From Acidimicrobiia bacterium (GTDB taxonomy: Bacteria > Actinomycetota > Acidimicrobiia > Spongiisociales > ZC4RG35), in NCBI GenBank assembly GCA_028285585.1, contig JANQOU010000007.1, positions 1 to 57,059 on the forward strand: 57,059 nt of DNA. Direction: 5' to 3'. This document shows, one piece after another, positions 1 through 57,059 of this stretch. Under the pieces are notes generated by a model. The model was not told the DNA's origin, searched no databases, and saw nothing but the letters and a program-made list of their open reading frames with translations. Within the stretch, counting starts at the first letter, position 1; every line of letters begins with the position of its first letter. The position numbers and the translations under genes were made by a program.

Positions 1-362
1 GTTTGAGAGATGAACCTCGCAGTCTCGAGCGGGCTCACGTTCTCCAACTCACCCCACGTCGCAGAGGCGACAATCTTCGAGTCGCGAACTTCACCCTTGA
101 GAGAACCCAGGAACACCGGAGCACCCGGAGTCAACCTGGATCTGGCGACGGAAAGGAGTCGGTCATCAAGTGCGCCAGAGTCAAGAGCCCACGTCCCATG
201 CTCGCCCTGCACCATGCGACCCACAGAATGCGACTTCGAATATGCATGGTGATCGGAATACAGACCACGTTCAAACACCGACGCCCCAAAGGCTCTCAGA
301 TGCTCGGGGTGAGGTTCGCCAGCGCCCCTAAGGTCAAGAAAAACTCTCAGTTTGAAAGGCAT
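1..362 (-). CDS. cas6: Cas6-like CRISPR RNA endoribonuclease, N-terminal part (cut by left edge)
   Basis: An open frame runs leftwards from an ATG at 362 to the window edge (120 codons, no stop). The product starts MPFKLRVFLDLRG, has a mid-region HHAYSKSHSVGR and ends with ATWGELENVSPLETARFIS. This pattern (N-terminal ferredoxin-like strand, a 'H..YSKS' segment, then 'W.EL....P....RFIS') is that of Cas6, which cuts the precursor CRISPR transcript within the repeat. It is the last gene of the leftward cas run, 135 bases after the Cas7 gene ending at 498. The catalytic and Gly-rich C-terminal parts lie outside the window. Identity is by family pattern only; another RAMP-fold protein is possible but less likely. 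Confidence 0.7.
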   Translation of the reverse strand, partial: MPFKLRVFLDLRGAGEPHPEHLRAFGASVFERGLYSDHHAYSKSHSVGRMVQGEHGTWALDSGALDDRLLSVARSRLTPGAPVFLGSLKGEVRDSKIVASATWGELENVSPLETARFISQ

Positions 363-497
363 TCTGAACTTCTGTCACCCATCGCGCCGGCTTTAACCCA
401 ATCCAGGCCGGAGAGATACGGTGAGCCACGTCGACTGCTCCCTCGGGCCATTCCAAAAGTCCCCCGACCAACTCTCAGCCCCGGTACTGCCAGAGTT

Positions 498-1796
498 TCA
501 CAGTTCAGGAAGAGTGTCACCCAGCGGAGGCAGGGAGTATCGATTTCCTGGCCTCTCGTTAGCGACAAACCACTCGTAGCCCTTTTCCTTATTGGCACCG
601 GGGTATCGAACCTCGCCGTCGACTCCGGTACCGGCTAACAAGAACGTGGCGATGATCGGATGTCCTTCAAAGGACTCCACTCCTGTCGCATGCACGAAAG
701 CAGCCTTATACTCGGCAACGAAGTCAGGAAGGTCAACGCTCGACGGCCTCTCGCCCTTCCACATTCGCTGAACAGCATCGACATCACTGACGGCGGATCT
801 CTCTGGGTCGATTCTCAGCCTCACCGAGCCGTAGCCGAACGGTTTGGCCGCGCCCAGTTTGTGATGAAAGCCCTCCGAGGGCTCAATGATCCACATCAGG
901 GCACCTAGCTCAACTGCGTCGAGCCCATCAAACCTGATGTCGAACTCGAAAACCGAATCCTCATCGATCCAGCCGATCACGGTCCTGTTCTGCTCAGACG
1001 CTCGATCCGACACGCCGTACTGAGTCTTGTAGGCGGGGTGGTTCTGATGTGGATAGACCTTGCGACCCCTCAGCCGTGCGCCGTCAGCGTCGTACGCCGC
1101 TGACTCGTAGGCTCGGCCCTGTCGCCATGGCTCTCCAGCGGAGGGTCCTGTGTAGAAGCGCCCGTAGGACGAGCGCGGTGATGAAAGAACGGCGAGGAGC
1201 TTCTCGTCACTCGAGAGATTCACACGAATACTCTTGACCGCACTGACCGAGACCTGACTCCTGATTGCCGAGGGGGTCTCCTTGGCCGAGGAGACCCCCT
1301 CCTGTTCACTCAAGCCAGGCCGTACCCAACCAAAAACGCGAGATGCCATCGACAGTTGTTGCATCTCCGGAGCTGGCTCCATCCAAGCTGCACTCGCCAA
1401 GTCGTGAGGCGAGTTCACATAGTGCGCAGTCTCATTCTTACCAGGTATTCGATAGCGAACTGGCTGACCAGAAGTCAACACGCCATAGCTACTCAGGGTA
1501 GCTATTTCGAATGCAGATCGCATCATCCCTCTGATTGACGACGGGGGGACGAAGGGAGCGTGATTGACCATTCGCAGCGGTAGCGACGCGTGCCCGTTGC
1601 CATCAACGGAGCTACGCGACGCATCTAAGAGGAGTAACCGGTTGGCCACACTCATACCGACGCTAAGGCAGCCTCGAAAAGTGCCTTCAACCAAAGCACT
1701 GTGGCCTATCGGCAACATGTCATCAAAATCCCGTTTAGCCAACTCGGATCGGTCAGGGTTGGGGACAAAGTTGTAGGGGTTATGAAAAGCAGGCAT
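498..1796 (-). CDS. Cas7-like RAMP protein, TIGR03986 type ('Cas7-insertion' subunit of III-D)
   Basis: The 432-residue product opens with HNPYNFVP, the hallmark start of the TIGR03986 family of CRISPR RAMP proteins. It continues with a Cas7 core in which FVPPSSIRGMMRS (about residues 82-94) is the family's 'P.SS.kG.lR' helix entry. A second conserved patch, KPFGYGSVRLR, forms the Gly-rich RAMP loop. Cas7 subunits form the backbone that holds crRNA and cut target RNA. It is longer than a single Cas7 domain, consistent with an insertion. The ATG at 1796 overlaps the csx19 stop in a TGATG arrangement, so the two are likely translationally coupled. Confidence 0.85.
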   Translation of the reverse strand: MPAFHNPYNFVPNPDRSELAKRDFDDMLPIGHSALVEGTFRGCLSVGMSVANRLLLLDASRSSVDGNGHASLPLRMVNHAPFVPPSSIRGMMRSAFEIATLSSYGVLTSGQPVRYRIPGKNETAHYVNSPHDLASAAWMEPAPEMQQLSMASRVFGWVRPGLSEQEGVSSAKETPSAIRSQVSVSAVKSIRVNLSSDEKLLAVLSSPRSSYGRFYTGPSAGEPWRQGRAYESAAYDADGARLRGRKVYPHQNHPAYKTQYGVSDRASEQNRTVIGWIDEDSVFEFDIRFDGLDAVELGALMWIIEPSEGFHHKLGAAKPFGYGSVRLRIDPERSAVSDVDAVQRMWKGERPSSVDLPDFVAEYKAAFVHATGVESFEGHPIIATFLLAGTGVDGEVRYPGANKEKGYEWFVANERPGNRYSLPPLGDTLPEL

Positions 1797-2335
1797 CAGT
1801 TGTTCTCCAAAGTCTTCACCGATTCGAGTCCTGCGAGCCTGGTATGAGCTGGGTAGGCGTTACCGATGCTGGTATGCGCCCGATACTCAACAACATGAAG
1901 AGTCACCCTGGTTTCTACCTCAACCGGAACCGCAACCGACCCAACACGTGTTGAGTCCATAATCGTCCATCCGTTGAGCCAAGAAGCTGCTGTGCCCCAA
2001 ACCAGTGGGCGGTAGGAATAGGTTTCGACCCTTTCAGCCTGATTGGTCTCGTCGTTAGAGTCCTCCACAGAGGCGAGATCCCACTCGAGGCCGCGGCGAA
2101 TGGCTCTTAACTCACAGCCGGGACCGAACACTCTCACGTCGTAGAGGCGACCCATAGGGACTTCGGCCAGATTCTCATCTCGAAGAACACCATCTTCGTT
2201 GCGACAGAATCGATCCAAGCCAGCACCCTGAACCTGAGCAAACGGAGCTGAATCGCCATTGCTGGCCAGCCGAACACCCAGTTCGACAGACGACACGCGC
2301 TCGACCTGCGACCGGATGAGCCAGACCTCTCTCAT
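1796..2335 (-). CDS. csx19: Csx19-like type III-D CRISPR protein
   Basis: The product is 179 residues with no transmembrane segment. A central FGPGCELRAIRRG patch (about residues 70-82) followed by LEWDLASV resembles the 'F....ELR' core of Csx19 (TIGR03984), a small subunit typical of type III-D complexes. Position is the strongest support: it sits between the double Cas7 gene and the TIGR03986 gene, overlapping the first by ATGA and the second by TGATG. In characterised III-Dv complexes Csx19 binds near the Cas10 and Cas7 subunits. Sequence resemblance alone is modest, so part of this call rests on context. Confidence 0.6.
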   Translation of the reverse strand: MREVWLIRSQVERVSSVELGVRLASNGDSAPFAQVQGAGLDRFCRNEDGVLRDENLAEVPMGRLYDVRVFGPGCELRAIRRGLEWDLASVEDSNDETNQAERVETYSYRPLVWGTAASWLNGWTIMDSTRVGSVAVPVEVETRVTLHVVEYRAHTSIGNAYPAHTRLAGLESVKTLENN

Positions 2336-3894
2336 GTCCTAGACACTTGCAAGCTTCCGAGCCCGTCCGCAACGAGAGTCGAATCGACGTATTCGCCATC
2401 CTCAATCCCCAACCGATACTCTCGACCACTGATCTTCTTGATCTCAGGCGACACCGACACTGCGTTGACCTCAATCGCTCCGTAACCACGATTAGTGCCG
2501 TAACCAAGAGGGATCCACCCATCACACAGCTCTTTTATGATCGCCATCAGAAGCGCCACGGCCGGCAAACAGTCGCCACCAAGTTGATCAAGGTAAAGAC
2601 GCAGCCGTATCGGCTCCCAGCAAAAGCCGTGTGGTTCCAGAGCCGTATAGAGCAAGGAGTCGGCTGCTCCGCCCGTGAAACGGTCTATAGCTACATGGGC
2701 GACCACATCGAGTTGAGCCCCGCCGGCGCTGTTCAGAGGGCTGTTGATCTCATCCAAGATCTCTCTCAGGTTCGCCTCAGGGGCCTTCGACTTGTTTTCA
2801 AGACCTTCTTTGGTGATGTCCGCCAACTCGTCCCACTGATCCTTATCCACCGACGTCTCAGATCGAATGGACGACACCCGCAGAGCCCCCAGGTGGCCTG
2901 CCCTTTCTTCCTCCTTGTCACCATGGTCCAAGACGGCTCCAAACAGCTCAGACACCACGTCGACATCGATCTGCTCCCATTGGCGATTCGCTGGTCCAGG
3001 CCCACCAAGCGACGATCCCTGGATGGTCCTGACGATGTACTCAGCTCTGGAACGCAACGCCCCCTTGATGGAAGCACCTGGTAGCGAAAGGTAGACACGG
3101 CCACCTTCAGTTTCTGTTCTAGCACCGATATCGATGACGCCACCACGCTCAGACACCATCAACGGCAGGATGGGCTGCCAGTCGATTGTGATATCGATTC
3201 GAGGTCGCTTCTTGGGCTTCAGACTCGATCTTGAAGTCAGATTGTCTACCGCTATCACGTTCGTTGAACCGATGAGAGCCTCGACAACCGAATCACGGCT
3301 ACTCCAATCCTCCTCACGAATCTCACATCCGGTGAGCTGAACCTCACCAAGCCCACGAGTTTTGGCAGCGCCCAAATCGATCTCCCCTGGTTCGGAGAGG
3401 GCCGATAGAAGGTGGCCCACCAGGGCCTGTTCATCTGGACTCGAGGAGTCGAGTTCGAGAGTGAAGGTGATTGTGCTGCCACGTGGAATCACCTCACGAC
3501 TGTGCAGCGTCCCAGCGTACGCCGCCCCGCTCCAACGGTCGATGGCGGTGTGAGTCTGCGTCTGCGTGTTGTTTGTGCCCAGCACGCCATCGGAAACCAC
3601 CAAACGACTGGCGGCACCGCTGTCGGACCCGCTCTCTTCATAGCCGAATACCTCGTAGAGGATCTGGTTGTCTCGAAACGCGAACTCTGCCCACGCACGG
3701 AGAGCACCGGCCAGGCTGGTACCGGGGATCACTGGGTTGCCTTGTCCATCACGCACCAACACAAGGTCGATGGCTACGTCGCCTCCTCCGATCCCAACAT
3801 GAATGGGAGTGAGTGCGGTCAGAGTGCAGTCCACCTTCAGCAGCTTGGAACGAGAACGGACATCAACCACTACGACTCCGATCCAAATGCTCAT
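2332..3894 (-). CDS. Cas7-Cas7 fusion protein (Cas7-2x type III-D backbone subunit)
   Basis: The 520-residue product contains two complete Csm3-like Cas7 domains. Domain 1 (about 20-195) has IHVGIGGGD, the NPVIPGTSLAGALR entry and IDRWSGAAYAGTL. Domain 2 (about 230-480) has SLPGASIKGALRS and VAIDRFTGGAADSL, ending with the Gly-rich PLGYGTNRGYGAIEV. Asp43 lines up by eye with the Csm3 Asp (D33 in Streptococcus thermophilus Csm3) that cuts target RNA every six bases; Asp255 in VIDIG is the candidate in domain 2. The ATG at 3894 overlaps the upstream gene by 32 bases; a GTG at 3870 is an alternative start. Double Cas7 fusions are a hallmark of III-Dv complexes. Confidence 0.85.
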   Translation of the reverse strand: MSIWIGVVVVDVRSRSKLLKVDCTLTALTPIHVGIGGGDVAIDLVLVRDGQGNPVIPGTSLAGALRAWAEFAFRDNQILYEVFGYEESGSDSGAASRLVVSDGVLGTNNTQTQTHTAIDRWSGAAYAGTLHSREVIPRGSTITFTLELDSSSPDEQALVGHLLSALSEPGEIDLGAAKTRGLGEVQLTGCEIREEDWSSRDSVVEALIGSTNVIAVDNLTSRSSLKPKKRPRIDITIDWQPILPLMVSERGGVIDIGARTETEGGRVYLSLPGASIKGALRSRAEYIVRTIQGSSLGGPGPANRQWEQIDVDVVSELFGAVLDHGDKEEERAGHLGALRVSSIRSETSVDKDQWDELADITKEGLENKSKAPEANLREILDEINSPLNSAGGAQLDVVAHVAIDRFTGGAADSLLYTALEPHGFCWEPIRLRLYLDQLGGDCLPAVALLMAIIKELCDGWIPLGYGTNRGYGAIEVNAVSVSPEIKKISGREYRLGIEDGEYVDSTLVADGLGSLQVSRT

Positions 3895-6031
3895 GACGCA
3901 ACGCCTCAGATAGAAAGAGCGACACTATGGCCCTCATAATCTCGGAGGATTGCTCGCCAAGTTCAAAAATCGCTCCACAGGCCTCCCCCAAATGATCATC
4001 GTTGCCGATCGCTTCAAGAATCACTTTCTTGGGATCCCGCACCAACCCATCAACTCGGCCGAGAGTCGCCCCCCAGCGCTTGGCTCGATTCTTGTTGCGC
4101 TTGATCCGGCTGATCCAGGAACTCACAGCGGAACCATCGCGCCGATACAAGACCGCTGCCTCTCGGAGAGATCCGAGTTGGCTTTTCGAAAGTTGGTCCT
4201 TCCCTTCTCTCGCCGGATCAAGATGGCGGGCCAGCTTTGGAGCGACAAGCGGGGTGATACGCCTCACCGCCTCTTCAGCGGCCACTGCTACTAGCCAACG
4301 ATCCGAGGCCTCAACAGCTTGCTCCGCCGGCTCGTCCAACTCTTCCGGCTTGTCGGCTGGCTCCCTCTTCGCCGCAGGGAAGCTCTGACGACCCAGCAGT
4401 GGCGAATTGATCGACACCTCGCCGAATCCCTCGGCCCTTCGCTCACCGATTCCGACAGCCTCCAAAGATCTGAGCATTGCGCTTTCAACAGGCCCGGCGG
4501 TCGCCTTGAACCGCACAACGCTGCCGGCACCGAGGCACATCAGTGATCTCCGCGGCTTGTCTGTTGCCGCACTCCATCCTTCGCGACGAACGGAGCGAAC
4601 AAAAGTCTGGTCGACCTCGATGTCGTCTCGACCAGTCTCCATCCGGAGCACTCGAAGAAGGTTGTCCACGGTGGGGTCGTGCTCAAGAGAATCGTTCAGC
4701 AGAAGAGCGTCAGAGAGGAGCCAGAGGTCGAATGTCGATGTCGCTTCCTGACCCTTGGCCACTAGCCGAGCACCAAAGGTGGCCGTTGCCTGGCCGTAAT
4801 CGTCCTTCTTCGATGCGCCCAACCTGAGGTCGACTGACACCTTCTCCAGGCCGTCGGCAAGCGAACCAGGTAGACGCATCGTAGTTTGGAGACGAGACCC
4901 GCGAGGCAATGCTCGATATGTGTAGACGCCGCCAACATCGCTGGTCGGACGCTGTGTCATTGGGTCAATCACCGCATGGGTGAAGAAGGTGAGTGACTGC
5001 TCGGCAACGAGGGTCCCCCTGTCCGCACTAGCAACGTACTTGCCACGCTGAGACTTCGCTCCCTTCGGGGGATCGGCCTCGAGCACATTTACGAATGGTT
5101 CGTCGGCCTCGGGGCGCTTGGATCGGACAATCGAAAGCGGCATCGGCACCGTTCGGAAGCTCTCAGTTGTTGGATATGCGTTGCGAACTTGGACTTCTCC
5201 GTTGAACACGAGATCGCCGAGACGACCCCAGCCTCCAGCGGCCTTAACCAACGAACCCAACAACATGGTCCCCGGTATGTAGGTGTGGCCGGTGCGCACG
5301 TTGCCGATCGTCCTGTCCAACGCAACTACTGGCGTCTCCAGAACCAAGTCGACCGTGACGTCGACGAAGTCCTCGACTGCCGGCGGCTCGGGTTCCGAAT
5401 CCTCACTACTTGCGGAGGGTCGAGAAGGCACGGGCGGACTCTGCTCTTCAAGCAGCTCCCTGAAGTCCAGCGACTCCAACTCCTGACCCAGGTCGAGGTC
5501 AATGATGCAATTGCCAAGTCCTCGGCGACGTCCGCCTCCGAGACGTGTGGCTCGGCGAACTGCCAGGGCCAGCAACGCGAACCCGTGATCGCCCAAAGGC
5601 TCAACGTCGGCCGTGCCGGTGAACCTGGTACCGCGACGGCCCAACTCTGTGGTGAACAGATGCTTCTCTTCGGCGACGCCCGACTCGTCGATCTTCACCG
5701 AAGATCTAGGGAAGGTCAGGTGTTTTTGGATGAGCGGCTGCGAATCAACTAACGCCTGCAACTCCGAATCAAGAAACATCGGTCGAAAGCGGACCAAAGC
5801 AGGTCTTCCTCCGCGTTCACCAAACACGGCAACCGCCAACGACGGCCAGTCACCACCGAGCGCCTCGGCGATCCTGAAAGCTTCATCTCGAATAACCCCT
5901 GTCACCGTCTTGCCGGGTACGAACGGCAGACCGTCGCTACCCCGGCGAAGTGCCCGATCTGCAATATCAGACGTCCGGCCCGATCCGATATGCCAATCCG
6001 AAGTGAACTCAAGGGTGGTGCCAACCCTCAT
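3863..6031 (-). CDS. csx10: Cas7-Cas5(Csx10)-Cas11-like fusion protein
   Basis: The 722-residue product has three parts. Residues 1-185 are a Cas7 domain (WHIGSGRTSD, LPFVPGKTVTGVIRDE, GGGRRRGLG loop) with Asp25 in IADRA at the place of the Csm3 catalytic Asp. Residues 221-545 match Csx10/Cas5-group RAMPs: HTYIPGTMLLGSL, THAVIDPMTQRP, YTYRALPRGS, LGASKKDDYG, and a terminal GIGERRAEGFGEV loop. Residues 565-722 are helical and charged, fitting a Cas11 small-subunit domain. A Ser/Pro/Glu linker (195-220) separates the first two. The same order is known from the Cas7-5-11 subunit of III-Dv. Its ATG overlaps the cas10 stop by ATGA. Confidence 0.85.
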   Translation of the reverse strand: MRVGTTLEFTSDWHIGSGRTSDIADRALRRGSDGLPFVPGKTVTGVIRDEAFRIAEALGGDWPSLAVAVFGERGGRPALVRFRPMFLDSELQALVDSQPLIQKHLTFPRSSVKIDESGVAEEKHLFTTELGRRGTRFTGTADVEPLGDHGFALLALAVRRATRLGGGRRRGLGNCIIDLDLGQELESLDFRELLEEQSPPVPSRPSASSEDSEPEPPAVEDFVDVTVDLVLETPVVALDRTIGNVRTGHTYIPGTMLLGSLVKAAGGWGRLGDLVFNGEVQVRNAYPTTESFRTVPMPLSIVRSKRPEADEPFVNVLEADPPKGAKSQRGKYVASADRGTLVAEQSLTFFTHAVIDPMTQRPTSDVGGVYTYRALPRGSRLQTTMRLPGSLADGLEKVSVDLRLGASKKDDYGQATATFGARLVAKGQEATSTFDLWLLSDALLLNDSLEHDPTVDNLLRVLRMETGRDDIEVDQTFVRSVRREGWSAATDKPRRSLMCLGAGSVVRFKATAGPVESAMLRSLEAVGIGERRAEGFGEVSINSPLLGRQSFPAAKREPADKPEELDEPAEQAVEASDRWLVAVAAEEAVRRITPLVAPKLARHLDPAREGKDQLSKSQLGSLREAAVLYRRDGSAVSSWISRIKRNKNRAKRWGATLGRVDGLVRDPKKVILEAIGNDDHLGEACGAIFELGEQSSEIMRAIVSLFLSEALRHEHLDRSRSG

Positions 6032-7428
6032 CCTTCCAACCCCGCCAATTCGATAGCGTCAAGCAGTCGAGTCGCTGGCTTATCTGCGGCAGTGGTGTCC
6101 TCGTAGGCCGGCACTCGACTGTCGCGCTCGCCGGCAGACCGAAAGAGCGTCGTCGGATCGCCCGGCAAACGAAGCGCACGGTCGAGGTCGTGAAGTATCG
6201 AGTTCGAGATGCCCTCGATCGAATTACGCAGCGTTCTTGTCTCTTCCATAGCATCCATCGTCCATGGCTTGGCCGTCAATGCTCTTCCCGCCACGTTGAG
6301 ATTCGAACGGATGTCGCTCAGTGCAGACGGAGCAGCGTCATAGAGGACATGAAGGTCAATACCTGGTTCCGACAGCGTCTTGGCGCTCGTAGTCAGTTGT
6401 TCAGCTAACTCGTAGCCAGAGTGGAATGGATAGTGCGGTTTGGTAATCGCGATACCGGCAGACATCGTCAACCCGTCGGTCAAATCGGCTTTTTTGCAAT
6501 GAACCTCAAACTGCTTGACCAGCTCTTCTGCAAGTGAAAGAGAGATTTCGCCAGGGGCTACAACCGTGACATCGTCGCCACCGACGATGATTGGAAGGAT
6601 GGGAGACTTGTCATCGACAATCACCTTCGCGGCTGCGCTCCTTACCGTGTCGACAGTGGCCTGATGGAGAGCCTGGTTGAACTCCCTATATGACAGCCAA
6701 AAGGCCTCCGCCGTCCTGGCACCCTCGGAGCCAACCAGATTCTGTATTCGCTTGCCTACCTCGTTTCCGTCTGCATGAATGATGCCAATCCATCGGTCGT
6801 CCTCGGCTAGGAGTTGTTCGATCTTGTTCACATCTCGAACCAGAGGAACTGGTTTGAGGTCTTTGGCTATGCGGGCCCAACCATGGTCCTTCGCTCTCCG
6901 GCGAGCCGACGCCGATGGTCCAAGCATTCGATCATCGCCCTCAACACTTTCTATCGCCGGACCAAACCCGGTCTCACAAACCTCCGTCAGCGGATTGGTG
7001 GGGAATCGCGCACTCATCGGAATGGTGCCCTGTCTCTCTTCGCGGACTGCCCGAAAGGCACTCTGCAACAGAACCTCTGCGTCTTGAGCCGTACTTGGGG
7101 CCACTTCGTCACCGGCGACCCCACCTGTGATGTCCAGACCCGGTGCCGACTCATACGCACGATCAGTGACATGTCGGATCATTGCTTTGAGTGGTTCTGG
7201 ACTGCTCGCGCCGAGGATCAAGAGACCTGACGAGACAACAATGGGGTGGACCCCTAGTTCATCAACGGCTTCGTTGAACGCACCTTCGGTTACATCAACG
7301 ATGAGCTGTGATGCACCAATGTGCTCGGCTTGCCGATTTGAGGCGAAGATGTAGGCCTGAGTGCCCGCGGTCTCAATAGCAGCCAGATAGCTGACCTCAG
7401 CTAGACCCGCCACCTCTGTGTCCCCCAT
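6028..7428 (-). CDS. cas10: Cas10 (palm-domain cyclic-oligoadenylate synthase, no HD domain)
   Basis: The product is 466 residues from the ATG at 7428. Residues 14-45 (AAIETAGTQAYIF... IGASQLI) form the first palm-like domain; IIHADGNEVGKR (217-228) opens the second; PIIVGGDDVTVV carries the GGDD nucleotidyl-cyclase motif at 283-286. An intact GGDD predicts synthesis of cyclic oligoadenylates on target-RNA binding. The protein is much shorter than HD-bearing Cas10 proteins, no HD nuclease motif is visible at the N-terminus, and only two Cys are present, so the usual zinc finger seems absent. A longer open frame reaches 7551 but would overlap the divergent csx16, so the internal ATG is preferred, though no clear ribosome site precedes it. 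Confidence 0.9.
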   Translation of the reverse strand: MGDTEVAGLAEVSYLAAIETAGTQAYIFASNRQAEHIGASQLIVDVTEGAFNEAVDELGVHPIVVSSGLLILGASSPEPLKAMIRHVTDRAYESAPGLDITGGVAGDEVAPSTAQDAEVLLQSAFRAVREERQGTIPMSARFPTNPLTEVCETGFGPAIESVEGDDRMLGPSASARRRAKDHGWARIAKDLKPVPLVRDVNKIEQLLAEDDRWIGIIHADGNEVGKRIQNLVGSEGARTAEAFWLSYREFNQALHQATVDTVRSAAAKVIVDDKSPILPIIVGGDDVTVVAPGEISLSLAEELVKQFEVHCKKADLTDGLTMSAGIAITKPHYPFHSGYELAEQLTTSAKTLSEPGIDLHVLYDAAPSALSDIRSNLNVAGRALTAKPWTMDAMEETRTLRNSIEGISNSILHDLDRALRLPGDPTTLFRSAGERDSRVPAYEDTTAADKPATRLLDAIELAGLEG

Positions 7429-7529
7429 ATGCCACGAAGACGACCTTAGGTCGAGACGCTCGAACCCGTCAACTAGTAGCTCCGGATGACCGAGACCCGG
7501 CTGTCCCCTATGGTGTACAAAATCGGACC
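7429..7529. promoter_or_regulatory. Divergent promoter region between cas10 and csx16
   Basis: This 101-base spacer separates the leftward cas operon from the rightward csx16 gene and must carry both promoters if cas10 begins at 7428. No convincing -35/-10 pair, operator repeat or ribosome site for csx16 was recognised; csx16 may be leaderless or use a weak site. Confidence 0.4.
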
Positions 7530-7823
7530 ATGACCACCTACTTAGTAACAAGACATACTGGCGCTCTGGATTGGTTCGAGCGAAACGGAGTAAACGCTGA
7601 CGTTGTTCTACCTCACCTTGATGCAGACACGATCGAACGTGGTGATGTGGTGATCGGGACGCTTCCTGTCAATCTCGCCTCGACAGTGTGCGCTAACGGT
7701 GGTCGGTACCTACACCTCTCACTTCAAATCCCTGCAACCTTGCGATCGAAGGAACTTACCGCTGACCAACTTGACGAGTGCGGAGCAACACTCGAAGAGT
7801 ATGCGATCAAGTTGGTTGAATGA
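7530..7823 (+). CDS. csx16: Csx16 family CRISPR accessory protein (probable ring nuclease)
   Basis: The 97-residue product begins MTTYLVTRHTGALDWF and carries DVVIGTLPVNLAS, GGRYLHLSLQIP and ELTADQL, the signature blocks of the Csx16/VVA1548 family (TIGR02620). Csx16 occurs only with type III systems and has been proposed, with recent experimental reports for relatives, to degrade cyclic oligoadenylate and so switch off the response. It is transcribed away from cas10 and ends 16 bases from the end of the convergent membrane-protein gene. Length and motifs match the family; the cleaved ring size cannot be told from sequence. Confidence 0.9.
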   Translation: MTTYLVTRHTGALDWFERNGVNADVVLPHLDADTIERGDVVIGTLPVNLASTVCANGGRYLHLSLQIPATLRSKELTADQLDECGATLEEYAIKLVE

Positions 7824-7839
7824 ATCTCAAAGCACCTGG

Positions 7840-9282
7840 TCAACCTTTGTTACTCAAACGCATCGCACCAAGTGGGTATGTGACAGGCCGGTCCTCCCAC
7901 AGCACTTGGAGGAATATACCGAAGTCGAGAGATGCCAGAGCCGTGATGGCAAACGCCCAGAGCCGACTGCTCTCGTTAGAGAACTCCAAGTAGTCCTCGG
8001 TAAAGATCGGCGCGATCGCCACGACATCAACAGTCGCTATGACAACGGCCCATGACAGACCGACTAGCCAGACAACTGATGCTCGCCGCAAAGAGGCGGC
8101 TGGTTTCGTACCGTGAAAACGAGCTTCCACAATCAGGTACACCCAACCAGCTATAAACAGTCCGGCGACAACTAGCCACGGCCGCCATTCGTGGCCCTGA
8201 CCCGGGTTGGAGATGTTGTCTAACCAACCTGCCCGCATCGTGACAACAGCCGCCGAACCAAGAGCTGTACCTGCACCAAACCTGACCAGGAACGGGTACG
8301 AGTGCATCTCGCCGTCCTTACTCCACACAATCCCGCCCACGAGGGACCCAAGACAGGCAACAAGTATTGAGAAGAACAAGTACAACGGAATCCAGGTCAA
8401 AACCGCCAACAGACCCGAGAGCACAGCACAGATGGCTAGGAACATCGTTGCCCGCTTCCACGGTGAGTTTGATGTCTTCCACATATCAGCCAGCATGAAA
8501 CGACGACTGAAGAACTCGCGAGAGAACCAAGCCAGAAAGACGCTCTCCGTCTGCTCGCCTGTGTCCCGTCGGCCAGACAAGCTCAAGATGTTTCTGTGTC
8601 GCGTGTCGACAAACGCCAGCAGTCTCCCTTCCTTGTCCGGATCAATGGTGGCCAAAGTAGGGGTGTCTTGCATCTGTAGAAGGGTTTGTGCCCAGACGTC
8701 CCGACTTTCGCGAGCTCTGCGTTGCAGCGAATGCTGTCCGCCGAAAGCACTCCTCGCGAAGATCCAGGGAGATCCTCCGAACTCTGGATCATTCGAGTCT
8801 TCGAATGTGTGCGTTGACCTCCGATTAGAACGAGCCTCGGGTTGAACCCTGAAAGGCTCCGACAGCAGGCGGAAACGAACCCAAGTGTGTAGCGGCAGAA
8901 GGCGAGTCGCCGCCTCGTCACCTTCACGTGTTTCTTGAAGCACACGTGAATAGCTCAATTCGGAAACTCGAGCCGCCAGTCGCCAGCGCCACCCACGGGA
9001 CTGATCGGAACACTCGACGAGAATGGTCAGGATGAACGTCAACGAATGCTGCGGAGATCTGATTTTGGACTCGTCGACTAGAACAAAACCTTCTTCTCGT
9101 TGAGGTGACGATTCAGCGCTCCCATGCCAAGGTGAGCGGTCATCGTTAGGAGCCGTAGACACCCAAACATCAGGTTTGCTGGCACCTCTTGCAAAGTCGA
9201 ATCCTAGCTTCGAAGGTCCCGGGACGTGATTGGCCAACGCCTCGTGCAAGTCGGCGGCCAAACCCCATCTCGTGTCGGCCAC
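7840..9282 (-). CDS. Unknown six-TM membrane protein linked to the type III CRISPR locus
   Basis: The 480-residue product matches no family I can name. Residues 1-270 look soluble, with LGFDFARGASKPDVW and a Trp/Arg-rich central part; residues about 278-298, 299-320, 334-352, 368-387, 402-424 and 441-461 are hydrophobic and form probable membrane spans. There is no signal peptide, so the N-terminal part is probably cytoplasmic. The GTG start at 9282 follows the CARF gene stop by 3 bases (TAGCCAGTG), so the two are almost certainly cotranscribed and perhaps translationally coupled. The position suggests a membrane effector, or the target of a CARF signal; this is inference. CorA-type and Cam1-type architecture was not recognised. 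Confidence 0.75.
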   Translation of the reverse strand: MADTRWGLAADLHEALANHVPGPSKLGFDFARGASKPDVWVSTAPNDDRSPWHGSAESSPQREEGFVLVDESKIRSPQHSLTFILTILVECSDQSRGWRWRLAARVSELSYSRVLQETREGDEAATRLLPLHTWVRFRLLSEPFRVQPEARSNRRSTHTFEDSNDPEFGGSPWIFARSAFGGQHSLQRRARESRDVWAQTLLQMQDTPTLATIDPDKEGRLLAFVDTRHRNILSLSGRRDTGEQTESVFLAWFSREFFSRRFMLADMWKTSNSPWKRATMFLAICAVLSGLLAVLTWIPLYLFFSILVACLGSLVGGIVWSKDGEMHSYPFLVRFGAGTALGSAAVVTMRAGWLDNISNPGQGHEWRPWLVVAGLFIAGWVYLIVEARFHGTKPAASLRRASVVWLVGLSWAVVIATVDVVAIAPIFTEDYLEFSNESSRLWAFAITALASLDFGIFLQVLWEDRPVTYPLGAMRLSNKG

Positions 9283-9285
9283 TGG

Positions 9286-10347
9286 CTAATCCTTGCGGGT
9301 CAGTGCGAGCATGCGAAGTAGCGCTCGACCCAGATATGTCAGACCCACCTCTCCTTCACTCTCATCCCAGGCATAGCCATACCAACGGGCAGTGCGCATT
9401 GAGTCCGTCTCTTGCCGGTCAATAGGTCCGGCACTAAGTCGCTGAAGGTCCCAGTACTCCTCGTCAGGCACGCCGATACGCAGCAGCGGCAACTTGATGC
9501 CGTGGGTAGTTCGTTCATGATTGGACCAAAGCTCTATCTTGACATCTCGATCGATCGGCAAGTGAGCGGCAAGTGCTGTCATAATCGGAATTGTTGCCTT
9601 GAACCCACCGAGAAGATGAAGAATCAACTCACTGCTCGTTCGCGACGCAGCTATGAACGCCATAGCCAACACTTCCGCGAGTGCTTCTGCGGAGCTAGGG
9701 ATCAAGGTGCCATCGTCGACTTTGAGGTCGGCGACCCTGACGACCGTGCTACCCGGGTGTGAGACCAAGTCTGCTAGCTCGACGGATCCATCTACCGATT
9801 CAGTTCCGAGCACAGCCACTCCACCACCGACCACACCAGTGAGAATCCGCGCTACCAGTTCGGCTGCCTTGCAACCCTCATCCGAATCGGAGGCGATAAG
9901 AACCACATGATCTCCGGTCGCAGGATGTGGCGGCGAATGATCGCCTTCGGCATACAGACTGGAGGTTTCGGCGGACAGCCAGCTAGTGCCGCCAGACACT
10001 GCGGGGTACTCAAGAAGCCGCGCCAGAGCCTCAAAAAAGCGGAAATCCCGAGAAGACTCGGTTTGCCGCTGAGCAAGAGCTTGGATATCAAACGCGATCA
10101 GGTGAGGAACCGAAGCCACAATGCGAGGCTCTGTTCTCCCCATCAATCTCTTCTCCCCCACTTCTTTCAGCTCACCAATCGTTCTATCGGCAAAATCGAT
10201 CCATGCGTCTCGGACTACCGACTGAGCCGCATCCTCCATGCATGCCTTGAGGTTGGCAATGTTGCCCCCAATGCTGACACCGCCAGTGGCTACGAAAACC
10301 CGTCTAGAAGTCTCGCTGATATCCGCTCCCCGCTCGATTGTGACCAC
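9286..10347 (-). CDS. CARF-domain protein of the type III CRISPR locus (APE2256/Csx1-like)
   Basis: From the GTG at 10347 the product has 353 residues. VFVATGGVSIGGNIAN (17-32) is the glycine-rich first strand and loop of a CARF/Rossmann fold; VVLIASDSDEGCKAAELVA (148-166) and LILHLLGGFKATIP (241-254) match the '(S)T(E)...' and 'TGGFKa' blocks of the APE2256 family (PF09651). CARF domains bind cyclic oligoadenylates. No HEPN R-x4-H motif, PD-(D/E)xK core or TM segment is visible, so it is either a ring nuclease or a sensor acting through the membrane protein encoded 3 bases downstream. The open frame extends to 10893, but the part upstream of 10347 reads as non-coding. Confidence 0.8.
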   Translation of the reverse strand: MVTIERGADISETSRRVFVATGGVSIGGNIANLKACMEDAAQSVVRDAWIDFADRTIGELKEVGEKRLMGRTEPRIVASVPHLIAFDIQALAQRQTESSRDFRFFEALARLLEYPAVSGGTSWLSAETSSLYAEGDHSPPHPATGDHVVLIASDSDEGCKAAELVARILTGVVGGGVAVLGTESVDGSVELADLVSHPGSTVVRVADLKVDDGTLIPSSAEALAEVLAMAFIAASRTSSELILHLLGGFKATIPIMTALAAHLPIDRDVKIELWSNHERTTHGIKLPLLRIGVPDEEYWDLQRLSAGPIDRQETDSMRTARWYGYAWDESEGEVGLTYLGRALLRMLALTRKD

Positions 10348-10464
10348 CTTAGTTCGGCTTGTTAGACCGCGACTCGGACACAAACGATGAGCAGGTGGCC
10401 CACCGCGCCGAACCCGCAGGGGCCGCCTTTCGTTAACCTCGCTCGGCCCCCAACTCGAGGAGAC
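10348..10464. promoter_or_regulatory. Divergent spacer between the CRISPR accessory unit and the catabolic island
   Basis: This 117-base stretch separates the leftward CARF gene from the rightward cupin gene and should hold promoters for both. No clear operator or -10 box was seen. It also marks the shift from less GC-rich CRISPR DNA to the more GC-rich island. Confidence 0.35.
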
Positions 10465-11238
10465 ATGGACCCGGCACTGATCGACCGGACAGCCAACTCG
10501 ATTCTCGGAATCGACATGGATGCCCAGCCTGTCCGCAACATGACGATCGCGGGCATCGAAGACGCCGTTCCCGCCAAGATCCTGTCGACCGATCTCCGAG
10601 GTGCGGCCACACGCCTGCTCCGCATCCCTCCCGGCTGGGGATCCAGGCTCTCTGGATCTTTCACCGCGTCGATCAGCGTCTTTGTCCTCAAGGGGTCGGT
10701 TCAGGCCGGTTCCGTGACCCTCTCCGACTACGAGCTGGTGACTGTGCCGGCACACGGGGTGATCGGTGGCTTTCGAAGCGAGACCGGTGCGGTGGCCTTG
10801 TTCATGACCTCTGCCCCGATCCGCTTCGACACCTCCACAGGAGGTGCACAGGCCGACCTGACTGTCGGCCGGCCCAGCGCATCGACATGGCAACGAGACG
10901 AGGGCGAGTCTTCGCTCTTCACCCGTGCGCTTGCCTCATCGGGCACAGAGGAAGCGTGGCTCGGCTCGACGCGGCAAGACCCCGCGAGCCCGGTGTGGCA
11001 CCGGCACACCTCGGACCAGGAGACACTCGTGCTCGACGGCGATGTCCGCTACGTCGACCTCGTCGACGGGCGACCAGTTGTGACACAAGGGTCACCTGGT
11101 ACCTACTTCTACCGGCCTGCTGAGACAGCACACGCCGGTCCCGCCACGACTGGTGACACTTCAGTCGTCACGTTCAACCGGTCTCTAGGGCACCGAGACA
11201 GACACTTGCTGGATGAGACAGAGGTTCAGCAGGCGTGA
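10465..11238 (+). CDS. Cupin-domain protein (bicupin-like)
   Basis: The product from ATG 10465 is 257 residues. Two cupin-like halves are visible: RLLRIPPGWGSR... VFVLKGSVQAG around residues 55-85 and SPVWHRHTSDQETLVLDGDVRY followed by PAETAHAGP towards the C-terminus. The second half keeps the His pair and downstream His used to bind a metal. Such proteins are often dioxygenases, isomerases or binding proteins in catabolic clusters; no substrate can be assigned. An upstream start at 10387 would add 26 Pro-rich residues that look non-coding, while a start at 10516 is also possible. It ends 7 bases from the convergent peptidase gene. Confidence 0.7.
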   Translation: MDPALIDRTANSILGIDMDAQPVRNMTIAGIEDAVPAKILSTDLRGAATRLLRIPPGWGSRLSGSFTASISVFVLKGSVQAGSVTLSDYELVTVPAHGVIGGFRSETGAVALFMTSAPIRFDTSTGGAQADLTVGRPSASTWQRDEGESSLFTRALASSGTEEAWLGSTRQDPASPVWHRHTSDQETLVLDGDVRYVDLVDGRPVVTQGSPGTYFYRPAETAHAGPATTGDTSVVTFNRSLGHRDRHLLDETEVQQA

Positions 11239-11245
11239 CCGAAAC

Positions 11246-12475
11246 TCACGACCGACCCTCCAGATAGTCGACCGCGGCGCACGCATATACCTGCGCCGAC
11301 AGAGCTGCACCCTGAGCGTCCATGTGCTCGTTGGGGCTGTGAGCACGAGGCAGGATGCCCGGACCGAAAGCTGCCACACACGGGATGCCGGCGCCCAACT
11401 GGAAGTACGGGGCATCGGTGGCTCCGGGAAAGGCGTCGAGCTCCGGGGTGAATCCGAGAACCTCGGTGGCGGCACGCTCCAGTGAGCCGACTACGGGCTC
11501 GTCACGGCTGATCTCGGTCGCCGGGACCATCAGCTCCCAAACCAGCTCGGCCTTCAGTTCCTCGTCTTCGGCCATCGCATCGTCGAGGAAACGCTGAATG
11601 TCCGCCTTGAGCACGTCCTCGCTCATCCCGGGGAGAGTGCGGATGTCACACCCGAACTCGGCGTTCCCCGGGTAGACGCCGTAGAACACCCCGGCGCTGG
11701 CCATGACCCCGACGTTCACGGTTGGGCCGGTCGGACAGAGTGGGTGCTCTTCGTACCTCAGGTAGCTCAACAGCTCGTCGTCCATCCTCTTGATCAGCTC
11801 TGCCATCTTGACCGTGGCGTTGATCCCTTTGATGCGGTCCGAGATCGAAGAGTGCATCTGCGTCCCCGACAGCCGGATCTTGAACAGAGCTGCGCCGCGT
11901 GAAATCAGGTGTATGGCTTCCCATTCCCGGGTGATGCCGCTGGGCTCGCCGATGACCGCCGCATCGGCATGGAGAAGGCCTTCTTCGGCCAGCCACTTCG
12001 AGCCGTAGACCGAGCCCGCCTCCTCGTCGGCCGTGAAGACGAGCACCAGCTTGCCGGGAAAGCCGGGCAGAGCCTTGACCGCTGCCGCGGCGTAGACCAT
12101 GCCAGCAACGGCAGCCTTCATGTCACCTGATCCGAGGCCGGCCAACTGCCCGTCGGCGAGGACGGGGTCCCACGGGTCGGTCGCCCACGCCTCCATGTCG
12201 CCAGCGGGTTTGGTGTCGAGGTGGCCGGAGAGCATCAGCGTGGGCCCGGGTGTTGTCCCTTCGATCTCGACTATCAGATTCGGCCGTGTCTCATCGGCTC
12301 CCACCCGGGTGATGTCACCAACACCGAGGGACTTCAGAGTCGCGCTGACCAAGTCTGCCACTTCTCGCTCATCGCCAGGCGGGTTAGGAGAAGGTGTCCT
12401 GATCAGCTGTCGAGTGAACTCGAGGATCTCGTCGCTCTGGCTCTCCAGACGGCGCAACACAAGGTCACGATTCAT
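11246..12475 (-). CDS. M20 family metallopeptidase (ArgE/DapE/carboxypeptidase G2-like)
   Basis: The 409-residue product carries the full two-zinc site of the M20 family: SGHLDTKPAG (His85, Asp87), LGSGDMKAAVAG (Asp118), FTADEEAGS (catalytic Glu151 and metal Glu152), GEPSG (Glu177), and a terminal HSPNEHM His. Residues around 190-300 form the lid/dimerisation domain. Members remove acyl groups from amino acids or trim C-terminal residues from small peptides. The ATG at 12475 is divergent from the CocE gene at 12585, and their spacer contains one copy of the AT-rich element shared across this island, which suggests coregulation. Confidence 0.88.
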   Translation of the reverse strand: MNRDLVLRRLESQSDEILEFTRQLIRTPSPNPPGDEREVADLVSATLKSLGVGDITRVGADETRPNLIVEIEGTTPGPTLMLSGHLDTKPAGDMEAWATDPWDPVLADGQLAGLGSGDMKAAVAGMVYAAAAVKALPGFPGKLVLVFTADEEAGSVYGSKWLAEEGLLHADAAVIGEPSGITREWEAIHLISRGAALFKIRLSGTQMHSSISDRIKGINATVKMAELIKRMDDELLSYLRYEEHPLCPTGPTVNVGVMASAGVFYGVYPGNAEFGCDIRTLPGMSEDVLKADIQRFLDDAMAEDEELKAELVWELMVPATEISRDEPVVGSLERAATEVLGFTPELDAFPGATDAPYFQLGAGIPCVAAFGPGILPRAHSPNEHMDAQGAALSAQVYACAAVDYLEGRS

Positions 12476-12516
12476 CGGCTCACTCCCACTACGGCCTCCC
12501 GGCTCCGAGATGAGTG

Positions 12517-12525
12517 GATATTATC
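12517..12525. promoter_or_regulatory. AT-rich island element, copy 1 (GATATTATC)
   Basis: A perfect odd palindrome GATA-T-TATC lies in the M20/CocE divergent spacer, 42 bases upstream of the M20 start. In reverse it reads GATTTGATAATATCC, close to copies in five other spacers of the island. It may be a regulator operator or a -10 element. Confidence 0.45.
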
Positions 12526-12584
12526 AAATCGAGTCGTCGCGCCCCCTCCCCAGCGACTCATCGAGCAGACAGGAGAAAGACCAG

Positions 12585-14308
12585 ATGTCTCAGCAGAGGC
12601 TCCCAGGGACAGAAATAGCCGTCGAACGCGATGTGCCGGCCCCGATGCGTGACGGGACGGTGCTGAAGGCAGACGTGTATCGCCCCAACACCGAGGAACC
12701 GTTGCCGGTGTTGATCGCCAGGAGTCCCTATGGCAAGACGGCAAACCTGTCGACTTTCGGCAACTCACACCCGGCTTGGTTCGCCCAACAGGGCTACGTA
12801 GTGGTCATGCAGGACTCGCGAGGCCGTTTCGAGTCGGAAGGCGAGTTTACCCGTTCCTCAACGAGATGGATGACGGCTACGACACCGTGGAGTGGGCTGC
12901 ACAGCTGGCCGGGTCGAACGGCGACGTCGGGATGCTCGGATTCTCCTATGTGGGCGCAACCCAACTGCTGGCCGCCGTCACACGCCCACCTTCGCTGAAG
13001 TCGATTGCTCCCGCTTTCACAGCTTCTCAGTACTACGACGGATGGACCTACAACTCGGGAGCCCTGGCCACAGCTTTCATTTGCTATTGGGCCAACCTTC
13101 TTGCCGTCGACACTGCCACACGCCGACAGGACCTGGACGGCGTCAACGGCTTGCTCACCACCCTCGGCTCGGCACCCGACTGGTATTGGACACTCCCCCT
13201 CGCCGAGTACCCGCCCCTGCAAGGCGGCCACGCTCCGTACTTCTACGACTGGCTGGAGCATCACACCTACGACGACTACTGGCGGCGCTGGAGCATCGAC
13301 GAGGACTACAGCCGTATTGACGTCCCCGCTCTCCACATTGGCGGTTGGTACGACGTCTTCTTGTCGGGCACCGTGAAGAATTTTATGGGCCTCCGCGCAG
13401 GTGCCGGAAGCCAGCAGGCGAGCCGCGGCCAGAAGCTGCTGCTCGGGCCGTGGACTCACATGCCGTGGAGCCCGGTGGGCCGGAACGGCGGAGAAGGGCC
13501 AGCGACAAACGAGATCGACGATTGGACCATCCGGTGGTTTGACCAGACCCTGAAGGGGCGTGACACGGGGATCCTCGACCACCCGGTCACAGCGTTCACC
13601 GTGGACGGGCAATGGTCCGACCACGAAGAATGGCCACCACCCGACAGCACTGTGGAGAGGTGGTTTGCCCATTCGGACGGCCGGGCCAACTCCAAGTACG
13701 GAGATGGGACTCTCGACCGCAACCCACCGGCCGACGAGCCTGCCGACATCTTCGTCTACGACCCGGGTGTGCCGATCCCGAGCCTCGGCGGCCACTCCTG
13801 CTGCTTCGACACGATCACACCGATGGGCCCGGCCGACCAGCACGCCGCCGAAGTGTCGAGGATGATGCTGGTCTACACCTCCGAGCCGCTGTCGCAGCCA
13901 ATCGAGCTGCTCGGCGACGTCTCGGTGACATTGCATGCTGCCACCAGCGCTCCCGACACCGACTTCACCGCCCGCCTCTGCGTTGTCGATGAGAGCGGCC
14001 GCAGCGTCAACCTCCAGGAGGGCATCCTCAGAACCAGGTACCGGCACTCATTGAGCAACCCCGAGATGCTCGAGCCGGGCGAGGTCTACGAGTTGCGAAT
14101 CGACCTCGGGCCAGTGGGCGCCGCCATCCCGGCCGGGTCCCGCATCCGTCTCGACATCTCCAGCTCCGACTTCCCACAATGGGACCGGAACCTGAACACC
14201 GGTGGGATCCCGCTCCAGGAGGACGTCATGTCGGCTCGGCCGGCCACACAGACCATCCTGCATGACACGGCTCATCCGACATATGTCGAGCTTCCGGTTC
14301 GCCGCTGA
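12585..14308 (+). pseudogene. CocE/NonD family hydrolase, interrupted by a -1 frameshift
   Basis: The gene starts at ATG 12585 after AGGAG (9-base spacing). The first frame reads to GRFESEGEF near 12848 and then loses sense; the next frame resumes with YPFLNEMDDGYDTVEW from base 12848. Joined, they give about 574 residues, matching the neighbouring paralogue at 14317-15861, which reads SFYPFVNEQSDGLDTIDW at the same place. The nucleophile motif GFSYVGA and the C-terminal jelly-roll domain lie after the break. One base is missing where 'gagtttaccc' should read 'gagttttaccc' or similar. It is a recent mutation or an assembly error. The intact enzyme would be an S15/CocE-type serine hydrolase of esters or amides. 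Confidence 0.85.
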
Positions 14309-14316
14309 TGCCGTAT

Positions 14317-15861
14317 TCAGGTCACGACCGGTAGAGAAAGCCCGCCGGCGCCGCTGGGTGACAAGTCGACGGTTCTAGTTCCAGGTGTCGACGGGCCAAG
14401 ACGTGCCCTGGCCGAAAACGCGATGTCGATTCCTATCGAAGAGCCTGCTGCGAACCGATGCGCTATCGGGCCCAGGTCGATCGTGGAAACACCGTTGGAC
14501 GCCTCCAGGAGAGCCATACCCTCGGCGATGTTCCAGGCCGGGCCTTCGGGTGTGACATCGACCAGTGTCACGTGAACCGGTGTCGGCTCCGGTGATGTCA
14601 CCTCCAGGCTCACAATGGGAACCCCTGCTATCTCGAGTGGCCCCGCCAGCTGGGGCCCGGTCAGCGCGATCACATCCTGCCTCTCCCGGCGGGGACTTTG
14701 GTCGTACGACCCCGGCCGCAACTCCGGTTCCCAAGGAAACGACGTGCCCCCCAACAGGGGAGTCGACCCGACCACCTCGACGACGCCGCTCGATTCCCCG
14801 TCCAAGCCGCTCTCTCCGAAGGGGATCTCCACCGTCTCGGTCGACGGCGGCCATGTCTCCGATTCCGACCACCTGTTGGAGCCGGTCACGAAGAACCTGT
14901 CATCGGCCACCTCGTCACCGTCTCTCAGATGCTGGTCGAACCACTCGCTCTGGAGTTGGTGAAGATCTTGCACCGCCTTCCGACCGAAGTCGCGGTCGCC
15001 GGCGCGGCGACCCAACGGGAGACCACTGTGGCCCCAAGGTCCTGCCACCAGGCGATGACGCTCTCCAGCTGTTCCATCGCGCAGCCATGAGAGCAACTCG
15101 AAGCTGCCCCAAGAGAACACATCGAACCACCCGGCCACCACCAGGGCCGGGGCGCGGATGGAGCTGATCTCCGCTCTGCCGGGCACTTGGGGCATGTCGG
15201 GGTAGGGGTCGTCTGACGCCACCCAGTCGAAGAACCAATCACCGGCCTCCGTCGAGGCCAGCTCGGGCTGGTCGGCCGCACCTCGGCCTGCGGTGGTGAC
15301 CGGCTCCTCGTGAGCGGCAAGCGAACGCTCCGGGTCGGCAGCGCGACGATCCATGGGCGCCAAGGCGCCCAGGCCCCAAGAAAGATGGAAGCCCAGGTCG
15401 AGCAGGCCGTTGCGTCGAATCCAACTGGTGCGGACGTCAGAAGAGGCCAGCCCAGGCACCCAGCACTTGACCGCGTCGTAGTTGGCAGCGGTGATCGCCA
15501 TCTGAGTGAACGCGTTGTAGCTGATGCCCGCCAGCCCGATAGAGCCGTCGCACCAGGGTTGGGAAAGCAGCCAATCGATGGTGTCGAGCCCATCCGACTG
15601 CTCGTTGACAAACGGATAGAAGCTTCCCCCAGAGGAGCCTCGTCCCCTCACATCTTGAATCACTACCGCATATCCCGCTGTGGCGAGTGCGACTGCATGG
15701 ACCTGAAGCGAGATCGACGCATGGGTGGTGCGGTCGTATGGCGTCCTCACCAGGACGACGGGATAGGCACCGGGCCCCTGGGGGCGAAAGACGGTGCTCG
15801 CCAGGGAGACCCCGTCGCGGCACGCCACGAGAACGTCGGTGTCAATGGTGATCGCAGCCAC
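14317..15861 (-). CDS. CocE/NonD family hydrolase (X-Pro dipeptidyl-peptidase S15-like)
   Basis: The 514-residue product has an N-terminal alpha/beta-hydrolase domain with RTPYDRT, VIQDVRGRGSS and the nucleophile elbow LAGISYNAF, then a catalytic-acid region LVVAGWFDVFSWG and GPWGHSG with the His. Residues about 370-514 form the jelly-roll domain (TPVHVTLVDVTPEGP, RFAAGSSIGIDI). Family members include cocaine esterase and alpha-amino-acid ester hydrolases. The start is GTG at 15861. It is convergent with the frameshifted paralogue (8-base gap), so the pair looks like an inverted duplication, though divergent in sequence. Its promoter region is shared with the EthD-like gene. Confidence 0.9.
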   Translation of the reverse strand: MAAITIDTDVLVACRDGVSLASTVFRPQGPGAYPVVLVRTPYDRTTHASISLQVHAVALATAGYAVVIQDVRGRGSSGGSFYPFVNEQSDGLDTIDWLLSQPWCDGSIGLAGISYNAFTQMAITAANYDAVKCWVPGLASSDVRTSWIRRNGLLDLGFHLSWGLGALAPMDRRAADPERSLAAHEEPVTTAGRGAADQPELASTEAGDWFFDWVASDDPYPDMPQVPGRAEISSIRAPALVVAGWFDVFSWGSFELLSWLRDGTAGERHRLVAGPWGHSGLPLGRRAGDRDFGRKAVQDLHQLQSEWFDQHLRDGDEVADDRFFVTGSNRWSESETWPPSTETVEIPFGESGLDGESSGVVEVVGSTPLLGGTSFPWEPELRPGSYDQSPRRERQDVIALTGPQLAGPLEIAGVPIVSLEVTSPEPTPVHVTLVDVTPEGPAWNIAEGMALLEASNGVSTIDLGPIAHRFAAGSSIGIDIAFSARARLGPSTPGTRTVDLSPSGAGGLSLPVVT

Positions 15862-15902
15862 TGAACGGAGAACCTAACCACTTTGGCGACACGCCATTCC
15901 AA

Positions 15903-15917
15903 GATTTGATAAAATTC
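15903..15917. promoter_or_regulatory. AT-rich island element, copy 2 (GATTTGATAAAATTC)
   Basis: Located in the divergent spacer between the CocE paralogue and the EthD-like gene, 36-50 bases upstream of the latter's start. GATTTGATAA-AT is shared with copy 1 in reverse. TAAAAT at 15910-15915 could itself serve as a -10 box for the rightward operon. Confidence 0.45.
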
Positions 15918-15952
15918 GAGAGGACGTCGGACACGACCGAGGAGGCGAGCCC

Positions 15953-16318
15953 ATGATCAAGGCGATCGGCACCGCTTACAAGCGGGACGACTTCAGCACT
16001 GAGGAGTTCTTCGACTATTGGCGGGACGTGCATGCCCCCATATCCGCGAAAGCGCCCGGGCTACGCGGGTATGTGGTGTCGGAGGTGGTGCGCAAACTGC
16101 AAGGCGAGGTGGAGAGCGAGGCATTCGTCGAGCAGTGGTTCGACGACGAGGAGGCATTCGACAATGCCGCCGCATCACCCGAGCTTGCCGCAGCCTGGGA
16201 CGACGTGCCCCGCTACGCCAAGACTTCCGGGAGCTTCTGGCTGGTCAAGGAGCACGTGATCATCCCGCCGCCCGAGCGTCTGCCAAACCCCGCCAACAAC
16301 TGGGAGGTCTCCAGATGA
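15953..16318 (+). CDS. EthD-domain protein
   Basis: The 121-residue product has the single ferredoxin-like alpha/beta-barrel domain of EthD proteins: an N-terminal strand MIKAIGTAYKR, the FFDYWRDVHAPI block, and the closing strand with FWLVKEHVI. EthD-type proteins are small dimeric enzymes or accessory proteins of oxidative and decarboxylative catabolism. A strong GAGGAGG site sits 7-8 bases ahead of the ATG. Its stop overlaps the start of the dehydrogenase gene by ATGA, so the two are translationally coupled. Confidence 0.85.
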   Translation: MIKAIGTAYKRDDFSTEEFFDYWRDVHAPISAKAPGLRGYVVSEVVRKLQGEVESEAFVEQWFDDEEAFDNAAASPELAAAWDDVPRYAKTSGSFWLVKEHVIIPPPERLPNPANNWEVSR

Positions 16319-17106
16319 CACGCCAACGATTCGAAGGCAAGAACGTGTTCGTGACCGGTGCCGGGAGCGGCTTCGGGCGACGAACCGCCGAGAGATTCGC
16401 CGAGGAGGGCGCTGCCAACGTCTATCTCGTCGACCGTGCCCAAGACCGGCTCGACGCTGCATCGGCGTCGATCGAGAGCCTTGGTGCCAATCCCGTCCAG
16501 ATCAACACGGACCTCGGTGTCATGGAGAACTGCGCGGATGCGGTGGCACAGGCACTGGCCGTGGACCCGAAACTCGACGTGATGGTGTCCAACGCAGCCG
16601 CCTGGGTCGACGAGGACTTCATCGACATGAGCGACGAGACGTGGCGCCGCGTCCTGTCCGTCGACCTCGACGCCTACTACGTGCTCGCCAACCGCGCCGC
16701 CAATGCAATGAAGGACACAGGGGGTGGTGTGATCTTGTTTACATCATCGATCTCATCGCTGGGCCATGGACGCGGGTTCACCGCATATGGGGTAGCAAAA
16801 GCGGCAGTGGCGGCACTGGCCAGGTCGATCGCCGTGGAGTGCGCCCCTTACAACATCCGCTGCAACTGCGTGGCCCCCGGTCCGGCAGACACCCAACAGT
16901 CCGTTGACATCGTCGGCGAGGAGCTGATGGACAAGTGGCGTGAAGAGGGCTTCCCAGTCGTGCCGATGAACCGTCTCGCCAGTGTGGACGACATCGCCAA
17001 CGCATTCCTCTACCTGGCCTCCGACGACGCTGCATACGTCAGCGGAGTCAACCTGGTGGTCGACGGGGCACTCACCGCTCAGGTCTACGACGTCCCGGAC
17101 AACTAG
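16315..17106 (+). CDS. Short-chain dehydrogenase/reductase
   Basis: From ATG 16315 the product has 263 residues. TGAGSGFGRRTAE is the classical TGxxxGxG dinucleotide motif; DVMVSNAAAW replaces NNAG; FTSSIS supplies the catalytic Ser; YGVAKAA supplies Tyr-x3-Lys; VAPGPADT and the C-terminal YVSGVNLVVDGA are standard. It oxidises an alcohol or reduces a ketone with NAD(P)(H). An Asp after the second strand (VDRAQDR) favours NAD. The ORF extends upstream in frame, but the ATGA overlap with the EthD gene fixes the start. Confidence 0.9.
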   Translation: MTRQRFEGKNVFVTGAGSGFGRRTAERFAEEGAANVYLVDRAQDRLDAASASIESLGANPVQINTDLGVMENCADAVAQALAVDPKLDVMVSNAAAWVDEDFIDMSDETWRRVLSVDLDAYYVLANRAANAMKDTGGGVILFTSSISSLGHGRGFTAYGVAKAAVAALARSIAVECAPYNIRCNCVAPGPADTQQSVDIVGEELMDKWREEGFPVVPMNRLASVDDIANAFLYLASDDAAYVSGVNLVVDGALTAQVYDVPDN

Positions 17107-17108
17107 GC

Positions 17109-17918
17109 ATGTGCACCATCGGCGTGGTGCGCCTCGCCGACGACGACTACCTCCTGTTCAAGAACAAGGACTTTGTCCGACAGCACTTCGACGACCGGCT
17201 GACCGTCGACCAAGACATCTTCGGCGCGGCCGGCGTCACCACCTGGGATGGTGGCGATGCCGTCGACGACAACTTCTCCGGCATGTCGGTCGGAGCCAAT
17301 CGCCACGGCCTGCTTTGTTGCGACTCCAATGTCAGGACTCTCCCCGACCACGCCAACTACGACGATCTAGTTGAGATCGCCCTGCGCCAAGGCACCGATG
17401 TCCCGTCGGCGATCAAGGCTGTCGAGGAGGCCGTGGAACGGAGGCCGTACCTGTGGGGAAACCTCATCATGATCGATGCGGTGCAGAGTGCTTCCTTGGA
17501 GGTGAGGTCCGGCCAGGTCGAGGTCGTCCCGCTCGAAGACGCCGCGGCCCGGGCCAACCACCACGTCGTGCTCGGCGCCCATCCCGAGAACGACGACACC
17601 ATCACGAGCCAGGACCGTTTCGAGTCGGCGAAAGAGAGGGTGACCCGCGTGTCGCGGCTTGGAGACGTGCTCGACTTGCTGAGTTCACACGACCAGGGCG
17701 AGACGGGTGTTTGCAACCACTCCCTCTATCAGACCGTCTACTCCTATGTTCTCCGGATGACGAGCGGCACCCTCACCTTGCACATCACGCAGGGGAAACC
17801 GTGCGAGAGCCCGTCGCCCTTGGAACTGACGGTGCCCGTCGGTGCCAGCTGGTCGACCGCGGCCGAAAGTGAGTTCCGGGCGGCGTACCCGTCCAGCCGC
17901 TCAGGTGCCGCCGCGTAG
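17109..17918 (+). CDS. Ntn-hydrolase, C45/penicillin-V-acylase-like
   Basis: The 269-residue product starts MCTIGVVR, so removal of Met would expose Cys2 as the N-terminal nucleophile. LLFKNKDF follows at the position of the conserved strand bearing an Asp/Arg pair, then DNFSGMSVGANRHGLLC and YLWGNLIMIDA, patterns of the choloylglycine hydrolase/acyl-CoA:6-aminopenicillanate acyltransferase class. Such enzymes cleave or exchange amide-linked acyl groups. It starts 2 bases after the dehydrogenase stop and belongs to the same operon. No signal peptide is visible, so it acts in the cytoplasm. Confidence 0.75.
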   Translation: MCTIGVVRLADDDYLLFKNKDFVRQHFDDRLTVDQDIFGAAGVTTWDGGDAVDDNFSGMSVGANRHGLLCCDSNVRTLPDHANYDDLVEIALRQGTDVPSAIKAVEEAVERRPYLWGNLIMIDAVQSASLEVRSGQVEVVPLEDAAARANHHVVLGAHPENDDTITSQDRFESAKERVTRVSRLGDVLDLLSSHDQGETGVCNHSLYQTVYSYVLRMTSGTLTLHITQGKPCESPSPLELTVPVGASWSTAAESEFRAAYPSSRSGAAA

Positions 17919-17926
17919 GCGGGACA

Positions 17927-18898
17927 TCACTCGGGAAGTTTGAGCAGCCCCTGATCTAGCAGTCGCCGGAAGTGTTCGATCCCCTCGGCTATGCCCTCAT
18001 CGATCGGCCGGTTGCTGACCGTGTCCCCAATGAGGCTGTCCAGGGCCGACCCGTCGACCCCGTTGGGCAGCGGCAGCGGATCATCGGCGACGGATACGTT
18101 GACACCAGCTTCCGCTTCGATCATCGAGGCGATCGCCGACACCTCGACGGTAGGGCCGCCGACATTGTGGATGCGGGCGTGATCAGACTCGAGGCGAGCA
18201 GAGGCGACGAAGGTCGCTGCCATGTCCTCTGCGTGCTGGAAGGTGGAAGACCCGCCGTATCCAATGTGCCCGGGCTTGCCTGAGGCAGCGGCCAGCATGG
18301 CCTTCGTGACGTCAGAGGTCAGACCCTGATCTCTCCCCGGGCCATAGACGATGCATGGGCGAAGCCCGACCGATCCGACACCCCAGTCCTGGTCATACAC
18401 CTTGGCCGCACCCTCATTGGCCTGCTTATAGGTGCCGTAGAGCGTCGCCGGGTAGAGAGGTGAGTCGTCAAAGGCGATTCCGCCTTCGTACATGTCAGCA
18501 CTCCCGAACACCGCTACCGAGCTGGCGTAGACGAGGCCACGAACCTGGCCATCGGAGTGCCTGACTGCTTCGAGCACATTGATCGTCCCAGTCACGTTCA
18601 CTTGTGACCCCAACTCGGGATCGGCGGCGCAGAAGGGCACCTGGAGACCGGCGAGGTGGACGATGTGTGTGAAGCCCCCGTCCCTCACCAAATCGCTCAC
18701 GGCTTGCGAGTCACGGATGTCTTCGACATGGCTCTCGACCTTCGCCAGCTCGCCCTCGTCCAGAAGCAAGCGGAGACGGGCGTCGGCGCTCGACACATCC
18801 ATGGTGGCAACCGCCGTGCCCTCTTTCACCAGCTGGGCAACGGTCCATGCACCGATGCAACCACCCGATCCGGTCACCAAAAATCGCTCGTCGCTCAC
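17927..18898 (-). CDS. NAD-dependent epimerase/dehydratase family protein
   Basis: The start is GTG 18898, preceded by GGAGG with 9-base spacing; the longer open frame is not used. The 323-residue product has VTGSGGCIGAW (extended-SDR glycine motif), HLAGLQVPF, the catalytic ASSVAVFG Ser and YGTYKQANE (Tyr-x3-Lys). GLRPCIVYGPGRDQG is typical of sugar-nucleotide epimerases and related extended dehydrogenases. It may act on a sugar acid or other hydroxyl compound in the pathway. It is convergent with the Ntn-hydrolase gene and divergent from the ABC importer operon, with two AT-rich elements between. Confidence 0.88.
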   Translation of the reverse strand: MSDERFLVTGSGGCIGAWTVAQLVKEGTAVATMDVSSADARLRLLLDEGELAKVESHVEDIRDSQAVSDLVRDGGFTHIVHLAGLQVPFCAADPELGSQVNVTGTINVLEAVRHSDGQVRGLVYASSVAVFGSADMYEGGIAFDDSPLYPATLYGTYKQANEGAAKVYDQDWGVGSVGLRPCIVYGPGRDQGLTSDVTKAMLAAASGKPGHIGYGGSSTFQHAEDMAATFVASARLESDHARIHNVGGPTVEVSAIASMIEAEAGVNVSVADDPLPLPNGVDGSALDSLIGDTVSNRPIDEGIAEGIEHFRRLLDQGLLKLPE

Positions 18899-18920
18899 GT
18901 GAAAAATCCTCCATTTCGAT

Positions 18921-18966
18921 TTTCTATAAGATCTGGCTCCATCCTCGCCCAGAATCGTATAAGATT
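18921..18966. promoter_or_regulatory. AT-rich island elements, copies 3a and 3b (both contain TATAAGAT)
   Basis: Two copies lie 20 bases apart in the spacer between the epimerase gene and the importer operon: TTTCTATAAGATC at 18921-18933 and AATCGTATAAGATT at 18953-18966. The second is a near-perfect palindrome (AATC-n-TATA-n-GATT). They share the 8-mer TATAAGAT and resemble the elements in other spacers of the island. Confidence 0.5.
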
Positions 18967-19024
18967 TTGCAGGCATGTCCCGCATAGCCTTAAAGGAGCG
19001 GGCCGCGACGAGGAGGAATCGATA

Positions 19025-20779
19025 ATGGGCCAATCGTGGATCAAGCAGGAATTCGGCCAAGAAGTCGCTGAGCTTGCTGACCTATATCAGGCAAAAGAAG
19101 TAAGCCGCCGCAGCTTTTTGAAGAGCCTCGGCATCTTGGGGATAGGCGCAACCAGCGCAGCCACCATCCTGGCTGCGTGCTCCCCCGGCGACAGCACGAG
19201 CACCACTGGTGGAGGCGCCACGGCGACCACCGGCGGGTCGGGAGGAGGCTCGATGGAGCCCGTCTCCGGCGGGACGCTGCGTGAGGGCTACAACCGCGAC
19301 ATAAGCAAGCACGACCCGATCACCACCAACTGGTACGACCCGGCGTTCTTCGCCATCTACGAGGCGATCGTGTCCAACGACCCCTCTGGTGCCACGGTGC
19401 CGCAGTTCGCATCCGACTGGTCGGTTTCGGACGACGGGCTGACTTACACGTTCGACGTGCCCTCGGGCAAGACCTCTCATTCCGGTGGCGTCATCGACGC
19501 CGAAGCCGTTGCAGAGTTCTACCGGACGATTCAGGCGGAGAGCTTCATCGCCGGCCTGGCCGCCCCGGTCGACACATACGAGGCCGACGGTGACACGGTT
19601 GTGATGAAGATGAAGAACGCCTGGATCGGCGCTCTCGGGCCGCACAAGACCGGCTACTGGCGAATCGTCAACATCAACACTTGGCAAGAGCTGGGCGGGA
19701 CCGACGTCGAGTCGACGTTCGGCACCGAGTCTGCCGACGGCACCGGCCCCTTCACTCACGAGGAGTGGGTGCCGGGCAGCCACGTGCTGGTCAACAAGTG
19801 GGACGACTACCCGGGCTCGAACACACCGTTCTTCGAGAACGACGGGCCTGCCCACCTCGACTCCATCCGTTGGACCGTCATCACCGAGGCCGGCCAGCGT
19901 GCCACTCAGATCGAGAACGGAGACATCGACACTCTCATCGGGCCTGCCCCTCAGGACATTGCCCGGTTGGAGTCGAACTCCGACCTGACGGTGATCCGTC
20001 ATCCGGAATGGTCGGGCTTCCACCTCTCGATGAACCGTGACTACGACGAGTTCTTCGGAGACGTGCTCACCCGCCAAGGCCTGTCGCACTCGCTCGACCG
20101 CGTGGGCATGGTGAATGCGATCCTCGCCGGCAACGGTGCTCCGACCTACGGGCCCTTCCCGACGACAGACCGCAACTACGACCCTGACGTTCAGAACTTC
20201 AACCAGTTCGATGTCGACCTGGCCAACCAGAAGCTGGACGAGGCCGGCTGGGTCGCCGGCGACGATGGCGTCCGGGTGCGGGACGGTGTCCGATTCGAGT
20301 TCGACTACCTGGTCGAGGACGAGTCGGTGCAGCGCGCAGTTGCCGAAGCGGTGGCTCAGCAGTTCTCGGTCGTCGGGGTTCAGGCGAACCTCAACGTCGT
20401 GGACCGTGCGGTCGCCTTCGAGCAGCAGAGCGGCGCAGGCCGTGACGCGGCACCAATGTCACTGTTCTTCTGGCTGTGGCCTATCCCGATCGATGTGCTG
20501 ACCCTCTTCGGAGGCTCCCAGTTCATCCCGGTGCCGAACTTCTCCCACGCTGTCGAGCCCAGGATCGACGATGCGATCGCCTCCTGGCAGACCGCTGCGG
20601 ACGAAGATCAGGCTCAGGCCGCGGCGTCGGAGTTCCAGCTCGCATGGGCAGAGCAGCTGCCATTCCTCCCGATCATGAACCAGAATGCGACGTTCGTGCA
20701 CAACAATCGGGTGCATGGCTGGCAGCCGTTCGTCTGGAACTTGTATCCCTACTACAACGACACCTGGATCGAAGCGTAA
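19025..20779 (+). CDS. ABC importer substrate-binding lipoprotein, family 5 (peptide-type), Tat-exported
   Basis: The ATG at 19025 follows GAGGAGG at 8 bases. The 584-residue precursor has a twin-arginine signal RRSFLKSLG and a lipobox LAAC, so it is exported folded and lipid-anchored. A Thr/Gly/Ser linker precedes the binding domain (from about residue 80), which shows the family-5 blocks ASDWSVSDDGLTYTFDV and LTRQGLSHSLDR. Family-5 proteins bind di-/oligopeptides, nickel chelates, opines or other bulky ligands. It heads the operon with two permeases and one ATPase. The second ATPase is encoded elsewhere (28130-29155). A hairpin terminator follows the gene. Confidence 0.92.
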   Translation: MGQSWIKQEFGQEVAELADLYQAKEVSRRSFLKSLGILGIGATSAATILAACSPGDSTSTTGGGATATTGGSGGGSMEPVSGGTLREGYNRDISKHDPITTNWYDPAFFAIYEAIVSNDPSGATVPQFASDWSVSDDGLTYTFDVPSGKTSHSGGVIDAEAVAEFYRTIQAESFIAGLAAPVDTYEADGDTVVMKMKNAWIGALGPHKTGYWRIVNINTWQELGGTDVESTFGTESADGTGPFTHEEWVPGSHVLVNKWDDYPGSNTPFFENDGPAHLDSIRWTVITEAGQRATQIENGDIDTLIGPAPQDIARLESNSDLTVIRHPEWSGFHLSMNRDYDEFFGDVLTRQGLSHSLDRVGMVNAILAGNGAPTYGPFPTTDRNYDPDVQNFNQFDVDLANQKLDEAGWVAGDDGVRVRDGVRFEFDYLVEDESVQRAVAEAVAQQFSVVGVQANLNVVDRAVAFEQQSGAGRDAAPMSLFFWLWPIPIDVLTLFGGSQFIPVPNFSHAVEPRIDDAIASWQTAADEDQAQAAASEFQLAWAEQLPFLPIMNQNATFVHNNRVHGWQPFVWNLYPYYNDTWIEA

Positions 20780-20793
20780 GAGACCACCTCTAC

Positions 20794-20830
20794 GGGGTGC
20801 GCAGGTGAACGCCTGCGCACCCCCCTTTTT
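20794..20830 (+). terminator. Intrinsic terminator/attenuator after the binding-protein gene
   Basis: A perfect 12-bp stem (GGGGTGCGCAGG at 20794-20805 with CCTGCGCACCCC at 20812-20823), loop TGAACG, is followed by CC and five T. It lies between the binding-protein gene and the first permease, so it probably allows partial readthrough and keeps permease expression below that of the binding protein. Confidence 0.85.
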
Positions 20831-20845
20831 GTCAGCGGGTAGCGA

Positions 20846-21790
20846 ATGAGCCAAAGGGACGCCGTCGAGGAGCGCCGCGTCTCGTGGGAGCAGCAGCTCG
20901 TCCAGTTCGAGGAAGAGCAGCACGTTCCCCCACTCCGCCGGATGCTGCAACGCATGCGCCACAACAAGCTTCTGCTGTTCGGGAGCGCAACCGGAATCCT
21001 CATGCTCTTCGCCGGCGTGTTCGGCCCGATCATCTCCGGCGCCGACTACGCCGCCCAGAGCTTTCAGGACATCCACCTCCCGCCGATGAGTGACGGGTAC
21101 CTGCTCGGCAGCGACGGGCTGGGCCGCGACCTGGCGATCAGGACCTTCGTAGGCATCCGCGTCTCACTGATCGTTGCCGCTGGCGTGACCTCACTTGCGC
21201 TGGTCGCAGGGGTGGTCCTGGGGATGCTCGCCGGGTACTACCACGGCTGGTCCGACCGCCTCATCGGCGGTGTCGTCGACTTCGTGTGGGGTTTCCCCCT
21301 GATCCTGGTTGCAGTGCTGTTCGCCGGCGGCCTCGGAGAAGGCCTCTTCCCGGTGATCCTGGCTGTGGGGTTGGTGAACACGGCAGCCATCGCTCGTGTG
21401 GTGCGAGGAGAGGTCTACACCCTGTCGGAGCGGGAGTTCATCGAGGCCGCCCATGCCGGGGGCTACTCCCATTTCCGCATCATGTGGAGACACATCCTCC
21501 CCAACATCCTCGCCCCTGCGTTCGTTCTCGCCTCCTACTACGTGGCCGTGGCGATCATCGCCGAAGCGGCTTTGTCCTTCATCGGGCTCGGCGCACAGCC
21601 TCCACTCCCCTCTCTCGGACAGATGGTGGCCGACGGGCGGAACTTCCTCCGCCAGAACCACTGGGAGTCCACCATTCCCGGCATCGCCATCGTCATGCTG
21701 GTGCTTTCAGTGAGCCTCATCGGTGACGGGCTCCGCGATGTGTTCGATCCCCGGCTTCGCCACGAGGCGAAGGGAGTGGATGAAGAGTGA
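20846..21790 (+). CDS. ABC importer permease, DppC/OppC type
   Basis: The 314-residue product has an extended N-terminal cytoplasmic segment, a first TM at about residues 43-63, LGSDGLGRDLAIR (typical of DppC), and a run of membrane spans. The EAA loop EFIEAAHAGGYSHFRIMWRHILPN couples it to the ATPases. IGLGAQPPLPSLGQM is a family block near the C-terminus. Its stop overlaps the next permease start by GTGA. It lies 66 bases after the binding-protein gene, beyond the terminator hairpin. DppC normally follows DppB; here the order is reversed. Confidence 0.92.
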   Translation: MSQRDAVEERRVSWEQQLVQFEEEQHVPPLRRMLQRMRHNKLLLFGSATGILMLFAGVFGPIISGADYAAQSFQDIHLPPMSDGYLLGSDGLGRDLAIRTFVGIRVSLIVAAGVTSLALVAGVVLGMLAGYYHGWSDRLIGGVVDFVWGFPLILVAVLFAGGLGEGLFPVILAVGLVNTAAIARVVRGEVYTLSEREFIEAAHAGGYSHFRIMWRHILPNILAPAFVLASYYVAVAIIAEAALSFIGLGAQPPLPSLGQMVADGRNFLRQNHWESTIPGIAIVMLVLSVSLIGDGLRDVFDPRLRHEAKGVDEE

Positions 21791-22704
21791 GACGGATCGC
21801 CGGGCGCACCATCTACACCCTGATCGTCCTCTTCGTCTCGTCCATCGCCGTCTTCTACGCGATCCGGCTCTCAGGCGGTGACGCCATTGCCGCACGGTTG
21901 CCCGCGTCAGCCACGGTCGAGCAGCGGGAGGCTTTCCGGGAGCTGATCGGGCTGAACGACCCGATCCACGAGCAGTACCTCAACTACATCGGCGGCGTGC
22001 TCTCCGGCGACCTAGGGAAGTCCCTGACCAACAACGCCGACATCTTCGACATGCTGCTGGAGCACGGCCTCAACAGCTTCATCCTCGGGGCGACCGCCTT
22101 TGGCCTGGTCTTCATCATCGGGGTGCCCCTGGGAATGCTTGCTGCGGTCCGGCGCAACAGCTGGGTCGACAGCTCGGTGATGACCTTCGCTGTAGGCGGC
22201 ATGGCGATACCCAACTTCTGGCTCGCGCTTCTCGCCGTTTGGCTCTTCGCCTCGACGCTGGGCTGGCTGCCGTCTGCCGGCTGTTGCAGCCCGAACCAGC
22301 TCATCCTGCCCGCCATCGTGCTCGCCATGGAGGGGATCGCCCTCACCGTTCGAATGACACGGTCGGCGATGCTGGAGAACATCGAGCAGGACTTCGTGCG
22401 AACGCTCCGAGCCGGCGGCCTGTCGGAGAAGCGCATCGTGGGCAAGCATGTGTTCCGCAACGCCCTGGTCCCGATCATCTCGCTGGCCGGCCTCCGAATC
22501 GGCCAGATCATCGGCTACGCCCTCGTGGTCGAGGTCATCTTCGGCTGGCCCGGCCTTGGCCAGGTGCTGGTCAACGCGGTGCTCCGCCGCGACTACCCAG
22601 TCGCCCAATTCTTCTCACTGGTCCTGATCACAATCGTCGTGCTCAGCAACTGGCTCGCCGATGTGGGCTACACCGTCGCCAACCCCCGCCTCCGGAAGGC
22701 CTGA
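21787..22704 (+). CDS. ABC importer permease, DppB/OppB type
   Basis: The GTG start at 21787 overlaps the stop of the preceding permease. The 305-residue product has an N-terminal TM, the periplasmic LIGLNDPIHEQYLNYIGGVL block and GDLGKSL typical of DppB, then five more membrane spans. The EAA loop is FVRTLRAGGLSEKRIVGKHVFRN, followed by IFGWPGLGQVL. It forms the translocation pore with the DppC-type subunit. A GAGGAG site near its end serves the downstream ATPase gene. Confidence 0.92.
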   Translation: MRRIAGRTIYTLIVLFVSSIAVFYAIRLSGGDAIAARLPASATVEQREAFRELIGLNDPIHEQYLNYIGGVLSGDLGKSLTNNADIFDMLLEHGLNSFILGATAFGLVFIIGVPLGMLAAVRRNSWVDSSVMTFAVGGMAIPNFWLALLAVWLFASTLGWLPSAGCCSPNQLILPAIVLAMEGIALTVRMTRSAMLENIEQDFVRTLRAGGLSEKRIVGKHVFRNALVPIISLAGLRIGQIIGYALVVEVIFGWPGLGQVLVNAVLRRDYPVAQFFSLVLITIVVLSNWLADVGYTVANPRLRKA

Positions 22705-22712
22705 GGAGCAAC

Positions 22713-23696
22713 GTGACCGACACCGCCCCGATCCTGTCCATACAGAACCTGAAGACGTCTGTGACGTCCGGCGGAGACACCTTCAACGTCGTGCGCGGCG
22801 TGTCTCTCGATCTCTACCCGAACGAGGTCTTGTGCCTGGTCGGCGAGAGCGGGTGTGGGAAGACCATCACCGCCCTCTCAATCATGCGGCTGCTCCCTGA
22901 CCCGCCGGTGCGCATTCAGGGAGGATCCATCGAGTACCGAGGCAGGGACCTGACCGAGCTCAGCGACAAGGAGATCCAGCAAGTCCGTTCCAGCCAGATC
23001 TCGATGATCTTCCAGGACCCGCTCACCTCCCTCGACCCGGTCTTCACCGTCGGCCATGTCATCACCGAGATCATCCGCAACCACCTCGACATCAGCAAAG
23101 AAGAGGCGAGGGCACGTGGCATCAAGATGTTCGCTGAGGTTGGGCTGCCCGACCCGGAACGGCGCTTCGACACATATCCCCATCAGCTCTCCGGGGGGAT
23201 GAGACAGCGGGTGATGATCGCCCTGGCACTCGTCCTCGACCCCGACATCCTGATCGCCGACGAGCCGACCACAGCCCTGGACGTGACGGTCCAGGCCCAG
23301 ATACTCGAGAAACTCCTGGAGGAGCAGCGGGAACGGAGCATGTCAATGCTCCTGATCACCCACGACCTCGCTGTGGTGGCGGCCGTCGCAGACCGCGTAG
23401 CGGTCATGTATGCCGGCGAGATCGTGGAGGAGGCTCCGGTCGATGAGCTGTTCTCCTCCCCCAAGCACCCCTACACCCAGGGCCTGCTCCGTGCCCTCCC
23501 CCAGGTCGGCTACAAGAGGGACAAGCTGGAGTCGATCTCCGGGCTGGTGCCGCCACCTCAGATGATGCCGCCCGGTTGCTACTTCGCTCCCCGCTGCCCT
23601 CACGCCCTGGAAGCCTGCTGGGACGAGCATCCGGAGCTGACTGAGAAAGAGGGCTCCAGGGTGCGCTGCCTCAACCCCCAGCCGTTTGTCGCATGA
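22713..23696 (+). CDS. ABC importer ATPase, DppD/OppD type
   Basis: The GTG at 22713 follows GAGGAG by 6 bases. The 327-residue product has Walker A GESGCGKT, Q-loop IFQDPLTSLDP, signature LSGGMRQR, Walker B ILIADEP and the H-loop LITHDLA. A C-terminal PPGCYFAPRCPHALEAC block is the oligopeptide/dipeptide ATPase extension, whose four Cys often bind an iron-sulfur cluster. It energises uptake together with the DppF-type ATPase at 28130-29155. Its stop overlaps the next gene by ATGA. Confidence 0.93.
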   Translation: MTDTAPILSIQNLKTSVTSGGDTFNVVRGVSLDLYPNEVLCLVGESGCGKTITALSIMRLLPDPPVRIQGGSIEYRGRDLTELSDKEIQQVRSSQISMIFQDPLTSLDPVFTVGHVITEIIRNHLDISKEEARARGIKMFAEVGLPDPERRFDTYPHQLSGGMRQRVMIALALVLDPDILIADEPTTALDVTVQAQILEKLLEEQRERSMSMLLITHDLAVVAAVADRVAVMYAGEIVEEAPVDELFSSPKHPYTQGLLRALPQVGYKRDKLESISGLVPPPQMMPPGCYFAPRCPHALEACWDEHPELTEKEGSRVRCLNPQPFVA

Positions 23697-24370
23697 GCGT
23701 CAACACACCACATCCAATCGAAGTGACTCTCGACTCGGGTTTGGTGCTCCGCGGCCTCGAGTACTCACAGGACGGGCCTCCAGTATTGATGATCCACGAC
23801 CTCGAAGGTGACGCCGACTCGTGGCAGGGCTTGCCCCGGCTCCTGATGGAGAAGGGATTCAGGGCCATCGTGCTCGAGCTGAGAGGCCATGGCCTGTCGG
23901 ATGGCGAGATCGACGACAGCACGACGATCGACGACATACGTCAAGCCCTCGCCATCATCCACGGCTCGTTCGGCCCGGTTGCCCTGCTGTCGACCGGAAG
24001 CGTGGCAACGACCTTCTTCGACTTCGACGAGGAGCTGGCTCCGGTGCACTTGCTGATCAGCCCTCTCGTCAGAGACGACGTCGATCTCGAGAAGTCGCAA
24101 ACGGCGATGCGGGCCATCTTCTCCGGGACCAAGGACACCCCTTCAGACGATCTCGTGCGAAACAACTACCAGCAGCTTCGTGGCAAGAACATGTGGTTCA
24201 GCACCGGGAGCAGCGAACGGGGTGTGGAGCTTCTCCTTGCCAACCCGAGCATGATCGACCAGGTCATCATGTTCATCAGGCGATATCTGGTCGGAAACCA
24301 TCTCGCATGGATCGCTGCGAGCCAATCGGACGAAGACAAGAAGAGCCCGAACCAAGCTGCGGACGAGTGA
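23693..24370 (+). CDS. Alpha/beta-hydrolase-fold protein lacking the usual nucleophile motif
   Basis: The 225-residue product shows an alpha/beta-hydrolase start (PPVLMIHDLEGDADSW, VLELRGHGLSD), but at the nucleophile elbow it reads LLSTGSVAT instead of G-x-S-x-G. Aligned by eye, Gly replaces the catalytic Ser. It is also short. It may be non-catalytic, bind a ligand, or use another residue. Both ends overlap their neighbours by 4 bases (ATGA at 23693 and GTGA at 24367), so it is part of the importer operon and probably related to use of the imported compound. Confidence 0.7.
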   Translation: MSVNTPHPIEVTLDSGLVLRGLEYSQDGPPVLMIHDLEGDADSWQGLPRLLMEKGFRAIVLELRGHGLSDGEIDDSTTIDDIRQALAIIHGSFGPVALLSTGSVATTFFDFDEELAPVHLLISPLVRDDVDLEKSQTAMRAIFSGTKDTPSDDLVRNNYQQLRGKNMWFSTGSSERGVELLLANPSMIDQVIMFIRRYLVGNHLAWIAASQSDEDKKSPNQAADE

Positions 24371-24408
24371 CGGCCACCACCGCGGCATCACCACCACGAG
24401 GAGCCCCA

Positions 24409-25278
24409 TTGGTCACCATCGACGCCCACCTCCACTTGTTCAAGGCCTTGAGCGAGGACTACCCGCGCGCCATCTACGAGGGGATGACGCCACCCGAGCG
24501 TGAAGAGAGCGCGGAGCGCCTCCTCGAGGTGATGGACGGGGCCGGTGTCGACAAGGCTGTTGTGGTCGCTCTCTCCACCGAAGACGAATACCTCGGAGAG
24601 GTGCTCGAGCAGTATCCGGGGACTTTCGCCGGTGTCTCCGTCCACGACTTCGAGGCGACGGATCATGTAGCGTCACTGCGGCGGCGAGTGGAGAGGTTCG
24701 GCATTCAGGGCTTGCGCCTCTTCGGCCTGAACGCCGAGCCGGGTGCCTCACCGGAGTCGATCGAGGTGTTCCCGCTATTGGAGGCGATGAGCGAGCTCGG
24801 GGTCAAGGCATGGTTCTATGGGCCGCCGGATCAGGTGGACATCCTCGACGGGTGCCTCCAGCTGCTCCCGGACCTAAAGGTCGTCTTCAACCACCTTGCG
24901 TTCCTCCCCGATATGAGGGCGGAGATGCAGGTCGACGAACACGGCAGGCCCAGATTCGAAGTCGACCTCCCGCCATACGGGCTGCCTCTCATGGAGCAGA
25001 TGGCGCAGAAGCACGCCTCGACCTATGTCCACTTCTCTGGCCACTACGCCTTCTCGGGAGTGGACTACCCATACCTGGACCTCCAAGATGCGTCACAGCG
25101 GGTGCTCGCGGCCTTCGGTGCGGACAGGGTGATGATGGCCTCGGACTGGCCCTGGATCGCGGAGGCTCCGGGCTACGCCGAGACTCTCTCTGTCGTCGAT
25201 CATTTGCTGCCCGACATCTCAGAGGAGGAGCGCAGCCTGATTCGCGGCGGGACCGCCGCGTCGCTGTTCGACTTCTAG
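24409..25278 (+). CDS. Amidohydrolase 2 family protein (TIM-barrel metal-dependent hydrolase/decarboxylase)
   Basis: The product begins near IDAHLHLF, the H-x-H metal motif of amidohydrolase-2 proteins; VVFNHLAFLPD, HFSGHYAF and MMASDWPW supply the later His and Asp ligands of the barrel. Members include lactonases and decarboxylases of ring-cleavage products. Two starts are possible: TTG 24409, with GAGGAG 5 bases upstream, and GTG 24367, which overlaps the previous stop by 4 bases but adds a low-complexity leader. The former is preferred. The stop shares CTAG with the stop of the convergent aminotransferase gene. Confidence 0.83.
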   Translation: MVTIDAHLHLFKALSEDYPRAIYEGMTPPEREESAERLLEVMDGAGVDKAVVVALSTEDEYLGEVLEQYPGTFAGVSVHDFEATDHVASLRRRVERFGIQGLRLFGLNAEPGASPESIEVFPLLEAMSELGVKAWFYGPPDQVDILDGCLQLLPDLKVVFNHLAFLPDMRAEMQVDEHGRPRFEVDLPPYGLPLMEQMAQKHASTYVHFSGHYAFSGVDYPYLDLQDASQRVLAAFGADRVMMASDWPWIAEAPGYAETLSVVDHLLPDISEEERSLIRGGTAASLFDF

Positions 25279-26432
25279 CTGTCGGCTCCCCAACCGAGGA
25301 CGGCGTCGGCGAGCCGGCCCACTCCTTCCAGGAGAGGCTCTGTGGCTGTGGCCAACGACACCCTCACATACTTCCCGGACTCAGGGCCGAACGTCGTGCC
25401 GGGGACTACGGCAACGCCCTTCTCCTCGACCAGGCGGCGAGCGAACGGCATGCCTTGGCTCCCGCTCGGGCTGACATCGACCATCAGGTAGAAGGCTCCA
25501 GTGGGCCGGACGAAAGGGACCCCGCGATCCTCCAAGACGGCAACTACCTCGTCACGTCGCTCGGTGTATGACTGCCTCATCTCCTGCACGCATTCCTGAG
25601 GGCCGGTCACGGCCGCCAAAGCGGCCTTCTGCGCCGGGGCGTTCACGCAAGACGTGATCGGCTCCTGCGCCTTGATGATCGACTCGCTGAGACCTTCGGG
25701 AGCAACCATGTAGCCAACCCGCCAGCCTGTCATGGCGTAGGTCTTCGAAAAACTGAAGAAGCTGACGACGCGCCCGTCGGGATCGAGCGGGCCCATGGCC
25801 ACTGGCGGGTGGTCGAACCACATCTCGTCGTACACCTCGTCGGAGAAGACCCACAAGTCGTGCTCCCGGGCCAGCTCAAGCAGCTCGATCAGTGACTCCC
25901 GGGGGGTGATCGCACCAGTCGGGTTGCCCGGCGAGTTGTGGATGATCGCCTTTGTCCTCTCGGTGATGAGAGGCTCGATCTCGGCTGCGTTGGGGACGAG
26001 GTCGTTCTCGCTTCTGAGCGGGTAGTAGACCGGGTCGATCCCCTGCAACTGCATCATCAGCGCGTAGTTGGGCCAGCTGGGGTCGCTGACCAGGATCTCA
26101 GAGCCGGGGTCCACGAGCGCTGCCATGGCGCTGTAGAGGCCTGCCACCGCGCCTGCGGTCACGATCACTTGATCGGCTGTGGCGTCGAGGCCGTTGCGCT
26201 CTCTCACCTTGTCAGCCAGGGCCTCACGCAAGGGCTGGATGCCGGCGTTGGGGGTGTACCGGGTGAACCCGTCGAACCCGGCTTCGGAGGCCGCCTGGGT
26301 CACGTGCTCAGGTGTGTTGAAGTTCGGCTCACCGACTTCGAGATGGATGGCTCCCTCGGTTTGGGAGGCAAGCTCCATGATCTCCCGTATGCCGGATCGG
26401 GCCATGCTCGTGATCGCCGTTGAAGGCTTCAT
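25275..26432 (-). CDS. Class I/II aminotransferase (PLP-dependent)
   Basis: The 385-residue product is a fold-type I aminotransferase: EVGEPNFNTPEHV, YTPNAGIQPLREA, HNSPGNPTGA (Asn that contacts PLP), VFSDEVYDE (Asp), and SFSKTYAMTGWRVGY with the PLP Lys, plus the C-terminal KYVRVSLA Arg that binds the substrate carboxylate. It converts an amino acid to a keto acid, which fits a pathway that frees amino acids from amides. The ATG follows a GGAG site and overlaps the stop of the acetamidase gene upstream by ATGA. It is the last gene of a four-gene leftward operon beginning with the DppF-type ATPase. Confidence 0.92.
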   Translation of the reverse strand: MKPSTAITSMARSGIREIMELASQTEGAIHLEVGEPNFNTPEHVTQAASEAGFDGFTRYTPNAGIQPLREALADKVRERNGLDATADQVIVTAGAVAGLYSAMAALVDPGSEILVSDPSWPNYALMMQLQGIDPVYYPLRSENDLVPNAAEIEPLITERTKAIIHNSPGNPTGAITPRESLIELLELAREHDLWVFSDEVYDEMWFDHPPVAMGPLDPDGRVVSFFSFSKTYAMTGWRVGYMVAPEGLSESIIKAQEPITSCVNAPAQKAALAAVTGPQECVQEMRQSYTERRDEVVAVLEDRGVPFVRPTGAFYLMVDVSPSGSQGMPFARRLVEEKGVAVVPGTTFGPESGKYVRVSLATATEPLLEGVGRLADAVLGWGADS

Positions 26433-27352
26433 TTCGGCTCCTCTAGATATCTTCGCTCGATCTTCGCCAGGGCGGAGTAGACCGGGGGGACCACCTGGCC
26501 CACCCGGATTGTGCCCACAGCCCCAAGCAAGCGGTATGCCTCTTGGAGGGTGAACCCGTGCCCATCCCGCATCCTGATCGCCAGGTCGTCGTAGGCCGCT
26601 CGGACCAAGTCTTCGAGATGGCCCGGCCCCGGAGCGACGCTTCCGATCTCTGCTTCGGTGTTGATCTGAGGCAGGTCTCCGTAGGCCACCCCATCGTGAC
26701 CCAGATTCGTCACACGAAGAGTGACATCTGCCGTGGTCTCAATCGCCGAGCGGTGGATCTCGGCGTCGCCTTGGGCGAGATGGGCGTCGCCAAGCGAGAG
26801 CAACCCGCCGGCGACACTGGCTCTGATCACCACTTCTGCGCCGGTGGTGAGATCGGGGAGGTCGACATTGCCCATCACCTCAATGCTCTGTGAAAACGAG
26901 AGGAGAGGGTCCCCTCCCGGAGCGAGGCCCAAGGTCCCGATGAAAGGCCGGTAGGGCACGAACACGCTCCCTCGGTGAGTGGGGATCTCGACCTGGTCAC
27001 CGACACGAGAGCAGATCGTCGTCTCAGGCTCGAAGTCGGGATGCAGTGTCGGTGTCGTGTTCATGTAGCCGTAGCCGGTCTCTGGCGCTCCGACTACGTC
27101 GAGGATCTCGATACTCACCAGATCGCCGGGAGCAACCGCTTCGATGGCGACCGGGCCAGTGACCGGATTGGCACCTCCGATCTTCTCCATGACGTCCTCG
27201 AAGGTCGAGTAGACGTCGTCCGAGCTGCGAATCGTCCCGCTGTGGGCGTCCTGGGTCTCCACGATCACCGACTCCCCGGACGACACGGTCAGGACAGGCT
27301 CGGTCGTAGCGTCGAAGTAGAAGCTGGTGCGGGCTCGGTCGACCCGCTTCAT
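26429..27352 (-). CDS. Acetamidase/formamidase family protein
   Basis: The 307-residue product has the family blocks SGESVIVETQDAHSG near the N-terminus, NPVTGPVAIEAVAPGD, and GGLLSLGDAHLAQGDAE in the middle, the last being the FmdA_AmdA signature. The family hydrolyses formamide, acetamide or similar short amides to ammonia and an acid. Overlaps of 4 bases with both neighbours (ATGA at 27349 and at 26429) indicate coupled translation. In this island it might release ammonia from a small amide left after larger hydrolases act. Confidence 0.9.
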   Translation of the reverse strand: MKRVDRARTSFYFDATTEPVLTVSSGESVIVETQDAHSGTIRSSDDVYSTFEDVMEKIGGANPVTGPVAIEAVAPGDLVSIEILDVVGAPETGYGYMNTTPTLHPDFEPETTICSRVGDQVEIPTHRGSVFVPYRPFIGTLGLAPGGDPLLSFSQSIEVMGNVDLPDLTTGAEVVIRASVAGGLLSLGDAHLAQGDAEIHRSAIETTADVTLRVTNLGHDGVAYGDLPQINTEAEIGSVAPGPGHLEDLVRAAYDDLAIRMRDGHGFTLQEAYRLLGAVGTIRVGQVVPPVYSALAKIERRYLEEPK

Positions 27353-28128
27353 CCCCGGACCTCGTCGACGAAGCTCGAGATCCCTGCGGCAAAGACACCC
27401 ACGTCGCTGGTTGCGATCATCTGCACGCCACGGTCGACATAGGTCTTGGCCATCTCGGCATCAGACACCGGAACTCCCGTCGGGACACCGGCCTGCTCCG
27501 CCGCGGCGAGCACCCGGTCGACGTGGGACTGCACTTCGGGGTGGCTGAAGTCGCCGGGGAAACCGAGGTCGACTGACAGGTCGGCGAGGCCGAAGAAGAG
27601 ACAGTCGATGCCCGCAACCGCGGCGATCTCGTCGATGGCCTCCACAGCGGCGCGTGACTCGATCTGGACCATCGCCAGCATCGCTTCGTTGGAAGCCGGC
27701 ACGTAGTCGGCGTAACCCATCTTCAACCCAAACCCGGATCTGACGTTGCCGGCCGTCCCTCTGGCTCCGTCTGGCCCGTACCTGGTGGCGGCGACCACGG
27801 AGGCAGCCGTCACCGGGTCCTCCACCTGCGGGACCATGATCCCGTGTGCTCCGGCATCCAGCCCTCGGCTGATCAGGTCCCGGCCAGGGTTGGAGACACG
27901 AAGCAACGCGACGGTGCCGGCATTCTCGGCAGCGACGATGACAGAGGCGATTCGCTCCCAGCCGACCGGCGTGTGCTCTGTGTCGACGATGACGAAGTCG
28001 CATCCGGCATGGGCCGACACCTGAGCCAGCTCCGGTGCGGGAACCCTGATGAACGTCCCGACCACCTGCTCGCCACTCGCCAGCGCTTTCTTGACCGGGT
28101 TGCCTTCCCGAACGTCGTACCAGCCCAT
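27349..28128 (-). CDS. HpcH/HpaI family aldolase
   Basis: The 259-residue TIM barrel shows the family signature: GCDFVIVDTEHTP with catalytic-region residues, LDAGAHGIMVPQVEDP, the glycine-rich RGTAGNVRSGFG, and MVQIESRAAVEAIDEIA with the metal-binding Glu. These class II aldolases cleave 4-hydroxy-2-keto acids into pyruvate (or glyoxylate) and an aldehyde. A keto-acid aldolase together with the FAH-family protein and keto-sugar kinase points to pyruvate-yielding lower steps. The gene starts 1 base after the DppF-type ATPase stop. Confidence 0.9.
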   Translation of the reverse strand: MGWYDVREGNPVKKALASGEQVVGTFIRVPAPELAQVSAHAGCDFVIVDTEHTPVGWERIASVIVAAENAGTVALLRVSNPGRDLISRGLDAGAHGIMVPQVEDPVTAASVVAATRYGPDGARGTAGNVRSGFGLKMGYADYVPASNEAMLAMVQIESRAAVEAIDEIAAVAGIDCLFFGLADLSVDLGFPGDFSHPEVQSHVDRVLAAAEQAGVPTGVPVSDAEMAKTYVDRGVQMIATSDVGVFAAGISSFVDEVRG

Positions 28129-28129
28129 C

Positions 28130-29155
28130 TCAGATGACCCCTTTCACTTCGGGGAAGTGGCAGGCGACCCAATGGCCATCTTCGAGCTCGTTGAGCCCGG
28201 GCTCCTCGACCCGGCAGATCTCCTGGTCTCTGCCTATCGGGCAGCGGGTGTGGAATCGGCAGCCTGATGGGGGGTTCAACGGGCTGGGAACGTCACCTTC
28301 GAGGAGTATCCGGTTCCTGCTCCGCTCAGTCTCGGGATCAGGAGCGGGCACTGCCGACAGAAGAGCGTGCGTGTATGGGTGCATGGGGCGGGTGAACAAG
28401 GTCTCGGTCTCCGCCCTCTCCACCACCTTGCCCAGATACATCACCGCAACGTCATGACAAATGTGCCTGACCACGGCGATGTCGTGGGCAATGAAGAGAT
28501 AGGTGAGACCCAGCTCGGCCTGAAGCTCCTCGAGGAGGTTGAGGACCTGGGCTTGAATCGAGACGTCGAGAGCCGACACCGGCTCGTCGAGAACCAGGAA
28601 CTCGGGGTCGAAGGCGAGCGCGCGGGCGATCCCGATCCGCTGGCGCTGCCCTCCGGAGAACTCGTGTGGATAGCGATCGACGATGCGAGGGTTGAGCCCG
28701 ACGAGACGGAGCAGGTCGGCCACCCGGGCGTCCCGCTCCTCGCTGGTCAGGGATTTGTGGACTTCGAGAGGCTCGCGAAGCGTCTGCCCGACGGACATGC
28801 GGGGGTTGAGCGAGGCGAACGGGTCCTGGAACACGATCTGCATCGCCTGCCGGAGACGGGTGAGCTGCTTGCGGTCTGCGGACAGGATGTCGATGCGCTC
28901 GCTCGAGTTGTCATCGAGGGGCCGTTGCAGGATCACCTCGCCGGAGGTGGGCTCGATCAGCCTCAGGGCGCACCGGACCGTAGTCGATTTCCCGCATCCC
29001 GACTCTCCGACCAACCCCAGGGTCTTCCCGAACTCGATGTCGAACGACACTCCGGCGACGGCAGAAACCTCGCCCTTGTCCCCTCCTAAGAAGCCGCCGC
29101 CGACCTCGAAGGTCTTGACGAGATCACGCACCGAGATCGCGACGTCTCCGTTCAT
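28130..29155 (-). CDS. ABC importer ATPase, DppF/OppF type
   Basis: The 341-residue product from ATG 29155 has Walker A GESGCGKS, IVFQDPFASLNPRM, signature FSGGQRQR, Walker B FLVLDEP, H-loop FIAHDIA, and the C-terminal oligopeptide extension SGCRFHTRCPIG. It is the partner of the DppD-type ATPase at 22713-23696, yet it is encoded on the other strand 4.4 kb away, at the head of the operon with aldolase, amidase and aminotransferase. A GTG start 13 codons upstream is possible. The spacer to the divergent gene holds an AT-rich island element. Confidence 0.9.
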   Translation of the reverse strand: MNGDVAISVRDLVKTFEVGGGFLGGDKGEVSAVAGVSFDIEFGKTLGLVGESGCGKSTTVRCALRLIEPTSGEVILQRPLDDNSSERIDILSADRKQLTRLRQAMQIVFQDPFASLNPRMSVGQTLREPLEVHKSLTSEERDARVADLLRLVGLNPRIVDRYPHEFSGGQRQRIGIARALAFDPEFLVLDEPVSALDVSIQAQVLNLLEELQAELGLTYLFIAHDIAVVRHICHDVAVMYLGKVVERAETETLFTRPMHPYTHALLSAVPAPDPETERSRNRILLEGDVPSPLNPPSGCRFHTRCPIGRDQEICRVEEPGLNELEDGHWVACHFPEVKGVI

Positions 29156-29251
29156 TGCAGGCAAGCCGCCTTCAGTTCCCAAACCCGTCACCTTCTCCCA
29201 AACATCGATGCGATCCGGATCATCTTCCGACCCCGCGGCCGGGTGAATGTG

Positions 29252-29263
29252 GATAATATAATC
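29252..29263. promoter_or_regulatory. AT-rich island element, copy 4 (GATAATATAATC)
   Basis: The palindrome GAT-AATATA-ATC lies between the DppF-type ATPase and the first split-barrel gene, about 46-58 bases upstream of the latter's ATG. It shares GATAATATAA with copy 5 and includes TATAAT, which could also act as a -10 box for the rightward genes. Confidence 0.5.
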
Positions 29264-29309
29264 TTTTAAAGGTGGCGGGAGGCCACGAAACAGCCAACAA
29301 GGAGCGCTC

Positions 29310-29849
29310 ATGGCCAGGAACTGGAGAGGCAAGATCGGGAAGATGGACAAGGAGCGCACGGATCTGTTCCTCGCCGGCGACTCTTTGGTGCGTCTTTCTG
29401 TGATCGATGAAGAGGGACGCCCCTATGTGGTCCCCCTCTGGTACCACTGGGACGGCCACGCCTTCTGGTTCGTGATCAGAGAGCGCGCCGCCGTCGGCCC
29501 GTACATGCGGGACCGCCCCATGATCGGCCTCGTCATCGACGAGATGGAAGTCAACGAGCCTGCTCAAGGACGCCAGTTTGCCGCGCCGAAAGTCTTTGCG
29601 CAGGGAAACGCCGAATTGATCGAAGAGCCCAACGTCGGAGGCGAGTGGGTCGAGATCGCAAAGCAGATGGCCGTCCGCTATCTCGGCGAGAATGGCCCTG
29701 AGTACATCGTGCCAACGCTGCACCAGCCAAGATGGCTGTTCAAAATGGTCCCCGACGTCTTCAAGACGTGGGAAGGCGTTGGGTGGTCGAAGAAGTATTG
29801 GGTCGAGTCCGAGAAGGGACCGTCCCACGAAGAAGTGCATGCGAGCTGA
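29310..29849 (+). CDS. Pyridoxamine 5'-phosphate oxidase-like split-barrel flavin/F420 protein, copy A
   Basis: The 179-residue product shows the split-barrel fold of the PNPOx-like superfamily: LVRLSVIDEEGRPYVVPLWYHWDG followed by FWFVIRERAA and the strand ending in LVIDE. The C-terminal third (PRWLFKMVPDVFKTW) is shared with the next gene, so the two are tandem paralogues. In actinomycetes such proteins bind FMN or coenzyme F420 and reduce or oxidise small molecules; cofactor and substrate cannot be assigned here. AAGGAG lies 7 bases before the ATG, just downstream of an AT-rich element. Confidence 0.82.
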   Translation: MARNWRGKIGKMDKERTDLFLAGDSLVRLSVIDEEGRPYVVPLWYHWDGHAFWFVIRERAAVGPYMRDRPMIGLVIDEMEVNEPAQGRQFAAPKVFAQGNAELIEEPNVGGEWVEIAKQMAVRYLGENGPEYIVPTLHQPRWLFKMVPDVFKTWEGVGWSKKYWVESEKGPSHEEVHAS

Positions 29850-29886
29850 ACCACTGACATATTCGGACTGAGGAAAGGAGCCGGCG

Positions 29887-30429
29887 ATGAGCAAGGACGA
29901 TTTTAGAGGTGACATGGGTGGCCTCACCGAAGAGGAGTTCGAGCGGTTCCTGTCGGGGAACTCACTTGCCAGGCTGGCAACGCTGAAAGCGGACGGCTCG
30001 CCGTTTGTGGTTCCGGTTTGGTACCACTGGGACGGCGAGGCGATCTGGTTCGTCGGCCGGCAGCGGGCCGCATGGTGCAAGCACATCGCCAACGACGGCC
30101 GCACCTCTGTGGTCATCGACTCGGAGCACAGCGAGCCTGACGAAAGCGGCAAACAGACGGAGATCCCCAAGGTGATCATGGAAGGCACCTCGGAGGTCGT
30201 CGAAGAGCCCAACGTCGGTGGCAAGTGGGTCGAGGTGGCCGAGAAGATGTCTTACCGGTACCTGGGACCGAACGGCCCGACCTACCTCACGTCAACACTC
30301 CAGCAGCCGAGATGGCTCATCAAGATGACACCCACCAACATCAAGACCTGGAAGGGTGTCGGCTGGGCCAAGCGCTACTGGGTCGACGAGACCGGCGGCC
30401 CCTCCTACGAGGAGGCCCACGGCGGATAA
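29887..30429 (+). CDS. Pyridoxamine 5'-phosphate oxidase-like split-barrel protein, copy B
   Basis: The 180-residue product is a paralogue of the preceding gene: LARLATLKADGSPFVVPVWYHWDG and QPRWLIKMTPTNIKTW line up with copy A throughout. The two may form a heterodimer or have split functions. An AAAGGAG site precedes the ATG. The end of this gene overlaps the frame of the downstream dehydrogenase, whose start is uncertain. Confidence 0.82.
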   Translation: MSKDDFRGDMGGLTEEEFERFLSGNSLARLATLKADGSPFVVPVWYHWDGEAIWFVGRQRAAWCKHIANDGRTSVVIDSEHSEPDESGKQTEIPKVIMEGTSEVVEEPNVGGKWVEVAEKMSYRYLGPNGPTYLTSTLQQPRWLIKMTPTNIKTWKGVGWAKRYWVDETGGPSYEEAHGG

Positions 30430-31195
30430 CCCACTCGACCTCTTCTCGCTCACCGGGAAAGTCGCCCTCGTCACCGGGGGCTCCCGCGGCCTAGGAGCGG
30501 CAATAGCCGAAGCGTTCTCCTGGGCCGGGGCCGACGTGGTGATCACGTCACGTGACACCGTCGGCGTCACCGAGCGAGCCGGGGAGATCGGGTCGCTCAC
30601 CGGCGGTCGAGTCGAAGGGGTCGCCGCCGACGTGTCCAAGGCCTCAGAGGTCGAAAACTCGGTCAACAAGACCGTGGATGTCTTCGGATCGCTCGACATC
30701 CTGGTCAACAACGCCGGGATCAACACCCGGGGGTCGATCGAGACCCTGGATCAGGCCGAGTTCGAGGAGTCACTGGCAGTGAATCTGACCGGCCCGTGGC
30801 TGATGTGCCGCACAGCGAGAGAGCATCTGCATGCGTCCGGAGCTGGCCGGGTCATCAACGTCTCTTCCACTTTCGGGCTGGTGGCGGCACCCAACAGGAC
30901 CGCCTACACCACCTCGAAAGGAGCCCTGATCCAGCTGACCAGGACCCTGGCGCTGGAGTGGGCAGACACAGGCACCACCGTCAACGCCATTGCGCCGGGC
31001 CCTTTCCTGACAGAGATGAACATCCCGTTCCAAGACTCCGACCACGCAAAGCGGGTCATCGCCCAAGAGGTGGCGTTAAAGCGCTGGGGTGAGCTCCACG
31101 AGATCCAAGGTGCCGCCTTGTTCCTTGCCTCGGCCGCCTCCAGTTACGTGACCGGGTCGGTTGTGACCGTGGACGGTGGCTGGACCGCCCACTGA
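30356..31195 (+). CDS. Short-chain dehydrogenase/reductase (start uncertain)
   Basis: The dehydrogenase body is clear: KVALVTGGSRGLGAA, DILVNNAGINTRG, INVSSTFG, the catalytic YTTSKGALIQ and a C-terminal YVTGSVVTVDGGW. The start is odd. The only standard start in frame is GTG 30356, which overlaps copy B by 74 bases and adds about 22 unlikely Pro/Thr-rich residues. A GAGGAGG sequence near 30408-30414 sits just before an in-frame ACG at about 30419, the position expected from family length. Either a rare start codon is used or the overlap is real. Confidence 0.85.
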   Translation: MSAGPSATGSTRPAAPPTRRPTADNPLDLFSLTGKVALVTGGSRGLGAAIAEAFSWAGADVVITSRDTVGVTERAGEIGSLTGGRVEGVAADVSKASEVENSVNKTVDVFGSLDILVNNAGINTRGSIETLDQAEFEESLAVNLTGPWLMCRTAREHLHASGAGRVINVSSTFGLVAAPNRTAYTTSKGALIQLTRTLALEWADTGTTVNAIAPGPFLTEMNIPFQDSDHAKRVIAQEVALKRWGELHEIQGAALFLASAASSYVTGSVVTVDGGWTAH

Positions 31196-31209
31196 CATCG
31201 CAAACCCTT

Positions 31210-32040
31210 TCAGGACAACGTGCCTGAGTGGCGGTTCAGCCAAGCTTTCGTGAAGGTATTCCACTCGTCCGCCATCTCGTGAAAGGCGATGTGGCTGGAG
31301 TGGGGTCCGGTGAAGACGTGCATCGTGGAGCCCGGGATTCGGCCCTGAACCTCCAACCCGTACCGGGTGGGCACCTGCCAGTCGGCCTCCCCTGAGGTGA
31401 TCAGCGTCGGCACGGTGATGAGATGCAGCCGGTCGAGCGTGTCGTGGGTCTTGTCGGCGTGGAAGTGCCCCAGCATGCCGTGCTTCGACGGCGGGTGCGG
31501 GTTGTCCAGCAGGAAGCCCCTCTCGAATGCCTCGACATCGTCAGGCTGATCGTTGATGAACGCGGGGCTCGCCACCCAGAGCAGGGCAGTTCGGATGTAC
31601 ATCTCAGGGTCGTCGTGAGTGATGCAGAACTCGTTGGTGTCGATCATCCTGTTGAACCACTCGTCCGACTTCCCCCAGGTGCAGTGCAGCTGGAGAGTTG
31701 CGACCTTGTCAGGGTGGTTGATGGCCAGCTCCTGAGCCGTGGCCGAGCCCAGCGACAGGCCAGATATGTGAGCCCGCTCCACGCCGATGGCATCGAGGAG
31801 CGCAGCAGCGTCATCACCGAGAATCCGCATCGAATACTCATCCCTGTCTTCCGGGTGGGTGGATTGGCCGGTTCCCCGGGCGTCGTAGGTGATGACGGTG
31901 TAGGTGTCCTGGTAGGCCTCAACCTGCGACTCCCAGGTGGTGTGATCGGCGTTGGTGCCCATGATCAGCAGCAGCGGTTCGCCGGACCCTTCCACCTCGT
32001 AGTACATCTCGATGCCGGTCGCGATTGTTGTGTGAGGCAC
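31210..32040 (-). CDS. Alpha/beta hydrolase
   Basis: The 276-residue product is a typical alpha/beta hydrolase: oxyanion-hole region LLLIMGTNADHTTWE, TYDARGTGQS, nucleophile elbow ISGLSLGSATAQ, acid region LITSGEADWQVP and the His in PHSSHIAFHE. It resembles ester or lactone hydrolases such as enol-lactonases. The start is GTG at 32040 after a GGAG site. It is the last gene of the leftward operon D-aminoacylase, RidA, small protein, amidase, alcohol dehydrogenase, hydrolase, and ends convergent with the dehydrogenase gene. Confidence 0.9.
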   Translation of the reverse strand: MPHTTIATGIEMYYEVEGSGEPLLLIMGTNADHTTWESQVEAYQDTYTVITYDARGTGQSTHPEDRDEYSMRILGDDAAALLDAIGVERAHISGLSLGSATAQELAINHPDKVATLQLHCTWGKSDEWFNRMIDTNEFCITHDDPEMYIRTALLWVASPAFINDQPDDVEAFERGFLLDNPHPPSKHGMLGHFHADKTHDTLDRLHLITVPTLITSGEADWQVPTRYGLEVQGRIPGSTMHVFTGPHSSHIAFHEMADEWNTFTKAWLNRHSGTLS

Positions 32041-32059
32041 CTCTATCTCCTCTCAACCA

Positions 32060-33049
32060 TCAGTGGCCCGTCGAGATCAGGATCTTGGCGTCTTTGCGGT
32101 CGCCGACGGCCAACGCCTCAAAGGCGCTGTGGGCGTCCTCGAAGCGCTCCACGCCACCGAGCAGCAGGCTCACATCCAACTCGCCATCGCGCAGCAACCG
32201 GACTGCCCGCTCGAAGACCTCGTCCGGGTAACAGAAGGATCCAACGATCGTCACCTCGGGAACCACCACTTCGAACAGTGGGATGTTCACCTCGGGCAGC
32301 CCGAGGCCGACGAAGCCGACCCTGCCCCCACGCCTAACCGCACCGATCGCAGCCGCTGCCGTTGCTGATATGCCAACCGCATCCACGGCGACATCGAAAC
32401 CGCTCAGCTCTGCCGCCGAGGGCTCCAACGCCTCGAAGCCAAGCTTGGTGGCCAGCTCGCGACGCTCCTCCATCGACTCGGTGATCACGACCGATCCGGC
32501 ACCGGCGTGGCGGGCCGCCAATGCGATGCAAAGACCGATCATCCCACCACCAACAACGAGGACCTCCTCGCCTGGCCCGATACCACAACGCTCCACTGAC
32601 TGAATTGCGACCGCAACCGGCTCGGCCATCGCGGCCGTCTCCGGATCGAGGCCGTCGAGTCGCACCACGCGAGCACTGTCGACAACCATGAAATCGGCAA
32701 ACGCCCCTTGGATCTCGGGCGTCACCCCGATCACCCGCAGCTCTGCGCACTGATTCTCCACACGATGGCCGCAGTGGCCGTCACAGGGAAGCGCCGGGTT
32801 GAAGGTCACAGGCTCGCCGACGTCAAGGCCATCGACACCAGCCCCGACCGCCTCGATCCAGCCGCTGGCCTCGTGACCCATCACCATGCCGGCCACGCGT
32901 CGGCCGGACTCGCCGGTGTATCCGTGAAGATCGGAGCCGCAGATCCCGATGAACCCGAGCCTGAGCAACACCTCGCCCGGGCCCGGCTCGGGCCGGTCTC
33001 TCTCTTCTATGTGCATCTGGTTGGGCCCGTCATAGACCAAAGCTCTCAC
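32060..33049 (-). CDS. Zinc-type medium-chain alcohol dehydrogenase
   Basis: The 329-residue product has the catalytic-zinc site GICGSDLHGY and GHEASGWIEAVG, and the nucleotide-binding VVGGGMIGLCIAL. The structural-zinc loop is unusual: PCDGHCGHRVENQC has three Cys and two His rather than the four-Cys pattern. Relatives oxidise polyols, threonine or other secondary alcohols with NAD. The start is GTG 33049, overlapping the amidase stop by GTGA, so it is coupled to the amidase gene. Confidence 0.9.
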   Translation of the reverse strand: MRALVYDGPNQMHIEERDRPEPGPGEVLLRLGFIGICGSDLHGYTGESGRRVAGMVMGHEASGWIEAVGAGVDGLDVGEPVTFNPALPCDGHCGHRVENQCAELRVIGVTPEIQGAFADFMVVDSARVVRLDGLDPETAAMAEPVAVAIQSVERCGIGPGEEVLVVGGGMIGLCIALAARHAGAGSVVITESMEERRELATKLGFEALEPSAAELSGFDVAVDAVGISATAAAAIGAVRRGGRVGFVGLGLPEVNIPLFEVVVPEVTIVGSFCYPDEVFERAVRLLRDGELDVSLLLGGVERFEDAHSAFEALAVGDRKDAKILISTGH

Positions 33050-34449
33050 GTTGCCTCCTCTACATGCAGTGGTGGAGTCCTTCCACCGTCGGGATTTGTC
33101 TCTTCAACCACGCCGGCGACTCTCACCACAGTTCTCTCGTCATATGGCCGGCCGGCGATTTGAAACCCAACCGGCAAGCCGGCGCTGTCGTGCCCTGAGG
33201 GCACCGATATGGCGGGCAGCCCGGACAGGTTGAAGGGTGCCGTGGTACGAACGTACGAGACCGTCACGGGTTCGGTGCCCGCCGAGTACTCAAACTCGTC
33301 CTGATCTTTCAAAGCTGCCGTTGCCGGAAGCGTGGGACTGACCAGCACGTCGACCTCATGCTCCTCGAAAGCTCGGCGAATGGCATCCGAGATGATCTCC
33401 TTGGCTCTGAGCGCCTTGATGTACTGGCTTGCCGGAAGAAGGAGGCCGGCAACGAGGAGAGACCTGATTTCGGGATCGATCAAATCGGGGTTGTCTCGGA
33501 GCATCTCTTGGTGATAGGCACCGGCCTCGGGCCCGACGATGCCGAACTCGGCGGCGATGGTGTGAGCCAGCTCAGGGATCGACAGATCCACGATGTGGGC
33601 ACCGGCAGCGTCGAGACGGCCAACCGTCGCCGCTGTCGCCGCTGCAACGTCGGGATGAAGGGGCTCGAACGGGGGACCGTGCAGAACGCCGACTCGCAGG
33701 CTTTCGACACCGGCTGACACTGCACCTTCCAGATCGAGAGGGGGCTGGCCCGCCGTCGCCGGATCGAGTGGGTCGTCCCCCGCCATCGCCTGCAAGCCGG
33801 CCACGCACCCTTCCACCGAGCTGGCCAAAGGCCCCAGGTGATCCAGTGACCAAGAGAGCGGCTCAACGCCAAACCGCGATACCCGCCCATAAGTGGGCTT
33901 CAAGCCAACAACACCGCACAAGGAGGCCGGGATGCGAATCGACCCGCCGGTGTCGCTGCCGACCGCCATGGGGACGATCCCACTGGCGACCGCTGCACCG
34001 GAGCCACCACTGGAGCCACCAGGGATTCGATCCGGCGACCAGGGGTTTGAAACAGGTGCGCTGTACACACCGCAAGCCAGCTCATGAGTGGTCGTCTTGC
34101 CGACGATGACAGCTCCCTCGGCTCGCAGCTTGGCGACGAGGGTCGCGTCGCGGGCGACAGGCTCGTCGGGGTAAGCCTCGGAACCGGCCCGAGTCGGCAG
34201 CGCTTCCATGTCGACGATGTCTTTCATGGCGATGGGGATCCCGGCCAGCGGTCCCAGCTGGACACCTGAAGCAAGTGCCTCGTCAGTCCGGCTTGCGCGC
34301 TCGAGAGCACCCTCTTCGTCGAGGAGCACGAAGGCCCCCAAGTGGTCGCCCAGGTCGCCGGCGGCGGCAAGGGCGCTCTCGGTGAGGCTGGTGCTGGTGG
34401 CCTCACCGGACTTCAGAGCAGCGGCCAACTCGGCAACATGAGCACTCAT
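33046..34449 (-). CDS. Amidase signature family hydrolase
   Basis: The 467-residue product carries the Ser-cisSer-Lys triad: Lys76 in IPIAMKDIVD, cis-Ser146 in PGGSSGGSGAA, and nucleophile Ser170 in GSDTGGSIRIP. It hydrolyses amides to acid and ammonia; relatives include allophanate and biuret-pathway hydrolases and GatA. There is no signal peptide. The ATG overlaps the stop of a small upstream gene by ATGA, an arrangement seen where an amidase pairs with a small partner subunit. Confidence 0.92.
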   Translation of the reverse strand: MSAHVAELAAALKSGEATSTSLTESALAAAGDLGDHLGAFVLLDEEGALERASRTDEALASGVQLGPLAGIPIAMKDIVDMEALPTRAGSEAYPDEPVARDATLVAKLRAEGAVIVGKTTTHELACGVYSAPVSNPWSPDRIPGGSSGGSGAAVASGIVPMAVGSDTGGSIRIPASLCGVVGLKPTYGRVSRFGVEPLSWSLDHLGPLASSVEGCVAGLQAMAGDDPLDPATAGQPPLDLEGAVSAGVESLRVGVLHGPPFEPLHPDVAAATAATVGRLDAAGAHIVDLSIPELAHTIAAEFGIVGPEAGAYHQEMLRDNPDLIDPEIRSLLVAGLLLPASQYIKALRAKEIISDAIRRAFEEHEVDVLVSPTLPATAALKDQDEFEYSAGTEPVTVSYVRTTAPFNLSGLPAISVPSGHDSAGLPVGFQIAGRPYDERTVVRVAGVVEETNPDGGRTPPLHVEEAT

Positions 34450-34640
34450 CCGGGTGGCCTCACCGCTGGTAGTGCTGAGCCGGGCACCAGCTCGCTAGCC
34501 GTAACCATCTCGTCCAACGACTCGCTCAAGGTGGTGCGCTCGGCAAGATCAGCGGCGACTTCTTGGGCATCGAACACCTCGTGAGTCAGGCCGGCTGAGC
34601 TCAGCTGCGACCGAGCCCTCGAGATTGCGTTGTCATCCAC
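34446..34640 (-). CDS. Small AtzG/GatC-like protein upstream of the amidase
   Basis: A 64-residue acidic, helical protein begins at GTG 34640 (VDDNAISRARSQLS) and ends with ALPAVRPPG. It overlaps the RidA stop at one end and the amidase start (ATGA) at the other, which argues that it is translated. Size, helical character, the Pro-rich C-terminal tail and position resemble the small AtzG- or GatC-type partners of amidases; direct motif support is thin. A longer start at 34658 would overlap RidA more. Confidence 0.5.
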   Translation of the reverse strand: MDDNAISRARSQLSSAGLTHEVFDAQEVAADLAERTTLSESLDEMVTASELVPGSALPAVRPPG

Positions 34641-35028
34641 TTCCAACCACCGCCACAACGTCGACCTCCATCATCAGGCCAGGCAGGCCGAGTGCCGCAG
34701 CCTGTACAGCCGTGACCGCAGGCAACGGCCGGCCGGCAAAAACTTGCTTGCGCACGCCGATCTCCTCCGCGATCTCACGGATGTCTTGCATGTAGTAAGT
34801 GACCTTGACAACGTCCGCTATCGACGAGCCCGCCTCGGCTAGCACCGCCTCGATGTTGGACCAGACCTGACGGGCCTGCTCCACCACGGTGGAGCCAACC
34901 ACCTCCCCTTCTTCGTCCAAAGCAACTTGGCCCGCCAAGTACAGGGTGTCGCCCGCCCGGATGGCATAGGAGTACGGCTCTGGGGGCTGACACAGCCCGG
35001 GCACCTCGGAGTATGCGTTCTGGGTCAT
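34633..35028 (-). CDS. ridA: RidA family (YjgF/YER057c) protein
   Basis: The 131-residue product from ATG 35028 (after AAAGGAG) has the RidA core: YSYAIRAGDTLYLAGQVALD, the QVWSNIEAVLAEAG helix, DVVKVTYYMQDI and LPAVTAVQAAALGLPGLMMEVDVVA. RidA deaminates reactive enamine/imine intermediates produced by PLP enzymes; some relatives act in catabolic operons. A Gln replaces the widely conserved Arg in the active-site stretch as far as I can align by eye, so it may not be a canonical RidA. It lies 17 bases after the D-aminoacylase gene. Confidence 0.85.
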   Translation of the reverse strand: MTQNAYSEVPGLCQPPEPYSYAIRAGDTLYLAGQVALDEEGEVVGSTVVEQARQVWSNIEAVLAEAGSSIADVVKVTYYMQDIREIAEEIGVRKQVFAGRPLPAVTAVQAAALGLPGLMMEVDVVAVVGSG

Positions 35029-35045
35029 CTCGTCTCCTTTTGTTG

Positions 35046-36659
35046 TCAGTTCTGTGACGCCGTCAAGAATCGCCCGGCCCGGCCACCGGTGAACACTCCC
35101 CCATCCACTACGTGATGGCCACCGACGATGACGTGCTCCACCCCTTCTGGGGGCAGCAGGGGCTCCTGGTAGGTGGCTCGATCTTCGACACGTTCGGAAT
35201 CGAAGATCACCAGATCTGCGATGGCGCCAACCGCGACAACACCCCTGTCGACCAGACCGAAGCGGCGAGCCGGCCACGCAGTCATCTTGTGGACCGCCTC
35301 GGCTACGGACAGCCCGTAGGCGTCTCTCGCTTTCTTGGAGAGGGCTCTTGAGAAGGAGCCGGCCCAACGAGGGTGTGGCTTGCCGGGGGTGGGGATCCCG
35401 TCGGAACCGAGCATGACCCTGTTCGAGGCGAGACATCTGGCGACATCATCGGCAGCGAGAGTCTCGATGGTCACGGTCACCGAGCCGCTGCCGGCGACGA
35501 CCATGTCAGCGACCAAGTCAACAGGGTCGATGCTTCTGTCGGCAGCCAACTGGGCGACGGTGCGGCCCTCCGACTCCCGACTGAACGGAGCCGAGGCCAC
35601 TGTCACGTCATCCCAAGAGCCGGCCGATATGAAGTTCTGCCAACCCGGATCGTCCTCTTCGAACGACTTCCCGACGCGCTGCCGAGCGTCGGGATCGGCG
35701 AGCCTGGCGATCATCGCCTCGATCCCGCCTTCGGTGACCCAGGGTGGAAGCAGCGCATGCATCACCGTGCTGGAGCGGGTGTAGGGATAGGCGTCGGCTG
35801 CCACATCGACGCCCTCTGCGGCGGCCTCGTCGAGCAAACCCAGCAATTCTTCGAGCCGGCCGTGATTCCTCCGCCCTCCGGCCTTGAGATGCGAGACCTG
35901 GACGGCGACCGAGGCCTGCCGGCCGATGTCGATCGCTTCAGCCAGACCCTCGGCCACTTGATCCATCTCGTTGCGGATGTGACTGACATAGGGACGGCCC
36001 CACGAGGCAGCCACTCGGGCAAGCTCTACCAGCTCGTCGGTTTCGGCGTGAGACCCCGGCGGGTAGAGCAGACCCGTCGAAAGCCCAAGGGCACCCTGCT
36101 CGAAAGCGCGAACGGTCAGCTCCCGCATCTCAGCGATCTCGGCTTCGGTGGCCTTGCGGTCTTCGAAGCCGACCACGGCGGCTCGCAACGTTCCCTGACC
36201 GACCAATGTCGCCACGTTCGACTCGAGTCCCGCCAAAGCCAGCGCTGCCCCGTATTCGGCAAGATCTTCGAAGATGGCGGTGGCCTCACCAAACAAAGTC
36301 GCCAGGTGCTCCCGGACGGCCGCAGAGTCGCTGCCCTTCGAGAGCGGGAAGACACTGAAACCACAGTTGCCGGCGATGACAGTGGTGACGCCTTGCATGA
36401 GGGCACCGGTGCGTAGCGCTTGCTCGCCATCGGCGACGAAAGGCAGAAGATCGGCATGTGTGTGCACGTCGATCAGCCCCGGTGCCACCACGAGGCCTTC
36501 GGCGTTGATCACGACGGCGCCGGGAGCACTCCCCCCGTCTTCGACTGCCACGACCCGGCCCTGGCTGAGAAGGACATCGGACCTTGCCGGAGCCCGGCCG
36601 GTCCCATCGGCGACATGCCCTCCCCTCAGCACCATCTCGGGCGGGTCGTGCTCAAACAT
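35046..36659 (-). CDS. N-acyl-D-amino-acid deacylase (D-aminoacylase) family amidohydrolase
   Basis: The 537-residue product has APGLIDVHTHADLL (H-x-H metal site), the AGNCGFS Cys block characteristic of D-aminoacylases, YVSHIRNE, QVSHLKAGG and MLGSDGIPTP with the catalytic Asp. These are the marks of the zinc-dependent family that removes acyl groups from N-acyl-D-amino acids and of related dihydroorotase-like deacylases. ATG 36659 is preferred; a TTG lies one codon upstream. It heads a six-gene leftward operon and is divergent from the FAH-family gene. Confidence 0.9.
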   Translation of the reverse strand: MFEHDPPEMVLRGGHVADGTGRAPARSDVLLSQGRVVAVEDGGSAPGAVVINAEGLVVAPGLIDVHTHADLLPFVADGEQALRTGALMQGVTTVIAGNCGFSVFPLSKGSDSAAVREHLATLFGEATAIFEDLAEYGAALALAGLESNVATLVGQGTLRAAVVGFEDRKATEAEIAEMRELTVRAFEQGALGLSTGLLYPPGSHAETDELVELARVAASWGRPYVSHIRNEMDQVAEGLAEAIDIGRQASVAVQVSHLKAGGRRNHGRLEELLGLLDEAAAEGVDVAADAYPYTRSSTVMHALLPPWVTEGGIEAMIARLADPDARQRVGKSFEEDDPGWQNFISAGSWDDVTVASAPFSRESEGRTVAQLAADRSIDPVDLVADMVVAGSGSVTVTIETLAADDVARCLASNRVMLGSDGIPTPGKPHPRWAGSFSRALSKKARDAYGLSVAEAVHKMTAWPARRFGLVDRGVVAVGAIADLVIFDSERVEDRATYQEPLLPPEGVEHVIVGGHHVVDGGVFTGGRAGRFLTASQN

Positions 36660-36709
36660 CAAGAGACGCGACTTAGTTGGACGGCGGGCGACCTCGACGG
36701 CATCGGGCT

Positions 36710-36719
36710 GATAATATAA
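36710..36719. promoter_or_regulatory. AT-rich island element, copy 5 (GATAATATAA)
   Basis: GATAATATAA is identical over 10 bases to copy 4. It lies in the D-aminoacylase/FAH divergent spacer, about 50 bases from the leftward start and 44 from the rightward start. Confidence 0.5.
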
Positions 36720-36762
36720 ACTCTGACTCCACGGCGACTGAGAAGTTGGGAGAGAGGCCCGG

Positions 36763-37605
36763 ATGACCCTTGTAGCTCGATACGCGAATCATGGCCGCGC
36801 GGGTTGGGGACTCATCGAGGACGACCAGCTCTTCCCCGCTGACGAAGACGTCGCCCTCGTTGATGCTCTTGCCGACAACGAGTTGCTGCAACGTGTGTCG
36901 AAGGCGAAGAAAGCCCCGATTCCTCTCGATGAAGTCTCCCTTCTCGCCCCGATGCCCGACCCGCCCCAGTTCCTAGGTGTTGGCCTCAACTACCGCGACC
37001 ACGCCGCAGAAGCCGGGATGGAGATACCGACAGATCCCGTGACCTTCGGCCTGTACAAGACCTCGATCATCGGCGACGGTGACACCATCGAAATGCCGCC
37101 CTTCAGCGACGAGAACGACTGGGAGGCCGAGCTGGGGATCGTCATCGGCTCAGGCGGCCGGGACATCCCGGAAGAGGATGCTCTTGGCCACGTCGGCGGA
37201 TACACGATCATCAACGACGTGACCGCTCGCGACATCCAGATGTCGGAGGGCCAGTGGGGGCGGTCGAAGTCTTTCGACACCTTCAAGCCGATGGGGCCCT
37301 GGATCGTCACACCGGACGTGCTCGGGGATGCCTCAGATCTGAGCATCTCGCTGTGGGTGAACGACGACCTCAAGCAGTCCTCCCACACATCCGAGCTGAT
37401 CTTCTCGGTGACTCAGATCGTCAGCCTGCTCAGTCGCTCGACAACCCTCCTCCCCGGAACCGTGATCACCACGGGTACACCTCATGGCGTCGGCTTCTCG
37501 CGGACGCCCCCTGAGTTCCTCAAGGACGGAGACACGGTCTCGATCGAGATAGAGGGCATAGGCCGCCTCAGCAACCCGGTGGCCGCAGCAGGCTCAGAGA
37601 CGTGA
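36763..37605 (+). CDS. Fumarylacetoacetate hydrolase (FAH) family protein
   Basis: The 280-residue product has the FAH catalytic domain: FLGVGLNYRDHAAE, the acidic metal site in DWEAELGIVIG, YTIINDVTARDIQ, KSFDTFKPMGPW and TTGTPHGVGFSRTPPEFLKDGD. Members hydrolyse C-C bonds in acylpyruvates, decarboxylate oxaloacetate-like acids, or hydrate 2-oxo-pentenoates. Together with the HpcH/HpaI aldolase it fits lower steps that yield pyruvate. A GAGAGG site precedes the ATG, and the promoter region carries an AT-rich element. Confidence 0.92.
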   Translation: MTLVARYANHGRAGWGLIEDDQLFPADEDVALVDALADNELLQRVSKAKKAPIPLDEVSLLAPMPDPPQFLGVGLNYRDHAAEAGMEIPTDPVTFGLYKTSIIGDGDTIEMPPFSDENDWEAELGIVIGSGGRDIPEEDALGHVGGYTIINDVTARDIQMSEGQWGRSKSFDTFKPMGPWIVTPDVLGDASDLSISLWVNDDLKQSSHTSELIFSVTQIVSLLSRSTTLLPGTVITTGTPHGVGFSRTPPEFLKDGDTVSIEIEGIGRLSNPVAAAGSET

Positions 37606-37639
37606 ATCGATCCGGGCTCGTCCCGAAGAGCTTCCTCTG

Positions 37640-38461
37640 ATGGCACACACCCAGGTCAACGGTGCCAACCTCTGGTACGAGTTCAGCGGCACAGGTGAGA
37701 CTGTGGTTCAGATTGGGGGTGCAGTCAGCGCTCACGAGGGCTACGCCACGATCACCGAGCCTTTGTCGGAGCACTACAGGGTGCTCGACTACGACCACCG
37801 AGGCTACGGCCTCAGCGACAGGCCCGACCAGCGATACACCATTGACGTGTGGAGCGACGACTTGGCAGGGCTTCTCGACAGCCTCGACGTGGAACGGGCA
37901 CACATACACGGTGGCTCGATGGGAAGTTTCATCGCCGTCAACTTTGCTGCCCGCTACCCAGATCGGGTGGACAAGCTGCTGCTTGGCGCCGGCGCAGTGG
38001 CCAGATGCGACCAGATGGGCATCCTCCAGTTCAAAGTTTGGCAGCACGTCGCCCGCGCCTACGGCGTCGAGTCACGCGAGCTTGCCGAGGAGCTGCTGAC
38101 CAAGGCCTTCTCCCGCACCTACCTCGACAACAACTTCGAGGGCGACGAAGCCCTCGTCGAGATGCAGGAAGTGACGGCGCGCAACGCCTCTACGGAAGTG
38201 TTCATCGACGCCTGCCAAGCGATGATCGACACGGATGTGAGGGCGCATCTGGCTCAGGTGACCTGTCCCACTCTGGTCATGGTCGGCTCAGAGGACTGCC
38301 TCACGCCCTTGGACGCAGGCCCAGGCGGTGCCGGTGCCCGATACGTGTCGGAGACCTTGCCCAACGCAGAGCTCGTCGTGTTCGAGGGAAGCGGCCACGG
38401 CCACTACATCGAGCAGCCGGACGAGTCGGTTCAGGCGATCCTGAGTTTCCTCAGCCGCTGA
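37640..38461 (+). CDS. Alpha/beta hydrolase (3-oxoadipate enol-lactonase-like)
   Basis: The 273-residue product shows DYDHRGYGLSDRP, the nucleophile elbow IHGGSMGSFIAVN, the acid in MVGSEDCLTP and the His in GSGHGHYIEQP. It resembles enol-lactonases and related esterases. It follows the FAH gene by 34 bases in the same direction and has no clear ribosome site, so it may depend on readthrough from the FAH transcript. Its last 11 bases overlap the end of the convergent GntR gene. Confidence 0.9.
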   Translation: MAHTQVNGANLWYEFSGTGETVVQIGGAVSAHEGYATITEPLSEHYRVLDYDHRGYGLSDRPDQRYTIDVWSDDLAGLLDSLDVERAHIHGGSMGSFIAVNFAARYPDRVDKLLLGAGAVARCDQMGILQFKVWQHVARAYGVESRELAEELLTKAFSRTYLDNNFEGDEALVEMQEVTARNASTEVFIDACQAMIDTDVRAHLAQVTCPTLVMVGSEDCLTPLDAGPGGAGARYVSETLPNAELVVFEGSGHGHYIEQPDESVQAILSFLSR

Positions 38462-39116
38462 CTTCTTCCTGGTAGGCATCGCCAACCAGTCGGGCGGTGG
38501 TCTTCAGATGAGTGTGGAGTGCCTCTGCCGCCTTGTCGCTGTCACCCTCGAGCAGCGCCAGCAGCACACCCCTGTGCTCGTCATCGGCAGCGTCGTGACG
38601 GAACGGGAGCGACAAGCGCTGGTAACGCTCGGTGTGCTTCCACAGAAGATCGATCAGTGTCGGCAGCCACGTCGATGACGTGCGGTTGTAGAGACCGAAG
38701 TGATACTGCCTGTGCAGCTTCAGCACCCGGTCTTCGTCATCTGCCTTGGAGGCCTCTTGGATCTGGTCGAGGATCTCCAGGTACTCGGCCTTCTCCTCAT
38801 CGGGCATCGGTGGCGACTCCCTGACCGCATGGGTCTCAAGGAGGATCCGGGTCCTGTAGAGATCATCGATGTCGTCACGGGAGATCGGTGCCACCCGGGC
38901 ACCGCGGTTGGGAATGGTCTCCACGAGCCGCTCGGCCTCGAGGATGCGCAAAGCCTCTCGAACCGGGATCAGACTCGCTCCCGACTCTTCGGCGAGCGGT
39001 TGAAGCCTCAGTCTCGCTCCGGGCTCGTATTCGCCTGAAAGAATCCGATCACGCACGTACCCCAGCACCTGATCGACCAAGCTGACCGGCTGAGCCTTAT
39101 TGGTTGAGGTCACCAT
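38451..39116 (-). CDS. GntR family transcriptional regulator, FCD (FadR) subfamily
   Basis: The 221-residue product has an N-terminal winged helix (residues about 12-75: VLGYVRDRILSGEYEPGARL, SLIPVREALRILE, ETIPNRGARV) and a C-terminal all-helical FCD domain with Asp/His metal positions (RTRILLETHA, LHRQYHFGLYN, DEHRGVLLALLEGD). FCD regulators bind organic acids or sugar acids and usually repress nearby catabolic genes. It is the only regulator in the island and therefore the best candidate to bind the AT-rich elements in the divergent spacers. GGAGGAG lies upstream of the ATG. Confidence 0.93.
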   Translation of the reverse strand: MVTSTNKAQPVSLVDQVLGYVRDRILSGEYEPGARLRLQPLAEESGASLIPVREALRILEAERLVETIPNRGARVAPISRDDIDDLYRTRILLETHAVRESPPMPDEEKAEYLEILDQIQEASKADDEDRVLKLHRQYHFGLYNRTSSTWLPTLIDLLWKHTERYQRLSLPFRHDAADDEHRGVLLALLEGDSDKAAEALHTHLKTTARLVGDAYQEEVSG

Positions 39117-39252
39117 CTCCCACTCCTCCTTCGTCGGCTCCCTGACCGATCGCGGGCCAGTGACCGGCTGATCGGGGGAACGACCGACAGATTAGCTGGA
39201 ATCGCCCGCCGACGGGACTTCTCCAGCCCTTGGAAAGAGGGGGTCGAGCGAG

Positions 39253-40002
39253 TCAAAGCAGGCTCTTGGGAACGCCCAAACCGTCGACCTCGGCCTTCGC
39301 CATGGCGGCGTGGACCTGACCTCCGTTGACCGCGAGGCTGCCGTGACCTGGCAAAAAGGCCTCGAACTCGAGAGACGCCATGCGGCGGATCGACTCGAGC
39401 GATTCCCCAAGATCGCAGTCAGGCACCGCCTGAAGCAGTATCCGTCCGGCCCAGAACAGCGAATCTCCCGTGAACAGCGCACTGCCCTGGTCTTGGTGGA
39501 GGAGGTAGGACCCGTGCCCGGCGCAATGGCCAGGGGTGGCCACGAACTCCAGGTTCAACTCGCCAACTGTGATCACGTCGCCATCGGTGAGGGCGGTATC
39601 CACTTCACACGCCTCGAGGCTGGACCCTTCCGGGAAAATGCCGGCATCACGAGCAGCGGCGAAGCCGGTGGCCTCTTCGTCGCCGGCCTGCACGGCTCCG
39701 GCGACATCGGCGCTGATGGCGACATTCGCCCCTAGCTCATGCCTCACCTTGGCGGCACCGCCGGCATGGTCGCCGTGGTAATGAGTGATCGCGACAGTCG
39801 AGATCGAGCCCGGGTCGAAGCCATGCGCCTCGATGTTCTCGATGATCCGGCTGAAGTCCTCGTCAAGGCCGAGACCGCTGTCGACCAACGCCAGCTCTCC
39901 TCCCCCGTCGATGAGGTAGATGTGGCTGTCGGGCCCGTTGGTCAGCCCGAAACCGGTGAAAGGGCCGCCGCCTACCAGATACACGTGCTCTGTGAGTCGC
40001 AT
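39253..40002 (-). CDS. Metallo-beta-lactamase-fold hydrolase
   Basis: The 249-residue product carries the MBL signature ITHYHGDHAGG, a third His in ATPGHCAGHGS, the Asp in LFTGDSLFWAG and the final His in FLPGHGSL. It is in the general glyoxalase-II-like group rather than a true beta-lactamase; no signal peptide is present. It probably hydrolyses a thioester, lactone or similar bond. The ATG at 40002 lies directly beside an AT-rich element. A 136-base spacer separates it from the GntR gene, in which I see no clear feature. Confidence 0.9.
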   Translation of the reverse strand: MRLTEHVYLVGGGPFTGFGLTNGPDSHIYLIDGGGELALVDSGLGLDEDFSRIIENIEAHGFDPGSISTVAITHYHGDHAGGAAKVRHELGANVAISADVAGAVQAGDEEATGFAAARDAGIFPEGSSLEACEVDTALTDGDVITVGELNLEFVATPGHCAGHGSYLLHQDQGSALFTGDSLFWAGRILLQAVPDCDLGESLESIRRMASLEFEAFLPGHGSLAVNGGQVHAAMAKAEVDGLGVPKSLL

Positions 40003-40015
40003 GTTTTATATGATC
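40003..40015. promoter_or_regulatory. AT-rich island element, copy 6 (GATCATATAAAAC in reverse)
   Basis: On the minus strand GATCATATAAAAC directly abuts the ATG of the MBL gene; on the plus strand it lies about 85 bases upstream of the kinase start. It matches the GAT-(A/C)-(A/T)-TATA pattern of the other copies. Its place at the start codon would suit repression. Confidence 0.45.
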
Positions 40016-40097
40016 GCGCAATGACGAGATGGGGTCTAGCCGTTCCGAACAGAAAAACGCATCGTGGAATGCCGATGAGCAACCCGGTGACCTGCTG

Positions 40098-41051
40098 ATG
40101 CCTGAGATCGTCACCTTCGGCGAGGCCATGCTGCGGCTCTCGGTCCCGCCGGGCCAGCCACTGGCGTCGGCATCCGCGGTTGACCTGCACGTGGCCGGCT
40201 CGGAGGCGAATGTCGCGATCGCACTCGGCAATCTCGGCCGTGAAGTGTCGTGGGTGTCGAAGCTGCCCGATGGGCCACTGGGCCGACGGGTGATCTCGAC
40301 CCTTCGAGGTGCTGGTGTCGACTGCTCCCATGTCCAGATCGTCCCCGACAGTCGGCTCGGCGTCTACTACGTGGAGTTGCAGCCTCAGCCTCTGCCAACT
40401 CGAGTCATCTATGACCGAGGTGACTCTGCTGCCTCGGCCTTTGGCACCTCCGACATCCCTTGGGGTCTCGTCGAAGAGGCCGATGTCGTGCACCTGTCGG
40501 GGATCACGCCAGCCCTCTCCCCCACTTGCCTCGAGGCCTCCTTGGCCATCGCCGATCGGGTGCGGGAGGCCGACCAGCTTCTCTCAGTCGACGTCAACTA
40601 TCGGGCAAAGCTGTGGGACGTGGACGAGGCGGCCTCGGCTCTCTCGAAGCTGATGACAAACGCCGGCCTCCTGGTCTGCACCAGCGAAGACGCTCACCAG
40701 CTGTTCGAGGCTTCCGAGCACCCTGAAGTGACCGCCGCGGAGCTTGCCGACCGGTTCCAGGTTTCCCAGGTTGTCATCACGTCCGGGGAAGATGGTGCCT
40801 GGTGGAGACATGACGATTCAGGTGGTCACATCCCTGCGATGGATGTGACGGTCATCGATCGAATCGGGGCCGGCGACGCCTTCGTGGCCGGGGTTCTGGA
40901 CGGTGTGCTCGATGAAGATCTCGAGACCGGTGTTCTTCGTGGGACAGCGCTGGCCGCCATGGCGCTGGCCACTCGGGGCGACCATCCGTCGGTGTCACGG
41001 ACCGAGTTGGAAGACCTGCTGGCCGGCCCGGCGAGACGCGTGGACCGCTGA
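40098..41051 (+). CDS. PfkB family kinase (2-keto-3-deoxygluconate kinase-like)
   Basis: The product from ATG 40098 is 317 residues. It begins PEIVTFGEAMLRLS, then GSEANVAIALGNLG (first PfkB signature), SVDVNYRAKLW, VVITSGEDGAWW and the second signature VIDRIGAGDAFVAG with catalytic Asp. The GEAM(L)RL start and NYR block favour a 2-keto-3-deoxygluconate or related sugar-acid kinase over a fructokinase. It suggests that a keto-deoxy sugar acid is one entry or product of the island. The frame extends to 40029, but the upstream residues do not look coding. Confidence 0.88.
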   Translation: MPEIVTFGEAMLRLSVPPGQPLASASAVDLHVAGSEANVAIALGNLGREVSWVSKLPDGPLGRRVISTLRGAGVDCSHVQIVPDSRLGVYYVELQPQPLPTRVIYDRGDSAASAFGTSDIPWGLVEEADVVHLSGITPALSPTCLEASLAIADRVREADQLLSVDVNYRAKLWDVDEAASALSKLMTNAGLLVCTSEDAHQLFEASEHPEVTAAELADRFQVSQVVITSGEDGAWWRHDDSGGHIPAMDVTVIDRIGAGDAFVAGVLDGVLDEDLETGVLRGTALAAMALATRGDHPSVSRTELEDLLAGPARRVDR

Positions 41052-41103
41052 ACCACTGGCTCCATTCACTCGTCTGACACGAGCACCGATCGATGAGCCC
41101 CGG

Positions 41104-42543
41104 TCAGCGCTTGGCGAACGTGGGGCGAGCCTCTCGAATCTTGAGCACCCGTCCCGAGAGCTTGGTTCCCGACATGGAATCGATCGCAGCGAGAGCACTC
41201 GAAGCTGGCATTTCGACGAAGCCGTAACCCTTCGACTTGCCGCTGCGAGTGGCGACCGATGCGTTGGCCACTGGGCCATGAGAGCTGAATAGACGATCGA
41301 GGTCATCAGCTGTGGTGCTCCATGGCAGGTTGCCCACGAAGATGCTCATCAACGTCTCTGAGACGGCGGGTTTCGGACGGGAAGCCGACCCTTGCCCGGA
41401 CATGCCCCGGCTCTTCTCGCTTTGAAGCTGCGGAAGCTCAGGCCTGCCGATTTGCGGCTTCATCGAGAGACGACGCTGCATCGTCATGACCGAACGACGC
41501 TGATCCTCCATCACGAGACTGACCACAGTGCCGGTTGCTCCGGCGCGCCCGGTGCGGCCTGACCGGTGGATGTAGTCCTTGTGATCGCCCGGCGGGTCAT
41601 AGTGCACGACCGTTGAGACATCATCGACGTGAATGCCTCGAGCAGCGACATCGGTGGCGACCAGGGCTGCCGCCGACCCCGTAGAGAACGCTTTCAAGGC
41701 CCGGCTCCGCTGGTTCTGGTTACGGCCGCCATGCATGGAGACGGCCTTGACACCTGCTCGCCCGAGCTGCTTGACGAGACGGTCCGCACCGTGGCGCGTG
41801 CGTGTGAACACGATGGTTTTCTCAGAAGAGCTGATGATGTCGGCGGTGTGCTCGACACGATCACTTCGCTCTACCAGCCAGAAGAGATGGGTCGCTTCTT
41901 TGACGCTTGTCATCACTGACGGAGCCTCGTGCTTCACCGGCTGACGCTGGTACTCCCGGCTGAGCCGGGCAACATCACCGTCGAGCGTCGCCGAGAAGAG
42001 AAGCGTCTGGCGCTCAGAAGCCGTTGAGTCGAGGATCCTGCGGACCGCGGGGAGGAACCCCATGTCAGCCATACGGTCAGCCTCGTCGATCACAGCGAAT
42101 GTCACATCCTCCAATCGAACATCACCCTGTTCAATCAAGTCTTCGAGACGACCTGGTGTGGCAACCAGAACATCGACACCACGGCGAAGTGCGTTACGTT
42201 GCGGGCCGTATCCGACGCCTCCGTAGATGGCGGTGATCCGTCGGCCGACCACTCGAGCGATAGGGGTTAGCTCCTTTTCGATCTGATCTGCCAGCTCCCT
42301 CGTCGGAGCGAGAATCAACGCCCTGGGGCGCTTCGACTCGGCCTTGTCGACCATGGCCAGCAGCGGCAAGCCGAACGCCAACGTCTTGCCAGAGCCCGTC
42401 GGCGCTTTGCCGCTGACATCACGGCCCGAGAGCACGTCCGGGATGGTTGCCGCTTGAACCGGGAAGGGCTCTGTGATCTCGCGTCGGGCGAGTTCGGCTC
42501 CGATGGTCTTGGGCAGCCCAAGTTCGGTGAATGAGGTTGACAT
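41104..42543 (-). CDS. DEAD-box RNA helicase with C-terminal RRM domain
   Basis: The 479-residue product has the Q motif region, Walker A APTGSGKT, PTRELADQIE, TPGRLEDL, the DEAD box (VIDEADRMADMGF), SAT (LLFSATLDGD), ATDVAARGIHVDDV and HRSGRTGRAG. After a Ser/Pro/Gln linker (about residues 365-400) comes an RRM: RNP2 IFVGNLPWS and RNP1 KSKGYGFVEM. Bacterial DEAD-box proteins usually end in a basic tail or a DbpA-type domain; a canonical eukaryote-like RRM is less common. A role in RNA unwinding during ribosome assembly or at low temperature is likely. Confidence 0.95.
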   Translation of the reverse strand: MSTSFTELGLPKTIGAELARREITEPFPVQAATIPDVLSGRDVSGKAPTGSGKTLAFGLPLLAMVDKAESKRPRALILAPTRELADQIEKELTPIARVVGRRITAIYGGVGYGPQRNALRRGVDVLVATPGRLEDLIEQGDVRLEDVTFAVIDEADRMADMGFLPAVRRILDSTASERQTLLFSATLDGDVARLSREYQRQPVKHEAPSVMTSVKEATHLFWLVERSDRVEHTADIISSSEKTIVFTRTRHGADRLVKQLGRAGVKAVSMHGGRNQNQRSRALKAFSTGSAAALVATDVAARGIHVDDVSTVVHYDPPGDHKDYIHRSGRTGRAGATGTVVSLVMEDQRRSVMTMQRRLSMKPQIGRPELPQLQSEKSRGMSGQGSASRPKPAVSETLMSIFVGNLPWSTTADDLDRLFSSHGPVANASVATRSGKSKGYGFVEMPASSALAAIDSMSGTKLSGRVLKIREARPTFAKR

Positions 42544-42775
42544 GTTTGGGCTCCAGTGATCCGGCTGGATCGATTAAATGAAGATTGCCGTCTCTCTCGA
42601 CCCGCGCTCCAAAGCAACGAGATGCCGAGTGTCGGTCGAAGAGGCGGTCCAACCGGATGAGGAAACAAAGCCGTTGGTTCGCCGGGGAAGCGACAATTCG
42701 CTGGCCTCCACCCGGTGCGGCTCCGTATCAGCCTAACGACCTGTCAGGGGTAGCCCAGGTTCTCGCAAGTCGAGC
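42544..42775. other. Spacer upstream of the helicase gene; no gene recognised
   Basis: This 232-base stretch should hold the helicase promoter and 5' leader, which may be long. Short frames here lack ribosome sites and protein-like composition. No terminator or operator was recognised. Confidence 0.4.
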
Positions 42776-42940
42776 TCAGCCTTGGCGGTCCTTGCGCTCC
42801 TGCTCGCGCCGCGCTCTCGCCGCCTTGCGTTCCCGCTCGTGACGTTCGTGTGACTCCTTGCGTTCCTTCTCGTAACGCTCGTTGGCCTCTCGACGCTCTC
42901 GCTCGTTTCGTTCAGCCTCTTCTCGATCGGACTCGGTCAT
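42776..42940 (-). CDS. Small Glu/Arg-rich single-helix protein (54 residues)
   Basis: An ATG at 42940 is preceded by GAGGAG at 8 bases and opens a 54-residue frame that starts MTESDREEAERNER and consists almost wholly of Glu, Arg, Lys and Ala, ending ERKDRQG. The repeating E/R pattern with i to i+4 opposite charges predicts a single stable alpha-helix or coiled coil; no hydrophobic core exists. The good ribosome site supports a real gene. Function unknown; nucleic-acid binding or a scaffolding role is possible. The same region on the plus strand yields only Ser/Arg-rich shadow frames. Confidence 0.65.
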   Translation of the reverse strand: MTESDREEAERNERERREANERYEKERKESHERHERERKAARARREQERKDRQG

Positions 42941-43154
42941 TGGCGGCGCTCCTCTTTGTTTGGCGCACCAGAAGGAACACCACGATGCAATGACGCTACC
43001 CCAATACGGCGGAATCGCACCATGTAGGGTTGAAGGATCAGTTTGTGGGCCTGAATGCCCACTGCGCCCGCCTCGTCTCCGTCCGTCTGGCGAAGCAATC
43101 GCAACTCATGCGAGGCGTCGACCCTGGCGGTCCGATCTCCAGAAGGAGGCAGTC

Positions 43155-43202
43155 ATGTGTTGCGCCCCTTGTATACGTTTGTCAGCTGAGCCGAGATCAT
43201 GA
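43155..43202 (+). CDS. 15-residue Cys-rich leader peptide
   Basis: A strong AAGGAGG site lies 5-6 bases before ATG 43155, which opens the short frame MCCAPCIRLSAEPRS and stops at 43202. Its stop overlaps the start of the zinc-ribbon gene by ATGA. The downstream gene lacks its own good ribosome site, so translation of this peptide probably delivers ribosomes to it. Three Cys in the first six residues could make translation sensitive to cysteine supply or bind a metal. The peptide may be purely regulatory. Confidence 0.55.
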   Translation: MCCAPCIRLSAEPRS

Positions 43203-43366
43203 GCGGAGCTCGACCGGAGGCTCGTCTCTCCCCTTCGCGACGGTGCACTGTTTGCGGTCATCCGAACCGCGAACATCGCGGCTATCTCGGCTGCACCGTT
43301 CCGCGCTGTGAGTGCGATGACTTCCAAGAACCGGAACCCCGCCTGCAAGGCAAACAAAAGAAGTAG
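43199..43366 (+). CDS. Small zinc-ribbon protein (55 residues)
   Basis: From ATG 43199 the frame encodes 55 residues with CTVCGHPNREHRGYLGC and TVPRCECDDF: a C-x2-C knuckle, a His pair and a C-x4-C-x-C knuckle, as in small stand-alone zinc ribbons common in actinomycetes. The C-terminus is Gln/Lys-rich. It probably binds one zinc ion and perhaps RNA, DNA or a protein partner. Its start is coupled by ATGA to the Cys-rich leader peptide. Opposite-strand frames over the same bases are not protein-like. Confidence 0.7.
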   Translation: MSGARPEARLSPSRRCTVCGHPNREHRGYLGCTVPRCECDDFQEPEPRLQGKQKK

Positions 43367-43482
43367 CTCATCGGCAAGGTTGTCGTGCGCCGGTCGACCT
43401 GTGGCATCGCGGAACCCAATCTCGCCTGACACGACCCGGCCATTGATCACTAGCATCCCAGCCAGGTTCAAACGGAGGACTC

Positions 43483-44046
43483 ATGGAGAAGGGCAACCAA
43501 GCAGGCTCAGTCACGGCAAGCGCACCAGCAGACACCGCGGGCGCGGCAACGACGGCCGCCGAAAGCGCCGGTGGCGGTGCGACCACGGTGGCCAACCCCG
43601 GCCAGCCGGCTTCCGCCACTGCAACCCATCCCGACGGCTCGACCACCACTACCGAGCACAACCCTGACGGCAGCACCACCATCACCGAAACCGATGCTGG
43701 GGGCAACACCACCAAGACGAACTTGAAGACCAACGCCGACGGCTCGGTGACAAGGACGGTCACCTATCCCGACGGCCAGACGGCAACGGATTCGTATCAG
43801 AGCGACTGGGCCTCAGCGACGCACGAGGACGGATCGACCACGTCACGTTGGAACGACACTTCGGACAATGAGGTGACCGACCAGTACGACAAGAACGGCA
43901 AGCTGGTGGGACGGTCGTGGGAAGGGCCGCGTGGCAACGGTTCCTATGAGTACCACGACGATGGCAGCGCCACCGCGACCGTGAATCGCCCCGACGGATC
44001 GGTCGACACCTACGAGTACGACTCCAGCGGCAACCTGAAGTCGTAG
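43483..44046 (+). CDS. Thr/Gly/Asp-rich repeat protein of unknown function
   Basis: The 187-residue product follows GGAGG with 5-base spacing. After an Ala/Thr/Gly-rich N-terminus come short imperfect repeats built on (P)DGS-T-T-T and (D)A/DGS-x-T, for example HPDGSTTTTE, NPDGSTTITE, TDAGGNTTKT and NADGSVTRT, then YPDGQTATD and RPDGSVDTYEYD. The pattern recalls YD/RHS-like beta-hairpin repeats but is far shorter than RHS proteins. No signal peptide or TM segment is visible. It is convergent with the next gene. Confidence 0.7.
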   Translation: MEKGNQAGSVTASAPADTAGAATTAAESAGGGATTVANPGQPASATATHPDGSTTTTEHNPDGSTTITETDAGGNTTKTNLKTNADGSVTRTVTYPDGQTATDSYQSDWASATHEDGSTTSRWNDTSDNEVTDQYDKNGKLVGRSWEGPRGNGSYEYHDDGSATATVNRPDGSVDTYEYDSSGNLKS

Positions 44047-44058
44047 CCCCGATCAGGT

Positions 44059-45321
44059 CTAGGGGATAGCCCCACCCACGCCTATCTTCGGCGGCGTCTC
44101 AGCGTCGCCACCGGCACCCTTGCCCGGCCGGTCTTTGGTGACCACCGAGGGGGGCGTCGTGGCAACGCTGGCCAGCACGGAGGTGCCCATCTCCTGAGCC
44201 GGTGCCGAGGCGATTGTCGTGGCCCACGACTCCGAAGCTTCGGTGGTGGCCGTCGTAGTTTCATCCCGGTTCTGGTACCAGAGATAGCCGCCACCGAGTG
44301 CGACGAGCAACCCGATGAAGATGAGGATGACGAACACGATGGACAGCTCGCTGCCGGTCGAAGACGGGTCGGCCTGAGTCCCCGACACAGCCGTCGTCGT
44401 CGTCTCCTGGATGGTCGTTGTTGTCGTCGGAGTCGTCGTCGTGGTTGTGGTGGTGGGCGCCACTCGCGTCGACCCGCCCAACATCAGGGGCGTGTCGACC
44501 CGCGTGGTCGAGTAGAACGTCCTCTTGAGGCTCGACTCGGGACCGATGCGCGGGGAGGCGTAGATCGCCGACCGACAAGTGTCGCAAGAGCCGAAGGTGC
44601 CGTCGTGAACGTGAAGCGCAAAGCCGAATCCAAGCTCGTTCCAGTCGCCGCCTGGGCCAACCAGGGAATCTATGTCGACCAAGAAGCCGGAAACGCCGTG
44701 GCCGACGAAGCCGAAGCCGTCGAATGGGACGTCCGCCAGGCTCCCGTCTTGCTGCACCTGCGACATGGACAGGCCCCAAGGGTTGGGACCATAAGTCAGG
44801 TACGGGATGGTCCCCGCCCCGCCCCAGGTGTCTGCCGGGAACGCCGCGGCCGGCACCCAGACGTCCGCTCCGGGCTTCACAGTTGGGATGGAGAGGTTGA
44901 AGTACAGCCCTCCCATGTTGTCTTCGGTCATCTCCCCGTCGTATGAGGCGAGGAACAACCCGTAGACGCCGCCGGGGACAAGGCCATTGCCAGATGTGGC
45001 GTGGACAGTCCCGTCCGGGAAAGAGGGGCCTGCGAAATCGGACGGGAGCTGGACGAGGTCGGCACCTATTGCATTGGGCCGCATCCAGGGGAAATCGTCC
45101 GCTGAGAGCGTGGCTTCACCCGACGGGTTGTCGGCGAAGCGATATGGCACTATGTCGAGAGGCATCATGTTGGATGCGAACTCGGCGCCTTGGTCCGGCG
45201 TGGCGCCTAGGTGAGTCAACACTTCTGGGACCGGATTGACAGGCTGGCCCAATGCAACACCGAGTGGAATGGCAAGGACCACCAAACTGGCTGCGATCAA
45301 GAGCTTTGTTGCCGGCCGCAT
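44059..45321 (-). CDS. Exported membrane-anchored protein with Thr-rich stalk
   Basis: The 420-residue product starts with a signal peptide (KLLIAASLVVLAIPLGVALG). Residues about 25-280 form an unrecognised extracellular domain with Trp/Gly-rich strands and one Cys pair (GSCDTCRS). A Thr-rich stalk (about 290-320) leads to a single TM segment (SIVFVILIFIGLLVALGGGYLW), followed by a Thr/Ala/Ser-rich cytoplasmic tail. It is a type I membrane protein displayed on the cell surface; its ligand is unknown. It is divergent from the amidoligase-like gene (46-base spacer). Confidence 0.78.
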   Translation of the reverse strand: MRPATKLLIAASLVVLAIPLGVALGQPVNPVPEVLTHLGATPDQGAEFASNMMPLDIVPYRFADNPSGEATLSADDFPWMRPNAIGADLVQLPSDFAGPSFPDGTVHATSGNGLVPGGVYGLFLASYDGEMTEDNMGGLYFNLSIPTVKPGADVWVPAAAFPADTWGGAGTIPYLTYGPNPWGLSMSQVQQDGSLADVPFDGFGFVGHGVSGFLVDIDSLVGPGGDWNELGFGFALHVHDGTFGSCDTCRSAIYASPRIGPESSLKRTFYSTTRVDTPLMLGGSTRVAPTTTTTTTTPTTTTTIQETTTTAVSGTQADPSSTGSELSIVFVILIFIGLLVALGGGYLWYQNRDETTTATTEASESWATTIASAPAQEMGTSVLASVATTPPSVVTKDRPGKGAGGDAETPPKIGVGGAIP

Positions 45322-45367
45322 TCGTCGAGCCTACCGACCTCGCATCAACGCGGGGCCGAGGATGACG

Positions 45368-46570
45368 ATGTTGCGTGTCGGCATCGAGCACGAGTTCCGT
45401 GTGGAGCGCTACGGAAGACAGGTCGACTTCCGTGAGGTGATTCACACCCTCGACATACCTGGTGGCCGGCTGGACCCGGGTGATCCCAACGCGTACCGGC
45501 TGCCGGCGGGGATCTCGGTGACGTGCGACGGGGAGGAGGCGGAGGTGGCCAGCCCTCCCATCGACGTAGAACCGGGCTTCTCCGCTCAAGCGTCGGCATG
45601 GATGAGAGCCGCCAGGGAAACGCTCGACGAACTGGTCGGCGACTCGTTCCAGCTGACAGGGGTGTCAACCCACATCTCTGTCTCCTGCCCCGAGGAGCAT
45701 GTGGTCAGAGCGGCTGGGATGTTCTGCCGCACCTTCGCCCCGGCACAGATGCTGATGATGGACGACCGGGACTCCCCCGGCCTCCTGGTCCGGCCCAGGT
45801 TCGGGCGAGTCGAGCTTGGCGGGGAGTTCGTCACCGGCCCTGACCTGGAGGCGGCGGTGGCGATGGCGACCGGAGGAGTCTTGATCTGCAGCCAGGTCGC
45901 GTCCCGACAACGCCGGAAACGGTCGTTGGCACCTCCGATCAGGGTGGAGATCGTCCCGTCAGTGCAACGCTACGGCTGGTACATCGATCGCGAGGCGTTC
46001 GGCATCGACCTTTACGAAGCGGGCCGGGAGGCTGCGCTGCGCCGGGAGCTGGTCGGCTCCATCACCGTGCAGAAGCTTCTCGATTCGGCCTGGGCAAAAG
46101 CAAAGCAGGCGCTCGGCAACCGGGCGTCGGCGCATGACCTGAATGCAGCCGATCGCCGGATCTCCGGAGATGACCCACTCCCCTCGGAACGGTCGCCAGG
46201 CCCGCACGCCGCAGGCGGCCCGGTCGGGCAGCCGGTCACCAAACACAACTGGCTTGTCGAGACCCTGGAGAGGCCAGGGTTCTCGGTTGAGCCCATCGCC
46301 GTCTCGTGGGATTTCACCGTCGTGAAGATCACCGGGCTGAGAGACGCCTACATCTCAGTGCCGGCAAGGGATGCCGGCCAGTTCGTCGACGAGTTGATGG
46401 AAGGAGCCCTGGACTCCGAGATCGAACGTCTCATCGAGGCCGAGCCCAACGGGTCGACTCTGGCCTGCTATGAGCAGGCCTGTCTCCGCGGTGTCTACGA
46501 CGAGGTCGCCTCTCTCGACGTTCTGGCACCACCCGAGCGCGGGCACGGTGGCCCTTTGACCACCACTTGA
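45368..46570 (+). CDS. Amidoligase/glutamate-cysteine-ligase-like protein
   Basis: The 400-residue product begins LRVGIEHEFRV, which resembles the metal-binding 'G.E.EF' strand of the glutamine-synthetase-fold ligases. TCDGEEAEVASPPI and GVSTHISVSCP occupy the places of the next acidic strand and the 'H.H..' strand of the amidoligase/GCS2 group. The C-terminal half is not recognised. If the fold is right it would join an amine to a carboxylate using ATP. ATG 45368 has GAGG 6 bases upstream; ATG 45362 is an alternative. Confidence 0.5.
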   Translation: MLRVGIEHEFRVERYGRQVDFREVIHTLDIPGGRLDPGDPNAYRLPAGISVTCDGEEAEVASPPIDVEPGFSAQASAWMRAARETLDELVGDSFQLTGVSTHISVSCPEEHVVRAAGMFCRTFAPAQMLMMDDRDSPGLLVRPRFGRVELGGEFVTGPDLEAAVAMATGGVLICSQVASRQRRKRSLAPPIRVEIVPSVQRYGWYIDREAFGIDLYEAGREAALRRELVGSITVQKLLDSAWAKAKQALGNRASAHDLNAADRRISGDDPLPSERSPGPHAAGGPVGQPVTKHNWLVETLERPGFSVEPIAVSWDFTVVKITGLRDAYISVPARDAGQFVDELMEGALDSEIERLIEAEPNGSTLACYEQACLRGVYDEVASLDVLAPPERGHGGPLTTT

Positions 46571-46591
46571 CGGGCTCTCGCGCCTAGCGTC

Positions 46592-47158
46592 ATGGCCGTG
46601 AACCGCCGAACCATCGGAATCGTGATGATGATCGGAGGGCTGGCCCTGGTACTCGCCGGCGCTCTCGGAGCGATCACATCCGGCGGGGAAAGTGAGCCCG
46701 CCTCCACGACATCGACCAGCGTCGCCGGCACACCAGCTGTCACCGAGCATCTGGCTTCGACCACAACAACTGCCCCTGGCACCGCCACGACCACCCAAGC
46801 AGCGACCACCACCACTGCTGTCGATGCTGGGACCGCGGTCCTCGCCTTCTTCGAACTGCAAGTGGCGGCTATCGAGAGCGGAGACGTTGACTTCCTCCTC
46901 TCCTCCTTGCACCCGATCGTCACCGACCTCTACAACGCAGAGCTGTGCCGGAGCTTCATCGAGAGGGAAATCCTGGCTTTGGGTGACTATCAGGCCACCG
47001 GGCAGGTGACCGGCCCGCAATCGCAGACATTCGAGACCGGGACCGCGGACGTCTACTCCCTACCCACGTCCTTCACGTTCCAGGGCGGGTCATTCGACGC
47101 GACGGCCACCTTCGCCTTCCTCGACGATGAGGTCCGCTGGTTCACCCAGTGCCGCTGA
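46592..47158 (+). CDS. Membrane-anchored protein with Thr-rich linker and NTF2/SnoaL-like domain
   Basis: The 188-residue product has an N-terminal TM anchor (TIGIVMMIGGLALVLAGALGA), a Thr/Ala-rich linker (about residues 35-75), and a C-terminal domain with VLAFFELQVAAIESGDVDFLLSSLHP, typical of the NTF2-like fold, with one Cys pair (LCRSF, TQCR). It is probably an extracytoplasmic ligand-binding or stress-related protein; function unknown. It starts 22 bases after the amidoligase-like gene and may be cotranscribed with it. Confidence 0.68.
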   Translation: MAVNRRTIGIVMMIGGLALVLAGALGAITSGGESEPASTTSTSVAGTPAVTEHLASTTTTAPGTATTTQAATTTTAVDAGTAVLAFFELQVAAIESGDVDFLLSSLHPIVTDLYNAELCRSFIEREILALGDYQATGQVTGPQSQTFETGTADVYSLPTSFTFQGGSFDATATFAFLDDEVRWFTQCR

Positions 47159-47178
47159 CCGGCAACAGATGAGCCAGA

Positions 47179-47694
47179 TCAGCGCTTGGCGAGGGGGATG
47201 ACACCTGACAACGCCAGAACGCTTCCGATGACGACGAGCCATCCCCAGCCGACGAGACCGAAGTAGTCATCGAAATACCCGCCGGCGATGGTCTCCTCCA
47301 AGACGTAGAGCATGTCACCGGTGTAGAGCGCTGCTGCCAGCGTGCCGCCGAACAACACCCAACCGGCACGACGGGCCGTGGCACCGATCAGCCCCCAGAG
47401 ACCGCCGGCCGGAACCAGCCAGAAGACCCGAGACACTACGTCGGCTCCGACCTCTGCGACCAGCGCGCCGGACCCGATGAGGATTGCCAAAAAGCCGAGT
47501 ATCGCCAGGACCTGCCCGGCTGTCGCCGAAGCCGACCCGGACCGGGTCGGGATGACCGGCGGCGTGGGCGCCGTCTGAGCCACCGGCTGTGACGGTTGCA
47601 GCGGCTGCGCTGGAGTTGAAGGGACCTGTGGCGGCGGAGGCGGTGGTGGTGTCGGTGGAGGCGTCGGAGGTGGGGTGTTTGGCGGCTGGGTCAT
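47179..47694 (-). CDS. Pro-rich membrane protein, last gene of the five-gene operon
   Basis: The 171-residue product has a Pro/Thr-rich cytoplasmic N-terminus (about residues 1-50, runs of PPPTPPP) followed by four probable TM segments (VLAILGFLAILIGSGALVAEV, VFWLVPAGGLWGLIGA, GWVLFGGTLAAALYTGDML, GWGWLVVIGSVLALSGVIPLA). The ATG at 47694 overlaps the stop of the upstream gene by ATGA. Pro-rich tails often bind SH3-like or other partners; the upstream gene product has an SH3-like C-terminus, which is suggestive. No family recognised. Confidence 0.72.
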   Translation of the reverse strand: MTQPPNTPPPTPPPTPPPPPPPQVPSTPAQPLQPSQPVAQTAPTPPVIPTRSGSASATAGQVLAILGFLAILIGSGALVAEVGADVVSRVFWLVPAGGLWGLIGATARRAGWVLFGGTLAAALYTGDMLYVLEETIAGGYFDDYFGLVGWGWLVVIGSVLALSGVIPLAKR

Positions 47695-48374
47695 GACTGC
47701 CTCTTCACCTGCGTTGCGTTGACCAAGACCTGCCAGCTCCCATCGGAGGCGGCCACCGTCGCCCAACCACCGGACTCCCCGATCAGCTGATACCAGTTGC
47801 CCGGCTCGAGGGTGGTGATCTGGCGGGTCGCATCCGCCGGATCCATGCCTGGGGTGCTCTGGGAGACATAAACCCACACCGTCTCCACCGGTGGCTGTGA
47901 CGGCGGAGCCGAGCTTGCCTCAGGTGGCGGTGGGATGGGGATGTCTTCCTGAGAGTCGATCGCTTCCTGTCTCGCGAACTGAATGGCGAGCTCGGAGAGG
48001 ACTATCGCCCCGGTCCGCGCCAGCGACTGCATCGCCATCGCTGCGGCGATCACATCACCGGCCGTGGCCTGTGAGCTTTCCAACCAGGTGGTGGTGACCA
48101 CTGCCGTGGCGGTCGCGTCCACCTCGGTGATCCCGCCGGTCTGCCGTTCCAGGTCGGCAAGGGCCAGCTCCACTGTGTTGTCGGCTCCTTCAAGAGTGCT
48201 CTGTGGCTTCCCGCCTGGCGATTCCGATCGGACTCTGACCGTCGGCCCCTCGATTTCGACCGTGGCGGTCTTGTCGCCAACACTCACGTGGTAACCCGCT
48301 CCGGCCTGGGTCACCTGTGCCGGGCCGAACCCGCTGGAGACCAGATCGTCGAGCACCTTCTTGTCTACTGCCAT
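47691..48374 (-). CDS. Unknown protein with C-terminal SH3-like domain
   Basis: The 227-residue soluble product has an N-terminal alpha/beta segment (VLDDLVSSGFGPAQVTQAG, YHVSVGDKTATVEIEG), a helical middle (AGDVIAAAMAMQSLARTGAIVLSELA), a Pro-rich linker (PIPPPPEASSAPPSQPP) and a C-terminal SH3-like piece (VWVYVSQST, GNWYQLIGESGGWATV, WQVLVNA). It starts 10 bases inside the end of the 571-residue gene and overlaps the next by ATGA, so it is made together with both. Function unknown. Confidence 0.7.
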   Translation of the reverse strand: MAVDKKVLDDLVSSGFGPAQVTQAGAGYHVSVGDKTATVEIEGPTVRVRSESPGGKPQSTLEGADNTVELALADLERQTGGITEVDATATAVVTTTWLESSQATAGDVIAAAMAMQSLARTGAIVLSELAIQFARQEAIDSQEDIPIPPPPEASSAPPSQPPVETVWVYVSQSTPGMDPADATRQITTLEPGNWYQLIGESGGWATVAASDGSWQVLVNATQVKRQS

Positions 48375-50080
48375 GTCCTTATCCTATGTATGGGCACTAT
48401 TCGGCCTTTGTTCCGCATTCTTGGTCCGAAGTCGACTGGTGTGGGCGGGCGAACACCTGGCTCGCCAGCACACTCCTGATAGCTCTGCTCCAACTCTGCC
48501 TGCCGACTGCGAAGGTCGTCGTCCAGGAGGTTCTCGAGCCGTCTTATCTCGGATTCGATGTACGGGCTGCGTGAAGCCATGAATGCCCGCTCGGCACGCA
48601 TCCGCGACTCGAAGAGCTGGTGCCAGGTCGTGGAGTACATGTAGTCGGAGCTGACCGAGAGAGCTATAGAGAGACACCCGAGGCCCAAGGCCACGGGCAG
48701 ATTCACAACCGTGACCAGTCCGGCGACCGCACCCCCGGCAGAGATGGCAGCGGCGCTTCCCTGCATCCCGTAGTAGATCCGGTTGGTCCACCACCTGCTC
48801 TCTGCTTCGACCCTGATGATCTCGTCGAGGCCTTCGAGGGACGCTGCCAGGTCGACTCGTCGCCGCAGCCACATGTCGATTTCGTCGTTGACCGACTTGA
48901 GCATCCTCTCGTATTGGCCCAACGCCGAGACGTATGCGCGGCAATCGGCTGGCTTCTCTGCCTCTTCCAGCTCCCGCTTTCGCGGCTCCACCAGTCTCGG
49001 TGGCAGCGGAGCCGAGCTGGCGATCGGAGATGCGTTGGCCACCGCATGGGCATAGATCTGGTGGGCACTTGCGCCGATCGGCTCTGCGCCACAGCCGTAG
49101 GTCATTGAGTCGTACTTGGTGATCTTGGAGTGAAGGTGGTCGAGCCGCGACCCGATGCGTTGCTCGAGCTTGTCGGAGTACTTCTGCCAGCGCTCTATCT
49201 CGGCCTTGAGGTCTTCTCTCTTGGCCAACGCCTTACCTCGGGCCATCTGCTCGGCTTGCCCCGACGAGAACATCCACATCGACACACCGTTGAACGCCGC
49301 CGAGAGGAACCCACCGGCGGCACCGAGATAGCTGGTCCTGGTGACTGGGCCTGCCGCACGAGCCGTGGCCCGCGATGCTGCCTGGCCGGCAGTTTGTGCC
49401 GCCTGAGCCAGACGGGCCTCTTCGGCCGCCAACCTCTGGGCCGTGGCCTCCATGCTCTCCACGATCGCACGGACCTCCTGAGGTGAGGCAGTGGCCAATC
49501 CCGCCACTGGCCGGCCTGCCCCAGCCGCTGCACGACTCAACTCGGACCAGCTTTGGGCCGAGGCGCGGGCTCTCATCGCCCGCTCCGCCGCCTTCTTTGC
49601 GGCCTCCTCAGCGGCTTGGAATCTGGCACCGTGCGCCGACGCCAGCCCGGCGCCCATGTCGGCGAAGGGCACCGACGGCCCCTGTGGGTTCATGTCCCCG
49701 CCGAGCGTCGATATGTATCCGATTTGATCCGAGAGCTGAGCTCCGAGGCCCTCCATCATGTTCTGGGCGCCTTCCAACGCCCCGCGAAGCTCTGATATGT
49801 AACGGAACTCGTCGTTGATCACGTCGAGCTGGTCACTGAGCTGCTGCTGGCACTCCGGATCGAGCTGGCCTCCCCCGCTGCTGGTCGGGCTGGACGGCAG
49901 CAACCCGGAGGCGGCAGCTGCGGCGATCAGCCCGGCTGCCACAGCAGCACCGCCACCGACGGTCCAGGCCGTGTTGGAGCAGTCGGCCGGAGAGGAGCAG
50001 TCGTCGGCGGACGCCGGGAGCGGTGCCAGCACCGCAAACCCGATGACCAGGAAGGCGACGACGGTGAGTCGGCGGGTCAT
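48365..50080 (-). CDS. Large exported coiled-coil membrane protein of unknown function
   Basis: From ATG 50080 the product has 571 residues. A signal peptide (RLTVVAFLVIGFAVLAPLPASA) is followed by a Cys-containing segment, a hydrophobic stretch (VGGGAAVAAGLIAAAAASG), a long Ala/Glu-rich helical region, a TM near SYLGAAGGFLSAAFNGVSMW, a coiled coil (about 280-320), and further hydrophobic spans near SAAAISAGGAVAGLVTVVNL. The C-terminal part is again charged and helical (YIESEIRRLENLLDDDL). The frame extends upstream, but the TGATG overlap with the preceding gene fixes the start. It looks like a structural component of a membrane assembly. Confidence 0.72.
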   Translation of the reverse strand: MTRRLTVVAFLVIGFAVLAPLPASADDCSSPADCSNTAWTVGGGAAVAAGLIAAAAASGLLPSSPTSSGGGQLDPECQQQLSDQLDVINDEFRYISELRGALEGAQNMMEGLGAQLSDQIGYISTLGGDMNPQGPSVPFADMGAGLASAHGARFQAAEEAAKKAAERAMRARASAQSWSELSRAAAGAGRPVAGLATASPQEVRAIVESMEATAQRLAAEEARLAQAAQTAGQAASRATARAAGPVTRTSYLGAAGGFLSAAFNGVSMWMFSSGQAEQMARGKALAKREDLKAEIERWQKYSDKLEQRIGSRLDHLHSKITKYDSMTYGCGAEPIGASAHQIYAHAVANASPIASSAPLPPRLVEPRKRELEEAEKPADCRAYVSALGQYERMLKSVNDEIDMWLRRRVDLAASLEGLDEIIRVEAESRWWTNRIYYGMQGSAAAISAGGAVAGLVTVVNLPVALGLGCLSIALSVSSDYMYSTTWHQLFESRMRAERAFMASRSPYIESEIRRLENLLDDDLRSRQAELEQSYQECAGEPGVRPPTPVDFGPRMRNKGRIVPIHRIRTWQ

Positions 50081-50748
50081 CACCAAACCTCTCCTTTGAG
50101 CTTGACCGGGCCCAGCCGGAGCAGACGCTGCCCATCGCCGGGCAACCAGCTCCGGGCAAGCACACCGAGTGTGGCCCCGTAAATGATGTGGCCGATGAGG
50201 CTGACTGCGATGAAAGCGGTGTCGGTCGGCGATATCCCGGTGTAGCGGGGGGTGACGATGATCGTGGCCACCTCCAGAAGGAAGGCCCATCCCACGGCCC
50301 AACGTGCCCGCGCTCCCCCGGCGAGAAGGGTGTAGATGACGGCGAAGGAGAGGCCGTTCCAGAAGTGATAGATCCAGCCGGCAACGACCGCTCCCGTCGT
50401 TGAAGCAGGCTGGTCGAGCATCAGCGCCCCGAAGTTGGGAAGGGCTCGGAAGGGGTCGAAGGTCGCCGGGGTCAGGACCAGCACCAGCCACCTGCTGATG
50501 TCGTATGCCGCCGTGGCGAGCAGCCCGGCGACGAACCCGATCCACATCCGGCGGACGAAGTCGGCTCGATCGACCCGGTTGACCATCGCAGAGAAGGCCA
50601 CCAGCGCGATCGTCACCGGGATGGCGACGAAGCTGAGCGTGAAGGGCATGGCGATGACGTCGTACACGTCGAGCAGGAGCGCTGCGATCCCGGTCGAGGC
50701 AGCCAGGGCCGCGATCACTCTCAGCTTGAAGTCGGAGACGTTTCTCAC
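50080..50748 (-). CDS. Integral membrane protein of unknown function (about six TM)
   Basis: The GTG at 50748 overlaps the upstream stop by GTGA. The 222-residue product is mostly hydrophobic, with spans near VIAALAASTGIAALLLDVYDVIA, LSFVAIPVTIALVAFSAMV, WIGFVAGLLATAAYD, VVAGWIYHFWNGLSFAVIYTLLAG, WAVGWAFLLEVATIIV and TAFIAVSLIGHIIYGATLG. The HFWNG and GH motifs in membrane segments are reminiscent of small conserved actinobacterial membrane proteins, but I cannot name the family. It is the second gene of the five-gene operon. Confidence 0.72.
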   Translation of the reverse strand: MRNVSDFKLRVIAALAASTGIAALLLDVYDVIAMPFTLSFVAIPVTIALVAFSAMVNRVDRADFVRRMWIGFVAGLLATAAYDISRWLVLVLTPATFDPFRALPNFGALMLDQPASTTGAVVAGWIYHFWNGLSFAVIYTLLAGGARARWAVGWAFLLEVATIIVTPRYTGISPTDTAFIAVSLIGHIIYGATLGVLARSWLPGDGQRLLRLGPVKLKGEVW

Positions 50749-51383
50749 TCTCTGGCTCCGGGCTTGTGGGCGAGCAGGAACACCGACACGGTCGAGAGGA
50801 AGGTCCCGAACAGGATCTGCCACCCCCGCTGCGCCACCATCGTCCTGCTCCTCGTCGAGCCCCCGAAGAAGGCGATGAGATCGATGAGCGAGCCGTGGAT
50901 GAACAGGAACGCGATGAGGATGGGCACGACCACGACGAGAACGAGACGGATGTTGTCGGGGATGGTCCGGTCCCGCCATTTGAACCATGGCTTGAGCCGG
51001 GCTTCGAGCGCAGTCCGGTTCTTGGCTATGTACAGGGCGGTGCCGATCGGGATCGCCATCGTGAGGAGAGCCGAGAAGGTTCCCTGCGTGCCACTCCAGC
51101 GGAAAATGTAGAGGAAGGCCACGGGAACACCGACCGCAAGGGTCCGCCGGTACTTGACCGGGATGCCGGTGGCCTCTCCGATCCTTGCCAGCACCGGTCC
51201 GGTGATGGGCCGAAGCACGAGCGGAGCGAGGCCCAACATCAGGATCCCGAGTGTGAAACCTGCCTGCCCGCGCAGAAGCCAGTCGAAGTAGGCAGCAAGA
51301 CCCACCATTGCCACCAAAGGGGCGTTGCGTTTCCAGTCGAACTTCTTGGCGGTCTCAACGACCCCGGCACTGGTTGGGTCCAT
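50745..51383 (-). CDS. Integral membrane protein, first gene of the five-gene operon
   Basis: The 212-residue product has about five hydrophobic spans (APLVAMVGLAAYFDWLL, FTLGILMLGLAPLVLRP, TLAVGVPVAFLYIF, ALLTMAIPIGTALYIA, LVLVVVVPILIAFLFIHGSLIDLIAFF) and a C-terminal span after RTMVAQRGWQ. It is not recognised. The ATG at 51383 is the most upstream start of the overlapping run that continues to 47179. The spacer 51384-51420 to the MetE-like gene is short, so the operon promoter may lie further upstream. Confidence 0.7.
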   Translation of the reverse strand: MDPTSAGVVETAKKFDWKRNAPLVAMVGLAAYFDWLLRGQAGFTLGILMLGLAPLVLRPITGPVLARIGEATGIPVKYRRTLAVGVPVAFLYIFRWSGTQGTFSALLTMAIPIGTALYIAKNRTALEARLKPWFKWRDRTIPDNIRLVLVVVVPILIAFLFIHGSLIDLIAFFGGSTRSRTMVAQRGWQILFGTFLSTVSVFLLAHKPGARE

Positions 51384-51420
51384 CCGAACTTGAGTTAACC
51401 ACGCTGGGTGGCGCCGATGA

Positions 51421-52464
51421 TCAGCTGAGCAGACTCTTGCTCTGCCTCAGGTTGGCTTGGGCTGCGTCCAGGTCACGACGACCCAGGCCGCACGATGCTG
51501 CAACATCGACCGGGCGTCGCACCAGGCCCTCGATGATCGAGCGCACCTCTTGCTGCTCCTCGAGGCTTTGCGCCTCATGGGCATAGCCGGCGATCACCCT
51601 CACGTCGGCCGGGACGGCCAGATCGGCAAGCGGCTCGTAGAAGGCGCGGTCACGCACCGGCGGCTCGGAGCCGTGGGCCAGTGGGAAGTGAACGAACTCG
51701 AGCTTGCGGCCCGAGGGGAAGCGCCGGACGAGGGCGTTGGCAAGCTGTACCAACGTGGTGGCGTCGTCGAGCCGGCTGAACGCCTCGTTGTTCATGTCAC
51801 CGACGCAGAGGTGGAAACCCCACCGGGTGCCGTGCGGCGACCGCTCGACCAGGCGGAGGATTCGGCCGGCCATCCATCTCGCCCCCGCCTTGCGCAGTGG
51901 CTTGGGGATCCGGTTCACCACCTCGATCTCGATCGGGATCTCGAGCTGGTAGACGATCTCGTCTCCCGCCTTCTCGTGGATCTTCGCCACCTCGACGACG
52001 GCGGCGTCTTCGAAAGGCCTGGTGTGACGGAGCCCGAGCAGCGGGTTGAACCCGAAAGCTGCGAACGACACGTCGATCGGCCCGGGTATGCCCACCTGGA
52101 AGGCGAGGTCGGGACGCCCTAGGTCGGACCTCACCTGCTCGAACACCGGCCAAGACTCTTCGAAATGCTCGAAGTAATCGAGAGCCACGTAGTCAAACCG
52201 GTGGCCCTTCTTGACCCGGAAGCCGGGTGTCGACTCGTAGTCGGACCAGTCACCGTCTTTGTCCAGTTCGAGGTCGGGGTGCTGCCGGAGGCTCTCGACC
52301 AGCCGGCCGATCCAGTTCTGCCGGTTTCCGGTCTCGCCATCAGGCAGCCAGTCGGTGGTCGCATCGCCGACCGTCTCGGACACCAGCCTCAACGCATCAC
52401 TAGTTGACTCCGCCGGAATCGTTCCCACCAGGTGAACTCGACGGCCACCGTTCACATCAATCAC
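51421..52464 (-). CDS. MetE/UROD-like TIM-barrel protein
   Basis: The 347-residue product begins VHLVGTIPAEST and contains LPDGETGNRQNWIG, QVGIPGPIDVS, YQLEIPIEIEVV, HLCVGDMNNEAF and a C-terminal CGLGRRD, resembling the cobalamin-independent methionine synthase/uroporphyrinogen decarboxylase superfamily. The Cys in SCGLG near the C-terminus matches a zinc-ligand position, and HLCVGD may carry another. It lacks the N-terminal half of full MetE. True activity may be another methyl or alkyl transfer. It lies 37 bases upstream of the five-gene operon on the same strand. Confidence 0.6.
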   Translation of the reverse strand: MIDVNGGRRVHLVGTIPAESTSDALRLVSETVGDATTDWLPDGETGNRQNWIGRLVESLRQHPDLELDKDGDWSDYESTPGFRVKKGHRFDYVALDYFEHFEESWPVFEQVRSDLGRPDLAFQVGIPGPIDVSFAAFGFNPLLGLRHTRPFEDAAVVEVAKIHEKAGDEIVYQLEIPIEIEVVNRIPKPLRKAGARWMAGRILRLVERSPHGTRWGFHLCVGDMNNEAFSRLDDATTLVQLANALVRRFPSGRKLEFVHFPLAHGSEPPVRDRAFYEPLADLAVPADVRVIAGYAHEAQSLEEQQEVRSIIEGLVRRPVDVAASCGLGRRDLDAAQANLRQSKSLLS

Positions 52465-52661
52465 AACAGACCTCCTTTGTCCGACGCGCTCGTGAGCGCC
52501 CCGAGCGAAGTCCGCTCCGGCTTCTCATCGATCAGGCATTGGCACCAAGCGCATCGCGCACCGGTTGCCGCGGCTTCGAAGGGCCTGTCCCTCCACCGCT
52601 CTGGATGAACGCGTGCTTCGGAGGATAAACGCATCCGAGGATGGCGAAGACGGGCCATAGA

Positions 52662-52693
52662 GAAACCCCCCGGGCTTTCGCCCGAGGGGTTTC
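52662..52693 (-). terminator. Hairpin terminator downstream of the 52715-53446 gene
   Basis: GAAACCCC-C-CGGGC / TTTC / GCCCG-A-GGGGTTTC forms a 13-pair hairpin with one mismatch. On the minus strand it is followed by TTTCTCTA, a weak T tract. The stem could work in both directions; on the minus strand it ends the membrane-protein gene. The stretch 52465-52661 between it and the MetE-like gene holds no clear gene. Confidence 0.7.
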
Positions 52694-52714
52694 CTGTCTT
52701 CTCCGGTAGGAAGG

Positions 52715-53446
52715 TCAGACAGACACTTTCTCCGGTGGTGTGCTCACCGCGGTTCCTTCGAAGACATCCTTCTTGGCACGGGCGACCCAGACCAGGCCAA
52801 GCCCGGCGACCAGGGAGAGCAAGCCCATCCCTGCGAAGGCACCGGCCATGCCGTATCCCAGTTGCAGGGTGGATGCCGTCACGGTGCCGACTCCAAGCTC
52901 ACCGAACAGGCCGTGGGCGGTTCCGCTCCAGGCGCCGCTACGAGCCGGGCCCTCGACCGGGTGTCTCCGGTCGAAGTCGGTCCAGTAGCCACCCAGACCG
53001 GCCGCGACACGCTCATCGCTTCCGACGTCGGCGGGGCTGATCTCGTAGGTGCCGGCCTCGTAGGTGACGCCGTTGTACTCGACTGCCTCATCCAGCACGA
53101 CTGTCTGTGTGCCATGGATGACGTGGTAGCCGATGACGGCCATCTGGTACATGTACTCGGTGGCCGTGTTGACCAACGGATCACCGGGATCGAGGTGTGC
53201 TTCGTTGACCGGGTAGCCCCAGTCGTTCTCGAGCATGTCCATGATCGCCTCTGCACCTTCAGTGGTGCCGCGATCGAGCAGCTGGCCATCCTCGTTGTAG
53301 GAAAGCGTCACGTTCTGTGCCTCGCTGAACGTCTGAAGCGAGTCAGCTCCGTTCGAGACCTGAACGTATGCAATCCCACCGGCGAGCAGAAAGCCCAGCC
53401 CGAAGAGTGCCAGGATGATTCCGACTGTTTGCAGGCGCTTTGTCAT
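52715..53446 (-). CDS. Membrane protein with two TM segments and an extracytoplasmic domain
   Basis: From ATG 53446 (GGAAGG site just upstream) the product has 243 residues. TM1 is VGIILALFGLGFLLAGGIAYV, TM2 is GYGMAGAFAGMGLLSLVAGLGLVWVA, and between them lies a 150-residue acidic domain (NDWGYPVNEAHLDPGDPL, YMYQMAVIGYHVIHGTQTV, YEAGTYEISPADVG) with no Cys. The C-terminus is short and cytoplasmic. I do not recognise the family. It is followed by a hairpin terminator and preceded by inverted repeats, so it appears to be a single-gene unit. Confidence 0.75.
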   Translation of the reverse strand: MTKRLQTVGIILALFGLGFLLAGGIAYVQVSNGADSLQTFSEAQNVTLSYNEDGQLLDRGTTEGAEAIMDMLENDWGYPVNEAHLDPGDPLVNTATEYMYQMAVIGYHVIHGTQTVVLDEAVEYNGVTYEAGTYEISPADVGSDERVAAGLGGYWTDFDRRHPVEGPARSGAWSGTAHGLFGELGVGTVTASTLQLGYGMAGAFAGMGLLSLVAGLGLVWVARAKKDVFEGTAVSTPPEKVSV

Positions 53447-53462
53447 CGCCCTTCCTTTCCTT

Positions 53463-53533
53463 GTGAAAACATTCACATAGTCCCTCAAAGAGAGGAAAGG
53501 CGGTAGGGACCATCGTCTCTAGCCGATGAGACG
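53463..53533. promoter_or_regulatory. Inverted repeats upstream of the two-TM membrane-protein gene
   Basis: Two inverted repeats are visible: GTGAA-AACA-TTCAC at 53463-53476, 17 bases from the start codon, and CGTCTC-N8-GAGACG at 53514-53533. The first could be a repressor operator; the second could be an operator or an RNA hairpin in the leader. Confidence 0.4.
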
Positions 53534-53581
53534 ACAGTCCTTACCCGATAGGGCCTTATGGCGGGAGGTGTCGGGCCTCCG

Positions 53582-54052
53582 CTAGTTGGTGATGTCTCGC
53601 AGGTAACCCGGGTCGCCGAAGATCTGTGGCATGGCCGCCGCCATATCCCAAGTCGTCACCGAGTCACACTCAATGAGCAATGTGACATCGTCTCCTCGAA
53701 AGACTCGGGTCACACTCGGATCCTGGAAGGCCGAGTCGGACAGGTAGCGACGATGAATCCGTTCGTTCACGTCCAGCGCCTCCTGCCCATCGATGACTGA
53801 TGCTCTACCCTTGACGACTACTCCCGACATCGATTGGGCGCTCCGCTGATCCACCATCAAGGTGGCCGTCGGAGTGTTCAAGACATTGGCTGTCTTTCGG
53901 CTCGACGAAGAAGTGGGGATGAGCAATCGGTCGCCATCAAGCAGATACCAGATGGCCACCATGTGTACCGACTTGTCCGGATTGACCGTGCCCAGCGCTC
54001 CTATGAACCGCCGATCCAACAGGTGCCGAGCGACACTATCGATGCCAACCAT
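53582..54052 (-). CDS. Pyridoxamine 5'-phosphate oxidase-like split-barrel protein
   Basis: The 156-residue product has the split-barrel core: RRFIGALGTVNPDKSVHMVAIWYLLDGDRLLIPTSS, then RKTANVLNTPTATLMVD and VVVKGRASVIDG. In actinomycetes this pattern belongs to F420- or FMN-binding proteins. It shares the fold, not close sequence, with the pair at 29310-30429. It starts 6 bases after the ATPase gene, so it ends the importer operon. Confidence 0.82.
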   Translation of the reverse strand: MVGIDSVARHLLDRRFIGALGTVNPDKSVHMVAIWYLLDGDRLLIPTSSSSRKTANVLNTPTATLMVDQRSAQSMSGVVVKGRASVIDGQEALDVNERIHRRYLSDSAFQDPSVTRVFRGDDVTLLIECDSVTTWDMAAAMPQIFGDPGYLRDITN

Positions 54053-54058
54053 CCGGTG

Positions 54059-55156
54059 TCAGGACTTCCACTCGACCAGGACGACATCACCTGCGTCCCA
54101 CCCGACCCGCACTCGACTCCCGACCTGATTCGATCTCGACGCATCAGAAACGGTGGTCGTGAGCCACAACGGCGACCCTCCAATCAGTCCGTGAATCCGA
54201 ACGTAGGACCCGGCAAATATCACTTCGGAAACCTCCATGTCATAAACGTTGTCGAAGCTGTCGGCATCAGGACCGATGGAGACGTTTTCTGGCCTGACAA
54301 CCGCCGAGACGACATCGCGTTCGGAGAAGGTTCGCGCAGGCCTGGCGACCTCCATGGTGAGAGTGTCCGCCGCGAAGGTAACCGTCGGCTTCTCGCCAAC
54401 TGCGACGACAGTCGCCAGCAGAACGTTGGCATCACCGATGAACTCGGCAACGAACGCCGTTTCAGGTCGCGCATAAATCTCTGTCGCTGGACCTATCTGC
54501 TCCACCGAGCCCTGATTCATCACAGCAATGCGATCGGACATGGTTATTGCCTCTTCTTGATCGTGGGTCACATAGATGAATGTGATCCCGATCTCGCGGT
54601 GAATCCTTTTCAGCTCGAGCTGCATCTGTTTGCGAAGCTGGAGGTCCAACGCACCCAACGGCTCATCGAGGAGAAGAACTGCCGGATCGACGATGAGGGC
54701 TCGACCTAGAGCGACCCGCTGCTGCTGTCCGCCAGACAGCTGATCCGGCTTTCGGTCGCCCAAACCGGGCAGCTCAACAAGTTCAAGCATCGTCTCGATC
54801 TTTGCGCGAATCTCGTCTTTGGGAATCTTTCGCATCCGCAGGCCAAAGGCAAGGTTCTGGGCAACAGATCGGTGGGGAAACAGTGCATAATCCTGGAACA
54901 CCATCGACGTGTCCCTTCGGTAGGGAGGCGTCGCCACAATCGATTTGCCATCCAGCGTGATGTCGCCTTCGTCCGGGTACTCAAACCCCGCAATCATCCG
55001 AAGAGTGGTTGTCTTGCCGCAGCCGCTCGGACCGAGGAGGCTCACGAACTCGCCCGCCTCGATGTCAAAGGAGACGTTCTTGACCGCTTCCACATCACCG
55101 AATCGTCTCGTGACGTCTATCAGTGAGACACCAGCAGGTTGACGTTCTTGACTCAT
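54059..55156 (-). CDS. potA: ABC importer ATPase, PotA/spermidine-putrescine type
   Basis: The 365-residue product has Walker A GPSGCGKT, Q-loop MVFQDYALFPH, signature LSGGQQQR, Walker B AVLLLDEP and H-loop YVTHDQEEA. A C-terminal TOBE-type regulatory domain (VVRPENVSIGPD, VEVIFAGSYVRIHG-like) follows. It resembles ATPases for polyamines, iron or other small cations and acids. Its ATG overlaps the stop of the permease gene by ATGA. The importer's binding protein is not in the window. Confidence 0.9.
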   Translation of the reverse strand: MSQERQPAGVSLIDVTRRFGDVEAVKNVSFDIEAGEFVSLLGPSGCGKTTTLRMIAGFEYPDEGDITLDGKSIVATPPYRRDTSMVFQDYALFPHRSVAQNLAFGLRMRKIPKDEIRAKIETMLELVELPGLGDRKPDQLSGGQQQRVALGRALIVDPAVLLLDEPLGALDLQLRKQMQLELKRIHREIGITFIYVTHDQEEAITMSDRIAVMNQGSVEQIGPATEIYARPETAFVAEFIGDANVLLATVVAVGEKPTVTFAADTLTMEVARPARTFSERDVVSAVVRPENVSIGPDADSFDNVYDMEVSEVIFAGSYVRIHGLIGGSPLWLTTTVSDASRSNQVGSRVRVGWDAGDVVLVEWKS

Positions 55157-55968
55157 GATTCGTCCTTTCTCTGACTCGCCAGCTTCTGGCCGAGGACGCC
55201 GAGAGTCAGCGACACCAGCAGCACGACCGTGGCAATGGCGTTGATCTCGGGCGTTATGCCATATCTCAACCTGCCCCAGATCTCGACAGGAAGCGTTGTG
55301 TCAAACCCGATGACGAACCAGGCGACGATGAACTCATCGAAGGAGAGAGTGAAGGACAGAAGAAAAGCGGCAGCAAAGGCCGGAAAGACGAGAGGGAGCA
55401 TGACTTCGAAAAAGGCTCTCGCCGGTGCCGCGCCTAGATCAGCGGCCGACTCCATGAGCGACTCCCGAAACGAGATCAGCCGCGAGTACAGGATCAGTGT
55501 TGACAAGGAGATCCCGAAAACCGAGTGAGCGATAACAGCTCCCCAAATCGAAGACGGGACATCGAGGGAGGAAAACAGCAGCAGGAGACCGAGCCCAAAG
55601 ACGATGAGGGGGACCAGCAGCGGCCCCAGCAGCACCAACAACACCAGCCCCTTTCCCCTGAACTCACGCCGCGCCAACTCTCGAGCTGCCAGAAGCCCGA
55701 CGGTCGCGGAGATGAAGCCGACCAATGGGGCGATGATCAGAGACTTGGTCAATGCCTCGAGCAACTGAGAGTCGGTCAGAGCTGTCCGGTACCACTCCAG
55801 AGTCCAGTCCGTTATCGGCAGGGTGGGATACACCGACTCGCCAAAGGAGAACACGATGATGGTCAGGATGGGCACATAGAGAAAGGCAAAGATCAGAACC
55901 GCGTAGACACGAAGCATCCACCGAGACGCGCGCCGAGGCCTGGGTCGGGTCGAGCCGACGGTCGCCAC
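55153..55968 (-). CDS. potC: ABC importer permease, PotC type
   Basis: The GTG start at 55968 shares one base with the stop of the upstream permease (TAGTG). The 271-residue product has six membrane spans, beginning LRVYAVLIFAFLYVPILTIIVFSFG, with the EAA loop SLMESAADLGAAPARAFFEVMLP. FTLSFDEFIVAWFVIGFDTTLPVEIWGRLR is typical of PotC. The open frame runs on upstream to 56793, but that part lies inside the PotB gene in another frame. Confidence 0.92.
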   Translation of the reverse strand: MATVGSTRPRPRRASRWMLRVYAVLIFAFLYVPILTIIVFSFGESVYPTLPITDWTLEWYRTALTDSQLLEALTKSLIIAPLVGFISATVGLLAARELARREFRGKGLVLLVLLGPLLVPLIVFGLGLLLLFSSLDVPSSIWGAVIAHSVFGISLSTLILYSRLISFRESLMESAADLGAAPARAFFEVMLPLVFPAFAAAFLLSFTLSFDEFIVAWFVIGFDTTLPVEIWGRLRYGITPEINAIATVVLLVSLTLGVLGQKLASQRKDES

Positions 55969-56855
55969 TAGAACAGCTCCATCTTGCGAACACGACGCCC
56001 GAGAAGGGCAACCATCCCAAACGTCAGCACCATCAGCACGATGGCCATCGCGGCGGCAGCCGGCCAGTCCTGCTGGGCGTTGATTCGCAACACGATTGCC
56101 TCTGCGTAGAGAAGCTGCTTCCCACCTCCCAACAGGGCTGGTATCACATACTCCCCTATGCCAAAGACGAACGTGAACACGCCCGCCACCAGGACTCCCG
56201 GCATCGACAGAGGAAGAACGACCTCCCGAAACACCTGGAACGGAGAGGCTCCAAGATCGGCCGCCGCCTCGGTGAGCGAGTCGGGCAACCGCTCGAGAAC
56301 GGAGTAGATGGGAAGGATCGCCAGCGGCAGATAGACGTAGAGAAGCCCGATGCCGGTTGCCGTAGGCGAGTAGAGCAAAGCCCCAATGGGCTCTTCGATG
56401 AGACCGGCCGCCTCGAGGCCTTGATTGATAACACCGTTCGGGCCCAACAGAATCCTCCATGCGTACGCACGAAGGATGAAGCTCGTCCAGAACGGCACGA
56501 TGACGGCAAGAAGAGCCAAGGACTGGTACTTCACCACCTTCTTGGCGATGAAGTAGGCGAAAGGGAACGCAAGCAGGACGGCCCCGAAGCTGGAGAAGAA
56601 CGCCACCCGCAACGACAGCAAGAACGCCTTGTAGAGCAGAGGCTTGGTGAATATGGCCGTGTAGTTGTCGAACGAGAAGTCCCTCTGCACCTGGAAGTTC
56701 TCGACCGACCAGAAGCTGTACACGGTCAGTATCAGCACCGGGATCAGAAAGAAGACCAGCATCCACAGGCTCATTGGCAAGAGATTCAGCCAATGGAGCC
56801 GGCGGCCTCTTTGCCTCTTCGTTTGCGCTTTGGCCCCTTGTTCAGTGATGCTCAA
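55968..56855 (-). CDS. potB: ABC importer permease, PotB type
   Basis: The 295-residue product has a basic N-terminus, a first TM at LLPMSLWMLVFFLIPVLILTV, the FSFDNYTAIFTKP block, TSFILRAYAWRILLGPNGVIN, and the EAA loop SLTEAAADLGASPFQVFREVVLP; FGIGEYVIPALLGG is a PotB hallmark. It lies 19 bases after the racemase-like gene and shares its strand, so the four importer-linked genes and the racemase probably form one operon. Confidence 0.92.
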   Translation of the reverse strand: MSITEQGAKAQTKRQRGRRLHWLNLLPMSLWMLVFFLIPVLILTVYSFWSVENFQVQRDFSFDNYTAIFTKPLLYKAFLLSLRVAFFSSFGAVLLAFPFAYFIAKKVVKYQSLALLAVIVPFWTSFILRAYAWRILLGPNGVINQGLEAAGLIEEPIGALLYSPTATGIGLLYVYLPLAILPIYSVLERLPDSLTEAAADLGASPFQVFREVVLPLSMPGVLVAGVFTFVFGIGEYVIPALLGGGKQLLYAEAIVLRINAQQDWPAAAAMAIVLMVLTFGMVALLGRRVRKMELF

Positions 56856-56874
56856 GAGATCGAACTCGACAGCT

Positions 56875-57057
56875 TCACCCGGCTCCCACCTCTTGCCAGC
56901 CGTATTCGGGCCGCATCGAGAACGGTGACGGGTAGCTCAAGCCACTAGATCGATACCCAGATCGGACAATCATCTCGGCGGTCCCGATCGCTGCCTTGAC
57001 CGGATCGACCACGGGTACGTAGCCGAACTCCTCCTCAAGTCGGTCGGCAACCTCGGC
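56875..57057 (-). CDS. Asp/Glu/hydantoin racemase-like protein, C-terminal part (cut by right edge)
   Basis: An open frame enters from the right edge and ends with a stop at 56875-56877. The visible 60 residues read EEEFGYVPVVDPVKAA near the start, then GTAEMIVRSG and a tail SYPSPFSMRPEYGWQ. 'PVVDPV.AA' followed by a helix is the C-terminal pattern of the Asp/Glu/hydantoin racemase superfamily. The catalytic Cys lies outside the window. A racemase beside a polyamine-type importer suggests uptake and use of an amino acid derivative or hydantoin. Confidence 0.6.
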   Translation of the reverse strand, partial: AEVADRLEEEFGYVPVVDPVKAAIGTAEMIVRSGYRSSGLSYPSPFSMRPEYGWQEVGAG

Positions 57058-57059
57058 TG

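Follow-up and report, generated by a model that had tools for sequence, protein, structure and literature searches.

Can a fused type III-Dv CRISPR complex be complete in its backbone and catalytic motifs while its terminal Cas7 lacks the insertion domain, and how would such a complex recognize its target? The insertion domain is the link between III-Dv and III-E, whose effectors are single proteins. Its role is a matter of debate, since it has been described as cradling the seed in III-Dv and is removable in III-E. The question is raised by a gene cluster at the start of an Acidimicrobiia contig. The window analyzed here is the whole stretch of 57,059 nucleotides, which is contig C5 from its first base in a genome of 2.59 Mb and 14 contigs. 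The favored reading, with a probability of about 0.75, is that of an apparently intact, probably horizontally acquired, III-Dv-derived actinobacterial system with an insertion-less terminal Cas7.

The effector operon and its relatives

The six effector genes placed at positions 1-7428 by a first-pass annotation are all present as open reading frames and are backed by family models (Table 1). The system extends past this region, with csx16, a membrane protein gene and a CARF protein gene at 7530-10344, and with RT-cas1, cas2 and a CRISPR array on another contig (C3). From cas10 to the TIGR03986 cas7, adjacent frames abut or share at most 32 bases, which is an operon-like arrangement that includes all genes except cas6, set 135 bases apart. 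No stop or frameshift was found in any of the cas genes. An upstream TTG start would give a Cas10 of 507 aa. The GC content is 0.56-0.58 over positions 1-10000 versus 0.63-0.65 across most of the remaining window, which suggests horizontal acquisition of the locus. The window also contains a SAM riboswitch (RF00162, 69.8 bits) at 52522-52611 on the minus strand.

Table 1. Features identified in the first part of the window (aa, amino acids)
Feature	Positions	Strand	Evidence or remark
cas6, first 120 codons	1..362	-	continues on contig C3 (L006:1-496); 252 aa in all
terminal Cas7 (TIGR03986), 432 aa, without insertion domain	498..1796	-	TIGR03986 profile; 8s9t_E, 8s9u_E
csx19, 179 aa	1796..2335	-	TIGR03984; PADLOC Csx19 8.9e-15
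Cas7-Cas7 fusion (Cas7-2x), 520 aa; catalytic Asp D43, D255	2332..3894	-	8s9t_D
Cas7-Cas5-Cas11 fusion, 722 aa; catalytic Asp D25	3863..6031	-	8s9t_A, 8s9u_A
cas10, 466 aa from ATG, GGDD, starts at palm	6028..7428	-	PADLOC Cas10 1.9e-72; 8s9t_C
csx16 ring nuclease, 97 aa	7530..7823	+ (opposite to cas10)	PF09652 7.9e-33
Mem_01 membrane effector, 480 aa	7840..9282	-	PADLOC Mem_01 2.6e-42
CARF protein, CARF-RelE group, about 352 aa, start codon uncertain	9286..10344	-	PADLOC CARF7-CARF_RelE 7e-26, model positions 2-299/301

The criteria of type III-Dv include a single copy of each subunit and a crRNA of fixed length (37 nt). The locus shares with the III-Dv system of Synechocystis sp. PCC 6803 (8s9t, 8s9u, 8s9v and 8s9x) a Cas10 with the GGDD motif, both fusions, csx19, a TIGR03986 Cas7, cas6 and the effector gene order, which is that of plasmid pSYSA. 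The purified Synechocystis complex consists of Cas10, Cas7-Cas5-Cas11, Cas7-2x, Csx19 and Cas7-insertion, without Cas6 (PMC11026444). Searches with phmmer matched the 722-aa protein to chain 8s9t_A (7.7e-64), the 520-aa protein to 8s9t_D (2.8e-69, residues 19-482) and the 432-aa protein to 8s9t_E (1.2e-45). Csx19, for which phmmer gave no match against the PDB, was found by its family model (TIGR03984, 62.7 bits, cut-off 35). The TIGR03986 and Csx19 profiles matched above their cut-offs, and the PADLOC models matched include Cas7_IIId, Cas5_IIId and Cas10.

AlphaFold2 models were made for the 722-aa protein (alignment of 43 rows) and the 432-aa protein (49 rows). The model of the 722-aa protein has a mean pLDDT of 84.8 and can be aligned with 8s9u_A from one end to the other (Z 36.8, rmsd 5.3, 689 residues aligned). 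Residues 224-543 of this model resemble the Cas5 protein Cmr3 (Z 22.0), and residues 575-721 contain helices only, in keeping with Cas11, so that a Cas5 fold and a helical Cas11-like domain are both present. The Cas7-Cas5-Cas11 and Cas7-Cas7 fusions, which had been read from domain order, are borne out by the matches to III-Dv chains and by the model of the 722-aa protein. The earlier assignment to III-Dv likewise holds, on the matches to the Synechocystis chains and the predicted structures of the two modelled proteins, and the locus is an insertion-less variant of III-Dv. In Synechocystis, target RNA is cut by D26, D33 and D246, which correspond to D25, D43 and D255 here; the equivalent of Synechocystis R678 (R623) is conserved as well.

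The closest PDB chain to Cas10 is the III-Dv Cas10 8s9t_C (7.7e-33), followed by a III-D chain (7e-6). The scores of the window's Cas10 with the III-B model (46.9, cut-off 79.4) and the III-A model (37, cut-off 170) are both below the cut-offs; this class placement is based on profile and PDB rankings. The GGDD cyclase motif is conserved. Pfam detected no HD domain in Cas10, the sole Pfam match being the second palm domain.

One scan of genome contigs gave 263 candidate relatives, of which 80 were kept. These 80 loci come from cyanobacteria, Actinomycetota, Proteobacteria, Planctomycetes, Acidobacteria and others, and the view that III-Dv is known mainly from cyanobacteria was not upheld, as many of the loci belong to the four other groups named. 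The actinomycete carriers among those listed include Actinomadura, Frankia, Nonomuraea, Micromonospora and Streptomyces. In view of the many actinomycete loci, the mere occurrence of III-Dv in an actinobacterium is no novelty, and a high-GC Gram-positive host was rejected as a special trait. III-Dv is rare near this host, as 33 further genomes of the family gave no match and 395 others sampled from the phylum gave two.

The terminal Cas7 and the history of the insertion

The first-pass annotation missed that the terminal Cas7 lacks the whole insertion domain of about 230 residues. In Synechocystis this subunit is a TIGR03986 Cas7 with a large insertion. The protein of the window matches the TIGR03986 family (206.7 bits, cut-off 161.35) without carrying the insertion, and has 432 aa versus 795 in Synechocystis, whose N-terminal part of about 112 residues is also absent. 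The phmmer alignment with 8s9t_E is broken into three pieces, with chain residues 1-113 and 230-458 uncovered, and the same insertion gap was obtained by MAFFT and profile comparisons. The 432-aa model aligns with 8s9u_E over 414 of its 432 residues (Z 39.7), although the chain has 678 resolved residues, and model residues 110-126, at the gap site, form a low-confidence loop. The Synechocystis seed and gate residues F307, I355, K396, R400 and I453 all lie in the segment missing here.

The insertion is covered in 67 of 70 complete relatives among the matches listed; the three without it are the window, L070 (Actinobacteria MAG FK_Sedi_A_Bin.79) and L078 (Bacillota MAG Centralia_MAG_97). Both MAG loci contain the fused III-Dv gene set. 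L070 differs from the window in keeping an N-terminal extension, L078 has Asn in place of the first catalytic Asp, and both occupy other positions in the effector tree. Frameshift or mis-assembly was rejected as the cause of the absence; the frame is open, and the same absence in L070 and L078 argues against an assembly error. Supply of the insertion in trans is improbable as far as the window's own genome is covered (about 97% complete): a 13-row insertion profile, which matched two control genomes at 2.3e-55 and 1.2e-46, found no insertion in it. A limited search of the open-licence literature found no description of an insertion-less III-Dv.

Other Cas7 proteins can be compared with the insertion-less form. 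The fourth Cas7 of the III-E effector Cas7-11 (gRAMP) matches the terminal Cas7 of the window (Z up to 30.5), which resembles the engineered insertion-deleted versions of that effector. III-E differs in being a single protein with the insertion and without Cas10 or Cas5, whereas the subunits of the window are encoded by separate genes, and its Cas10 has the GGDD motif. In the updated classification, III-I also lacks the insertion in the C-terminal Cas7 of its Cas7-11i, which is another fused protein, composed of three Cas7 and Cas11, and its Cas10 is disrupted (PMC12669027). The terminal Cas7 of the window scores lower with the III-I profile (35 bits) than with that of III-E (89 bits). It is evident from the insertion-less III-Dv complexes that fused backbone and insertion can be separated as traits.

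In a tree of Cas10, Cas7-2x and Cas7-Cas5-Cas11, L070 groups with Frankia and Streptomyces (SH-aLRT 100) and L078 with Proteobacteria and Planctomycetes (SH-aLRT 98). The window has a long branch that attaches close to the root, where the fused loci divide most deeply (73 rows, with the unfused L013 as the single outgroup row). This deep position is what would be expected if the insertion had never been present and the window represented an ancestral III-Dv state predating its acquisition. The ancestral state is nevertheless unlikely, as the unfused outgroup itself carries the insertion and L070 is nested well within insertion-bearing actinomycetes; with one outgroup row only, the deep position may also be due to long-branch attraction. 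The placements in the effector tree suggest several losses of the insertion, with three changes by parsimony on the unconstrained trees, but the AU tests disagree. A single clade of the three insertion-less loci received a p-AU of 0.012 with the effector proteins in 40 rows under the C20 model, and of 0.43 in 73 rows under LG. Joining L070 and L078 with the window left out gave 0.20 (effector proteins). For the terminal Cas7 itself the one-clade test gave 0.69, and the joined tree scores higher. That fused III-Dv systems dropped the insertion several times independently, and that such complexes find their targets without a 3' seed gate of the Synechocystis type, is put forward only tentatively, the odds being against it.

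Two loci touch on the history of the fusions. L013 (plasmid pANACY.01 of Anabaena cylindrica) and L012 (a Streptomyces anthocyanicus plasmid) encode III-D systems with a fusion of Cas7-2x size and separate cas7 and cas5 genes, an arrangement that possibly represents steps preceding the Cas7-Cas5-Cas11 fusion.

Contig join, adaptation module and signalling genes

The reverse complement of window positions 1-99 recurs without a mismatch at the beginning of contig C3 (L006:1-99), and the proposed join of the two contigs is based on this exact 99-bp overlap. The window begins where its contig begins, which truncates cas6; the other 132 codons of the gene are found on C3, and the joined protein matches PF10040 (CRISPR_Cas6, E 1.4e-10). 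C3 also encodes a 628-aa RT-Cas1 fusion (RVT_1 at 74-275 and Cas1 at 297-583), followed by cas2 and the CRISPR array. One Cas1 and one reverse transcriptase were found genome-wide. Synechocystis has Cas1 alone, in contrast to the RT-Cas1 of the window. The fusion was rejected as a special trait of the locus, RT-Cas1 being present in L050 and L082 too.

The array (L006:2860-3889) contains 14 repeats of 37 nt and a degenerate end repeat; its 14 spacers measure 30-39 nt, 33.9 on average. Two repeat variants occur: the five repeats adjoining cas2 start with GTCACGCAC and the later ones with GTCACTGAC, which suggests that the template repeat was switched while the array grew. A search with the C3 repeat detected no second array in the genome. 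A query of joined spacers gave no phage match and insignificant plasmid matches, and exact IMG/VR scans with spacer cores found no protospacer. Spacer length did not separate the insertion-less systems from the others. Beside the array, on the opposite strand, three genes at L006:4243-10700 encode a protein with weak resemblance to transglutaminases, an unknown protein and a Tubulin_2 protein of 1045 aa (PF13809, 1.8e-31).

The lack of known protospacers, together with the longest branch among the fused loci, could be taken to mean that the system is decaying and heading for loss, with the deleted domain and the long branch as its signs. Such decay is highly improbable given the open frames of the cas genes, the retention of all catalytic motifs, the complete RT-Cas1, Cas2 and Cas6, and an array that resembles a working one in its near-identical repeats and degenerate terminal repeat. 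In view of the long branch, a divergence in function is possible.

The genes csx16, Mem_01 and the CARF-RelE-type gene replace the Csm6/Csx1 of Synechocystis. A member of the Csx16 family degrades cA4 (PMC12409355). The CARF protein had no PDB match by phmmer.

Proposed working and seed consequence

The following working is proposed for an apparently intact III-Dv-derived system, from the observed gene content, fusions, motifs and missing insertion. RT-Cas1/Cas2 would add spacers, possibly from RNA, and Cas6 would cleave the 37-nt repeat to leave the tag ATTGAAAC. D25, D43 and D255 would cleave a matching viral RNA at as many as three positions with a spacing of 6 nt. The CARF and membrane effectors would be activated by cyclic oligoadenylate made by Cas10, and Csx16 would turn the signal off. 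Since neither the three aspartates nor the GGDD motif of Cas10 has been lost, RNA cutting and signalling are most likely still performed.

In Synechocystis, six exposed bases of the crRNA lie in a cradle formed by the insertion, with contacts by F307, I355 and I453, and a gate is formed by K396/R400 with D616; mismatches of 3 and 6 nt at the insertion-held part of the crRNA largely stop binding (PMC11026444). The complex of the window would lack both the cradle that receives the 3' end of the crRNA and the gate that crosses this end. With the insertion absent, a shorter protected crRNA (about 31 versus 37 nt, by arithmetic from the Synechocystis structure) and looser 3'-end matching are expected by analogy, so that mismatches at this end would be better tolerated than by the Synechocystis complex. 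Because the insertion residues are missing, the published Synechocystis seed gate is predicted to be unusable; either the gate would be inessential or another arrangement would substitute for it.

A different expectation follows if the locus is an ordinary III-Dv in which the insertion is dispensable, as in III-E, and target search is unchanged by the deletion. DiCas7-11 without residues 1009-1220 retains almost all cleavage (PMC9629832), all catalytic motifs of the window are intact, and the absence recurs in three distant loci. The effect of mismatches in Synechocystis and the retention of the domain by nearly all complete relatives speak against dispensability, which is accordingly regarded as possible but doubtful. 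With natural insertion-less complexes whose other motifs are intact, the need for the domain is directly testable through seed rules and crRNA length.

Replacement of catalytic residues was observed in other III-Dv loci. In nine actinomycete loci, from Actinomadura (L045, L057, L059, L060, L061, L073 and L079), Nonomuraea (L046) and Thermomonospora (L080), all three RNA-cutting aspartates are replaced (e.g., by Ser, Ala or Lys). Two of the three are replaced in L049, and L056, in which the first position is cut off, is partly alike. The Cas10 GGDD motif remains wherever cas10 was found, and these loci apparently encode signalling-only III-Dv complexes, as judged from their motifs.
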